45,164 nt of DNA from Anaerolineae bacterium. Lineage in GTDB: Bacteria; Chloroflexota; Anaerolineae; Aggregatilineales; J027. The translations under genes and the position numbers were made by a program. Below the pieces are notes generated by a model that worked only from the letters and a program-made list of their open reading frames with translations, was not told the origin of the DNA and made no database searches. Location of the stretch: contig JAJTXY010000034.1 in assembly GCA_021463865.1 (NCBI GenBank), positions 1-45,164 on the forward strand, read 5' to 3'. Below are positions 1 through 45,164 of this stretch, piece by piece. The number at the start of each line of letters is the position of its first letter. The stretch's first letter is position 1.

Positions 1-2057
1 CCCGTAATTTCAAGCACATAATAGCCATCCGAGGGGGTGTAACGGAAAATAATCCGTCCGCCGCTGTTGACATCCTGCAAGCGGAAACGCATCCGCAAAA
101 TAATGTCCGTCGTGCCAGATTCCGTCCATTCGGGCACTTCATTGCCCAAAATCGCCAATGAACTCGAAAGACCTGACGCCCCGACCAAAACGGTATTGCC
201 GCCCTCAGTCACCAAGCGCCACTCTTCTGCATCATAGGCCCAGCCTGTCAGCACATCCGCGTTTTCCATATCCGCCAAAAATGGCATCTGTCCGGCGGGT
301 TGCGGGGTTGGGGTTGGGAACGGTGTCAAGGTGGGTGAAGCGGTAAAGGTGGGTGAGGCCGTAAATGTTACCGTCGCGGATGGCGTCGCTGTCGGCGTTT
401 CGGTGGGAGTATCCGAAGGGGTAAAAGTCGCAGATGGCGAACTGGTCTCGGTGGGCGAGGCCGTCGGAGTATCCGTCAAAGTATTGGTGCTCGTCGGGGT
501 GGCCGATGGCCGCTCAGTCGCAGTTCCGGTATCAGTAGCGGACGGGGTTGATGTAGGCGTAGGGGTATCCGTTGCCGATGGGGTTGAACTTGCAGTTGGT
601 GTATCGGTAGGTAGTGGCGTCAAAAAGGTAGCGGTCAGCGTATCTCTGGCATCTACTGTCGCAGTTTTTCCGGTTTCTAGCGCAACTTGGGTTTTGGTTA
701 CGGCCAAGCGAGCCTCTTGAGTCGAAGTGCCGATTGCGCCGCGTGCATCCGCTGTTTGGGTCGCATCATCATTGGCCCGTTGGGTATTGATCGCCTGTGC
801 CACCACCACCCGTGTTTGCGTGCCGATTGCGCCTTGCGTCCCCAAAACAGCCGCGCTTTGTGTACGGGTCTGTGCAGCGACCCGTGTCTGCTCTGCTTCA
901 GCATCAGTGGTAGTTTCATCCTGATTGCTTTGCAGGGCAGCAAAAACAATCGCCCCGGCTACCGCTAACAGGCCGATAAATAATAAAACTGCCAGTATCC
1001 CCTGTGAGCGATGGTGTGAGGGTGGAGGCGTTGAGGGAGCAGGAGCAGTGGATGGGGTTGCCCCCGGCGGCGTCACATGTCGCGTCGCGTCGTTTGGTAC
1101 TGGAGGAGTAGGTGTTTTAATGCTGGTAGATTGGCCGGTGGGGGGTGTACCCGGTGCTTGAATAAAGGTGGCCCGCGCATTTTCCAACTCTTGGATGGTT
1201 TGGCTGGCAATCTCCTTTAGCTGAACAGGCTGCGTAATAATCTTGTCCCCCAGCGCTTTGTTGAGCGCCGAGACAAATTCCACTGCCGTGTCATAACGAT
1301 CTTCAGGCTGCTTGGCAAGCCCTTTCATCATCACTTCTTCAACGGCGGCGGGCAGATTAGGATTAAAGGCCAAAATCGAGGGGATGGGGTCGCTGATATG
1401 TCGCACCATCAAGGCCATTGGGGTTTCAGCCGAATAAGGCGAATATCCCGATAGAATCTCAAAAGCGATCACCGCCAGACCATAGGTATCGGATCGCCCA
1501 TCAATATCCAGACCCATGCCCTGTTCAGGAGCCATATAACCGGGGGTACCGACTGCAATCCCCGTATCGGTCAGTCCTTGACTGCTCTCAATCATACGGG
1601 CAATCCCGAAATCGGTAAGGAAAGCGTTGCCATCGGCATCAATTAAAATATTCGACGGCTTAATATCGCGGTGAATAACCCCCTGACGATGGGCATAATC
1701 CAACGCCGCCGCCGACTGCCGGAGGACATGAATGACCTCCCCTGCTGGGAGTTGTGCTTTTGAAGTAATATCTTTCAGCGTACCGGAGGGCAGATAACGC
1801 ATCACAATATAAGGGGGTTCGTGCTGCCCATTAAAATCATAAACGGGCAGAATATGAGGATGCTCAAGCCGCGCAATAAGACGAGCTTCGCGCAAAAAAC
1901 GCTCTAATGAAGCAGGGTCGGCAGCGATGGATTTTTGGATCACCTTGATAGCAACAAAACGATCCATGCTTGGCTGATAGGCCCGATACACCCGTGCCAT
2001 CCCACCGCGCCCGATTTCCTCCAAAATCTCATATGGCCCAATCGTTTGACCAACCAT
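1..2057 (-). CDS. Membrane Ser/Thr protein kinase (Hanks type), C-terminus cut off
   Basis: Partial: the frame runs off the left edge. The ATG at 2057 opens a classical bacterial Ser/Thr kinase domain (about residues 8-270) with a glycine loop (EIGRGGMARVY), the ATP lysine in VAIKV (about K38), the catalytic loop HRDIKPSN (about D131), DFG (about 149-151) and GTPGYMAPEQ. A proline/threonine linker leads to one membrane segment (about 345-367), then a long Thr/Ala/Gln region and a Thr-Pro-Ser-rich stalk. The last visible ~95 residues form a beta-rich extracytoplasmic domain resembling a LamG/jelly-roll module. There are no PASTA repeats. The expected role is to sense something outside the cell and phosphorylate cytoplasmic proteins; the targets are unknown. 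It lies downstream of the large histidine kinase, separated by a terminator hairpin. Confidence 0.93.
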   Translation of the reverse strand, partial: MVGQTIGPYEILEEIGRGGMARVYRAYQPSMDRFVAIKVIQKSIAADPASLERFLREARLIARLEHPHILPVYDFNGQHEPPYIVMRYLPSGTLKDITSKAQLPAGEVIHVLRQSAAALDYAHRQGVIHRDIKPSNILIDADGNAFLTDFGIARMIESSQGLTDTGIAVGTPGYMAPEQGMGLDIDGRSDTYGLAVIAFEILSGYSPYSAETPMALMVRHISDPIPSILAFNPNLPAAVEEVMMKGLAKQPEDRYDTAVEFVSALNKALGDKIITQPVQLKEIASQTIQELENARATFIQAPGTPPTGQSTSIKTPTPPVPNDATRHVTPPGATPSTAPAPSTPPPSHHRSQGILAVLLFIGLLAVAGAIVFAALQSNQDETTTDAEAEQTRVAAQTRTQSAAVLGTQGAIGTQTRVVVAQAINTQRANDDATQTADARGAIGTSTQEARLAVTKTQVALETGKTATVDARDTLTATFLTPLPTDTPTASSTPSATDTPTPTSTPSATDTGTATERPSATPTSTNTLTDTPTASPTETSSPSATFTPSDTPTETPTATPSATVTFTASPTFTASPTLTPFPTPTPQPAGQMPFLADMENADVLTGWAYDAEEWRLVTEGGNTVLVGASGLSSSLAILGNEVPEWTESGTTDIILRMRFRLQDVNSGGRIIFRYTPSDGYYVLEIT

Positions 2058-2084
2058 ATTTTAAACGTCCTGTTGAAAGATTAG

Positions 2085-2137
2085 GCAAAGAAATAAAAAA
2101 ATAACTTGTGTTATAGCAGGTGTACTATAACACAAGT
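2085..2137 (-). terminator. Rho-independent terminator after the histidine kinase
   Basis: A perfect 13-bp inverted repeat (arms 2104-2116 and 2125-2137, 8-nt loop) follows the histidine kinase stop at 2175. On the minus strand it is followed by a T-rich tail (TTATTTTTTTATTT). The stem is AT-rich. It also sits 47 bp upstream of the kinase start at 2057, so an operator role for that gene is possible as well. Confidence 0.7.
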
Positions 2138-2174
2138 ACCAATTTCAGGCAGGACTTCAATCACTGTTGAGCGG

Positions 2175-5100
2175 TTAGGTGGCCTCACGCATCACTTCAT
2201 CAGCCAATGGCAGAGTAAAGTGGAAAGTCGTCCCCACATTGAGTTCACTTTCGACCCAAACTTGACCCCCGTGCTGCAAGATCAAGCCGCGTGTCAGCAC
2301 CATGCCTAGGCCTGTGCCGGGTTGGTCGGTGGCTTTGGCGTTGTCGGTACGGAAATATTTCTCACGGAACAGACGTTTTTGATCTTCTTCCGAAATACCG
2401 ATGCCCGTGTCTATGATCTGGACATGCAGCACACGCCGCGCCCCTTCTGTATCCCACAAATTGACCGATTCATCTACCTTGACCGTGACCTTACCACCGG
2501 GCGGGGTATATTTGTTGCCGTTGGTCAAGAAGTTGGTCATCACTTGAATGAGGCGTTTGTGGTCGCCCCAGATAAAGGGCAAATCATCACGGACTTCCAA
2601 AACCACCTGCTGTTGGCGGTCTTCAAACTGCTGCTGCAAGGGGATAAGGCTTTCGCGGCAAACCTGTGCAAAGGCCACCGACCCCATTTCTAACCGCATC
2701 TGACCAGATTCATAACGCTCGATGTCACGCAAGTCAGAAACCAGCGCATCCATACGATTAACCGCATTATAGATCGTTTTCAAAAAGTCACCTTGCTGGT
2801 CGTTAATTGGCCCGACCACCCCACGCATCAGCAGGTCGGTATAACCTTTCATCGAGGTCATCGGGGCTTTGAGTTCGTGGGCAATAAACGACACAAACTC
2901 GGCGCGGGCCTCTTGTTGATGCCGCAGTTGGTCAAACAACTGCGCATTGGCAATAGCAGGGCTGGCATGGTCAGCCAACCGCGACAGGAATTGCAGGTCT
3001 AGCAGGTTGAGGTCGGTCTCGTTATCGCTTTCCAGCAAGATAATCCCAATCGCTTCGTTGGCGCTGATAATCGGCACCACAATTTGTGAGACCGCATCCG
3101 GGTACGTTTCAATATAATCCGGGTCTGTTTTGAGGCTCCGTGAAAAAACGGGGGTTGCCGAGCGAATCACACGCCCCCAAATCCCCTCTTCAATTGAAAA
3201 CTCGTTGCCGACCCCTTCAAAAAAGAGTGACCCCATCGGATAGTTCCGAACAGCAGCCAAGCGCATCATATTGCTGTCGGGCTTCACCACCGCCAGCGCT
3301 CCCACTTTGGCCTCGGCATGTTGAATAGCCCAGTTGAGGGTGATTTCCGCAACCTTGTACAGTTCCAACGTCTTATTCAACTGCTGGTCAATCGCGGCCA
3401 TCCGGTCAAGTTCTTCTACCCGTTGGAGCAGTTGGGCGTCTTGCGATTCAAACAACTTGGCGTTTTGAATGGCGACGGCTGCTTGTGCCGCAAACGTGGT
3501 CAACAGTTGGGCATCTTCTTCGGTAAAAATGCTGCGATCTTTCTTATTCAGAATTTGCAGCACCCCGATGGGCGACCCTTGCGAAATCAGCGGCGTGGTC
3601 AAGATGGCCCGCGAATGGAAGGTCATCTCGTCTTCATCTTCCTGCTTGACCACCTCCCCATGCCAACGGCTGTCTTGGGCGGTGTCATTCACAATGATGG
3701 GTTCACCACGTTTGAGGGCTTCGGCAGAAAGGCTGCTGGCATCTTTGGAAATGCGCTTGCCAACGAGTGCCCCGGCGGTTGGCCCCAACGCGACATGGAA
3801 CACCAAGTCGCCTGTTGGATCATCCAACAGTAGCAGGCTACCCGCTTCGGCTTTGAGAATTTCCATCGCGCTTTGGGTGATGATATTTAACAGGCGGTCA
3901 AGGTCTTCAATCGCAAAGGATAGCTGGCTAGAAATCTGATTCAGAGCTTCCAATTGGCGGGTACGGATTTGCGTCGCCTCGAACAAACGGGTTTTGTCAA
4001 TCGCGCTGGCTGCAACGTTGGCAATATCCGAAAACAAACGCATCTGGTCGTCGCTGTAACGGATGGTGGGGTCGTTTGTCCCGACAGACATCACCCCCAA
4101 CGCGCCTTTCGTTGTATCAGCCGTCAGCGGCACGGCCATCCACGCCTTCATTTGTTGATATAGGGGTTCGACTTCGGCATTTGGATTGATACGGCGCAGT
4201 TCCGCCGCATAATCGGGGGTCAGTGTAATTTTCTGGGTATTGACAACCTCGCTTAACAAATCGCGCCCCATTGTCCAGCGCCGACCTTCGACATGCTCCA
4301 AACGTTCATCGCCTCTAGCAAAGAAAGCATAATACAAATGCCCCGACAGATGGTCGGCAATCGCAATTGAGAAAATATCGGCCTCAATCACGCGGGTCGT
4401 TTGGGCATAGAGCAGTTCCATCAACGTGTCAAAGTCAATCGCAAAGTTGAGTGCGCGGGAGACTTGGCTCAACACGTCTTGAATCTTGAACCGGCGTTCA
4501 AGGTCTTGCACGATCTGGGCACGTTCCAATGCAAGGGCGGCTTGGTCGGCGATATTTTGAATAAAGCGCAGGTCTTCATAGCTATAAGCCTCACCGTTGC
4601 GCCGTGGCCCCACCGCCAAAAAGCCATTTAACTGTCGTCGCCCCTTTAGACTGACAAAAATCGGCGTATTCAAAATCGCCAACTTGGAGCGTTCCTGATA
4701 GACCATCGGGGGTAATTGCGCCCCCGGCTCCAAATAGAGCAGGCTGGCCTCGGTTTGGAGATAATGCCCCAACCCACTCTTGAATGGGAACGTAATATCG
4801 GTGATGGGGCGTCCGCTTTCCGGGTTGACGTGTGCCACAAATTCCTGTGCCTCGCTGTCTCGCACAAACAAGAGCACATCCGTCGGGGCAAGCGTCTCTT
4901 GCATCGGTTGGCGAATGGAGCGATCCACGTCATCCAAGTTTAGGGCGTTGGTCATGGAACGAATCACTTCATCAAGGCGTTCCCGATATTGGCGGCGCGT
5001 CTTGAACCAGACATTATCAATTTGTTCGCGCAGGCGATTGCGTATCGGCACAAACCCCACAGCCATAAACAAGACAATCGCGGCGATTAAGAGCGGGCTA

Positions 5101-6380
5101 TCGGCATTAAACGCCTTAATGCCAATCCAACTTAACCCGCTTACTACTATGAAATAGGCCACAATCAATGACCCACCCAACGCATGGTAGACAATCACTG
5201 CCGGAATCAAGCGATCTGTTTCCAGTAAATGATATTGGGTAACGGCATAGGCTACCGTTAGCACAAACAACACCGCCAATGTCTGCACAACAGGGGTTGA
5301 CCATGTGGGGGCTTCGCCGCCGCTGGCTAATTGGTAAATCGTCCAGAGCAGGAGGGGGAATAATCCGAAAAACGTCGCTAAAAGGGCATAGCTGGCTTGT
5401 TCTCGGAATACAGGCGACGAGGTGTATTGCCGCCGCGAGAGCATAATCACACTCATGCCAAACGCGCCAAGCATCGTCACGATAATCGGAATCAGCAGGG
5501 CGATCTCATTGTCATTGATATAGAGTTGATAGATGAGCGGGGTCAAAATCAACCCGACCATCAGCGGGGCATACCGTACCGCCGGAATCCGTTCGACCAC
5601 TGCCAGATTGGAGGGGAAGGTCATGCCAAAACTGACCAGCAGACCACCCAACATAGAGCCAGCGAGTATCCATAAGGGAACTAGCTCGTGAGTGGTCATC
5701 AAATCTAGGCGACCCATTTCCACCACTGCCAAAGCCGCACAAATGCCCGTCAAAAATTGGGCCGACAGTGCTTCAATGCGCCGCAACAGCACAAATATCC
5801 CTACGCCCAACATGACCAATCCGGCGAAAAATCCAACGCCAAAATGGGCAATCAAGTCGGCCAGAGGAAATGCGGTTAATTTGAGTAACACTTCAGAAAT
5901 GACAGTGTTGTTTTCACCGGGATAGGAACGTTCCACTTGGGAAAGACCGCTGCCCTCACGCTCCACTTTGACCAATACCCGATTCCCCACTTCCAAGCCA
6001 TTTAATAGATCGTTTAGGGATTTCAGTGGGTCGTCTACTTGCCTCAGGTCTACTTGATTGGAGCCGCTCTCCGCAGCAATAATTCGATCCCCAGATTTCA
6101 TGCCCACATCCCAGCCCGACCATGTTTCATTGCTGAACGGCCCCACCGGTTGGACTTTGGCATCGTGGGTAAGCATGACACCAAGGAAGGGACGACTTTG
6201 AAATTGGAGTGCAAGCACTAAATAGGCGAGCGCGGCAATAGCGGCAACCGTAATTGCCCCAATGACGACGACATAATTCAATCGCCGTATTATTGGATTG
6301 GTTTGAGACGCAGCAAGTTCGGGTTTGACCTCTACTTCGGCTGCATAGGCTTCGTTTTGTCGTGGCAAGACCACTTTCAT
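2175..6380 (-). CDS. Large membrane sensor histidine kinase: PDZ-like, multi-TM, four GAF domains
   Basis: About 1401 aa from the ATG at 6380; an in-frame TTG at 6407 is the alternative start. Order: one N-terminal membrane segment; a PDZ-like extracytoplasmic module (GMKSGDRIIA); a hydrophobic region with roughly eight or more membrane segments; then about four GAF-type modules (roughly residues 480-1130) with typical GAF phrases such as TTPLISQGSPIGVLQILNK. HisKA follows with the phosphoacceptor in FIAHELKAPMTS (about H1168), then a HATPase_c domain with N box (NFLTNGNKYTPP), G1 (DTGIGISEED) and G2 (GTGLGMVL). It should autophosphorylate on His and pass phosphate to a response regulator. 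None is adjacent; the nearest receivers are at 27-29.5 kb. No receiver is fused to it. Confidence 0.93.
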   Translation of the reverse strand: MKVVLPRQNEAYAAEVEVKPELAASQTNPIIRRLNYVVVIGAITVAAIAALAYLVLALQFQSRPFLGVMLTHDAKVQPVGPFSNETWSGWDVGMKSGDRIIAAESGSNQVDLRQVDDPLKSLNDLLNGLEVGNRVLVKVEREGSGLSQVERSYPGENNTVISEVLLKLTAFPLADLIAHFGVGFFAGLVMLGVGIFVLLRRIEALSAQFLTGICAALAVVEMGRLDLMTTHELVPLWILAGSMLGGLLVSFGMTFPSNLAVVERIPAVRYAPLMVGLILTPLIYQLYINDNEIALLIPIIVTMLGAFGMSVIMLSRRQYTSSPVFREQASYALLATFFGLFPLLLWTIYQLASGGEAPTWSTPVVQTLAVLFVLTVAYAVTQYHLLETDRLIPAVIVYHALGGSLIVAYFIVVSGLSWIGIKAFNADSPLLIAAIVLFMAVGFVPIRNRLREQIDNVWFKTRRQYRERLDEVIRSMTNALNLDDVDRSIRQPMQETLAPTDVLLFVRDSEAQEFVAHVNPESGRPITDITFPFKSGLGHYLQTEASLLYLEPGAQLPPMVYQERSKLAILNTPIFVSLKGRRQLNGFLAVGPRRNGEAYSYEDLRFIQNIADQAALALERAQIVQDLERRFKIQDVLSQVSRALNFAIDFDTLMELLYAQTTRVIEADIFSIAIADHLSGHLYYAFFARGDERLEHVEGRRWTMGRDLLSEVVNTQKITLTPDYAAELRRINPNAEVEPLYQQMKAWMAVPLTADTTKGALGVMSVGTNDPTIRYSDDQMRLFSDIANVAASAIDKTRLFEATQIRTRQLEALNQISSQLSFAIEDLDRLLNIITQSAMEILKAEAGSLLLLDDPTGDLVFHVALGPTAGALVGKRISKDASSLSAEALKRGEPIIVNDTAQDSRWHGEVVKQEDEDEMTFHSRAILTTPLISQGSPIGVLQILNKKDRSIFTEEDAQLLTTFAAQAAVAIQNAKLFESQDAQLLQRVEELDRMAAIDQQLNKTLELYKVAEITLNWAIQHAEAKVGALAVVKPDSNMMRLAAVRNYPMGSLFFEGVGNEFSIEEGIWGRVIRSATPVFSRSLKTDPDYIETYPDAVSQIVVPIISANEAIGIILLESDNETDLNLLDLQFLSRLADHASPAIANAQLFDQLRHQQEARAEFVSFIAHELKAPMTSMKGYTDLLMRGVVGPINDQQGDFLKTIYNAVNRMDALVSDLRDIERYESGQMRLEMGSVAFAQVCRESLIPLQQQFEDRQQQVVLEVRDDLPFIWGDHKRLIQVMTNFLTNGNKYTPPGGKVTVKVDESVNLWDTEGARRVLHVQIIDTGIGISEEDQKRLFREKYFRTDNAKATDQPGTGLGMVLTRGLILQHGGQVWVESELNVGTTFHFTLPLADEVMREAT

Positions 6381-6450
6381 AGTATTTACGCCGCCCCAAT
6401 AATTCAATTGCAGAAGAATTTAAAGGTAGAATAAAGACCATCGTCTAGGG

Positions 6451-6480
6451 ATTATGGCCTTCAACTGGATTTTATCACAA
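6451..6480 (-). promoter_or_regulatory. Possible sigma70-type promoter for the histidine kinase
   Basis: On the minus strand, TTGTGA (6475-6480) and CATAAT (6451-6456) are 18 nt apart, about 70 bp upstream of the ATG at 6380. This is a match by eye in the gap between the DUF2723 gene and the kinase. Confidence 0.35.
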
Positions 6481-6526
6481 ATACGTAAGGGATACTGTAG
6501 GACGGCGGTTTAATTTTGCTAACTCT

Positions 6527-8464
6527 CTATTTTGCAAATGGAATCTCAAATTCGCCTGTCCGATCCCCTGTCGCACTCACCGTCATGCCGATGACAATTT
6601 TTAGGCCATCCGCTGGTAATGGTTCATTCGGCCATTGAATAAAATAGGTATCTTTTACGATTTGGCCCGCCTCCCATAAATCCGTTGGATAGCTATTTTC
6701 AACCGGGATATAGGCATCGTCTTGGCTCAACAAGCGCACCCTACCATCCGCCGCATAATGACGCAGATGGGTAAACACCGAGTAACGGGTATCAATCGTC
6801 TCTGTCGCCTGCCAATACAATGCCAACCGGATACCATCTGGGTCCGGCAGGATAGCATAGCTATAAAGTTCAATCCCCGGCGCGATAGGTGTCTGAACCA
6901 TCGTTGCCCTATCCGCCTCAACCTGTAAACGCGGGTCAAAAGGCGGACGCACCTGCAAAAAAATTTCGGTGTGTGTGCCAGAAAATGCGACCCCACGTTC
7001 TTGTATCCATGTCGAACCTGCATACAATCCGAAAATGCTGCGGAAAAATGGCGTGATATAGGTATCCCGATTGAGATTGGAGGATTCGGCAATGACATCA
7101 TCCACATTGCGCGAATCCAACGGCAGCAGGTCAGTACGGTGATGATTATCCAAAAATTCCAGCAAAATAAATGTCTCTGGTGACCACCCCCCGCCAAAAA
7201 CTACCGCCCCATGTGTGAGATATTCCATCTGGGCCAAATATGCTTCACCGCGTTGGTCATGGCTCAAATCACGTTCAGGGCGATTTTGGAAATAGGTATG
7301 GATGGCTAACCAGAGTAGCGGCAGGGTGAAAACGGCAAATAGAATAGGGGATTTCCATTTTTTCGCTAGATTTTTTGCTAGATAGAACGACCACGACGCC
7401 AGCACCATCAACCCGACGATGAGCGGCATCACAAGGGCATGTTGATAAATCACGGCTTTCCAATCTAGACGCCACGCCATCAAAAATAGCATCCAAGGAA
7501 TCAAATAGGCCACCAATACCACCCCTATCCGCCAACTTTTGAGCGTCAACACGAGCAGTCCCAGTATCCCGGCCCATACCCCAATCGTCGTGAGTTCATC
7601 TTGCAAATTGCCCCACACAAAATCGAGCCGCTCGGAAAAATCGTCTTTAGGCAGACGGATATTGCCTTCCAAGCCCTCGCCCGTCTGCAATTTGCCGCGA
7701 ATCACGTCCGTCGCAATCTGATTATCCATCTCGGCGGGAAACCAACTGGGACGGGTGCTAAACACTACATGTGGGTCGGTATTCACCCGCAGGTAGATGT
7801 ACCCATAGGACAAAATCGGCAGCATCAAGACAATCCCCAAGATACCCCACTGGTTCAACTTCAGGCGTCGCCATGCCCCACTCAGCAGCACTGCCAACCC
7901 CACTGCCGGAAACACTAATACAATCGTCCGGTGATTGGCGAGACCCAGCCCTATCAAAAACGCCATCCCGACCAGCGGCCCAAATTTTTGCGGCTGGGAT
8001 AAATGCAGCAGCATGAGCCAAAATAAGCCGATGAGCGAAATCGCATGGAGCGCCTGTGTCTCTGGAATCGTGCTAATATGCCAGATAGTGTTGGAAACCA
8101 TCAACAACCCCGTCGCGCCAAATGCTGATGGCGGGCTGGCAACATACAGAGCCAATTGGAAAAACAGCACCAACGCAATCGCACTCGCTAAAGCTGAACT
8201 ATAGGTAATCCATGTATAGGGGTTCTGATTTAGCCAATCCCCCAACCGCGCTGCCGCATAGCCAACTAATGTATAAACGGGGTAGCCTGTACTGTGGGCG
8301 ATGCCGAGTCGGTTGGCGACCCGCTGCAATTCAGCCGATTCGCTTTCGACCCCACCGCCAACCACCAAACCGGGTACAGCGGTAGTGGTGTATAACCAAA
8401 GGGCCATGCCAAAAATAAGCAACGAACCAAGCCAGCGAGGGGAGGTTAATTTTGCTGATTTCAA
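6527..8464 (-). CDS. DUF2723 family multi-pass membrane protein
   Basis: 645 aa. The N-terminal part has the DUF2723 look: a first membrane helix, then an extracytoplasmic loop with GGGVESESAELQRVANRLG and AHSTGYPVYTLVGY, the acidic-loop arrangement of GT-C/protein O-mannosyltransferase-like glycosyltransferases. About ten hydrophobic helices follow, then a soluble C-terminal domain of about 240 residues. The family is thought to transfer sugars from polyprenol-linked donors outside the membrane; the substrate here is not visible. The start is TTG at 8464, supported by TTAGGAAA about 9 nt upstream; the next in-frame ATG lies inside the first helix. It is divergent from the LysM lipoprotein and 146 bp upstream of the histidine kinase ATG. 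Confidence 0.88.
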   Translation of the reverse strand: MKSAKLTSPRWLGSLLIFGMALWLYTTTAVPGLVVGGGVESESAELQRVANRLGIAHSTGYPVYTLVGYAAARLGDWLNQNPYTWITYSSALASAIALVLFFQLALYVASPPSAFGATGLLMVSNTIWHISTIPETQALHAISLIGLFWLMLLHLSQPQKFGPLVGMAFLIGLGLANHRTIVLVFPAVGLAVLLSGAWRRLKLNQWGILGIVLMLPILSYGYIYLRVNTDPHVVFSTRPSWFPAEMDNQIATDVIRGKLQTGEGLEGNIRLPKDDFSERLDFVWGNLQDELTTIGVWAGILGLLVLTLKSWRIGVVLVAYLIPWMLFLMAWRLDWKAVIYQHALVMPLIVGLMVLASWSFYLAKNLAKKWKSPILFAVFTLPLLWLAIHTYFQNRPERDLSHDQRGEAYLAQMEYLTHGAVVFGGGWSPETFILLEFLDNHHRTDLLPLDSRNVDDVIAESSNLNRDTYITPFFRSIFGLYAGSTWIQERGVAFSGTHTEIFLQVRPPFDPRLQVEADRATMVQTPIAPGIELYSYAILPDPDGIRLALYWQATETIDTRYSVFTHLRHYAADGRVRLLSQDDAYIPVENSYPTDLWEAGQIVKDTYFIQWPNEPLPADGLKIVIGMTVSATGDRTGEFEIPFAK

Positions 8465-8639
8465 AATTGTGTTTCCTAACGACCAATAAACGCCGTTGTA
8501 GTCTATCCAACAGCCCTATCTACAGCAAAACGACTCACCACCGCCAACCATTCTCAAACATTGCTTCTGCAAGACTGCGGTAGAATGGTTACAATGGGGG
8601 CAGTTAACGAACGGTAATTTTTTCAGGTAGGGACTAAGA

Positions 8640-9494
8640 ATGCGATTTTTAAAACGACCTTCGGTACGTTTGGGAATCATGTTAGGCCTGCTGCTCTTCG
8701 GGGTAACAGGCTGTTTTAAAGATGCCAGCGATGAAAACGCCTCCACTACCAAAGTCAACTTACGGGAACTTGACCCGGTGATTAGTACCCCATTGGCTTC
8801 CAATACTCCAGCGCTGCCGACCTTTACGCCGCAGCCCCAAAGCGCCGCGAGCAAAACACTCATTGTCGGAGGCCCGCCTGTCAACACGCCTGAAGATAGT
8901 GAAAGCGGAGGAGAAGTCGCTACGACCCTTCCTAGTTTCACACCACGACCTACTGTTGATCTGGCCCAAGCCACCTTGCCGCCGCCCGGTTTTGCCGACA
9001 CGGGCATTTCACCCACCCCCAGTCTGACCTTGACCTTGACGCTTGAGCCGGGAATGCCAACACCGACACCGCCGCCGCCGCCAGATAAATGTATCTATGT
9101 CGTGCAGGCTGGCGATACGCTGTACAGCATTACTGTTGAGCTCGATATTGCCGTCGAAGAATTTTACCCCGTCAATCCCGAACTGGCGGCTAATCCCAAT
9201 TCGCTCAATATTGGGCAGGAAATTCGTATTCCAAATTGTGTTTCAGAAACCGCTACCGTTGATCCGAATGCACCACCCCCTGCCACTAATTCAGAAGTTC
9301 CGGCGACCAATCCGCCACCAGTGAATGGCACCCAAACCTACACCGTCCAGCAAGGCGATAATCTATTTAGAATCGCGTTGAATCATAACATCACGGTTGA
9401 GGAATTGATTGCCGCTAATCCGGGCAAGTTGGTGAATCAAAACAGCCTTATCTATCCCGGCGATGTGTTGAATATTCCGGCCCCAACCCAATAG
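8640..9494 (+). CDS. Lipoprotein with two LysM domains
   Basis: 284 aa with a lipoprotein signal: a basic start, a hydrophobic core and a VTGC lipobox (Cys25). A Pro/Thr-rich linker (about 40-148) leads to two LysM modules: residues 153-198 (VVQAGDTLYSITVE through IGQEIRIP) and 233-280 (YTVQQGDNLFRIALNH through YPGDVLNIP). LysM binds N-acetylglucosamine polymers such as peptidoglycan, so this is probably a surface-anchored glycan-binding protein. No hydrolase domain is present. The ATG at 8640 has AGGTAGGGA upstream. It is the first of two plus-strand genes, 16 bp before the DUF4058 gene. Confidence 0.9.
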   Translation: MRFLKRPSVRLGIMLGLLLFGVTGCFKDASDENASTTKVNLRELDPVISTPLASNTPALPTFTPQPQSAASKTLIVGGPPVNTPEDSESGGEVATTLPSFTPRPTVDLAQATLPPPGFADTGISPTPSLTLTLTLEPGMPTPTPPPPPDKCIYVVQAGDTLYSITVELDIAVEEFYPVNPELAANPNSLNIGQEIRIPNCVSETATVDPNAPPPATNSEVPATNPPPVNGTQTYTVQQGDNLFRIALNHNITVEELIAANPGKLVNQNSLIYPGDVLNIPAPTQ

Positions 9495-9510
9495 AATTGG
9501 GAAATGTGCG

Positions 9511-10443
9511 ATGAGCATCACGAGCAAGGTCAACCAATACTGGGGAGTTAACGCCCATCTCCATAGCCATCTGCAAAATACAGCAGGTGCATGGGAAGAA
9601 TTCCATACTGCCCATTTGGTTGATCTTGCCCGCGCAATGGAGGCCCAACTTCCTCCCGGCTATCGGGTTCGCCTTGAAAGATCACTTCAAATCCGCGACT
9701 ACCATCCCGATACTGGCGAAAAGATTTACCGTCCCAAGTCGGATATTACAATTATCGAGGCCGGGGCAGTTGTTCGACCAGTAGTCCCCTTTGGTTCAGC
9801 TTTAGCCACTCCAACAGCGATTTTCCCCGTCATTGAAACCCTTCCTGAACGGGACGAGGCTGAATACCTGAGATCACTAGTCATTCATGAAATGGTCGGC
9901 GGGGAAATGGGCAAACCTGTTACACGCATTGAACTGCTTTCGCCGACCAACAAACCACCGGGGGATGGGGCTGAACAGTATATCGCCAAGCGAGATACAG
10001 CCCTTCGCAGCGGGTTGCCATTGGTCGAGATAGATTATCTGCACGAGTCACCTTCCCCCATCCGCAGTGTTCCCAGTTACCCAAACGGACAGACTGGCTC
10101 TTATCCCTATACTATCGCCATTACCGACCCACGCCCCTCTTTACCAGAAGGGCAGGCATTGGTCTATGGATTCCGGGTGGATAGTCCGATTCCAGCAGTC
10201 GCTATACCTTTATCCGGTGAGGAATTTTTGCCTTTTGACTTTGGAATACCCTATCACCAAACCTTTAGCAGCCTTAGTTCATTTTATGAGACTGCCGACT
10301 ATGAACAGCGTCCAATCCACTTTCATCGTTACCACCCAACCGACCAAGAACGTATTTTGAAACGTCAATCAGCGATATTGGAGGCTCTACGACGGGGGCA
10401 ACAACTGGACGATGGGCCGTTCCAAATTGAGGGTTTACAATAA
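9511..10443 (+). CDS. DUF4058 family protein
   Basis: 310 aa, soluble, with no signal peptide. Family features: an N-terminal stretch on HLQNTAGAWEEFHTAHLVDLARAM-like text, YRVRLERSLQIRD, the core RIELLSPTNKPPG, and a following LVEIDYL segment; the glutamate/lysine pattern of that core recalls a PD-(D/E)XK-like fold. Function is unknown; the family is common in Cyanobacteria, Planctomycetes and Chloroflexota, often in multiple copies. The ATG at 9511 has a weak GGGAAA upstream and probably depends on readthrough from the LysM gene. Its 3' end overlaps the convergent priA stop by 9 bp. Confidence 0.85.
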   Translation: MSITSKVNQYWGVNAHLHSHLQNTAGAWEEFHTAHLVDLARAMEAQLPPGYRVRLERSLQIRDYHPDTGEKIYRPKSDITIIEAGAVVRPVVPFGSALATPTAIFPVIETLPERDEAEYLRSLVIHEMVGGEMGKPVTRIELLSPTNKPPGDGAEQYIAKRDTALRSGLPLVEIDYLHESPSPIRSVPSYPNGQTGSYPYTIAITDPRPSLPEGQALVYGFRVDSPIPAVAIPLSGEEFLPFDFGIPYHQTFSSLSSFYETADYEQRPIHFHRYHPTDQERILKRQSAILEALRRGQQLDDGPFQIEGLQ

Positions 10444-12963
10444 ATCTGTTGGGTCAATATCCACAATCGTCGAGGTCTTAAACTCCACCCCGCGCAAAAA
10501 TTCCACCGGGTCGGTACTACGAATCAACACCTGCCAGCGAAAAAGATAATTATGTTTGGTGAAAAAACACGGCGTCGGGCCAATGATTTCCGTTGCCGAA
10601 AAATCACCTTTGGTTCGATGGTGGCGTAGCAGTCGGGCCACCGTATCCGCTTCTTCTTGGGCATTGGCTTCACTGCGATCCGTGAATAATAAACGGGCCA
10701 ATCGTTTATAGGGGGGATAATCCAGCGCCCGCCGATAGTCCAATTCCTGCCGATAAAAGGTCATAAAATCATGATTAGCGGCGGCTTGGATGGCGTAATT
10801 TTCGGGCTGATAGGTTTGCAAAATGACTCGTCCACCCAGTAAACTCCGTCCGGCGCGACCTGCCACTTGCGTCAAAAGCTGAAAGGTACGCTCCCCCGCC
10901 CGATAATCTGGCAAGCCCAAACCCGTATCCGCCGAAATAATGCCCACCAGTGTCACTAGTGGCAAATCCAGCCCCTTCGCAATCATCTGCGTCCCCACCA
11001 AAATATCGGCTTCGCGGTGAATAAACTGACTGAGAATTCTTTCATGTGCCCCTTTTTCAGAGGCCGTATCTTTATCCCAGCGCACCACCCGCGCCTCTGG
11101 AAATTCAGCTTGGATCAAGCGGTCTAATTGTTCCGTACCTGTGCCAAAATGTTTGATACGGGTACTGCCACATTGCGGGCATTTTTGGGGATTTGGCCCA
11201 TGATAACCACAGTGATGGCAGCGCAGGGCTTCTTGGGGGGCGTGATAGGTCAGGGGGGTGTCACAGCGGGGGCACTTGGCGATATACCCACAATCGCGGC
11301 ACATGACAAACGTTGCCGTCCCCCGCCGATTGAGGAACAGAATAGCCTGCTGCTGCGCCGACAGCGTTTGATGCAAGGCTGATTGCAGTGCCCGACTAAA
11401 AATACTGCGATTCCCTGCTTTTAATTCATGCCGCATATCCACAATCTGCACTGGGGGGAGTTCCAAACTGACGGCTTCTTCCACCTCAGTTTCGTAATAA
11501 TGTGGCGACTGCAATTTAAGCGCCTGCACCTGTTCTTCGACAGCGGCACGATGCGCCAAGACCCGATCTGGCAGGTGTAGATAAATAAATTCACCCTGTT
11601 CGGCCCGAAACATACTCGTGACATCCGGCGTGGCGCTACCCAAAATCACTGTGCCATGATTTTGCCGCATCAGTTCAATGGCTACTTCACGGGCGTGGTA
11701 ATGGGGTGGGGAAAATTCGGCGTCCTGTTTATAGCTGTCGTCATGCTCTTCGTCCAAAATAATCAGCCCCACATCTGGCAGTGGTGCAAAAATGGCTGAC
11801 CTTGCCCCCACAATAATTTTGACATCACCTGTTCGCGCCCGCCGCCACACGTCAAAGCGTTCGCCGGGGTTCAGTTTGCTGTGGACAATCGAAACCTGCT
11901 CCTGAAAACGCGCTGCAAATCGCCGGATGGTCTGGGCCGTTAGTGCGATTTCCGGCACAAGGATAATCGCCTGCCGTCCCTGTGCCAATGCCAATTCAAC
12001 AGCCCGCAGATAGATTTCAGTTTTGCCCGAACCTGTCACCCCATGCAACAAAAAAACGTCGGGTTTAGTCAGGTGATCGCGGTTGACCGCCGTCATATGA
12101 GCGCTAATCGCTTCTCGCACACTTTCCTGAGCCGGAGTGAGCATAGGGGGGGTATCAGGGTTAAAAATGCGGCCTTCCAGCGGATCGCGCCAGATTTCTT
12201 CCTCCCCCAAAATCACCAAACCCTCATCCGCCAATCGTTTAAGGTGATTCTGTTTCGCGCCCGTTTCCTCATAAACCACCCCAACCTCCACCGCATCCAT
12301 TTTAGAGGCCAGAAATTCAAGGACGGCAGCAGCGATGTCGGATGATTTGTTTTTTCGGGGTAGCTCACCAATCACATCATGGATTTCTTCCGGCTCAATT
12401 GCTAATCGGGCCGTGCGTACTAGCTTAGGTTTGGCAGCGGGGCGAACCAAAACCTCCATTTTGCTGACGACCTGCCGATCCACTAATTGTTTTACGGCGG
12501 CCTGCCAATCGGTGCGCGGCAGTGCCCGTTCCAGTTGGCGATTGGTCAGTGGCCCACGTTTTTTTAATAAACCCAAGACCCGCTGTTGACTGGACGTATT
12601 GCCGGGGTCATCGGGATTTAATAAGCTGTAGCGCGTAGCACGGTCAGCCGAAAGCCCTGATGGGAGCATCGCCCACAAACACAGCCCAATCGGGGTGAGT
12701 GTCCGTTCCGACAGCCACCACCCCAATCCTAATTGGGCAGGGGTCAGCACTGGCTCAGGATCAAGGCGTTTTAAAATCGGCTTGGTTTGAAAATCTGGCG
12801 CTACGTTTTGGATGTGGGTAACGATTCCGCTGAGAGTAGCTGTGCCAAAAGCGACCTCAACCAAATGACCGGGAGCAATTTCCCCCGGCCCGGTGAGTTC
12901 TAATGGAAGATGATAGGTAAAAACCTGTTTGAGTGGACGATTGACCGCAACTTCGGCATACAT
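10435..12963 (-). CDS. priA: Primosomal protein N' (replication restart helicase PriA)
   Basis: 842 aa, slightly longer than typical PriA (about 730-800). The N-terminal 3'-DNA-binding domain starts MYAEVAVNRPLKQVFTYHLP. Walker A is GVTGSGKT (about 308-315), the DEEH box about 404-407, and later helicase motifs include GSATP, FLNRRGTATF and VAGRAGR. The paired zinc-binding CxxC motifs of PriA (CRDCG, CPRC, CHHCG, CPQCG) lie between the helicase lobes. It reloads the replisome at stalled forks. The ATG at 12963 lies 11 bp after the MEMO1-family stop, so the two are probably cotranscribed. Confidence 0.97.
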   Translation of the reverse strand: MYAEVAVNRPLKQVFTYHLPLELTGPGEIAPGHLVEVAFGTATLSGIVTHIQNVAPDFQTKPILKRLDPEPVLTPAQLGLGWWLSERTLTPIGLCLWAMLPSGLSADRATRYSLLNPDDPGNTSSQQRVLGLLKKRGPLTNRQLERALPRTDWQAAVKQLVDRQVVSKMEVLVRPAAKPKLVRTARLAIEPEEIHDVIGELPRKNKSSDIAAAVLEFLASKMDAVEVGVVYEETGAKQNHLKRLADEGLVILGEEEIWRDPLEGRIFNPDTPPMLTPAQESVREAISAHMTAVNRDHLTKPDVFLLHGVTGSGKTEIYLRAVELALAQGRQAIILVPEIALTAQTIRRFAARFQEQVSIVHSKLNPGERFDVWRRARTGDVKIIVGARSAIFAPLPDVGLIILDEEHDDSYKQDAEFSPPHYHAREVAIELMRQNHGTVILGSATPDVTSMFRAEQGEFIYLHLPDRVLAHRAAVEEQVQALKLQSPHYYETEVEEAVSLELPPVQIVDMRHELKAGNRSIFSRALQSALHQTLSAQQQAILFLNRRGTATFVMCRDCGYIAKCPRCDTPLTYHAPQEALRCHHCGYHGPNPQKCPQCGSTRIKHFGTGTEQLDRLIQAEFPEARVVRWDKDTASEKGAHERILSQFIHREADILVGTQMIAKGLDLPLVTLVGIISADTGLGLPDYRAGERTFQLLTQVAGRAGRSLLGGRVILQTYQPENYAIQAAANHDFMTFYRQELDYRRALDYPPYKRLARLLFTDRSEANAQEEADTVARLLRHHRTKGDFSATEIIGPTPCFFTKHNYLFRWQVLIRSTDPVEFLRGVEFKTSTIVDIDPTDLL

Positions 12964-12973
12964 AAATGGTTAG

Positions 12974-13807
12974 TTAATTGAACAAAGCGGCGCCGTAACC
13001 GACGACCTTGCTAAAATCCTGATTAATTTCGCCTGACGTAGCATAACCGACAATCGTAGCGTGTGTCGCACCGAGGACTTGAGCCGCGACCATGACCGCC
13101 GCAATCGCCCCGCGTCCACATGCAAAACCACGCCCTTGTTCATCCGCTTCAATGATTTCTGCGGGGTGATAATCCGCAATGGCATTCAAAATGGTAGCAT
13201 CCAGCAAACGGGCCGTTTCATCAATGTAAAAATGGGAGAGATCGGAACTGGCGACCCATAACACTTTACGATTTTTCAACAGCCCTGCCAAGACCCGTCC
13301 CAGTCTTTCCGAATAATGCCACGATTGATCGAGCATCGAAAGTGGCAGCAGTTCAAAACGCTCAAGGGTGCGCTGTAAAAAGGGTAGTTCAATTTCTATC
13401 GCATGTTCGGGGTCTTTGGATACCCGCCCCAACGGAATTTCCGCCGCTAATCGGTCAAGTATATCTACCGCGACAGGCACACGACCCAATGGCGTTTCAT
13501 AATGGGTATACGCCGTCGAAACAAGGTCGGCCTCAAAAAAATGATGCGAGGGGCTAATCACAACGACGGTATCCACATCCAAGCCCTGTGTATAATGAAA
13601 GGCTTTTCCCGCCACCCCACCCGAAAAACGTAATCCGGCATGAGGGGTCAGTAGTCCACGCAGCGGCAAATTCGGAATCGTTACTTGTGGGTCGGAGGGG
13701 CTGTCTAAAAAAGCATCCACCATTTGGGCCAGCGCATCCGCATTTCCCGGATACCATGTTCCCGCAATCGGTGATGGACGAACCCTGACGAATGTTGAGC
13801 CGCTCAT
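12974..13807 (-). CDS. MEMO1 / AmmeMemoRadiSam system protein B family
   Basis: 277 aa from the ATG at 13807. That start is chosen over an upstream GTG (13852) because AGAGGAGG stands 6 nt before it. The family opening VRPSPIAGTWYPG and the conserved histidine motifs (PHAGLRFSG about H56, SPSHHFF about H88-89, SSDLSHF) match MEMO1, a fold related to class III extradiol dioxygenases. The bacterial function is unsettled; it often sits with an AMMECR1 protein and a radical SAM protein, neither of which is here. The gene lies between aspS and priA. A 13-bp inverted repeat sits directly in front of its Shine-Dalgarno site. Confidence 0.9.
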   Translation of the reverse strand: MSGSTFVRVRPSPIAGTWYPGNADALAQMVDAFLDSPSDPQVTIPNLPLRGLLTPHAGLRFSGGVAGKAFHYTQGLDVDTVVVISPSHHFFEADLVSTAYTHYETPLGRVPVAVDILDRLAAEIPLGRVSKDPEHAIEIELPFLQRTLERFELLPLSMLDQSWHYSERLGRVLAGLLKNRKVLWVASSDLSHFYIDETARLLDATILNAIADYHPAEIIEADEQGRGFACGRGAIAAVMVAAQVLGATHATIVGYATSGEINQDFSKVVGYGAALFN

Positions 13808-13820
13808 AATTTGCCTCCTC

Positions 13821-13870
13821 TTCTCAGGGTAAGTATAACTTGAGTCTAGCACAAACCCTTACCCTGAGAA
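13821..13870. promoter_or_regulatory. Perfect 13-bp inverted repeat before the MEMO1-family gene
   Basis: Arms TTCTCAGGGTAAG (13821-13833) and its exact reverse complement (13858-13870) enclose 24 nt. It fills the gap between the aspS stop and the MEMO1 start; the distal arm abuts the AGAGGAGG ribosome site. On the minus strand there is no T tract after it, which argues against a simple terminator. The spacer holds TATACT, a possible -10. It may be an operator or a leader hairpin. Confidence 0.6.
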
Positions 13871-13890
13871 ATAGGCGGCGCGGGGGATTA

Positions 13891-15687
13891 TTAGGCCTCT
13901 ACTTCACCCACGATGGCGATGTGTAATTCGTCCAACTGCTGCTGGGTGACATCCGACGGCGCACCTGCCATCAAATCGGCGGCTTGCTGCGTCTTGGGGA
14001 AGGCAATTACCTCGCGGATATTCGGCTCACCGGCCAACAGCATCAACAGGCGGTCAATGCCGGGGGCGATTCCCCCATGTGGCGGCGCACCATATTCAAA
14101 CGCCTCCAACATATGCCCAAATTTATGACGGGCCTCCTCGACATCCTGCCCGATCAAGCGGAACACGATTTCCTGCACGGCCCGGTCATGGATACGAATG
14201 CTGCCGCCCGCCACCTCATAACCATTGCACACAAGGTCATATTGCTGACCGCGTACCTTGCCGGGTTCGGATTCCAGCATGTGCAAATCTTCGGGATAGG
14301 GTGAGGTAAACAAATGGTGCGACGGGTCCCAGCGATTTTCGTCGGCGTTCCATTCAAACAATGGGAAATCCACCACCCATGCAAACGCGACTTGCTTGGG
14401 GTCGGTCAGATTTAATTGTTCAGCCAAGTGACGGCGCAGCGTATCCACCACGTTATAGACCACCTTGCGATCATCTGACACAAACAGCAGCAAATCGCCG
14501 GGTTGGACACCGACCGCATCAAATAATTCCAATTTCAATTCGGTGGGGAAAAATTTGCCAATCGGCCCACGCACTTCGCCATTTTCTTCAGTGGGGATTG
14601 CCATATATGCCAAGCCTTTTGCGCCTGCCCCTTTGCAGAGTTCTTCCAATTCCTGATGCAGCTTCTTGAGTTGGCTACCGCTTTCTGCCCCCAGATTGGG
14701 TACGCGGATGACTTTGACGGGTTTGCCCGCCGCCACATTCGAGGTAAACACGCTGAAGCCACTGCGCCCTGCAATGTCGCTGATGTCCACCGCCGCCATG
14801 TCATAGCGAATATCGGGTTTATCCGAGCCATATTTTTCCATCGCTTCCTGATAGGGAATACGTGGGAAGGGGTCGAACACCAATTCACGATCCGTCACAT
14901 TTTTGACGACGGCAATCATCATGCCTTCGATCAATTCCATCACATCATGCCGACCCACAAAGCTCATTTCCATATCCAGTTGGGTAAATTCTGGCTGCCG
15001 ATCCCCACGTTGGTCTTCATCCCGGAAGCAGCGCACAATCTGGAAATACCGTTCATAACCCGCCACCATCAGCAGTTGTTTGAGTTGCTGGGGGCTTTGG
15101 GGCAGGGCATAAAATTTGCCGGGATGGACACGGCTGGGGACAAGATAATCGCGTGCGCCTTCCGGGGTGGTCTTAAATAACACAGGTGTTTCGATTTCCA
15201 TGAAGCCCCGGTCACTCAAATAATTGCGAATGAAGCGGATGACGTTGTGCCGCAAAATCAAATTTTTCTGCATCCGTTCGCGCCGCAAATCCAAATAGCG
15301 ATATTTCATGCGGAGGGCTTCATCGAGGTTTTCTTCGTCTTTATTGATGTAAAATGGCGGGGTCTTGGCCTGATTCAGCACTGCCAAATCAGTTACTTCG
15401 ACTTCAATCGCCCCGGTGGTCATATTGGGGTTAACCATGCCTGCCGGACGTTGACGCACAATGCCTTTGACCTGAATCACCCACTCATTCCGCACTTCTT
15501 TGGCTTTTTTGTGGGTATCGGGTGCAGTTTCTTGATTGATGACCAATTGGGTGAGGCCCCAGCGGTCACGCAAATCAAAAAATACGAGGCCGCCTTGATC
15601 GCGCCAGCGGTGAACCCACCCCGCCAGTGTAATTTCTTGTCCGGCATGTTCGGCGCGTAGTTCGCCGCAGGTATGCGTCTTTAACAT
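13891..15687 (-). CDS. aspS: Aspartyl-tRNA synthetase
   Basis: 598 aa, the usual length of the bacterial-type enzyme. An N-terminal OB fold (GWVHRWRDQGGLVFFDLRDR) recognises the anticodon. The class II core carries motif 2 (RCFRDEDQRGDRQPEFTQLD, about 218-237) and motif 3 (GIAPGIDRLLMLLAG, near the C-terminus), with the bacterial GAD insertion in between. It charges tRNA-Asp; whether it is discriminating or also acts on tRNA-Asn cannot be told here. The ATG at 15687 has AAGGAG 8 nt upstream. A short palindrome (ACGGAA-AA-TTCCGT, 15705-15718) lies in the leader. Confidence 0.98.
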   Translation of the reverse strand: MLKTHTCGELRAEHAGQEITLAGWVHRWRDQGGLVFFDLRDRWGLTQLVINQETAPDTHKKAKEVRNEWVIQVKGIVRQRPAGMVNPNMTTGAIEVEVTDLAVLNQAKTPPFYINKDEENLDEALRMKYRYLDLRRERMQKNLILRHNVIRFIRNYLSDRGFMEIETPVLFKTTPEGARDYLVPSRVHPGKFYALPQSPQQLKQLLMVAGYERYFQIVRCFRDEDQRGDRQPEFTQLDMEMSFVGRHDVMELIEGMMIAVVKNVTDRELVFDPFPRIPYQEAMEKYGSDKPDIRYDMAAVDISDIAGRSGFSVFTSNVAAGKPVKVIRVPNLGAESGSQLKKLHQELEELCKGAGAKGLAYMAIPTEENGEVRGPIGKFFPTELKLELFDAVGVQPGDLLLFVSDDRKVVYNVVDTLRRHLAEQLNLTDPKQVAFAWVVDFPLFEWNADENRWDPSHHLFTSPYPEDLHMLESEPGKVRGQQYDLVCNGYEVAGGSIRIHDRAVQEIVFRLIGQDVEEARHKFGHMLEAFEYGAPPHGGIAPGIDRLLMLLAGEPNIREVIAFPKTQQAADLMAGAPSDVTQQQLDELHIAIVGEVEA

Positions 15688-15795
15688 GGGGAAAACTCCT
15701 TCAAACGGAAAATTCCGTGAATTAGTGCCTAGTTGTTTGTGAAATGTGGCGCGAGATTACCACGAACGGGCATGGAGTGGCAATATTCGGGTTAT

Positions 15796-16215
15796 CTACT
15801 TCACTTTTGCGGGATCGAATTTTGTCCCAAGAACCTTGTTATATCGCTTCACCAACGCTACAAACTCTTCAGGTTTCTTTTGAAGCATCCATTCAAAAAG
15901 TCCCATCACATCTTTGAAGATATAAGGTTTAACCCAATAAGGAATCGCTTCAAATGTTATCGGGTTATCTACCAAGTGTTCATAAAAACCGACGGCAGCA
16001 GCATTGCCAAGATAATATGACCTATTCCATTGACTCCAGCACCACTCAGCATAGCCATAGATTTTTTGCAATTGTTTGAGATTATTGGCTTTGTGATATT
16101 CCGGCAAAATCCCTCGCAGATAACCCAAAACTCCATAGATAGTCGTTTCTGAGCGTTGAAACTCCTGTCGTTGGTCTGGAAATATTTCGAGAGCTAACCG
16201 CCGCCACTTGCTCAT
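15796..16215 (-). CDS. Hypothetical protein, small, Trp/Tyr-rich
   Basis: 139 aa from the ATG at 16215, preferred over an in-frame GTG at 16257 because AGGA stands about 6 nt upstream and the following residues (MSKWRRLALEIFP) look like a true start. It is soluble and helical with many aromatic residues (YAEWCWSQWNRSYY), no signal peptide and no catalytic motif I recognise. Short helical proteins of this look with similar openings occur in Cyanobacteria and may belong to an uncharacterised DUF family. It lies between thyX and aspS on the same strand. Confidence 0.7.
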   Translation of the reverse strand: MSKWRRLALEIFPDQRQEFQRSETTIYGVLGYLRGILPEYHKANNLKQLQKIYGYAEWCWSQWNRSYYLGNAAAVGFYEHLVDNPITFEAIPYWVKPYIFKDVMGLFEWMLQKKPEEFVALVKRYNKVLGTKFDPAKVK

Positions 16216-16233
16216 TAGGTATCCTAAAATTTG

Positions 16234-16262
16234 AGAAACGCACCTGAATACAGGCACGTTTC
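16234..16262 (-). terminator. Possible terminator after thyX
   Basis: A hairpin of 6 bp (GAAACG/CGTTTC) plus 4 bp (CCTG/CAGG) separated by a 2-nt mismatch, with an AATA loop, begins 17 nt after the thyX stop. On the minus strand it is followed by TCAAATTTT. It may slow rather than stop transcription. Confidence 0.4.
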
Positions 16263-16278
16263 CCTATTCTACAATTGA

Positions 16279-18063
16279 TTAAACATTCCGGCGTTGGCTC
16301 AAACGGAATTTTTCAAAGGCTTCGGCTGTCCAAGGCAGCACCTGTTTAAAAATCTCGTTATAGATGACTTCTGCGTATTTTCTAATTTCTTCTTGCGCAT
16401 CGGGAGCCATCCGCAATTCAATCCAGTGCATCAAATTATGGGCATCCACTTTGACGACCCATGTGTAATACACCGAGAACCCCGGCAAAAATAACCGCGC
16501 CAATTCTTTTGCCACCCCCGCATCCAACGCCTGCTGATATAGTGCAAAAGAATGTTCATAGTGTTCGGTTAGCAGGGCAGTCAATTTTTCACCCTCGGCA
16601 GAATCAATTTCACCCTCACTGGCCTGCTTATTCGACTCGGCCTGTTTCCGCCAGACGGACGGGAAATAATAGTCGTTTTCCTCAAAGGGAGTATAACGGC
16701 CCGATTGGGCATTAAACGAATTATGAACTACAACTCCATTGGCGACAAAATTATGATTTGGGCCTTCTACTGCAATATCGTAGGTATCTATAATCCCAAC
16801 AAGTCGAACCTTCACAACCTTTTTATGCAAAGCTGCTAATGGTGTTCCATTGTGACTCCGACTCATCTCTTTGCCAGTATGAATTTTGATATGGCAGTCT
16901 TGACAAACCGTCATGAGATTATCGAAATCGTAGGCAAGTTCAGGGTAATCTACAACAGGTTTTATATGATGAGCTTGGAGTTTATCAGTTTTCTGTCCAC
17001 AAATCTGACAGGTAAAGTTGAATCTTTCATGTACCTTACGTGCCTGTCCTGTAGTCCAAGCGCCTATCAGTTCTCTATCAGTAGAAACCCCACCTCGCCA
17101 AAAGTGGCTTTCAGGGCCTTTCTTTACCTTAGCCCTCAACTTTGCTAGGTGTTCTTCAGTGCGAGGAGGTTGCGAATAGCCTTTCTTACCTTTATTCCAA
17201 GGGGTAAACCCTTCGTTGAATAGATACTGCGTTTGGTCAAACTGTAAGTTATGTATTTTCAGCCATTTACGAATGTTGTGATAAGAACAGCCTGCTTTAT
17301 CGGCAATTTCTTGAACGGACAATCCTGCATCACGTTGAGCCTTCATCCATTCATAACTTCGCCATAAATCTTCTGTGCCATTGGTAAGCACAAAACATTC
17401 TTTCGTCATAGTCGCAGTGCCACTGCCGCTAACTGATAATCCAATAGCATCCTCTAAACGCTGCCATCCCTCATTTGTTAAGATGAGATGGTCTTTTGAA
17501 CATTTGAGTAATTTCCCATCTTCCAATTCAATCTCAAAAACCTGCTTTTTTCCGCTGTAAATGACATCAGTGATATGTGACACTGTAAAAACTTTAGCAT
17601 CTTCATCATAGACACGTATCAGCATATTAGAGATTTGTTTTCGGTGATGGGAATTACCATGCCAAAGTTGATAAAGACGTTCGGCGGTAAATTTTGCGCC
17701 TTTATTACCCGTTTGTTTGGTGTGCATACCTTTTCGCCAACGATCAGGGCGATTGAAAATTATTTCTGTATCCCCGGAAAGACACCACGTTCTATGTCTA
17801 GCCCACTGCCACCAGGTGACCAACGGGGCTTTCACGCGCATCTTAAACTCGACCATCTCAAACGGGCTGGTATGCCGATGCTGCATCAGGTAAAAAAGCA
17901 GTTTTTTGTCTTTTTCGAGGCCCTTGCTTTCGCCCAAAAATGAAACGCGGGCTGCGTTCACAATCGCAAGGTCATCGCCCATCACATCCTGCAATTCGAC
18001 AAAGCCCTTATCCAGCACCGGAAATTGATGACCAATCAGCGCCTTTTTCGCGTCATCACTCAT
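16279..18063 (-). CDS. thyX: Flavin-dependent thymidylate synthase ThyX precursor with intein
   Basis: About 594 aa from the ATG at 18063; ATG 18078 and TTG 18099 are in-frame alternatives and none has a clear ribosome site. The ThyX halves are VLDKGFVELQDVMGDDLAIVNAARVSF through WWQWARHRTW and SFNAQSGRYTPF to the C-terminus. Joined, they give a normal ~239-aa ThyX with the signature RHRTWSFNAQSGRY (RHRx7S). ThyX makes dTMP from dUMP using methylene-THF, FAD and NADPH. A 355-residue intein interrupts the signature, so the enzyme should be inactive until protein splicing. It is divergent from the ATPase-endonuclease V pair; tdk at 42 kb gives the salvage route. Confidence 0.95.
   Translation of the reverse strand: MSDDAKKALIGHQFPVLDKGFVELQDVMGDDLAIVNAARVSFLGESKGLEKDKKLLFYLMQHRHTSPFEMVEFKMRVKAPLVTWWQWARHRTWCLSGDTEIIFNRPDRWRKGMHTKQTGNKGAKFTAERLYQLWHGNSHHRKQISNMLIRVYDEDAKVFTVSHITDVIYSGKKQVFEIELEDGKLLKCSKDHLILTNEGWQRLEDAIGLSVSGSGTATMTKECFVLTNGTEDLWRSYEWMKAQRDAGLSVQEIADKAGCSYHNIRKWLKIHNLQFDQTQYLFNEGFTPWNKGKKGYSQPPRTEEHLAKLRAKVKKGPESHFWRGGVSTDRELIGAWTTGQARKVHERFNFTCQICGQKTDKLQAHHIKPVVDYPELAYDFDNLMTVCQDCHIKIHTGKEMSRSHNGTPLAALHKKVVKVRLVGIIDTYDIAVEGPNHNFVANGVVVHNSFNAQSGRYTPFEENDYYFPSVWRKQAESNKQASEGEIDSAEGEKLTALLTEHYEHSFALYQQALDAGVAKELARLFLPGFSVYYTWVVKVDAHNLMHWIELRMAPDAQEEIRKYAEVIYNEIFKQVLPWTAEAFEKFRLSQRRNV
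16720..17784 (-). mobile_element. Intein with HNH homing endonuclease inside ThyX
   Basis: The intein begins with Cys (CLSGDTEIIF, block A) directly after RHRTW. It ends with block F/G (GIIDTYDIAVEGPNHNFVANGVVVHN) before a Ser +1 residue, so all splicing residues (Cys1, penultimate His, terminal Asn, +1 Ser) are present. The middle carries a helix-turn-helix-like segment (LSVQEIADKAGCSYHNIRKWL), a NUMOD3-like stretch (GFTPWNKGKKGYS) and an HNH nuclease core with paired CxxC (CQICG, AHHIKP, CQDCH). It appears able to splice and probably to home. Base composition looks more AT-rich than the extein, judged by eye. Confidence 0.92.
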
Positions 18064-18171
18064 CAGAAAATCGCCCATCCTTTCGCACAAATATTCCAAG
18101 AAACCGCAGTCTTGATTATACTTGGAGAGATGATTTGATTATCGTTGTTTTTTGGAATGAGAAGGGTTGCT

Positions 18172-19407
18172 ATGAACTACCCCAATAATCCTGCTGCCCA
18201 ATCGCAAATGCGTACCAATTTCCGTGAGGCCGATTTAGAAGTGGTCATGGAACATATCCATGCAGGTAAATCAGTGGAAATTATTGGCTTGGGCAGCGTC
18301 GGCAAATCGAATTTTATCCGGCGGCTGATGCGCAAAGATGTGCAAGATCGCTATCTCTATCAGTTATATCAGGAGCAATCCCATTGCATTTTTATCGGGA
18401 TTGATGCCAACAGTCTATTAGAGCCGATGCCGAGCGCGTTTGACCCAACCGTGCCTTCTGGTTGGTCGGGCTATGAATTGATTGCCTCGCGTCTATTGCA
18501 AGCCGTTATGGATAATCAACTGGTGGCCCATATCACCAATCCCAAAGATGCCTCGCACCCTGAATCACTTTACGCGCTCTATCATAAAATTTGGCCTAGC
18601 GAAACCGCCCACAGCAACACCCATATTGTGGCCTTCCGCTATTTGGAAGATTTGGTGCATCGGATTTTTGCCGGATCAAATCATGGCTTCCGTCTCATTT
18701 TCATTTTTGACGAATTTGAAAAAATGCTGCGCGAACTGCCCCCACGCTTTTTCCAGAGCCTCCGCAGCCTGCGCGATCAATATAAAGACCGCATCATATA
18801 CATCACTACCGCCCGCCAAATATTGCCGCTGCTGGTCGCCGAGGAACTGCATGTCGAATATGAGGCGTTTTTCGATTTATTTGTGGATACCCGCCATTTT
18901 TTGCTGCCCTATCGCCCCTCCGACGCCGAGCAGACTTTCCAACGCATGTCTACCCGCCAAGATTATTCACCGCCGCCTGCTGGAATTCGTGAGCAAATGA
19001 TGATGGCGACAGGGAGACATGCCGGATTGTTGCGTGCCGCATTTTCCGCATGGGAGCCAAAAAAACTCATTTACGAAGGCATGAAAGATGTCCAAGTCGT
19101 CGCTACCCTGCTCGACTTGCCCGCCATCCAAGAAGAATGTGGCACGATCTGGCGCAGTTTGTCGAATCGTGAGCGGCGTATCCTTTTTGAAATGACCCGT
19201 ATGAAGCATCAGGGCAAATTCGCGGAATACAACATGCTCAACCCGATGGTAAATCTCTTGGTTCAAAAGGGGATTTTGTTGGAACAAAACAGCATGAGTT
19301 ACGATGACATTCGTCCGCCCGTGTTCGCAGGTTTCCTGTTTATGTCTATCCCATCCAGCACCAATCCCGATGCCGACAGTGAGCAATTGTTTAACCTAGC
19401 ATGGTGA
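18172..19407 (+). CDS. P-loop ATPase, AAA/STAND-like, with C-terminal winged-helix-like region
   Basis: 411 aa from the ATG at 18172, chosen over an upstream TTG because AGAAGG stands 7 nt before it. Walker A is GLGSVGKS (39-46) and Walker B is RLIFIFDEFEKM (about D180-E181), with a likely sensor in YITTARQ. The C-terminal ~110 residues (ERRILFEMTRMKHQGKFAEYNMLNPMV onward) read like a winged helix. The layout is that of archaeal/bacterial MNS-type STAND ATPases, which act as switches, but no partner or effector domain is fused. It is 9 bp upstream of nfi, so probably cotranscribed. Confidence 0.82.
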   Translation: MNYPNNPAAQSQMRTNFREADLEVVMEHIHAGKSVEIIGLGSVGKSNFIRRLMRKDVQDRYLYQLYQEQSHCIFIGIDANSLLEPMPSAFDPTVPSGWSGYELIASRLLQAVMDNQLVAHITNPKDASHPESLYALYHKIWPSETAHSNTHIVAFRYLEDLVHRIFAGSNHGFRLIFIFDEFEKMLRELPPRFFQSLRSLRDQYKDRIIYITTARQILPLLVAEELHVEYEAFFDLFVDTRHFLLPYRPSDAEQTFQRMSTRQDYSPPPAGIREQMMMATGRHAGLLRAAFSAWEPKKLIYEGMKDVQVVATLLDLPAIQEECGTIWRSLSNRERRILFEMTRMKHQGKFAEYNMLNPMVNLLVQKGILLEQNSMSYDDIRPPVFAGFLFMSIPSSTNPDADSEQLFNLAW

Positions 19408-19416
19408 GGATATTAA

Positions 19417-20088
19417 ATGATGCCCGTGCAACATCGCTGGGATTTAATGCCTGCCCAAGCCATCACCCTCCAAAAAGAATTGGCGGGTCAGGTAGATACA
19501 TTCACTCCGATTGACCTTGACCATCTAAAATTAGTTGCTGGGGTGGATGTCAGCGTCAAGAACAACATCAGTCATGCCGCAGTGGTGGTGATGAGGTATC
19601 CCGATTTCGAAATTTTGGAAGCCGTCACCGCTACCATGCCGACCAAGTTCCCCTATATCCCCGGCTTATTGTCGTTTCGGGAAGGGGAGGTCATTTTGGA
19701 GGCGCACCAACAACTCCAATTGACACCGGATGTCTATATCTTTGACGGCATGGGAATCGCGCACCCCCGACGTTTGGGCATCGCGGCGCATATAGGCCTC
19801 TGGTTAGATCGGCCTACGGTGGGGTGTGGCAAAACCCATCTCTACGGCAAATATACCGAACCCGGCCCAGAGCGTGGCAGCATGTCGCCCCTGACGGTAC
19901 AGCGCAAAGACCACACCGAAATCATCGGGATGGTCTTACGCACTCGCCAGAATGTAAAGTCCGTCTACATTTCCCCCGGCAATCATGCCACTGTCGAAAG
20001 CGCCGTCGAATTAATCTTGCGCTGTACCACGCGCTATCGTCTGCCTGAACCCATCCGCGCTGCCCATAACACTGCCGGACAATTTTAG
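19417..20088 (+). CDS. nfi: Endonuclease V (deoxyinosine 3'-endonuclease)
   Basis: 223 aa. Family motifs in order: VAGVDVSV (Asp44), PYIPGLLSFREG (Glu89), DGMGIAHPRRLGIAAH (Asp110, His116) and the following THLYGKY segment. The metal-binding acidic residues are all present, so it should nick DNA one base 3' of deoxyinosine. The usual His of the DGHG motif is Met112 here. The ATG at 19417 has GAGGA 7 nt upstream; a second ATG follows at once. It follows the P-loop ATPase closely and converges on the ABC transporter operon. Confidence 0.95.
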   Translation: MMPVQHRWDLMPAQAITLQKELAGQVDTFTPIDLDHLKLVAGVDVSVKNNISHAAVVVMRYPDFEILEAVTATMPTKFPYIPGLLSFREGEVILEAHQQLQLTPDVYIFDGMGIAHPRRLGIAAHIGLWLDRPTVGCGKTHLYGKYTEPGPERGSMSPLTVQRKDHTEIIGMVLRTRQNVKSVYISPGNHATVESAVELILRCTTRYRLPEPIRAAHNTAGQF

Positions 20089-20102
20089 AGCCGGATGTTG
20101 AC

Positions 20103-20135
20103 AACAAACAAAATGAGCGCAGTCAGTGACCACGC
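20103..20135 (-). terminator. Weak terminator candidate between nfi and the ABC operon
   Basis: A 5-bp stem (GAGCG/CGCTC) lies between the two convergent genes. On the minus strand it is followed by ATTTTGTTTGTTG. The stem is short. Confidence 0.35.
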
Positions 20136-20163
20136 TCCATAAAAAATGCTGTTCTGTTTCGGG

Positions 20164-21243
20164 TTATTCCACCATTGCCACATTCATATTAATCAATGGG
20201 CCGGGATCGAGGTGAATATAGTCGCCTGTGCGGAAATGACAGGCCGCCATGTGCCCAGCTTGTCCCGGTACTTCCAACAAACGGGGATGTTCGGTCTTGC
20301 AAATATCCTGTGCAATCGGGCAACGCGGGTGGAAACGACAACCGCTGGGCGGATTAATCGCGTTAGGGATTTCACCACGTGGCATTGGGGCAGGGCGACG
20401 GAAGCGTGGGTCTGGCACGGGCACAGCCGCCAGCAACGCCTCAGTATAGGGGTGCTTTGGATTGGTATAAACCGTTCTGATATCACCCACTTCGATGATC
20501 TCACCCAAATACATAATCGCAATCCGGTCACAGATATATTTGGCCGTCGCAAGGTCGTGGGTAATAAACAGATACGTCAGGCCAAATTCACGCTGAAGTT
20601 GTACCATCAAATCCAACAAAATCGCCTTCACCGACACATCCGCCATCGCAATCGGCTCGTCCGCCAAAATCAATTTCGGCTGCATCACCAAGGCCCGTGC
20701 AATTACTGCACGCTGGCGCTGACCACCCGAAATCTGATGGGGATAGCGATCAAAATAAGCATCACCGGGGGTTAACCCAACCTTTTCGAATATTTCACTG
20801 ACGCGGTGACGAAATTCCTGTTGGCTGTTTACTAGACGATGAATTTTAAGGCCGTGCCCAACACCTTCACCCAACGACATGCGCGGGTTCAGACTTGCCA
20901 TCGGGTCTTGGAAAATCACCTGCATGTAGCGGCGCATTTTCCGTAACTCTTCGCCACTGAGATTGTTCAGGTGGACATCCTCAAAAACGACTTCGCCTTC
21001 GGTTGGTTCTAATAGACCAACCCCCAAACGGCCTGTGGTAGATTTGCCCGAACCGGATTCGCCAACCAAGCCAAAAACTTTACCCTGCTCAATTTCAAAT
21101 GAGACCCCGTCTACAGCATGGACATATTGCTGCTCACCAACCCGCATGATTTGTTGAAGCAGGTCACGTTTCACCGGGAAATATTTTTTAACGTCTTGCA
21201 GCCGTAAGATCGTATTGCTGCTGGAAGAATTATTTTCACTCAT
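20164..21243 (-). CDS. Peptide/nickel-type ABC transporter ATP-binding protein (OppF/DppF-like)
   Basis: 359 aa. Walker A GESGSGKST, the signature SGGQRQR and Walker B LILADEPIAMADVS are all present. The C-terminal oligo/dipeptide extension carries the cysteine motif (CRFHPRCPIAQDIC) typical of OppD/OppF and proposed to hold an Fe-S cluster. It pairs with the next ATPase to power import through the two permeases. The family's usual 'DEP-S-LD' is DEPIAMADVS here, an uncommon D-loop region. It is the last gene of the five-gene operon, 10 bp after its neighbour's stop. Confidence 0.93.
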   Translation of the reverse strand: MSENNSSSSNTILRLQDVKKYFPVKRDLLQQIMRVGEQQYVHAVDGVSFEIEQGKVFGLVGESGSGKSTTGRLGVGLLEPTEGEVVFEDVHLNNLSGEELRKMRRYMQVIFQDPMASLNPRMSLGEGVGHGLKIHRLVNSQQEFRHRVSEIFEKVGLTPGDAYFDRYPHQISGGQRQRAVIARALVMQPKLILADEPIAMADVSVKAILLDLMVQLQREFGLTYLFITHDLATAKYICDRIAIMYLGEIIEVGDIRTVYTNPKHPYTEALLAAVPVPDPRFRRPAPMPRGEIPNAINPPSGCRFHPRCPIAQDICKTEHPRLLEVPGQAGHMAACHFRTGDYIHLDPGPLINMNVAMVE

Positions 21244-21253
21244 AGCACTCTAT

Positions 21254-22327
21254 TTAATACCGCCTTGCCTGCGTTGCGCCTTGATATTCTTGATGCAGCC
21301 AGCATGACGCCAGATGCTTGTCATAACCGCCGACTTGCTCATCCCCTTCGCCAATTTCATCCACCCGCACCAGCCATGGCTGCTTTTGATGGCAAATATC
21401 CATAACATGCGGGCAGCGCGGATGAAAACGACAGCCGCTGGGGGGCATCACCAAATTCGGTGGTGTCCCATCCATACGATACAGGTCTTGGCTATCCATC
21501 GCAATATTTGGCACACTCCGCAGCAAGCCCTGTGTATACGGATGTTTAGGATTGTGGAACAATTCATCTACATTCGCAACTTCGGCCAAGCGTCCGGCAT
21601 ACATCACTGCGACCCGATCCGCCAATTCTGCCACAATGCCGATATTATGCGTCACCAGCAAAATCGTCAGGCCAAATTCGTCTTTGAGTTCGCGCAGCAG
21701 ATCCAAAAATTGGGCCTCGACGATCACATCCAGCGAAGTCGTCGCTTCGTCGGCAATGATGATATTGGCCTTGAGCGCGAGGGCCAAACCAATCATCACA
21801 CGTTGGCGCATCCCCCCCGAAAGCTGATGGGGATATTCTTTTAAGCGTCTCCGACCTATTCCCAGCCGCTCCATCAACGATTCCGAACGAGACAACGCCT
21901 CATCTTTGCTGATGTTTGGCTCATGTACGCGGATGGCTTCGATGATGTGATTATCAATGCGCTGCACCGGATTGAGCGAGGTCATGGGGTCTTGGAAAAT
22001 CATACTGATTTGTTTGCCCCGTACATCGCGCATCTGATTTTCGTCATACGCCATCAAGTCTTGATTTTTGAAAATCAACTGGCCTTTGGTGATACGACCC
22101 GGCGATGGAATCATCCGCATAATCGCCTTGCCGAGGGTGGATTTGCCCGAACCGGATTCACCGACCAACCCCAACACTTCCCCCTTATACAGGTCAAGCG
22201 ATAAGGTATCAATCGCGCTCAAGACCCCACGTCGGGTTTGATACTCCACGCTTAGATCACGGATAGAGAGGATAATTTCTTGTTTATTGACCTGACTGTG
22301 ATCAGGCACGACTTGAAAAAGTGACAT
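21254..22327 (-). CDS. Peptide/nickel-type ABC transporter ATP-binding protein (OppD/DppD-like)
   Basis: 357 aa. Walker A GESGSGKSTLG, signature LSGGMRQR, Walker B IIIADEATTSLDV and the H-loop LLVTHN are intact. The C-terminal oligopeptide extension has CRFHPRCPHVMDIC. The start has an excellent ribosome site (TTAGGAGGGG). It lies 11 bp downstream of the second permease gene. Confidence 0.94.
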   Translation of the reverse strand: MSLFQVVPDHSQVNKQEIILSIRDLSVEYQTRRGVLSAIDTLSLDLYKGEVLGLVGESGSGKSTLGKAIMRMIPSPGRITKGQLIFKNQDLMAYDENQMRDVRGKQISMIFQDPMTSLNPVQRIDNHIIEAIRVHEPNISKDEALSRSESLMERLGIGRRRLKEYPHQLSGGMRQRVMIGLALALKANIIIADEATTSLDVIVEAQFLDLLRELKDEFGLTILLVTHNIGIVAELADRVAVMYAGRLAEVANVDELFHNPKHPYTQGLLRSVPNIAMDSQDLYRMDGTPPNLVMPPSGCRFHPRCPHVMDICHQKQPWLVRVDEIGEGDEQVGGYDKHLASCWLHQEYQGATQARRY

Positions 22328-22338
22328 GGCATCCCCTC

Positions 22339-23772
22339 CTAAGCCCGATTCAGGCGCGGGTTCAAAATTTCGCTGAGGCTTTCGCCCAACATGCTAAAGC
22401 ATAAAGTTAGCAGGGCAATCGCAAGGCCGGGGAACGTCACCAACCACCATTCGCCACCGACGACGAATTGGCTGCCTTTGGAGAGGTCAACGCCCCAATC
22501 CGGCACCGTCTCTGGCAAACCCAGACCGAGAAATGCCAGACCCGCCCCTGTCAAAATCGCGTCGGCAACATTAATGGAGAAAATCACCACCACCGAGGCC
22601 ACGACATTCGGAAACACATAGCGGATCAAAATAATGGGATTGGTTGCCCCCAGACTCTTGGCTGCTTCAACATAGGCCACTTCACGAATCGCCAAGGTTT
22701 GCGAACGCACCAAGCGGAAATACGTTGGCACATAAATCACGGCAATTGCAAGGATAATGTTCCCAATACCCGGCCCCAAGACGGCGGCAATCGCAATCGC
22801 CAGCACCAAGCCGGGGAAGGCATATAGGCTGTCCATAATGAGCGATAGCACACGATCCAAAACCCCACCGAGATAGCCGCTGATAAGGCCCAACGGAATC
22901 CCAAATAGGCAGGAGCAAATCGCGGCGCTAATGCCAATTAACAAAGTGTTCTGCGTACCATAAATCAGGCGGCTAAACACATCGTACCCCAACAAATTCG
23001 TACCGAATAGGAAACCCCCTTGATGAGTAGGGCCAACCGTCCCGACGATCCGTAAATTCGGATATTCGGATACCAGATCCCGAAATTGGGTTTCCTCACC
23101 GACAATCGCCACCAACGGGCGACCTCGTTCAGCCGTCACATCCGAGGTAGACAACAATTCAAGGGCCTCAATTGGCTCCAATCCGGTTGCTTCACGGTTG
23201 ACCTCAACTCGAATGCCAGCCGTATCACGTTCTTGCCCCACGATACGGTTGGCTTTTTCATCAATCGCCCCGACACTCTTGGCATTGCTAGTACGTTCAA
23301 TCAACTCGCCCGTGTTGATGTCATAACCTATGTCGGCAAAATTTTCATACGGGAGTTCAGTCCGCGTAATCAAGATATAACTGGCTGGGACTTCGCGTGG
23401 GCCTAAACGGGCGGGGCCAGCTTCTTCGTCGTAGACGTAAGGCGCAAGATATTCTGGGACAATACCGACGATGATAAACAGCACCAGTACCAACCCGCTT
23501 ATTATTGCTAACCACCAGTCAGTCCCATGCCAACGGCGGGCTTCGCGCACGGTGCGGCTAGATAGGATTAGGCCCGTTACGGCCACGACATTCAGTATCG
23601 CCCAAAATTGGAGGATGCCTTTGACCCCCTCAACATCCAGCGCAAAATACAAAAACGCGAGGAGGGCTGCAATCAGCAGACTGACCCCGCCCCATATACG
23701 CCACGTTTTGCGGATAGTGCCCATCAGGGAGGCACGCGGTTGAACAAATATTTCTGCGGTTGTGGTTGCCAT
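22339..23772 (-). CDS. ABC transporter permease (OppC/DppC-like) with long extracytoplasmic insertion
   Basis: 477 aa, much longer than the usual ~300. Three N-terminal membrane segments (about residues 25-120) are followed by about 140 soluble residues (about 125-270). The standard permease core then starts around GTNLLGYDVFSRLIYGTQNT. The EAA loop that contacts the ATPases is EAAKSLGATNPIILIRYVFPN. In typical OppC-type proteins a single helix precedes a short linker, so the insertion is unusual and faces the outside. SD AGGAAAA before ATG 23772. Confidence 0.92.
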   Translation of the reverse strand: MATTTAEIFVQPRASLMGTIRKTWRIWGGVSLLIAALLAFLYFALDVEGVKGILQFWAILNVVAVTGLILSSRTVREARRWHGTDWWLAIISGLVLVLFIIVGIVPEYLAPYVYDEEAGPARLGPREVPASYILITRTELPYENFADIGYDINTGELIERTSNAKSVGAIDEKANRIVGQERDTAGIRVEVNREATGLEPIEALELLSTSDVTAERGRPLVAIVGEETQFRDLVSEYPNLRIVGTVGPTHQGGFLFGTNLLGYDVFSRLIYGTQNTLLIGISAAICSCLFGIPLGLISGYLGGVLDRVLSLIMDSLYAFPGLVLAIAIAAVLGPGIGNIILAIAVIYVPTYFRLVRSQTLAIREVAYVEAAKSLGATNPIILIRYVFPNVVASVVVIFSINVADAILTGAGLAFLGLGLPETVPDWGVDLSKGSQFVVGGEWWLVTFPGLAIALLTLCFSMLGESLSEILNPRLNRA

Positions 23773-23783
23773 AATTTGTTTTC

Positions 23784-24887
23784 CTAAAACCGAATACGTG
23801 GGTCAATAAACGCATAGAGAATGTCAGTTAGGGTACTCATGACACCCACTGTGATGGCAAACACCACTACCGCCCCTTGTACGACCGGATAATCACGTAG
23901 GGCGATCCCATCGCGCAGCAATTTACCCAGTCCATCCCATGAGAACGTGGTTTCCGTCAGTACGGCCCCCGCCAGTAGCACCGCAACTTGCAGTCCAATG
24001 AGGGTCATAATGGGAATGAAAGAGTTTCGCAGGGCATGGAAATAGACGACTTTGCGTTCCGGTACCCCTCTCGCACGCGAGGCAGTCACATAGTCTTCTT
24101 GTAATATTTCGACCATATTGGAACGGGTCAGGCGGATGAACACCCCTACCAACGCCACTGTCAGCGTAATAGTTGGTAATATAAGGTGCTTCAAAACATC
24201 CCCAAAGGCTTTCCAATGACCCGCCAGCAGGGTGTCTATCAAATAAAAATTGGTCCTATGTTCAAATTCATTGACATAACCCGGATTAATCCGTTGGGCA
24301 ACGGGCAATATATTGAATTCACGCGCAAACACAATTTGCAACATTAGCCCTAGCCAAAAAATGGGGACTGCATAGGCAATGACGCTGGTAATACGAAATG
24401 CATAATCCATCGTGCTTTTGTGTCTATTGGCGGAAAGCGCACCGCTGGAAATACCAAACAGGAGCATGAGTATAATTGAGGGGATGACCAATTCAATTGT
24501 TGCCGGAAAACGTCGCCCGATAATTTCTGTCACTGGCCGATCCAACTCTACATTATTGGAAACCCCCAAATCACCGCGCACAATGTCGGTAAGGTAATCC
24601 CAATATTGCTCGTGAATCGGGCGATCTAGACCAGCCCGTTCGCGTAATCGTTCGAGAGTCGCTTGGTCAGTACCGGGTTTTAAGCGGGTCGAGATTGGAT
24701 CGCCGGGTAAGATACGCATCATGACAAACACCAGCGTCACCAATACCCAGATCATCGGCACCACCAATAATAAACGTGTGATGACATAATTTCGTAGTGA
24801 ACGGCTGCCGGTCAGGATTGCATAGAGCAAAAACAGACCGATAATCAGCAATCCCCCCCCGCATATTGTGCCAAATGTGAGTTCCAT
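23784..24887 (-). CDS. ABC transporter permease (OppB/DppB-like)
   Basis: 367 aa. The family opening (TRLLLVVPMIWVLVTLVFVMMRILPGDP) is preceded by one extra hydrophobic segment of about 25 residues. The EAA loop reads TASRARGVPERKVVYFHALRNSFIPI, and the C-terminus ends in the usual DPRIRF. It forms the membrane channel with the OppC-like subunit, whose gene starts 11 bp downstream. Confidence 0.93.
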   Translation of the reverse strand: MELTFGTICGGGLLIIGLFLLYAILTGSRSLRNYVITRLLLVVPMIWVLVTLVFVMMRILPGDPISTRLKPGTDQATLERLRERAGLDRPIHEQYWDYLTDIVRGDLGVSNNVELDRPVTEIIGRRFPATIELVIPSIILMLLFGISSGALSANRHKSTMDYAFRITSVIAYAVPIFWLGLMLQIVFAREFNILPVAQRINPGYVNEFEHRTNFYLIDTLLAGHWKAFGDVLKHLILPTITLTVALVGVFIRLTRSNMVEILQEDYVTASRARGVPERKVVYFHALRNSFIPIMTLIGLQVAVLLAGAVLTETTFSWDGLGKLLRDGIALRDYPVVQGAVVVFAITVGVMSTLTDILYAFIDPRIRF

Positions 24888-24943
24888 AGCTGCAAAGCCT
24901 TACTTTTACAAAATGTTTTTAAACTTTTGCAGATTATACAAGA

Positions 24944-24988
24944 AAGAGAGGGACGTGCTAGACTTTGAAATCCAACACGTCCCCTCCC
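24944..24988 (-). promoter_or_regulatory. Intra-operon hairpin between binding protein and permease genes
   Basis: A stem with 8 perfect pairs (GGGACGTG/CACGTCCC) plus flanking GAGG/CTC pairs sits in the 131-bp gap. It is followed on the minus strand by TTTCTTG. In such operons a hairpin here often protects or partly terminates the binding-protein mRNA, giving excess binding protein. A perfect TATAAT (minus strand, just after it) has no good -35. Confidence 0.6.
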
Positions 24989-25018
24989 TAATTTTGCATT
25001 CAACTAACTGCTACGCGC

Positions 25019-26599
25019 TTATTCAACGGGTTGTAGCAAACGATATTCCAGTACCAGCGGCGCTCCAACGATCACATTGGTAACACGAGTGACGTTCCAC
25101 ACCATATATTCTGGGCTAGTCACCAACGGGATAGTGGGTACTTGTTCCGCATAGTAGTCTTGGAGTACAGCTAGGGCTTCTTCACGATCATCGGTGGCAG
25201 CCCGTGACTGTGAGATGAGTTCGTCCATTTGCGGATCATTAAAATTGATGCCCAAACCAACCGAGTCAATGCTGCGAGCAAATGGCGCAATGTAGTTGTC
25301 GGCGTCTGGATAGTCGAAGAACCAGCCGAGGAAGAAGAATGGATATTCACCAGCTGTAGCAGCGGGGCGATAACTGCTCCACTCTTGGCTTTGGAGTGTG
25401 ATTTCAACCAAACCCGTTTCTTCAATCTGTTCCTTCACAATTGCCATCGCGTCGGTAGACCAACCACCATAGCGGTCAGGTGGGAACCACAATTCGATTT
25501 GCAGTTTGTTGTCAGCGCTATAGCCTGCTTCAGTCAAGTCAGCAATTGCACCTTCCAGATCACGCACGTCATACAGATCAAGATAACTTTCGGTAGCACC
25601 AGCAAAGCCGGGAGGTACCATGCTGTAAATTGGATTGGCAAGGCCGCCGATTGCACGATCAACAATTTCATCGCGGTCAACTGCTTTGGCAAACGCGCTG
25701 CGTACTAACACGTTATTTACGGGTTCTTTTGTAACATTGAACGCCAAGTAACGGATGCCACCCGGTAGGGTAATGGCTTCAAGTTCTTCTGTTTCTCCAA
25801 GACGTTCTACTTCCGTAGCCGTTACGGTACGCCATGCCATATCAATATCACCATTTTCAATAGCAAGCGTCAATTGAGAGTCATCCTCATAGTAAGTGAA
25901 AATCACTTCCTCATAGGCAGGTGCTTCACCATAATAATTGGGATTGACTTGGAAGGTTGCTTCTTCGCTGATGGTATAACTCACCAGTTGATAGGGGCCA
26001 ACACCATGCATCGCTGGCGGGGTATTGTTGATAGCATCCATCGGAAGATCGCCTTCTTGGAAGGGATAGAACGCTGGCATTGAGCACATTTTGATGTTGA
26101 AAAGGGGGTCGGGTTCACTCAAAGTGAAAACGACGGTGTTGGGGTCGCTGCCGGGAGCCACATTCGTCACCAAGTTAATCAAACCATACACACTCCCTTG
26201 CAGGGCTAGGCTGCGGTTTGCCCACTGTGAGTAGATTTCAGGGGTCAGCACAGTGCCGTCGGGGAACATGGCATCATCACGCAGAGTGAAGGTGTAGGTC
26301 AACCCATCCTCGGAGCGCACTGGGAAGTCAAGTGCCAGACGCGGTTCGCAGTCGGTGCTACCGGGGATGTAGGCCAACAAACCTTCGGACACGTTGCGCA
26401 GAATTTCCCAGTCATGGAAAGAGTAGGCCTCAGCCGGGTCAAGGGATGAAATGTCGTCGGTGGTGCCGATGACCAGACGAGTGACATCTTGACGGGTCGC
26501 CGCTGATTTTTGTTCAACGGGCTGATTGGCACTGACGATACCAACACCGATGGTCGTGACCAAAAGTGCAAGTACCAGCAAAAGGCTAATACGCTTCAT
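25019..26599 (-). CDS. Peptide/nickel-type ABC transporter substrate-binding protein (SBP_bac_5)
   Basis: 526 aa with a Sec signal peptide (hydrophobic core 5-20, likely cut after VSA). There is no lipobox cysteine, so it is not an obvious lipoprotein, although the organism is probably a monoderm-like Chloroflexota. Family features: ISSLDPAEAYSFHDWEILRNVSEGLL near the N-terminus, YTFTLRDDAMFPDGT, GVGPYQLVSY, and the closing segment AEQVPTIPLVTSPEYMVWN. The substrate cannot be read from sequence; peptides, dipeptides or oligosaccharides are all possible. The ATG at 26599 has AGGAG 9 nt upstream. It is the first gene of the operon. Confidence 0.94.
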   Translation of the reverse strand: MKRISLLLVLALLVTTIGVGIVSANQPVEQKSAATRQDVTRLVIGTTDDISSLDPAEAYSFHDWEILRNVSEGLLAYIPGSTDCEPRLALDFPVRSEDGLTYTFTLRDDAMFPDGTVLTPEIYSQWANRSLALQGSVYGLINLVTNVAPGSDPNTVVFTLSEPDPLFNIKMCSMPAFYPFQEGDLPMDAINNTPPAMHGVGPYQLVSYTISEEATFQVNPNYYGEAPAYEEVIFTYYEDDSQLTLAIENGDIDMAWRTVTATEVERLGETEELEAITLPGGIRYLAFNVTKEPVNNVLVRSAFAKAVDRDEIVDRAIGGLANPIYSMVPPGFAGATESYLDLYDVRDLEGAIADLTEAGYSADNKLQIELWFPPDRYGGWSTDAMAIVKEQIEETGLVEITLQSQEWSSYRPAATAGEYPFFFLGWFFDYPDADNYIAPFARSIDSVGLGINFNDPQMDELISQSRAATDDREEALAVLQDYYAEQVPTIPLVTSPEYMVWNVTRVTNVIVGAPLVLEYRLLQPVE

Positions 26600-27002
26600 T
26601 GTTTTTATCTCCTGAAAAGTGATGCACTAACTTAATTGGGTGAGGCAAGCTAAGGTACGGAAATTGGTTTATGAGTGTCCCCTCCTTTGAGACATGCGCT
26701 AATTTTCACATCTCAATGGCAGGATTTAAACTGCCGTTGAAAAGTATATCCAAATTCCAAGCTGTCAACCATAAATTAATTTGGCATTTACATAACTACC
26801 AGATAATTTTCTATAAAGTTCAACCCGCTCATTTCAGCGTTTTAACCAAGAGTTAAAAAATCACAAATTTTTCGGTTGTTCATTACGGAGAATTAATTTA
26901 TCATAAATAGAGGGGTCTGTGTAAATTTATATCTTGTGCTAAAATAATGTTTGAGGTTGCTTTTTTGTTTGTTATCTAATGTCCTCATGGAGTTAAGACT
27001 GA
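26600..27002. promoter_or_regulatory. AT-rich divergent regulatory region
   Basis: 403 bp without a gene, between the ABC operon and the threonine synthase-like fusion. Minus strand: a consensus TTGACA (26763-26768) with TATACT (26743-26748), only 14 nt apart. Plus strand: an extended -10 TGCTAAAAT (26938-26945) about 57 bp before the ATG at 27003, with no clear -35. The centre is strikingly AT-rich. Confidence 0.4.
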
Positions 27003-29141
27003 ATGCCATCTCTGCTGACCCAATTGGTATGCCGGGATTGTGGTCATGCAATGTCGCCTGACCCCCTAGCCAAAACATGTGAAAAATGCGGTTCGGCTTG
27101 GATCGAAGCCGATTATGATTTCGAGACCGCCAAGAAAATTTGGTCGGCTGGTTTGCGTGATCGTGAAAGCGACCTCTGGCGGTACGAAGAATTATTGCCC
27201 GTCGCCCGCCCCGAACGTCCTATCACAATGGGTGAGGGATGGACGCCGTTGATTCATGCCATCAACCTTGAAAAAGAACTCAAGCTCCCCAATATTTTCA
27301 TTAAAGATGAGCGCCAAGGCCCGACCAGTTCTTTCAAAGATCGTCAGGCAGCGGTTGGCGCAGCGGCGTTGGTCCAAGCCAATAAAAACGAATGTGTCCT
27401 AGCCTCAACGGGCAACAAAGCAGCGGCATATGCGGCCTATTGTGCCAGAGCCGGTATCCGCCTATGGATTTTCCTCACCAGCATGGTACCCAACGAAAAA
27501 CTGCGTGAACTCGGTCTCTATGGGGCGGAGGTGGTCAAAATCGCCGGGACGTATGACCAAGCCAAAAAGGTCGCCCAAGATTTTGCCGAACGCCGCAATC
27601 TCTATCTTGACCCCGGGACAACCGCCATCCCTGGCAAAGAAGGCCTTAAGACCATCGCGTTTGAAATCGCCGAGCAGTTGGCGCGTTATGCCCCCACGTC
27701 GGATGGTAAATGGCGTGCCCCCGATTGGTATATCCAAGCGGTGAGTGGCGGCATTGGCCCAATTGGGATTTGGAAGGGCTTTCAAGAACTGATGCGCATG
27801 GGCCTGATTGATAAAATGCCCAAACTTGGCATTATCCAAGTTGAAGGCTGTGCGCCAATGGTCGAGGCGTGGACACTGGGGAAGGATGAAGCCGAACCCG
27901 TTACCCCGCGTACCCGCATATCCGTCCTTGCCACTGGCGACCCCGGGCGCGGCTATAAAATTTTGCGTCAAGCCTGCCTCGAAACAGGCGGCACGATGAT
28001 TTCCGCCAATGATGGGGCAGCCTTCCGTGCTATGCGCCGACTGGCCCGCAGCGAAGGCCTCAGCATGGAACCTGCCGCGTCGGTGGCCTTTGCTGGGCTA
28101 GAGCAGTTGGCTGCTGAAGGCCTGCTAAAACCAGAGGAATTTATCGTCGTCAATTGTTCGGGTCACACCTTCCCGGCTGAAAAACACGTTTTGGAAGACG
28201 AGTACGTGCTCGATCTCCAACTTGGGCATCCTGAAGGCGAAATGGCCGCCACCAATAAGATTGAGGAAGGTCTTGGGGCCGCTCTTGCCAAATTAGATGA
28301 GCAAGTCACCACAGTCGTGATTATTGACGATAATCCACAAGACAGCCGTCTCATCCGCCGCCTGCTACAAAATCATAAGAATTATCGCGTCTTTGAGGCC
28401 AACAATCCGCTAGATGGCCTTGACCTCGTGCGCCAGCGCAAACCCGATCTGGTCGTCAGCGACCTGACCATGCCCGAAATGGATGGGTTTACCCTCCTTG
28501 AAAGCCTGAAAGCCGATCCCGATACCCGTGATATTCCGGTGGTCGTGGTCTCGGCAAAAACCTTGACCGCACGCGATCGTGCCGTCCTTGAAGGTCAAGT
28601 AGATTCGCTGTGGCAAAAAGGTAGCTTTAACACCCGTGAGTTGGTTGACCACGTGGTAGAGCGTCTAGGCAGTAATTTAAAATCGCCCGACCAACCTATC
28701 AAAACGACGGTTGGCGAGGTTGCCAGTAGCGTCGTAGATGCGTTAGAGGCCGTTGCCGAAACCAAAGTCCTAGTCATTGACGATAATCGCCGTGATGCAC
28801 GCCTAGTCCGCCGCATTTTGGAGGCCACTCGGCGCTATCAGGTCTTGGAAGCCTATACGGGTAAAGATGCCAAGACCATGCTCGAAGAGAGCCTGCCACG
28901 CCTCATTGTCCTTGATATGATGCTGCCCGACACCGATGGGATTACCCTGTTAAGAGAACTCAAAGCCAGTGAGCGCCTCAAGGCCATCCCCATTGTCATT
29001 TTGACCGCCAAAGACCTATCTGAAGACGAAAAGGCCATCTTCCGAGAAAACAATTGCAGCGTCTGGGTAAAACCATCATTAGATCGCCAAGCGTTAGTCG
29101 CGCATGTGGATAAAATTATCAGCGAAAAGGACGCAAAGTAA
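27003..29141 (+). CDS. Threonine synthase-like PLP enzyme fused to two receiver (REC) domains
   Basis: 712 aa. Residues 1-400 are a fold-type II PLP enzyme close to threonine synthase. It has an N-terminal zinc ribbon (C10, C13, C26, C29), GEGWTPL (78-84), the Schiff-base lysine in SSFKDRQA (K112), ASTGNKAAAYAA (134-145) and the phosphate loop SGGIGPIG (248-255). A linker leads to REC1 (about 436-555; acidic pair D442-D443, phospho-Asp D487, S517, K539) and REC2 (about 587-708; D593-D594, D638, T668, K690). Threonine synthase makes threonine from O-phosphohomoserine; the exact reaction here is not proven. Both receivers keep the phosphorylation residues. The stop overlaps the next ATG (TAATG). 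Confidence 0.93.
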   Translation: MPSLLTQLVCRDCGHAMSPDPLAKTCEKCGSAWIEADYDFETAKKIWSAGLRDRESDLWRYEELLPVARPERPITMGEGWTPLIHAINLEKELKLPNIFIKDERQGPTSSFKDRQAAVGAAALVQANKNECVLASTGNKAAAYAAYCARAGIRLWIFLTSMVPNEKLRELGLYGAEVVKIAGTYDQAKKVAQDFAERRNLYLDPGTTAIPGKEGLKTIAFEIAEQLARYAPTSDGKWRAPDWYIQAVSGGIGPIGIWKGFQELMRMGLIDKMPKLGIIQVEGCAPMVEAWTLGKDEAEPVTPRTRISVLATGDPGRGYKILRQACLETGGTMISANDGAAFRAMRRLARSEGLSMEPAASVAFAGLEQLAAEGLLKPEEFIVVNCSGHTFPAEKHVLEDEYVLDLQLGHPEGEMAATNKIEEGLGAALAKLDEQVTTVVIIDDNPQDSRLIRRLLQNHKNYRVFEANNPLDGLDLVRQRKPDLVVSDLTMPEMDGFTLLESLKADPDTRDIPVVVVSAKTLTARDRAVLEGQVDSLWQKGSFNTRELVDHVVERLGSNLKSPDQPIKTTVGEVASSVVDALEAVAETKVLVIDDNRRDARLVRRILEATRRYQVLEAYTGKDAKTMLEESLPRLIVLDMMLPDTDGITLLRELKASERLKAIPIVILTAKDLSEDEKAIFRENNCSVWVKPSLDRQALVAHVDKIISEKDAK

Positions 29142-29509
29142 TGGCTAAACGGATTTTGTATGTGGAAGATAACGCCCAAAATAAGCGCCTCGTTCGCAAA
29201 ATCCTTGTTTCACGAGGCTATGAGGTGCTTGAGGCGGAGGATGGCTTGGCGGGGGTCGAGATTACCAAAAATGAATTACCCGATTTAATTCTGATGGATA
29301 TCAACATCCCCGGCATGGACGGCCTCGAAGCAACAGGCGTTATCAAAGCAACCACGGAGACCAAACATATCCCAGTCATTGCCTTGACCGCCAACGCCAT
29401 GCGTGGAGACGCTGAACGATTTCTTGCAGCCGGGTGCGATGGATATTTACCCAAACCTATCAATATGACCGAACTACTTGAGACGGTGCGTGGTTTTCTT
29501 GGAGAATAA
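29141..29509 (+). CDS. Stand-alone response regulator receiver protein (CheY/DivK-like)
   Basis: 122 aa, a single REC domain with acidic pair E9-D10, phospho-Asp D53 (LILMDINIPGMDG), T83 (ALTANAM) and K105 (YLPKPI). It has no output domain, so it probably relays phosphate or binds a partner. The opening (RILYVEDNAQNKRLVRKIL) resembles DivK-type receivers that serve hybrid kinases. Its start shares one base with the stop of the PLP-REC-REC gene, which implies translational coupling and a shared pathway. Confidence 0.94.
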   Translation: MAKRILYVEDNAQNKRLVRKILVSRGYEVLEAEDGLAGVEITKNELPDLILMDINIPGMDGLEATGVIKATTETKHIPVIALTANAMRGDAERFLAAGCDGYLPKPINMTELLETVRGFLGE

Positions 29510-29864
29510 ATAATTTTTAGAATCGGCGGTTGTACCACACTATTGCTATACCTATACCCTACGATTTTATCTAAGTTGTCTGGGTTCTGTTAAACCCTGT
29601 CTATTTCAGACCAAACCCCAACCCAGTCGCTTTCGTATTTTTCCCCAAGCATGGTATGATAGGTTGTGAGAGGCTTAAAATTATCCTTAATCCTCTGACA
29701 ATTTTGATTATGGACGGCTCATTTGGGGCCATTTCACTTAATCTATGGGTGAAATTTTATGAGTTTCATAACACCCACCTAGCATCCCTAAATTTAGAGT
29801 GCGAAAGGAGTAAGGTGCTTCCTCCCCAAGCCTAAAAAACTGGGGTCTCCGCGCCGAATTTTAG
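29510..29864 (+). promoter_or_regulatory. Leader region of the PA14/SH3b gene with nested hairpin and mini-ORF
   Basis: 355 bp without a protein gene. Near the 3' end a ribosome site AAAGGAG (29804-29810) precedes a six-codon ORF (GTG at 29815, TAA at 29833-29835; peptide MLPPQA). The same stretch folds into a nested hairpin: outer GGTGC/GCGCC (29814-29818 with 29851-29855), inner CCCCA/TGGGG (29824-29828 with 29841-29845). The main ATG at 29865 has no ribosome site of its own. The region before 29760 shows nothing I can identify. Confidence 0.4.
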
Positions 29865-31376
29865 ATGAAACGACAAGTTTTGCGCTTATCCATTCTCGCC
29901 TTATGTGGGGTCATTGTACTCGGTCTTGCCACGCTACTTCCCAATGCAGGCGGCAAGCCACAGGTAGCCGAAGCTCAGACAAGCTGTTGGACAGGCAGTT
30001 TTTTTAACAACAACAACTTTATTGGTACCCCTACTGGAACTTCCCCTTGTGATACCGTCATTAATTTTAATTACGGTGCAAGCGGGCCAGCGCAACTACC
30101 CGGTGTAGTGGATAATTTCTCCGTTCGCTGGCAAAGCTCCCAAATCCTACCCACCGCCGGACTTTATACGTTCAATATCACGGTTGAAGATGGGGCACGT
30201 CTGAATGTTGGTGGACAGACCATTATCAATCAAATCGGTGCGGATTTAACCGGCCCAACCACGTTAAGCGGCTTCTATTCCAATACTATCCCCGGCCAAT
30301 CGGTGACTATTATTTTGGAATATCAAGCTTTGACAGGCAATGCCCAAATTGCCCTCAATTGGTCTACCTCTGGTGGCGTAGCAACTGCGACCCCATCAAC
30401 CACCAGTGTGTGGAATGTCGAATACTTCAACAATACTACGTTGTTGGGTACGGCAGTCGCGTTTAGCCAAGTGACGACGGATGCTCTCAACATTAACTGG
30501 GATATGACCGCACCTGCCCTCGGTGTTCCCGCCGATGCGTGGTCAGCCCGTTTCACCAAAGTCATTGATTTCGGTGCTGGGGGCACCTTCCGCTTTGAAG
30601 GCAGGGTAGACGATATTTTCACCGTGCGATTGGATGGCACACCGATTATCGCCTCCACACCGTACTGGCAAGAATTCCTTTACAACGCCACCATACAAGT
30701 CGCAGGTGGACAGCACACCCTGACCATCGAAATGGCAGATTTTGAGCGCCAAGCCTATCTGCAATTCACATGGTTCGCGGTGAATGCACAGGGAACACCT
30801 GTTTCGGGAACAGCCACCAGCGGCACTCCCGGCTTTACGGGCGTTACAGGCACGGTCAATGCCAATGTCGGCCTAAACTTCCGTCAAAGTCCGTCTACCA
30901 CCGCGACCAAGCTGGCCCTGCTGCCCAAAGGTGCAACCTATCCGGTGGTCGGGCGTTCAGCCGATGGTGTCTGGGCACAATTGAACGTCAACGGTCAGAT
31001 CGGCTGGTCACTGGCGCAATGGCTCGTCTTTACAGGTGACTTTAATAGTGTCCCTGTGACCGATGGTGGTACCAGCCAAGCCCAAGCGACGGCTGGCCCA
31101 ACGCCGACCCCGACTCCCATTCCGGGTGGTGTCCAAGTTCGGGCGGTGGGTAATGTACGCATTCGTTCTTGCCCAAGCACCCGCTGCGCCCGCCTCAGCT
31201 ATGTTCCTTGGGGAACGCAGGTTATTGCATTGGGTGAGAGCAACGACAAACGCTGGATCAAGATTCGCTATAATGATCCACGCAAGGGTGAGGTCGTCGG
31301 TTGGTCATTGAAGGCATGGTACTTTAATAACGACTTCAGTCTGCCGTTGCCAGAGCTACCCACGCTCTCGTCATAA
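29865..31376 (+). CDS. Secreted protein with two PA14-like and two SH3b domains
   Basis: 503 aa with a Sec signal peptide (about residues 1-37, likely cut near AEA). Two PA14-like beta-sandwich modules follow: about 38-165 (ELYTFNITVEDGARLNVGG-type text) and about 180-305 (WNVEYFNNTTLLG, FRFEGRVDDIFTVRLDG). These usually bind carbohydrate. Then come two bacterial SH3 modules at about 325-385 (GLNFRQSPSTTATKLALLPKG) and 420-485 (VRIRSCPSTRCARLSYVPWG), linked by a Thr-Pro stretch; SH3b modules usually bind cell wall. No catalytic domain is seen. An in-frame stop directly precedes the ATG, fixing the start. A good terminator follows. Confidence 0.88.
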   Translation: MKRQVLRLSILALCGVIVLGLATLLPNAGGKPQVAEAQTSCWTGSFFNNNNFIGTPTGTSPCDTVINFNYGASGPAQLPGVVDNFSVRWQSSQILPTAGLYTFNITVEDGARLNVGGQTIINQIGADLTGPTTLSGFYSNTIPGQSVTIILEYQALTGNAQIALNWSTSGGVATATPSTTSVWNVEYFNNTTLLGTAVAFSQVTTDALNINWDMTAPALGVPADAWSARFTKVIDFGAGGTFRFEGRVDDIFTVRLDGTPIIASTPYWQEFLYNATIQVAGGQHTLTIEMADFERQAYLQFTWFAVNAQGTPVSGTATSGTPGFTGVTGTVNANVGLNFRQSPSTTATKLALLPKGATYPVVGRSADGVWAQLNVNGQIGWSLAQWLVFTGDFNSVPVTDGGTSQAQATAGPTPTPTPIPGGVQVRAVGNVRIRSCPSTRCARLSYVPWGTQVIALGESNDKRWIKIRYNDPRKGEVVGWSLKAWYFNNDFSLPLPELPTLSS

Positions 31377-31399
31377 AATGAACTAAAACGTATATATGC

Positions 31400-31432
31400 A
31401 GGGCGGTTCACACGAGCCGCCCTATTTATTTC
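31400..31432 (+). terminator. Rho-independent terminator after the PA14/SH3b gene
   Basis: A perfect 7-bp stem AGGGCGG/CCGCCCT (31400-31406, 31417-31423) with a 10-nt loop is followed by ATTTATTT. It lies 24 bp after the stop at 31376 and shows that the next gene must start downstream of it. Confidence 0.8.
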
Positions 31433-31449
31433 TACGAGATTTCTGCTAT

Positions 31450-31932
31450 ATGAACAATAGGCCCCTCGTTCCACGTAAGCGCATGTATCATGCTCATGAC
31501 CGCAAAATGATCCTCGCCAAAAATCCAAACGAAAGCAGTGAACATGTGCTGATGAAAGCCTTCTTGTGGGCGCTCTATCTGCCAGATTACCCCACGCTGA
31601 CGGTTGAAATTCGTATTGGCGATAGATACAAACCGGACGTGATAGCGCTCGACGAAGAGGGTAAACCTTTATTTTGGGGCGAGGCAGGCCAAGTCAGTAT
31701 GGAAAAAGTGCGGGCGCTGGCAAAACGGTATCGCAGCACTCACTTTGCCATCGCCAAATGGTACACCCGACTTGACCCATTGGAAGTTTTGGTCACAGAG
31801 GCCATCGAAGACATCAAACGCGATGCTCCATTTGATCTGATTAATTTCCCTGCCGATAGTGCCCAACGCTTTTTGGATGATGAGGGGCATCTCCAAATCA
31901 ACCAAACCGACTTGGAGATACGGCGTTTATAG
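31450..31932 (+). CDS. YaeQ-like protein (PD-(D/E)XK nuclease fold)
   Basis: 160 aa from the ATG at 31450. An in-frame ATG at 31396 is rejected because the terminator of the upstream gene lies inside that extension. The sequence follows YaeQ: ILAKNPNESSEHVLMKAFLWAL matches the family's 'LARHPSETDERMMVRLLAFAL' helix, then KPDVIAL and the LFWGEAGQVSMEKV strand with E78 and Q81, the PD...E-x-G-Q pattern of the fold. YaeQ function is unclear; a nuclease role is plausible, not proven. The TAG stop (31930-31932) is contributed by the adjacent 100-bp repeat. Confidence 0.75.
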   Translation: MNNRPLVPRKRMYHAHDRKMILAKNPNESSEHVLMKAFLWALYLPDYPTLTVEIRIGDRYKPDVIALDEEGKPLFWGEAGQVSMEKVRALAKRYRSTHFAIAKWYTRLDPLEVLVTEAIEDIKRDAPFDLINFPADSAQRFLDDEGHLQINQTDLEIRRL

Positions 31933-32028
31933 CGATTCTCATGTTGGCTGGCCCGCATTTCCAGCTAGATTCAGCACGGCGGCTTTAGCCCCGTGTCATA
32001 ATTGGTCAATCTACTTGAAAACTGCTAT
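31929..32028. repeat. 100-bp terminal-inverted-repeat element, copy 1
   Basis: It starts ATAGCGATT and ends AACTGCTAT, so the tips are inverted repeats (ATAGC/GCTAT). The centre folds into a hairpin CACGGCGGCTTTAGCCCCGTG. It is about 87% identical, ungapped, to copy 2 at 33271 and in the same orientation. It fills the whole gap between the convergent YaeQ-like and PaaK-like genes. It carries no ORF, so if mobile it depends on a transposase elsewhere (MITE- or REP-like). Confidence 0.85.
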
Positions 32029-32031
32029 GGG

Positions 32032-33213
32032 TTAATCCCACTTACGCTCGTCCATAATTAAGCGCTGGCCTTCAATCACATCTACGAATTCCACCGCATT
32101 GATCGAAAGATGAGCCACTTGCTTAATCGCGGCTTTGAGGGCTTCTCCATCCACCGAGGCTCCAGTTTGGGGGACGACTTTGAGGGTCACTTGGTCATAA
32201 TCCCCATCGCGTGTCACTACCGCCTGTAACCCGGCGATACCTGCGAACGATGCCGTTGCAAAGCGCAGTTGATTGGGGTGCAAAAACATCCCGCGCACTT
32301 TGACCGCTTCACCGCTTCGCCCAACTAAGCCGAATAAACGCCCCGCACCCGGAATCATCACCGCCATATCGCCTGTGCCAAATCGCAGCAGGGGATAGGT
32401 CTTGCTAAAACTAGTAACAACCACCTCGCCGGGTGTGCCTTCCTGCACCCATTGTCCGGTTTGCGGATCAACCAACTCGACAATCAGGTTATTGGGCAAA
32501 ATGAATCCCTGCTCTCCATACACCTCATACGCTACGACCCCCAGATCAGCGGTGGCATAGGCTTGACTTGTCTTAAGGCCATATTCCCCCTCAAATTTAG
32601 CCCGCAGTGAAGGGGGATAGGGTTCGGCACTGAAAAAGGCCTTCTTGAGTGGGATAGCAGTTTTAGGAATTCCCATCTCCACCATTTTGTCCAGAATCAT
32701 AGATAGAAAACTGGGCGTGCCGACATAACCGACGATTTTTAAGTCAAGGATGACTTTGATTTGGGTTTCGGTGTTCCCCGGCCCCATTGGAACAACAATT
32801 GCCCCAGTCCGCCGCAATCCCTCATCCAACAGCAACCCCGCCGGAACCATGTGATACAGGAAGGTATTGACCACAATATCGCCTTTGCCAAACCCTGCCC
32901 GCGACAGGGCCAGTTCAGCATCCTCAAATAATTCCGTGTCATCAACGCCGAAGGGGTCGAAGATTGGGCCGGGCGAAAGATGGATACGCTGCAACCGCTC
33001 GATAGGCACAGCTAACCAGCCCCCAAACGGTGGATTAGCCTGCTGCATCTCGGTAAATTGATCTTTACTGGTGACAGGTAATTTCTGCAAATCAGCGACG
33101 CTCTGCACATCCTTGAGGGTTAATCCTGCGCCGTCAAAAATGGACTTGACCGCCGAGGCATTCGCAATCGCATAAGCCAAATGCTCTTTTAAACGTTGAT
33201 CTATATCGGCCAT
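32032..33213 (-). CDS. Phenylacetate-CoA ligase (PaaK)-like adenylate-forming protein
   Basis: 393 aa from the ATG at 33213, with AAAGG 8 nt upstream. The longer in-frame start at 33282 would begin inside repeat copy 2. Fold features of the ANL superfamily PaaK branch: LQKLPVTSKDQFTEM, YHMVPAGLLLDEGLRRTGAIVVP, SAEPYPPSLRAKFEGEYG, AYATADLGVVAYE, TYPLLRFGTGDMA and KVRGMFLHPNQL. The P-loop normally reading SSGTTG is HLSPGPIF here, so ATP use is uncertain. Expected reaction if active: activation of an aromatic or related acid to its CoA thioester. It is bracketed by two direct 100-bp repeats. Confidence 0.85.
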   Translation of the reverse strand: MADIDQRLKEHLAYAIANASAVKSIFDGAGLTLKDVQSVADLQKLPVTSKDQFTEMQQANPPFGGWLAVPIERLQRIHLSPGPIFDPFGVDDTELFEDAELALSRAGFGKGDIVVNTFLYHMVPAGLLLDEGLRRTGAIVVPMGPGNTETQIKVILDLKIVGYVGTPSFLSMILDKMVEMGIPKTAIPLKKAFFSAEPYPPSLRAKFEGEYGLKTSQAYATADLGVVAYEVYGEQGFILPNNLIVELVDPQTGQWVQEGTPGEVVVTSFSKTYPLLRFGTGDMAVMIPGAGRLFGLVGRSGEAVKVRGMFLHPNQLRFATASFAGIAGLQAVVTRDGDYDQVTLKVVPQTGASVDGEALKAAIKQVAHLSINAVEFVDVIEGQRLIMDERKWD

Positions 33214-33270
33214 AGAAAAACCTTTCAAAGCGATAATTTTTTGATGTAAATAAAAATAGGGAAGGCTTTT

Positions 33271-33370
33271 ATAGCGATTCATATGTTGGTTGGCCCGCGT
33301 TTCCAGCTAGATTCAGCACGGCGGGTTTAGCCCTGTGTCATCATAGGCCAATCTACTTGAAAATCGCTGT
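33271..33370. repeat. 100-bp terminal-inverted-repeat element, copy 2
   Basis: It starts ATAGCGATTC and ends AATCGCTGT, with tips inverted (ATAGCGATT against ACAGCGATT). It differs from copy 1 at about 13 of 100 positions without gaps. Some differences in the central hairpin keep pairing by wobble (CCCTGTG for CCCCGTG). It lies between the PaaK-like start and the MFS stop, 22 bp from the latter. Confidence 0.85.
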
Positions 33371-33392
33371 AAGGCCCTCGCCATATACTTTC

Positions 33393-35108
33393 TTATCCGC
33401 CAATTTCGGGCACTCGTCGGATTGTGGTCTTAGCAGGCATCGCGGATGGTGTCGGCTCAACCTTTCCTCCCTGCAACCGCAGCGCAAACAACAACGCTAC
33501 CAAACTAATTGCCGCCCCAATCAGGAACATTTCGTTAATTTGGTCAACTGTCGCATTAAAATAGGCGTCTTGGCGCTCCAACCCCGGCATATCCGCCACC
33601 CGTGCATCTACCCGATAAAGCGCAAAGGTCGTCAGTCCAGAAATCGCCAACGTCATGCCGACCAGACGCAGCACCAGCACCAACGCCGCCGACACACCTC
33701 GGTCATCATCCGGTGCATCATTCATCAAAGCCGTTGCGACAGGTGAAATCGTCAGACCCAGACCAATTCCTACTAGGGCAATTTCAGCCCCCATAATCCA
33801 GAAGGAAATATCACCCGTCCATGTGAAGCTGCACAGCAAAAACCCGATGATGGAAAGCGCCATCCCGATGACCGTTGTGCGGCGATAACCATAGCGATCA
33901 CTCAGCCAGCCGCCGGGAAATGCCGCGATTGCCATCGGCACCGTCAGCCCCGACAAGACCAAGCCTGCCACCAGCGCCGCATTGTGAAACGCCGATTCAC
34001 TGGTCGAATCCAAGCGGATATTGACCAATAAGGGCACACTCACCAGCCCAATTGCCAGTGCGAAGCCCACACAAAAATTGGTAAAGGCCGCCACGCTGAA
34101 ATTAGCCTTGCGAAACAGGCGCAAATCAATCAGCGGTGTCTTGGTGCGGAACTCCCAAAACAGAAAGGCCGCAAACGCCACCCCCGCCATGAGCAGCATC
34201 GGGAGGGTGATGTCGGTGCTTTCCGTCGCAATCTCATCAAAACTTTCCGCACTCGCCGCTGATTCTGGGCTTGCACCGCCTAAACCAATACTTAAGCCAA
34301 TCAACGCTGCCGTAAGCAAGCCTGTGCCTACAAAATCAAATTTGCCTTCGATCCTTTGGCTAAATTGTGGCCCACGCAATGCCAACCATGCCCCCACCAA
34401 CGCAATGAGGCCCAACGGGATATTTAACAGAAACAGCGTATGCCAATCAGGATGTCCAATTTTCAGGCCCACACTGGCGAAGGTATCCACAATGCTGTCG
34501 CCGTGATTGCCAAAAAAATTGACCATTGCCCCGCCATACAGGTGCCCCAATACCCAACCAGCGGTATCTATCGCACCAACCGCCCCCAATGGACGTGCCC
34601 GCCCCGTTTTCGGGAACAGGTCACCCACCAGCGCCATCGTGACCGGCACCATTGCTCCGGCCCCCAATGCCTGAATGACGCGCCCCAAGATAATCATGTA
34701 TAGCTGGCGCATTTCCAATGAGGGGGGAATATGGGTGTCGGGATTGGGGTATATCCAGCGGTAGACCTCTAAATAGGTATCAGCGGGCCATTGATCGGCA
34801 ATCGTGATAAACCACGAACCGAACATAAAAATCAACAGGCAGATGATATAGACCCACTTGCGCCCCAAAAGATCGGATAGACGGCCCGTAAATGCCATGC
34901 TAATCGTATAGGCCAAAAGATAGGCACTAATCACCCACGACGCCTCATCAAAACGAGTGTCTGGCGGTAGATTGAGTTGATTCATCACCTCTGGCAAAAT
35001 CGCCGAGACGATGGTCAGGTCAAGCGCCCCGATGAATACGGGCAGGGATAAAACCGCCAATATCCACCATGCGCGGCGTGTCTCAGTTGGCGGGTGTAGA
35101 TTCTGCAT
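33393..35108 (-). CDS. MFS exporter, DHA2 / EmrB-QacA-like (14 TM)
   Basis: 571 aa. It opens with WWILAVLSLPVFIGALDLTIVSAILP (motif D1 of DHA2 drug exporters), then motif A GRLSDLLGRK and motif C-like GRVIQALGAGAMVPVTMALVGD, and about 14 membrane segments. An extra polar loop of about 40 residues sits between TM3 and TM4. Its ATG (35106-35108) lies inside the end of the upstream lipoprotein gene, overlapping by 26 bp, so translation is coupled. That pairing is the one seen for mycobacterial LprG with Rv1410/P55, which exports triacylated lipids; by analogy it may move lipids or amphiphiles rather than drugs. Confidence 0.92.
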   Translation of the reverse strand: MQNLHPPTETRRAWWILAVLSLPVFIGALDLTIVSAILPEVMNQLNLPPDTRFDEASWVISAYLLAYTISMAFTGRLSDLLGRKWVYIICLLIFMFGSWFITIADQWPADTYLEVYRWIYPNPDTHIPPSLEMRQLYMIILGRVIQALGAGAMVPVTMALVGDLFPKTGRARPLGAVGAIDTAGWVLGHLYGGAMVNFFGNHGDSIVDTFASVGLKIGHPDWHTLFLLNIPLGLIALVGAWLALRGPQFSQRIEGKFDFVGTGLLTAALIGLSIGLGGASPESAASAESFDEIATESTDITLPMLLMAGVAFAAFLFWEFRTKTPLIDLRLFRKANFSVAAFTNFCVGFALAIGLVSVPLLVNIRLDSTSESAFHNAALVAGLVLSGLTVPMAIAAFPGGWLSDRYGYRRTTVIGMALSIIGFLLCSFTWTGDISFWIMGAEIALVGIGLGLTISPVATALMNDAPDDDRGVSAALVLVLRLVGMTLAISGLTTFALYRVDARVADMPGLERQDAYFNATVDQINEMFLIGAAISLVALLFALRLQGGKVEPTPSAMPAKTTIRRVPEIGG

Positions 35109-35883
35109 TATTTATGGCCTCAACTTGTGGTTCCTCAACTTCTTCGGCTTTGTAATTGCCATATCCGGCAAAGCTGATGATCCAAATCGTGGGGTCTTGG
35201 GATTCGGCGTCGGGTTGGGGTGGTTCCGTCAACTTAATTTGGGCCAGATTTTTGTCACTGGTACGCACGTACACATCAATTTCAATTGCGCCCTCTTTCG
35301 TCCCAATCAAGCCCACCGTTACCGAGCGCACCTTGTTCGCTTCCACTGTCGCTTTGAGATGATACACCGGAACGCCTTCTACCTCTTCTTCACCAATCAT
35401 CTGCACATCTTGGGCCGAACGCAACGCATTGCCAATGCCTTGATCAGCCGATTGCAGGTCGGCAGGCGAAAAATCACGCGCAAAGGTCATTAAAGTCCAT
35501 TGCTCATTGGTCAAGAATCGGTTGTTGATATACTGATTTTCAGCTACCGCAATCAATTGCACTTCCTGAGTCACCGCATCAATCGAAACACTAACTTTCG
35601 CCCGCACTCGGTCAGGCTGGACAAAAATTGCATCCGCACTGTTAAGCGTGATTTCAAGGTCAAGATCATTGGCAATCACCGTCGGTTGGCCCTCTTGGGC
35701 TAATAACAGGCGGAACGATTGGGCCTGATCAATCTGAGCGGCGGTTTCTTGTATCAGAGCCACTGGATCAGGTGGGGTTTCCGTTTTGTCATCACTGTTC
35801 CCGTCACATCCGGTTGCTGCTATGCCTGTCATCAACATCAGACAGCCGATTGCTAGTTTACGCCACCATTTTTGCTTCTTCAA
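35083..35883 (-). CDS. LppX/LprA/LprF/LprG family lipoprotein
   Basis: 266 aa with a lipoprotein signal ending in ATGC (Cys26). The mature part follows the LppX_LprAFG layout: a start DPVALIQETAAQIDQAQSFRLLL, a run of beta strands (LEITLNSADAIFVQPDRVRAK), NEQWTLM, and VEGVPVYHLKATVEA. In this family an antiparallel beta sheet covers a lipid-binding pocket. The start is TTG, supported by GGAGG 9 nt upstream. It is first in a two-gene unit with the MFS exporter. Confidence 0.88.
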   Translation of the reverse strand: MKKQKWWRKLAIGCLMLMTGIAATGCDGNSDDKTETPPDPVALIQETAAQIDQAQSFRLLLAQEGQPTVIANDLDLEITLNSADAIFVQPDRVRAKVSVSIDAVTQEVQLIAVAENQYINNRFLTNEQWTLMTFARDFSPADLQSADQGIGNALRSAQDVQMIGEEEVEGVPVYHLKATVEANKVRSVTVGLIGTKEGAIEIDVYVRTSDKNLAQIKLTEPPQPDAESQDPTIWIISFAGYGNYKAEEVEEPQVEAINNAESTPAN

Positions 35884-35919
35884 ATCCTATCGCCTCCACA
35901 GTTGCATCCTTCCAAGTGA

Positions 35920-35937
35920 ATTATAGCGAACTATAAT
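35920..35937 (-). promoter_or_regulatory. Inverted repeat over the lipoprotein promoter
   Basis: A perfect 7-bp inverted repeat ATTATAG/CTATAAT (loop CGAA) contains, on the minus strand, a TATAAT about 37 bp before the TTG start. It looks like a -10 box embedded in a palindrome, so a possible repressor site; the -35 is poor. Confidence 0.4.
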
Positions 35938-35999
35938 AGAATACGAGATGATAGGTTAGTAAGTCGCATAAAGTCTCATAAACGGCGGCAACCCGACAA

Positions 36000-36028
36000 T
36001 TGAGCATCGGGTCGTTTGGGGTTACAAT
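36000..36028 (+). promoter_or_regulatory. Sigma70-type promoter for the LCP gene
   Basis: TTGAGC (36000-36005) and TACAAT (36023-36028) are separated by exactly 17 nt, about 32 bp before the ATG at 36061. A 6-bp inverted repeat (ACCCGA 35991-35996, TCGGGT 36007-36012) straddles the -35 and could be an operator. Confidence 0.6.
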
Positions 36029-36060
36029 GATTCAATCAGTGCAATATGCGGAGATGGTGA

Positions 36061-37386
36061 ATGGTAGATAATCCTTCGGAAAATAACGAGACCGTGCCAA
36101 GTCAGCCGGAGATTGTGCCGCCGCGTAAGCCGCTGCAATATGATTATTCACGCACCACCCCCAAGACCAGTTCGCATTGGTACAGTATGCCGGGGCAGGC
36201 GAATCCATTAGACAATCTACAAAACCGCCAACCAGCCCAACCGCCGCAGACCCCCAACCGCGCCCCCTATCTGCCCGTTGACCAGATGACCCCCACACGG
36301 GTACGGCTCGAAGAACGCCGCCGCCGTCAAGCCATTGGCATGGAAAATTGGGCATGGGTCGTGATTGCCGTCGCCCTCTTAGGGTTAACTGTCATTGTCA
36401 GCATGGTCATGATTATCGTTCTGCGCAGTGACCGCAATGAAAAAGCCAGCGCCAGCACCGCCCCTCAAATCGAACCCACCTCCATCATCTATGGCGCAGA
36501 CGATCAAGCGCTTGGTACACCCGTCGGTGGGGCACTCGAAGGCAACGCGATGGAAATTTTGCCGTGGGATGGACAGGAAAGATTTACCGTGCTGGTTATG
36601 GGGTTAGATAATCGCCCCGGTGAAGAAGGCGCTTGTCGCACCGACACCATGATGATTATCAGCATTGACCCGCAGCACAACAGCATCGGCATGATGAGTA
36701 TCCCGCGTGATACCTATGTCGAAATTCCGGGCTACGGCCTTGATCGTATCAACACCGCCTGTGTTTATGGCGAGTTGTATCAGCGTGGTAACGGCCCGCG
36801 TTTAGCCATGCAAACCGTCCAATACAATTTTGGCATCCGCGTCAATGATTATGTCATGGTCAACTTCAATTCGTTTATTTCGTTGATTGACCGCATCGGC
36901 GGGATTGATGTCTACGTGGAACAAGAGATTTATGACGATCAATATCCCGACATGTTCTATGGCTATGATCCCTTCTACATTGACGCCGGACAGCATCATT
37001 TAGATGGTGCAACCGCCCTCAAATATGCCCGCAGCCGCCATAGCACGGATGATATTGATCGAGGCCGCCGTCAGCAGCAGGTCGTTATGGCTGTCCGTGA
37101 GAAAGTGCTTTCGGCAGGTATGATGGATAATCTATTGATTGAAGCTCCCGGTATTTGGAATGACTTGGATGAGGGTATCGAAACGGGCCTCTCGCTCGAT
37201 CAAATGTTGGCCCTCGCCGTCTATGCCAAAGATGTCCCTTCTGAAAACGTCAAAAGTGGTGTCCTTAATTGGAACTACTTGATGTCGTGGACAAATCCGG
37301 AAAACAACGCATCACTTGTTATTCCAGATCGCTACAAATTACCCGGCTTGATGCTCGAAATTTTTGGTGAGGGATATAACCAGTAG
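36061..37386 (+). CDS. LytR-CpsA-Psr (LCP) family protein
   Basis: 441 aa. A proline-rich cytoplasmic N-terminus (about 1-93), one membrane helix (about 97-122), then an extracytoplasmic LCP domain (about 178-345). Motifs include VLVMGLDNR, CRTDTMMIISIDP, SIPRDTYVEIPGYGLDRINTA, GIDVYV, LDGATALKYARSRH and DIDRGRRQQQV. The arginine and aspartate residues that bind the polyprenyl pyrophosphate head are present. LCP enzymes attach polyprenyl-linked glycopolymers to the cell wall or proteins. ATG 36061 has GGAG 7 nt upstream. The DUF218 gene follows with no gap. Confidence 0.95.
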   Translation: MVDNPSENNETVPSQPEIVPPRKPLQYDYSRTTPKTSSHWYSMPGQANPLDNLQNRQPAQPPQTPNRAPYLPVDQMTPTRVRLEERRRRQAIGMENWAWVVIAVALLGLTVIVSMVMIIVLRSDRNEKASASTAPQIEPTSIIYGADDQALGTPVGGALEGNAMEILPWDGQERFTVLVMGLDNRPGEEGACRTDTMMIISIDPQHNSIGMMSIPRDTYVEIPGYGLDRINTACVYGELYQRGNGPRLAMQTVQYNFGIRVNDYVMVNFNSFISLIDRIGGIDVYVEQEIYDDQYPDMFYGYDPFYIDAGQHHLDGATALKYARSRHSTDDIDRGRRQQQVVMAVREKVLSAGMMDNLLIEAPGIWNDLDEGIETGLSLDQMLALAVYAKDVPSENVKSGVLNWNYLMSWTNPENNASLVIPDRYKLPGLMLEIFGEGYNQ

Positions 37387-37974
37387 GTGTTGAAACGTCG
37401 TTGGCGTTGGATCGTTGCTGTTGTGCTGCTTATCCCGATTCTGTGGATAGGTTATGTGATGACCCAAGTCTATCGGTATTCATTGGAACGTCACACTGGC
37501 CCCGCCGATGCTGCGATTGTCTTGGGGGCGGCGGTCTATGGCGAGCGTCCTTCCCCTGTGTTCCGCGAACGCATTAATCACGCCATTGACCTCTATCAGG
37601 ATGGCAGCGTGAAATATTTGATTTTTACTGGCGGGGTGGGCAATCGGGATGAACTTGCCGAAGCTGAAGCCGCCCGCAATTATGCTCTGCGTATGGGCGT
37701 ACCCGACGACGCAATACTGATTGAAACAATTTCTACCACCACCGCCGAAAATTTGGCACAGGCCAAGCGCCTTGTGGATGAACACCAATTGGGTCGAGTT
37801 TTGTTAGTCAGTGATCCGCTGCATATGCAACGGGCTGTGTCCCTCGCACGTGATGCCGGCCTCGACGCCTATCCATCACCTACACCCACTACCCGCTATC
37901 GCACATGGCGCAGTCAGTGGTCATTTTTATTGCGCGAAACCTATTTTTATGCCAAATATACTTTGGGAATTTAG
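37387..37974 (+). CDS. YdcF/SanA-like DUF218 membrane protein
   Basis: 195 aa with one N-terminal membrane anchor, then the DUF218 domain: DAAIVLGAAVYGERPSPVFRERI, YLIFTGGVG, AEAEAARNYALRMGVPDDAILIE, STTTAENL, VLLVSDPLHMQRA. The family includes SanA and YdcF and is linked to envelope integrity; it may act on activated sugars or lipid intermediates. It starts with GTG directly after the LCP stop codon (TTG one codon later is possible), so it is cotranslated with the LCP gene. Confidence 0.88.
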   Translation: MLKRRWRWIVAVVLLIPILWIGYVMTQVYRYSLERHTGPADAAIVLGAAVYGERPSPVFRERINHAIDLYQDGSVKYLIFTGGVGNRDELAEAEAARNYALRMGVPDDAILIETISTTTAENLAQAKRLVDEHQLGRVLLVSDPLHMQRAVSLARDAGLDAYPSPTPTTRYRTWRSQWSFLLRETYFYAKYTLGI

Positions 37975-38013
37975 CATCGTTACGTTATCCGTTATCCCCA
38001 CACCGAGGAATTC

Positions 38014-39939
38014 ATGTCCGCCCTACAACAAATTATTGACCATTTGCGCGTGCAGCGCCGAGATTTAACGACGCCCTATCTAATCCCCGGCCTCTGGATA
38101 GATTTTCAAACGACTGCCGCTCAAAATGTGAACCCATATGATTTTTATGCCCAACGCCTCCAAGATATTTTGGACTCACCCCGTCAACCGGTTGTTCAAG
38201 GAGAACCGGGGGGCGAATGGACTCGTTACGCCATCACCTACAATATGTTTCCACGCCTAACTACGGCCTTTGACCACGACAATTCTGGCAAGCTAGAAAT
38301 CGGGTCAAATCGGGGTGGCTGGCGCGACACAGGGACACTGCTCAAATCCATCGCGTTTCTGCCCTTCCTGCGCTCCATGAATTTCAACACTGTCCATCTC
38401 CTCCCCATCACCGCCGTTGGGCAGGATGGCAAAAAGGGCACATTGGGTTCACCCTATGCTATTCGCAATCCCTATAGACTAGATGAGAACCTTGCCGAAC
38501 CCGGTTTAGTCGGGATAGATGTCGAAACGCTGTTTAAAGGGTTTATGGAAGCAGCCCATCGGCTGGGTTTGCGCGTCGTGATGGAATTTGTCCTGCGCAC
38601 CGCCGCCCGCGACTCGGATTGGGTCAAAGAACACCCCGACTGGTTTTATTGGATTCACGCCGATATTCCTGACCGTGCAGCGGGGTCACGTAACCCCAAA
38701 GCCTTTGGTAGCCCCATCTGGCCGCACGACAAATTGGAAGAAATTCATCATCGGGTCGGACGTGGACAGTTACACGATTTACCCGCCCCGCCGGAAAGCT
38801 ATCGTAAGATGTTCACTAGCACACCCCGCCCTGAAAATATCGAGATGCACGATGGGCGTTGGTATGGCCGACTAGACGATGGCACAATCGCTCGCATCCC
38901 CGGTGCGTTCACCGATTGGCCTCCCGAAGATGCCCAACCCCCGTGGACAGACGTGACCTACCTCCGCCTTTACGACCATCCCGATTTTAATTATATGGCC
39001 TACAACACCCTCCGCATGTACGACGCCCGTATCGCACAGCCGGAAAATATCGTCCACCCCCTGTGGGATGCAGTGGAGGGCATTATCCCTCACTATCAAA
39101 TCAACTATGGCATTGATGGGGTCATGCTCGATATGGGCCATTCCCTGCCGAAACCCCTCAAGCAGCGCGTGATACAAAAAGCCCGGTCACTTGACCCCGA
39201 TTTTGCCTTTTGGGGCGAAGATTTTAGCATAGGCCGCCACAGCCGCGATGAAGGCTATAACGCGGTCATGGGTTATTTGTTTTATGACCTGCACCAGCCT
39301 GAAAAAATGCAGCAGTTTATTGACCGTATCGCCCGCCACGACCCCGGCATCACCTTTTTTACAGCGGCTGAAAATCATAATACCCCGCGTCATGCCTCCC
39401 GCCAAAATATGTTGGCTCAATGTCATCAGGCCTTGTTATACATGGTTGGATTACCGGGGATGCCCTTTATCTGCACAGGCTTTGAGGTCTTTGAAAACCG
39501 ACCCATCAACACCGGCGTCGGCTTTGCCCACGAAGACATTCGCACCTATCCCCCCGAACGCCTACCGCTCTTTAGCGAACACGCTTTTGACTGGACACGC
39601 AAAGACAATATGGTCGGGGCAATTCGTTATGCCATGCACCTCCGCCGCCAACACAGCGACCTCTTAAGCAATACCAATTCCCATACTTTGACGGCAGGCA
39701 GTTCCAACAACCCGCGTATTTTGGTCTTTTTCCGCACCGACGAGGATTATATTTTGGTCTTTGCGTTTAACATGACCCTCTATGATTTTCAGTCGGGGGA
39801 GGCCGAAATCTTTGCCCAAGACTATACAGCCAATGGATTATGGGGATTTGAGGGCGTCACCCGTATGAGTGAACGTCTCTCCATTCATGTCGAGCTTGGC
39901 GGTGGTCATAGCATGATGTTCAGGGTCAACAACAAATAG
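38014..39939 (+). CDS. GH13-like alpha-amylase family protein
   Basis: 641 aa, cytoplasmic. The TIM-barrel motifs are NFNTVHLLPI, LGLRVVMEFVLRTAARDS (region II position), GIDGVMLDMGHSLP (nucleophile candidate D373), FAFWGEDFS (acid/base candidate E402) and TAAENHNTPR (about 451-459) where most GH13 enzymes have NHD. A C-terminal beta domain (about 560-641) is of the amylase type. The arrangement resembles GlgE-like (GH13_3) proteins more than starch amylases, but substrate and activity are inferred. The ATG at 38014 has GAGGA upstream. Its TAG stop lies in repeat copy 3. Confidence 0.8.
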   Translation: MSALQQIIDHLRVQRRDLTTPYLIPGLWIDFQTTAAQNVNPYDFYAQRLQDILDSPRQPVVQGEPGGEWTRYAITYNMFPRLTTAFDHDNSGKLEIGSNRGGWRDTGTLLKSIAFLPFLRSMNFNTVHLLPITAVGQDGKKGTLGSPYAIRNPYRLDENLAEPGLVGIDVETLFKGFMEAAHRLGLRVVMEFVLRTAARDSDWVKEHPDWFYWIHADIPDRAAGSRNPKAFGSPIWPHDKLEEIHHRVGRGQLHDLPAPPESYRKMFTSTPRPENIEMHDGRWYGRLDDGTIARIPGAFTDWPPEDAQPPWTDVTYLRLYDHPDFNYMAYNTLRMYDARIAQPENIVHPLWDAVEGIIPHYQINYGIDGVMLDMGHSLPKPLKQRVIQKARSLDPDFAFWGEDFSIGRHSRDEGYNAVMGYLFYDLHQPEKMQQFIDRIARHDPGITFFTAAENHNTPRHASRQNMLAQCHQALLYMVGLPGMPFICTGFEVFENRPINTGVGFAHEDIRTYPPERLPLFSEHAFDWTRKDNMVGAIRYAMHLRRQHSDLLSNTNSHTLTAGSSNNPRILVFFRTDEDYILVFAFNMTLYDFQSGEAEIFAQDYTANGLWGFEGVTRMSERLSIHVELGGGHSMMFRVNNK

Positions 39940-40061
39940 CGATTTTCACGTTAACTTAACTGGAATAATCTCCCTATAGGGAGGGGTCTGTGCCCCCTCC
40001 TCCCCGACACTAAATTCAGCACGGCAGCTTTAGCCCCGTGTGCGAATAATTCAACCTCAGT
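39936..40061. repeat. Diverged repeat element, copy 3, with extra hairpins
   Basis: The left end ATAGCGATTTTCACGTT and the right half around ATTCAGCACGGCAGCTTTAGCCCCGTGT match copies 1 and 2; the middle differs. That middle holds a perfect 14-nt palindrome (39970-39983) and an overlapping hairpin GGAGGGG/CCCCTCC (39980-39986 with 39994-40000). The two cannot form together. The right tip is degenerate near the galT stop at 40062. The hairpins may terminate the GH13 and galT transcripts, but there is no T tract. Confidence 0.65.
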
Positions 40062-41102
40062 CTAGCGGTCACGATAATGCACCCCCGACAATGAGCGCAA
40101 ACGTTCGACGGCGCTTTCGGGGTTGCTATCGCGCTGCAAACTGGCAAATAGCTCATAACTCGCCACAAATTTACGAACCGTCGCACTCCGCAGCAGGGGC
40201 GGGAAAAAGTGGATATGCAAATGCCAATGTTCGACATTTGGTGTATTCACCGGGGCTTGATGGACACCCATCCCATACGGAAAACTGGTTTCAAACACAT
40301 TATCATAACGGATGGTGGTGGTAGAAAGCGCCTCAGCTAATCCGGTTCGCTCTGTATCCGTCAAATCATGCACAAATGGCACCGGACGGCGTGAAATCAA
40401 CAAAGTCTCAAACGGCCAAAATGCCCAGAATGGCACCAACACCACCCATGAATCATTTTGCCAAACAATGCGTTCATTCAGGCGCATCTCATCCGCCAGC
40501 ACATCACTCAAAAGGGTTCGACCATATTTGGTGTAATGGAGGCGCTGCATCCGATCTTCTTTTTCGACGAACTGCGGCACCCGCTCATTGGCCCATAGCT
40601 GACCGTGTGGATGTGGGTTCGATGCCCCCATAATGGCCCCGCGACTCTCAAAAATCTGGACATAGTGCAGCCAATCATAGTGGGCTAGATCAAGCGTCTG
40701 CTCGGCCCACACATCCACCACGCGCCGTATCGTCTCCACCGACATCCGCGCCAACGTCAAATCATGACGGGGAGTAAAGCAAATCACCCGACAAAACCCG
40801 CGCTCGACTTGTTTCACAAATAACGGCGAACCCGTTTCTAATGGCGTATTCGGGTCAATATTCGTCAGCAGGGCCGGAAAATCATTCTCAAAAACAAAAG
40901 TCTCGGCGTAGTCAGGGTTTTGTTTATCCCCCGCCCGTTTATTGCCCGGACACAGATAACACGTCGGGTCATATTCCGGTAGATGCTCATCTGGCAATTT
41001 TTCAACCTGCCCCTGCCATGGACGCTGGGTGCGATGTGGGCTGACTAAAAACCACTCATCCGTTAAGGGGTTATAACGACGGTGGGGAATTTGAGACGAC
41101 AT
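40062..41102 (-). CDS. galT: Galactose-1-phosphate uridylyltransferase
   Basis: 346 aa, matching E. coli GalT in length. Zinc cysteines CYLCPGN (C48, C51) and the active-site motif SNPHPHGQLW (nucleophile H166) are present, along with ENDFPAL and the C-terminal VNTPNVEHWHLHIHFFPP histidine cluster. It exchanges UMP between UDP-glucose and galactose-1-phosphate in the Leloir pathway. No galK or galE is nearby. ATG 41102 has GAGGG 10 nt upstream. Confidence 0.95.
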   Translation of the reverse strand: MSSQIPHRRYNPLTDEWFLVSPHRTQRPWQGQVEKLPDEHLPEYDPTCYLCPGNKRAGDKQNPDYAETFVFENDFPALLTNIDPNTPLETGSPLFVKQVERGFCRVICFTPRHDLTLARMSVETIRRVVDVWAEQTLDLAHYDWLHYVQIFESRGAIMGASNPHPHGQLWANERVPQFVEKEDRMQRLHYTKYGRTLLSDVLADEMRLNERIVWQNDSWVVLVPFWAFWPFETLLISRRPVPFVHDLTDTERTGLAEALSTTTIRYDNVFETSFPYGMGVHQAPVNTPNVEHWHLHIHFFPPLLRSATVRKFVASYELFASLQRDSNPESAVERLRSLSGVHYRDR

Positions 41103-41135
41103 ACTTTTCTACCCTCGATTTTCTGGTAAAAATAC

Positions 41136-41870
41136 CTATCCAAGCGGCGATTGGCTCAAGTCTAGTCCTGCCTCGGCCAGAATAGAAGTGAGCAATGGGC
41201 CATCTACCGGGCCGATAATCACCTCTGCCACCAAACTATCCCGTCCGATCACTACCGTAGTTGGGACAACCGCCCCGCCAAAATAGTGGCTAAACACCTC
41301 ACCTTGCTGGTCAACCACCAAAGGAAAGGTAATGCCCAACGACTCGCCCAACTGCCGCGTTTCTTCAACGAGTTCACTGACATTGACCGCCAGAATCAAC
41401 AAATCATCATGGGCATATTGAGCATAGATACTTTGAAAGACGGGGAATTCAAAAAAGCACGAGCCGCACCCCACCGTCCAAAAATTAACGACGACCACCT
41501 TGCCTGCAAGGTCGCTCAGGAGATAGTCATTTCCCTCAATATCGGTCAATATGATCGGCGGGATAGGCTGCCCAATTTGGATTTCGAGTGGACGGAATGG
41601 ATCAGCCGCATCATTCAAGCGGGTCACAGTTACTTTGCGCGGCGTGGGAGCAAGTGTCGCCAAGAGGCGCGGGGTTGGGGATGCAGTATGGGTCGCAGCG
41701 GGGGATGGCAAAGCGGTGGAGGTCGCCGTTGAAATCTGGCCCACAATATTGACCTGTACCGCCGCCTCTCGAATGTCCTCCCGATTTTCAGGGGCATCCG
41801 ATTGGTTGCCACAGGCGGTGATTAGCAACAGGAGAATGCAACCAACTAATTTTTGTAACCTCAACCGCAT
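41136..41870 (-). CDS. TlpA/ResA-like thioredoxin-fold lipoprotein
   Basis: 244 aa from the ATG at 41870 (AAAGG about 4 nt before it; an in-frame TTG at 41888 overlaps the tdk stop). The lipoprotein signal ends at ITAC (Cys20), followed by a Thr/Pro/Ala linker. The AhpC/TSA-TlpA domain begins at IGQPIPPIILTD and has the redox motif WTVGCGSC (C135, C138) and the cis-proline segment VVPTTVVIG. It probably reduces disulfides on the outer face of the membrane, for instance during cytochrome c maturation. It follows tdk with a gap of only a few bases. Confidence 0.9.
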   Translation of the reverse strand: MRLRLQKLVGCILLLLITACGNQSDAPENREDIREAAVQVNIVGQISTATSTALPSPAATHTASPTPRLLATLAPTPRKVTVTRLNDAADPFRPLEIQIGQPIPPIILTDIEGNDYLLSDLAGKVVVVNFWTVGCGSCFFEFPVFQSIYAQYAHDDLLILAVNVSELVEETRQLGESLGITFPLVVDQQGEVFSHYFGGAVVPTTVVIGRDSLVAEVIIGPVDGPLLTSILAEAGLDLSQSPLG

Positions 41871-41884
41871 TCTCCCTTTCGATT

Positions 41885-42469
41885 TCAATACGATAATTTG
41901 CGCGGCACTTCATGATGGGTACGGCAACGGGCCTCATATACCTCGGCTGCCCCGACCAAAATAATCGGATCATCATAGGCGGCGGGCTGCCCATTAATCA
42001 AACGCTGCGTGCGGGTCGCCAGATCACCACACACCATACAAATCGCGTGTAATTTTATCACTTCCTCCGCAATACACATCAAATGGGGCATCGGGCCAAA
42101 CGGCTCACCCCGAAAATCCGTATCCAAGCCCGAAACAATGACCCGTATCTTGCGCTGATCGGCCAGTTGTTCGGCAGTTTGAACAACACCCGCATCAAAA
42201 AACTGCCCCTCGTCAATAGCAACAACCGTCGTATCCGGTTCAAGCAGTTCCAAGATTTGGGCAGATGAAATTACAGGCTGGGCCTCAAAATCTTGCCCAC
42301 TATGGGACTTCACACGGGTTTGATGATACCGCACATCAATTTCGGGTTTAAAGACTTGCACTTTTTGGCGGGCGATTTGGGCACGGCGCACACGGCGAAT
42401 GAGTTCTTCCGTCTTGCCACTAAACATGCTGCCACAAACCACCTCAATACGTCCGGCATGATGAATCAA
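41885..42469 (-). CDS. tdk: Thymidine kinase
   Basis: 194 aa, type II thymidine kinase. P-loop GSMFSGKT (13-20), Walker B-like [11 protein letters not shown], and the lasso/zinc region with CMVCGD and the C-terminal cysteine/histidine ARCRTHH are present. It phosphorylates thymidine to dTMP, the salvage complement of ThyX. The start is TTG at 42469, supported by AAGGAG 8 nt upstream; that site sits next to the terminator of the ribosomal protein operon. Confidence 0.95.
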
Positions 42470-42485
42470 GAGAATCGCTCCTTCA

Positions 42486-42523
42486 AATAAAAAGGCAGAT
42501 GCTTATACCAAGCGATCTGCCTT
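42486..42523 (-). terminator. Rho-independent terminator after rpmE
   Basis: A 13-bp stem with one bulge (AAGGCAGATCGCTT against AAGCATCTGCCTT on the minus strand, 5-nt loop) is followed by TTTTTATTT, 34 bp after the rpmE stop. It should end the rplU-rpmA-rpmE transcript; tdk starts just beyond it. Confidence 0.85.
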
Positions 42524-42556
42524 GCAAAATTCAATGCGATAGTCTACGACCTGCGA

Positions 42557-43033
42557 CTATTCTTCCTCGGTGGTCTCACCAGCGAGTTCCAAGCCACGCG
42601 CACGGATGCCCTTCTTGATGTCCGCCAGCACCTTGCGCCCAATACCGGGAACTTTCAATAGGCCGTCATCGCCTTCGCTGTTTAGGCGGTCAATCACATG
42701 GCTAATCAGGGTTAGGCCCTCATCCGCCAAAATTTGATTGAAGCGCTTGCCCAGACCCAGTTCTTCCACTACAACATCTGGCGATGCCTTCGACCCAGTA
42801 CGCTCGACTGCCTCGGCACGGCGTTGATCACGCTGCTGCAAACGCTTATAGAAGCGGTCAACCTGACCTTCCGTGTCAACGATACGCTGCTGTCCGGTAT
42901 AAAACGGATGGCAGTTGGAGCAAATATCAATCTTCTTTTCGGGCAGGGTTGCGCCAACTGTCCAAACCGTGCCACACGACAGACACGTGACTTTTGCTTC
43001 GGGATACCACTTGGGGTGGATTTTTTCTCTCAC
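42557..43033 (-). CDS. rpmE: Ribosomal protein L31 with C-terminal RNAP alpha-CTD-like domain
   Basis: 158 aa against about 70 for ordinary L31. Residues 1-70 are zinc-type L31: MREKIHPKWYPEAKVTCLSC (C17, C20), DICSNCHPFYTG (C38, C41), and VDRFYKRL. A charged linker then leads to residues about 87-150 (VEELGLGKRFNQILADEGL, LLKVPGIGRKVLADIKKGI). This reads like the helix-hairpin-helix C-terminal domain of the RNA polymerase alpha subunit. The start is GTG, with GGAAGG 8 nt upstream. It is third in the rplU-rpmA-rpmE cluster and is followed by a strong terminator. Confidence 0.93.
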   Translation of the reverse strand: MREKIHPKWYPEAKVTCLSCGTVWTVGATLPEKKIDICSNCHPFYTGQQRIVDTEGQVDRFYKRLQQRDQRRAEAVERTGSKASPDVVVEELGLGKRFNQILADEGLTLISHVIDRLNSEGDDGLLKVPGIGRKVLADIKKGIRARGLELAGETTEEE

Positions 43034-43107
43034 GACTAAACCTTCCTCGCGCTACTCAAGACGGTCATGATACGCCGCTTGATAACGAACTGACCTGAAA
43101 TGGGGAT

Positions 43108-43389
43108 CTACTGAACGACCTTTTCGGCAGTTTCAGTTTCGACGGGCAAAACATGGATGTATTTCTTGCCACGCACTTCATGAAACACCACAACACCGGG
43201 GGCGGTTGCAAAAATCGTGTGGTCTTTGCCGAGACCTACATTTTCACCGGGGTGAAATTGCGTGCCACGCTGACGCACAATGATGTTGCCGGAAATGACG
43301 AACTCGCCACCATATTTCTTGACGCCCAGACGTTTACTCTGGCTGTCACGCCCGTTGCGGCTGGAGCCACCACCTTTTTTATGAGCCAT
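43108..43389 (-). CDS. rpmA: Ribosomal protein L27
   Basis: 93 aa, normal length. The family start [20 protein letters not shown] carries the basic N-terminal tail that reaches the peptidyl transferase centre, followed by [10 protein letters not shown] and [14 protein letters not shown]. No cleavable N-terminal extension of the Firmicutes type is present. Ribosome site GAGGAG is 10 nt upstream; 51 bp after rplU. Confidence 0.98.
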
Positions 43390-43439
43390 GACTATTTCTC
43401 CTCAAAACCTCTACCAACTTTTTTGGATGTCTTCAGCGA

Positions 43440-43760
43440 TTAGATGCCTTCAATGGCTTCAATCTTCAGCCGGGTGTAATACTGGCGATGGCCTTGACGC
43501 CGACGATAGCGCTGCTTGGCTTTATATTTCCACACCAGAATTTTGGGGCCACGATATTGCTTTACGACGGTGGCCTTGACTGTTGCACCCTTGACCAATG
43601 GCTTGCCAATCGTGGGGTCGCCATTTTCACGGGCAATCAACAGCACTTCGCCCAACGTCACTTCTGCGCCTGCGTCTACAGGCAGTTTTTCCACGTCAAT
43701 CATCTCACCGACGACAGCGCGGTATTGTTTTCCACCAGATCGAACAATTGCGTAATTCAT
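43440..43760 (-). CDS. rplU: Ribosomal protein L21
   Basis: 106 aa from the ATG at 43760 ([14 protein letters not shown]), the true family start; an in-frame upstream start at 43793 adds residues not found in L21. Conserved GGKQY, GEVLLI, VKATVV and [16 protein letters not shown] are present. It binds 23S rRNA. It is first gene of the operon, about 125 bp below a strong promoter. Confidence 0.97.
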
Positions 43761-43859
43761 GTTGAAAGGATTTCTCCAATTCTCACTTGCCACCGCTACG
43801 GGGTCACATTTTCACTGATGACTGAACGTGAAACCATAACGGGGAAAATTGGCTAACGA

Positions 43860-43880
43860 AAAAAAGCGCATTACTGCGGG
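43860..43880 (-). terminator. Weak terminator-like hairpin upstream of rplU
   Basis: CGCA-GTAA-TGCG followed by a run of seven T on the minus strand, just below the rplU promoter -10. The stem is only 4 bp. It may end GNAT-gene transcripts or act in the rplU leader. Confidence 0.3.
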
Positions 43881-43884
43881 AGGG

Positions 43885-43914
43885 TATTATACAAACTGGC
43901 CTTCACCAACGTCA
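43885..43914 (-). promoter_or_regulatory. Strong sigma70-type promoter for rplU-rpmA-rpmE
   Basis: On the minus strand TTGACG (43909-43914) and a perfect TATAAT (43885-43890) are 18 nt apart, 125 bp upstream of the rplU ATG. The -35 lies directly after the GNAT stop codon at 43919. Confidence 0.75.
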
Positions 43915-43918
43915 ATGC

Positions 43919-44791
43919 TTAACCAATCGCAAAACTCATCAGGCTGTAGATTAATTCGCGCCGGCCCGGATGTTGAGTACCCCCATACCGCATATGGGCA
44001 TTGGTACGGAAATGTTGAAAGCCATATTTCAGCACCAACGCTTGGGCAAAGGGGTTAATCACAGGTGCGATCATCATGATTCGTCCTTCAATTGGGACGG
44101 ATAGCGCGGCTTGCAGCAGGGCTTCGGCGGCTAGTGGATTCAGTGCAACCAGTGGCCCGATCCGTTTTGGCTGCGAAAAAACAAACCCCACCAGTTGACC
44201 AGAGGCATCTTCCGCCACAAACGAACGTTCAGGCAGTGCCTCAATCAGCAGGGCAAACAGCCGTTCTCGGTTTGCGCCAAAAATCGGGGTATCCAGTTGA
44301 GTCAGATTAGGAATATCGTCAGGTCGTATCAATCGCGTGGTGATGCTTTCCCTAGCAATAGACTGAAAATCTGTTGGCTTTCTTACCAACGGCCCCTCAA
44401 TCCAATATTGGGCGCTTTGACCATCCTCCACAAAGCCCAATTTGCGATACAGCGGTTCGCCCATCGCGCTGGCATCTAACAAGGCATTTGGGCATCCTGC
44501 CGCTTCCATTTCGGCAAGGCCATGTTTCATCAATGCTTCAGCGATTCCTTTGCGCTGGAAATCCGGATGCACCGCCATAAACCCAACGTAAGCCAGCGGG
44601 CCGTAATTCACAACTCCTACCATTCCAGCAGGTAACCCGTCCCATTCCGCCAGATACCAATCATGCGGCGCGAGGGTTAGATAGAGATTCAAATCCTCTT
44701 GATAGCTGCGTGAAGACTGAAAAGCCGCCACGAGAATTTCGTTAGCGGCATCAATATCGGGGGTATAGAGATTACGAATGTTCAGAGTCAT
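43919..44791 (-). CDS. GNAT acetyltransferase with second GNAT-like domain
   Basis: 290 aa. The N-terminal GNAT domain (about 1-130) shows the acetyl-CoA loop FMAVHPDFQRKGIAEALMKHG and LYRKLGFVEDG. The C-terminal half (about 150-290) looks like the second, degenerate GNAT fold (Acetyltransf_18 type) with MIAPVINPFAQALVLKYGFQ. The substrate is unknown. ATG at 44791; it starts 10 bp after the stop of the sugar transferase gene, so it may be cotranscribed. Confidence 0.87.
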   Translation of the reverse strand: MTLNIRNLYTPDIDAANEILVAAFQSSRSYQEDLNLYLTLAPHDWYLAEWDGLPAGMVGVVNYGPLAYVGFMAVHPDFQRKGIAEALMKHGLAEMEAAGCPNALLDASAMGEPLYRKLGFVEDGQSAQYWIEGPLVRKPTDFQSIARESITTRLIRPDDIPNLTQLDTPIFGANRERLFALLIEALPERSFVAEDASGQLVGFVFSQPKRIGPLVALNPLAAEALLQAALSVPIEGRIMMIAPVINPFAQALVLKYGFQHFRTNAHMRYGGTQHPGRRELIYSLMSFAIG

Positions 44792-44800
44792 CTCGTCGAA

Positions 44801-45164
44801 TCAGAACCCGCCACGTCCGAAGATCATCACCAGTGGGGTCTTCAGAATCAGCTTAATATCAGTCATCAACGACTGACTTTGGATGTATTCGATGTCCAGC
44901 TTGCACATCCCATCAAAATCCGCCGCACTCCGCGCACTCACCTGCCACGGCCCAGTGATTCCAGCGACAGCCTGTAGCCGCTGCTTGTGCCATGCCTCAT
45001 ATTCTTCCACTTCGTAAGGAATGCAGGGACGTGGCCCAACCAGTGTCATCTCGCCCTTGAGCACATTGATGAATTGGGGCAGTTCGTCTAAAGAAGTCTT
45101 GCGCAGGAACTTGCCAATCAAAGTCACTCGTGGGTCTTTGATGATCTTCTTGATCTCCGCATTC
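44801..45164 (-). CDS. Polyprenyl-phosphate sugar-phosphate transferase (WcaJ/RfbP type), N-terminus cut off
   Basis: Partial: the frame runs off the right edge. The visible ~121 residues are the C-terminus of the bacterial sugar transferase domain: NAEIKKIIKDPRVTLIGKFL, RKTSLDELPQFINVLKGEM, TLVGPRPCIPYEVEEYEAWH, GITGPWQVSARS and YIQSQSLMTDIKLILKTP. These enzymes load the first sugar phosphate onto undecaprenyl phosphate, starting exopolysaccharide or capsule synthesis. The catalytic lysine/aspartate region and any N-terminal membrane segments lie outside the window. An internal ATG/GTG near 45127 is not the real start. Confidence 0.93.
   Translation of the reverse strand, partial: NAEIKKIIKDPRVTLIGKFLRKTSLDELPQFINVLKGEMTLVGPRPCIPYEVEEYEAWHKQRLQAVAGITGPWQVSARSAADFDGMCKLDIEYIQSQSLMTDIKLILKTPLVMIFGRGGF

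Follow-up and report, generated by a model that had tools for sequence, protein, structure and literature searches.

Architecture of the locus

The window, meaning the whole stretch of 45,164 nucleotides analysed here, encodes a protein in which a pyridoxal phosphate (PLP) enzyme domain (PALP) is followed by two receiver (REC) domains, and the gene of a third, free receiver lies immediately downstream. The features considered are the following.

2175..6407, minus strand: multi-GAF histidine kinase (Pfam), the phosphodonor proposed in the preliminary description of this DNA
27003..29141, plus strand: PALP-REC1-REC2 open reading frame, stop included; 712 aa, ATG start, no internal stops
27030..27089, plus strand: zinc ribbon, Cys 10, 13, 26 and 29; all four invariant in the 90 sequences covering them
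27222..28163, plus strand: PALP domain, residues 74-387; threonine-synthase fold, PLP fold type II (Pfam PF00291, 1e-62)
27336..27338, plus strand: Lys112, expected PLP Schiff-base lysine; aligns with SFKDRG of solved threonine synthases
27744..27761, plus strand: SGGIGP (248-253), expected PLP-phosphate loop; occupies the GNxGN site of threonine synthases
28266..28301, plus strand: linker stretch EGLxxALxxLDE (422-433) from PALP to REC1, conserved in the 91-sequence alignment
28314..28649, plus strand: REC1, residues 438-549, phospho-Asp D487, K539 (Pfam; alignment)
28761..29108, plus strand: REC2, residues about 587-702, phospho-Asp D638, K690 (Pfam; alignment)
29141..29509, plus strand: REC3, the free REC protein, 122 aa (Pfam Response_reg, 4.5e-28)

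Pfam assigned PALP and two stretches of Response_reg (8.4e-38) to the 712-residue chain and found no DNA-binding or other output domain in it. The preliminary description had reported a PLP enzyme fused to two complete receivers, with K112, the SGGIGPIG loop (residues 248-255) and the zinc ribbon intact, and a free receiver gene starting within the end of the fusion gene by a one-base overlap (TAATG). All of this was borne out by the intact reading frame, the Pfam matches and the sequence itself, so that its observation stands, while its interpretation was supported only in part, as described below.

Conservation and structure models

Residue conservation was evaluated in an alignment of 91 sequences, comprising the window protein and 90 relatives that are not independent of one another, four of them (L009, L010, L014 and L015) being 95-99% identical to the window protein. 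Position 112 was Lys in all 90 sequences that cover it. In REC1, D443, D487 and K539 were kept in 91/91, as were D/E442 and S/T517, and D638, S/T668 and K690 of REC2 were kept in all 27 sequences having that domain, in agreement with the earlier claim that both receivers retain their key residues. The catalytic residues of the PLP domain and the receivers are thus essentially invariant across the family. The Gln-Lys-Gly noted earlier as a distinguishing mark of REC1 is present at 538-540, but it is not peculiar to the window protein; Lys-Gly is a family trait, with Gly following K539 in 89 of the 91 sequences. Behind a variable spacer, the linker between PALP and REC1 was also conserved (G423 in 89/91, L424 in 87/91 and A427 in 87/91).

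The domains folded individually in two AlphaFold2 models (pTM 0.58 and 0.68), one of which placed a helix at 424-431. This helix lies inside a stretch with pLDDT under 50, and since the PALP-REC1 linker fell below that value in both models, the interface prediction proposed earlier yielded folded domains and no PALP-REC1 interface is claimed.

Distribution of the family

A single open reading frame of PALP-REC or PALP-REC-REC type was found by script in 90/90 relative loci examined, two of which (L017 and L039) have fusion frames that reach contig ends. One of these loci lies on a 6,346,587-base contig of a relative genome (G110). Absence from relatives, or a sequencing frameshift or stop fusing separate genes, had been raised as what would speak against the fusion; as every relative locus has the same architecture, an artefact of sequencing or assembly is ruled out for practical purposes and its probability is next to nil.

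Profile searches detected the family in at least 42 of 400 Chloroflexota genomes, a lower bound because scoring was confined to each genome's top four candidates from a first look; among the weaker matches (≤284 bits), a few lay in open frames measuring 523 to 585 aa. Within the order of the window's organism 108 of 154 genomes carried it, judged by open-frame lengths (534 to 789 aa among the matches listed). A scan of contigs with six peptide patterns taken from the window protein, and for this reason biased towards close relatives, gave 78 loci, 34 of them (L009-L042) with the PALP part and 44 with REC matches only. Taken as a whole, the family belongs to a widespread group of environmental bacteria.

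The fused PALP domains formed one clade (0.998; FastTree) with cyanobacterial relatives outside it. These relatives occurred in 4/194 Cyanobacteriota genomes in a profile search and share the active-site signature of the fused proteins. Three of the four loci have a complete open reading frame without REC, meaning that the PALP domain of the family also exists alone, and the REC and kinase references gave no further match in any of the four cyanobacterial stretches. At a strict threshold (E ≤ 1e-95) the PALP profile matched none of the genomes sampled from the phyla of Alkalimonas (0/299), Scalindua (0/246), an Acidobacteria MAG (0/247) and Spirosoma (0/247). Empty searches of sampled genomes carry little weight alone.

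Relation to threonine synthase

The PALP part was compared with threonine synthases through TIGR00260, NF006050/PRK08197 and the structures 1uim, 1v7c, 2zsj, 2d1f, 6cgq, 1e5x and 2c2b. In the structural comparison, which took in residues 6-406 of the fusion protein, the closest solved structures were threonine synthases, whose 11 entries gave Z scores of 37.9-44.8, the best match being 2c2b (Z 44.8, rmsd 2.5, 389 aligned). The family shares with these enzymes PLP fold type II, the Schiff-base Lys in SFKDR, the STGN loop and a Ser/Thr-Gly close to the C-terminal end, and the N-terminal zinc ribbon of the fusion protein resembles that of the genome's own ThrC. In contrast, KDER..KDRQ stands in the family where threonine synthases have K.EG..KDRG, and STGN is followed by A/V/K and not by Thr. 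SGGxG replaces GNxGN in 91/91 sequences, the next residue being Pro in 90 and Leu in one. The Arg of N(P/S)xR(L/I)EGQKT, which we take to be the contact to the substrate phosphate in threonine synthase, was present in 5/5 solved threonine synthases and in the genome's own ThrC, whereas that column holds A/S/G/C/P in all 91 family sequences and Arg in none. Together with the REC fusion, the SGGxGP loop and the missing Arg set the family apart from threonine synthase. The adjoining column 212 is Arg or Lys in 57/91, and judging from the alignment this basic residue could be a shifted substitute for the missing Arg.

None of the six threonine-synthase equivalog cut-offs listed was reached by the window protein, which scored 141.5 against 167.1 for TIGR00260 and 269.7 against 303 for NF006050. 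Across 27 fused places in 20 genomes, eight passed the TIGR00260 cut-off of 167.1 (168.0 to 188.6) and 19 fell below it. The paralogue in the window's own genome also passed TIGR00260 (184.9-186.6) and reached 300.3 against 303 for NF006050. The second, plain thrC that the preliminary description had suggested looking for was present in the same genome (G000:C56; 262 bits for TIGR00260 and 306 bits for the plant threonine synthase), and a separate thrC-like open reading frame (≥264 bits) was found in 18 of 20 carrier genomes tested. The proposal that phosphorylation tunes threonine synthesis is disfavoured, even though some members pass TIGR00260, because the Arg and GNxGN common to the solved threonine synthases are absent from the family. 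From these sequence features, the fusion protein is probably not a threonine synthase and would have another substrate specificity. Cysteate synthase (9k3c) has the same fold (Z 39.9, rmsd 2.5, 370 aligned), but this identity was rejected, as the window protein reached 111.0 bits with TIGR03844, whose cut-off is 324.9.

Neighbouring and candidate kinases

A same-strand histidine kinase gene lies directly upstream in 77 of the 88 relative loci that have an upstream gene (18/26 of the long form and 59/62 of the short form), compared to 29/384 for the remaining genes of these loci, which served as control. The earlier remark that no kinase is adjacent is therefore true of the window but not of the family, and the window's group has apparently lost the adjacent kinase gene. 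The adjacent kinases carry GAF, often PAS and sometimes Cache-HAMP domains. They fell into three groups of the tree (FastTree), some kinases of the window's own genome lying between these, and do not form one clade; the adjacent kinase of locus L144 stood apart. Patristic distances of adjacent kinase cores and PALP domains were correlated (r = 0.84, 75 pairs; FastTree), with a highest r of 0.11 in 1,000 permutations, a correlation that is confounded by descent and paralogy.

The multi-GAF kinase of the window had been named as candidate donor. When kinase cores of the genome were ranked against the relatives' adjacent kinases it came 22nd of 69 (163.7 bits, compared to 333.3 bits for the first), and it lay far from those kinases in the tree (FastTree); on both accounts it is not the likely donor. 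Rank 1/69, at 333.3 bits, was held by an orphan kinase of 2,644 aa with a Cache-HAMP-GAF-PAS layout (G000:C23; L242:7074-15008), the sister of the kinase adjacent to the fusion in locus L013 (0.852; FastTree). Rank and tree position suggest, with moderate confidence, that this C23 kinase is the best candidate donor for the window protein.

Downstream of the fusion, the gene that follows encodes a REC on the same strand in 22/26 long-form relatives, and an EamA transporter gene is among the next three same-strand genes in 30/61 short-form loci. Much of the relatives' gene surroundings is signalling (kinases, free RECs, REC-HK).

Comparison with known systems

In PleD-type tandem-REC regulators (NF007135), as in the fusion protein, two receivers occur per chain, and the PleD model was among the best REC matches. 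The output of PleD is a C-terminal GGDEF domain, whereas here it is the N-terminal PALP. MocR/GabR transcription regulators carry a DNA-binding domain in the same chain as their PLP domain, unlike the fusion chain, in which Pfam finds none. In the LqsA-LqsR-LqsS and CqsA autoinducer systems the gene of a PLP-dependent enzyme lies beside kinase and regulator genes, but LqsA and CqsA have a PLP fold different from that of the PALP-REC fusion and no REC fusion.

Receivers attached to metabolic enzymes are described in the part of PMC5847659 devoted to them, and include fusions to a KaiC-like NTPase, a glycosyltransferase, thioredoxin reductase and pyruvate phosphate dikinase. As far as that part goes, the present family resembles them in having receiver and enzyme in one chain and a narrow phyletic distribution, and differs in its PLP-enzyme output and C-terminal REC. 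Section 14 of PMC5847659 names no PLP enzyme, and the paper's main text contains neither the word 'pyridoxal' nor 'threonine'. Among the titles and abstract openings of a largely open-access literature, none describing a response regulator with a PLP enzyme was found. The divergent Microcystis ThrC (PMC12172450) could be a member of the PALP subfamily of the fusion or lie outside it.

Proposed mechanism and alternatives

From the architecture and its conservation, the kinase adjacency in relatives, the parallel divergence of kinase and PALP and the missing threonine-synthase residues, all of which are established at the level of sequence, we infer phosphorylation, catalysis, switching, the identity of the donor and a role for REC3 as follows. 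A dedicated multi-sensor histidine kinase would phosphorylate REC1, and REC2 where present; in the window's group, which no longer has a kinase gene next to the fusion, the best candidate would be the orphan C23 kinase. The resulting change would travel via the conserved linker stretch to the PLP domain, the catalysis of which would thereby be turned on or off, with REC3 acting as phosphate shuttle or sink. We regard as somewhat favoured, at a little over even confidence, this reading, in which a PLP enzyme with the fold of threonine synthase but probably another specificity forms the output of a response regulator and is switched by a kinase through the linker.

There is a lesser but real chance that the PLP domain serves to sense a ligand or as a scaffold, binding PLP and an amino acid and altering REC phosphorylation or partner choice, catalysis being irrelevant. 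PLP domains act as sensors in MocR/GabR regulators and the PLP-binding residues would be kept in a sensor too; the signalling surroundings and the lack of a Pfam output domain are likewise consistent with it. The cyanobacterial members argue against a sensor, as they keep the active-site signature and three of the four have complete frames without REC, and the EamA genes of short-form loci fit better with a product that is made.

That the protein is a genuine threonine synthase, converting O-phosphohomoserine to threonine under two-component control beside another ThrC, is unlikely. The closest solved structures and the TIGR00260 scores of the eight fused places and the paralogue point to it, but the scores of the window protein and of the other 19 places, the universal loss of Arg and GNxGN and the presence of a separate thrC all speak against it. 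It is very improbable that the receivers do no more than anchor or position an enzyme that is always active, with catalysis indifferent to phosphorylation; the low-confidence linker of both models would agree with this, but the invariant phospho-Asp and Lys of REC1, the conserved linker stretch and the kinases next door in relatives would not.

An extension of the favoured PLP-enzyme response regulator, in which PALP-REC, switched directly by the kinase, is a phosphorylation-gated synthase of an amino-acid-derived signal that the EamA protein encoded downstream exports and that Cache kinases of the same family on other cells sense, is speculative and has a low probability. If true, the sensing and making of a signal would be joined without a transcription step.

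The family is large and its catalytic residues essentially invariant, and 'threonine synthase' labels assigned automatically to Chloroflexota proteins may conceal a different enzyme. If the favoured reading is right, a two-component system would act directly on small-molecule metabolism via a PLP enzyme, without transcription or a cyclic nucleotide.

Architecture of the fusion protein

The gene under study encodes a chain in which a PLP enzyme domain of the threonine synthase fold (PALP) is followed by two receiver domains (REC1 and REC2), and its stop codon shares one base (TAATG) with the frame of a free receiver (REC3).

27003-29141, + strand: fusion gene, uninterrupted from ATG to TAA, product of 712 amino acids
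residues 74-387 of the fusion protein: PALP domain (Pfam, 1e-62)
within the fusion protein: two Response_reg stretches (Pfam, 8.4e-38)
29141-29509: free receiver ORF (Pfam Response_reg, 4.5e-28)

K112, the SGGIGPIG loop, the zinc ribbon, the receiver residues and the Gln-Lys-Gly of REC1, all named in the preliminary description, were each found in the fusion protein. Upstream of the fusion gene and divergent from it, five ORFs form a same-strand run (20164-26599, - strand) that by eye resembles the operon of a peptide ABC transporter, some of the ORFs looking solute-binding-like and others permease-like. Elsewhere in the window, 38014-39939 (+ strand) encodes a 641-residue product that weakly matches models of debranching enzymes and alpha-amylases (best 2.6e-09).

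Distribution and origin of the fusion

One scan of a contig collection covering 84,980 species yielded 78 loci (L numbers), of which 34 (L009-L042) had a PALP part and the remaining 44 were REC-only matches. A profile built from 22 PALP domains was then run against 400 Chloroflexota genomes. Fifty-seven places scored at least 566 bits, and their open frames ran from 549 to 1157 amino acids; the next matches lay at 284 bits, where the frames listed were mostly of 400-500 residues with a few of 523-585. Counting the window's own, at least 42 of the 400 genomes are represented, a lower bound since scoring was limited to four candidates in each. Within the window's order, matches at E ≤ 1e-110 came from 108 of the 154 genomes, covering 55 of the 61 genera, and the fusion was judged there by open-frame length.

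Ninety loci were inspected by script, namely the 34 scan loci, 55 of the 57 profile places (L128-L182) and a paralogue from the window's own genome (L095). All 90 hold PALP-REC or PALP-REC-REC as a single ORF, L017 and L039 being cut by contig ends. The loci are not independent, since four (L009, L010, L014 and L015) share 95-99% identity with the window and several others are mutually close. The long form has about 700 residues and two receivers, the short form about 550 and one, as in the 545-residue PALP and Response_reg protein at L156:7001-8635 (genome G110). Many genomes contain both, including the window's own (contigs C28 and C4). The C4 paralogue (G000:C4, L002; L095:6926-17999) lies in one same-strand run made up of a large hybrid kinase, the 555-residue PALP-REC, a REC-histidine kinase (REC-HK) and an EamA transporter.

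The same PALP subfamily was detected in 4 of 194 genomes of Cyanobacteriota, the phylum of Microcoleus, at 483-505 bits, and was absent at E ≤ 1e-95 from samples of four other phyla. Three of the cyanobacterial ORFs are complete and without REC, and that of L248 reaches the contig end.

L249:6072-7286: REC-free member, 404 residues as called
L250:7200-8381: REC-free member, 420 residues as called
L251:7313-8506: REC-free member, 398 residues as called

L250 and L251 carry a C-terminal CSGREKD in place of the SGHT of the others, and no common neighbour genes were noticed by eye around L249, L250 and L251. In a MAG labelled Oscillatoriales (G557) a PALP gene of the family is broken across two frames (L243:1378-2624), possibly a mis-binned copy or a pseudogene. 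A FastTree tree of 90 fused PALP domains (window in, truncated L039 out) and the cyanobacterial proteins grouped the fused domains as a single clade (0.998) that excluded the cyanobacterial proteins, the node uniting all being weak (0.175). The simplest reading is a single fusion event in Chloroflexota.

Active site and receivers

In an alignment of the window protein and its 90 relatives there is essentially no variation in the PLP machinery: Lys112 (90/90), STGN (90/90), SGGxG (91/91) and Ser/Thr386-Gly (91/91). Residues common to threonine synthases beyond this machinery have been lost. Five solved threonine synthases and the ThrC of the window's genome have the Arg of N(P/S)xR(L/I)EGQKT and a GNxGN loop. 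The fused family has A, S, G, C or P in the Arg column (91/91), A, V or K in place of the Thr that follows STGN in threonine synthases (90/90), and SGGxGP as the loop, with Leu replacing Pro in one sequence. In the work on 1v7c, the threonine synthase residues replaced here reportedly touch the phosphate of the substrate. Against the loss stands a possible shifted basic residue, because 57 of 91 sequences have Arg or Lys at column 212, beside the missing Arg.

Some profile scores also speak against it. Of 27 fused places, drawn from 20 genomes, 8 (168.0 to 188.6) exceeded the 167.1 cut-off of TIGR00260 and 19 fell short; the C4 paralogue lay above it (184.9-186.6) and just under that of NF006050 (300.3 vs 303), and the window protein was below the cut-offs of all six threonine synthase models listed. 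A second, plain thrC, whose presence the preliminary description suggested checking, lies in the genome at C56. A separate thrC-like ORF of at least 264 bits was found in 18 of 20 carrier genomes, a selected sample, and the best separate ORFs of the other two (G072 and G192) reached 186.1 and 188.6 bits. A plain PALP gene lies directly 3' of the PALP-REC gene at L036:9931-11229 (550.6 bits to NF006050) and also at L132, L133, L135, L137, L140 and L144.

REC1 keeps D443, D487, K539 and Ser/Thr517 in 91 of 91 sequences, and REC2 keeps D638 and K690 in all 27 that have it. The Lys-Gly of REC1, pointed out in the preliminary description, is a family trait, since Gly follows the Lys in 89 of 91 (the preceding Gln is found in 66). 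The stretch EGLxxALxxLDE, which lies behind a spacer whose length varies, is conserved as well (G423 89/91, L424 87/91, A427 87/91). The domains fold in AlphaFold2 models; no PALP-REC interface is claimed because the linker has pLDDT below 50 and pTM is 0.58 at full length and 0.68 for residues 1-565.

Neighbouring genes and candidate kinases

The upstream gene was on the stretch in 88 of 90 loci and by profile was a same-strand histidine kinase in 77 (long form 18/26, short form 59/62), against 29 of 384 among other genes of the same loci. Pfam scans of 30 of these kinases, a selected set, gave GAF, HisKA and HATPase in all, HAMP in 8, dCache_1 in 5 and REC in 10. The next gene downstream, available in 87 loci, was a same-strand REC or REC-HK in 49 (long 22/26, short 27/61). 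Within up to three contiguous same-strand downstream genes, an EamA transporter accompanied the short form in 30 of 61 loci and the long form in 0 of 26, while a GNAT acetyltransferase accompanied the long form in 12 of 26 and the short form in 3 of 61; five EamA and two GNAT proteins were confirmed by Pfam. Some EamA proteins are exporters of threonine and homoserine. Past the EamA gene of L146, L149, L152 and others there recurs an opposite-strand pair, a REC protein of about 240-260 residues and a REC-HK of about 520-570.

In the window and in its nearest relatives (L009-L012, L014 and L015) the upstream gene is on the opposite strand, and in the related L013 and L017 a kinase is still upstream. 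The PALP tree unites the window group with these two (0.985), and the adjacent kinase was likely lost in the window's group, although the order of loss is not certain because the position of L013 is weak (0.571). A profile of the adjacent-kinase core matched 69 places in the window's genome. The first was an orphan at C23:273091-273789 (333.3 bits) and the second the kinase beside the C4 paralogue (313.6). The window's own multi-GAF kinase (2175-6407), earlier put forward as phosphodonor, ranked 22nd (163.7 bits). It also lay far from the adjacent kinases in a tree that combined 75 of their cores with the 30 top-scoring of the 69 from the window's genome; both results argue against that proposal. 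The C23 kinase was instead sister to the adjacent kinase of L013 (0.852) within a group of long-form adjacent kinases (0.94). It has 2,644 residues with dCache, HAMP, eight or nine GAF, PAS, HisKA and HATPase domains; no regulator was found among the three neighbours scanned, nor a REC match in that stretch. The adjacent kinases form three groups rather than one clade, with some own-genome kinases interspersed and that of L144 apart. Their distances correlate with those of the PALP domains (r = 0.84, n=75 pairs), which could be partly due to common descent.

Proposed mechanism

The most economical reading is that the fusion protein is a response regulator with a PLP enzyme as output, for which we infer catalysis, substrate, switching and the identity of the donor. 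A kinase would phosphorylate REC1 and REC2, the linker would carry the change to the PLP domain and the free receiver may share or drain phosphate. The main rival is that the PALP domain serves as a PLP-bound sensor.

Receiver domains joined to metabolic enzymes are already known, and the part of PMC5847659 consulted names several; these likewise pair a receiver with an enzyme, but no PLP enzyme is among those named there. A literature search at the level of titles and abstracts, with key surveys outside it, found no PLP-enzyme response regulator. Judged at that level, what is new in this family is a PLP enzyme as the partner of the receiver.
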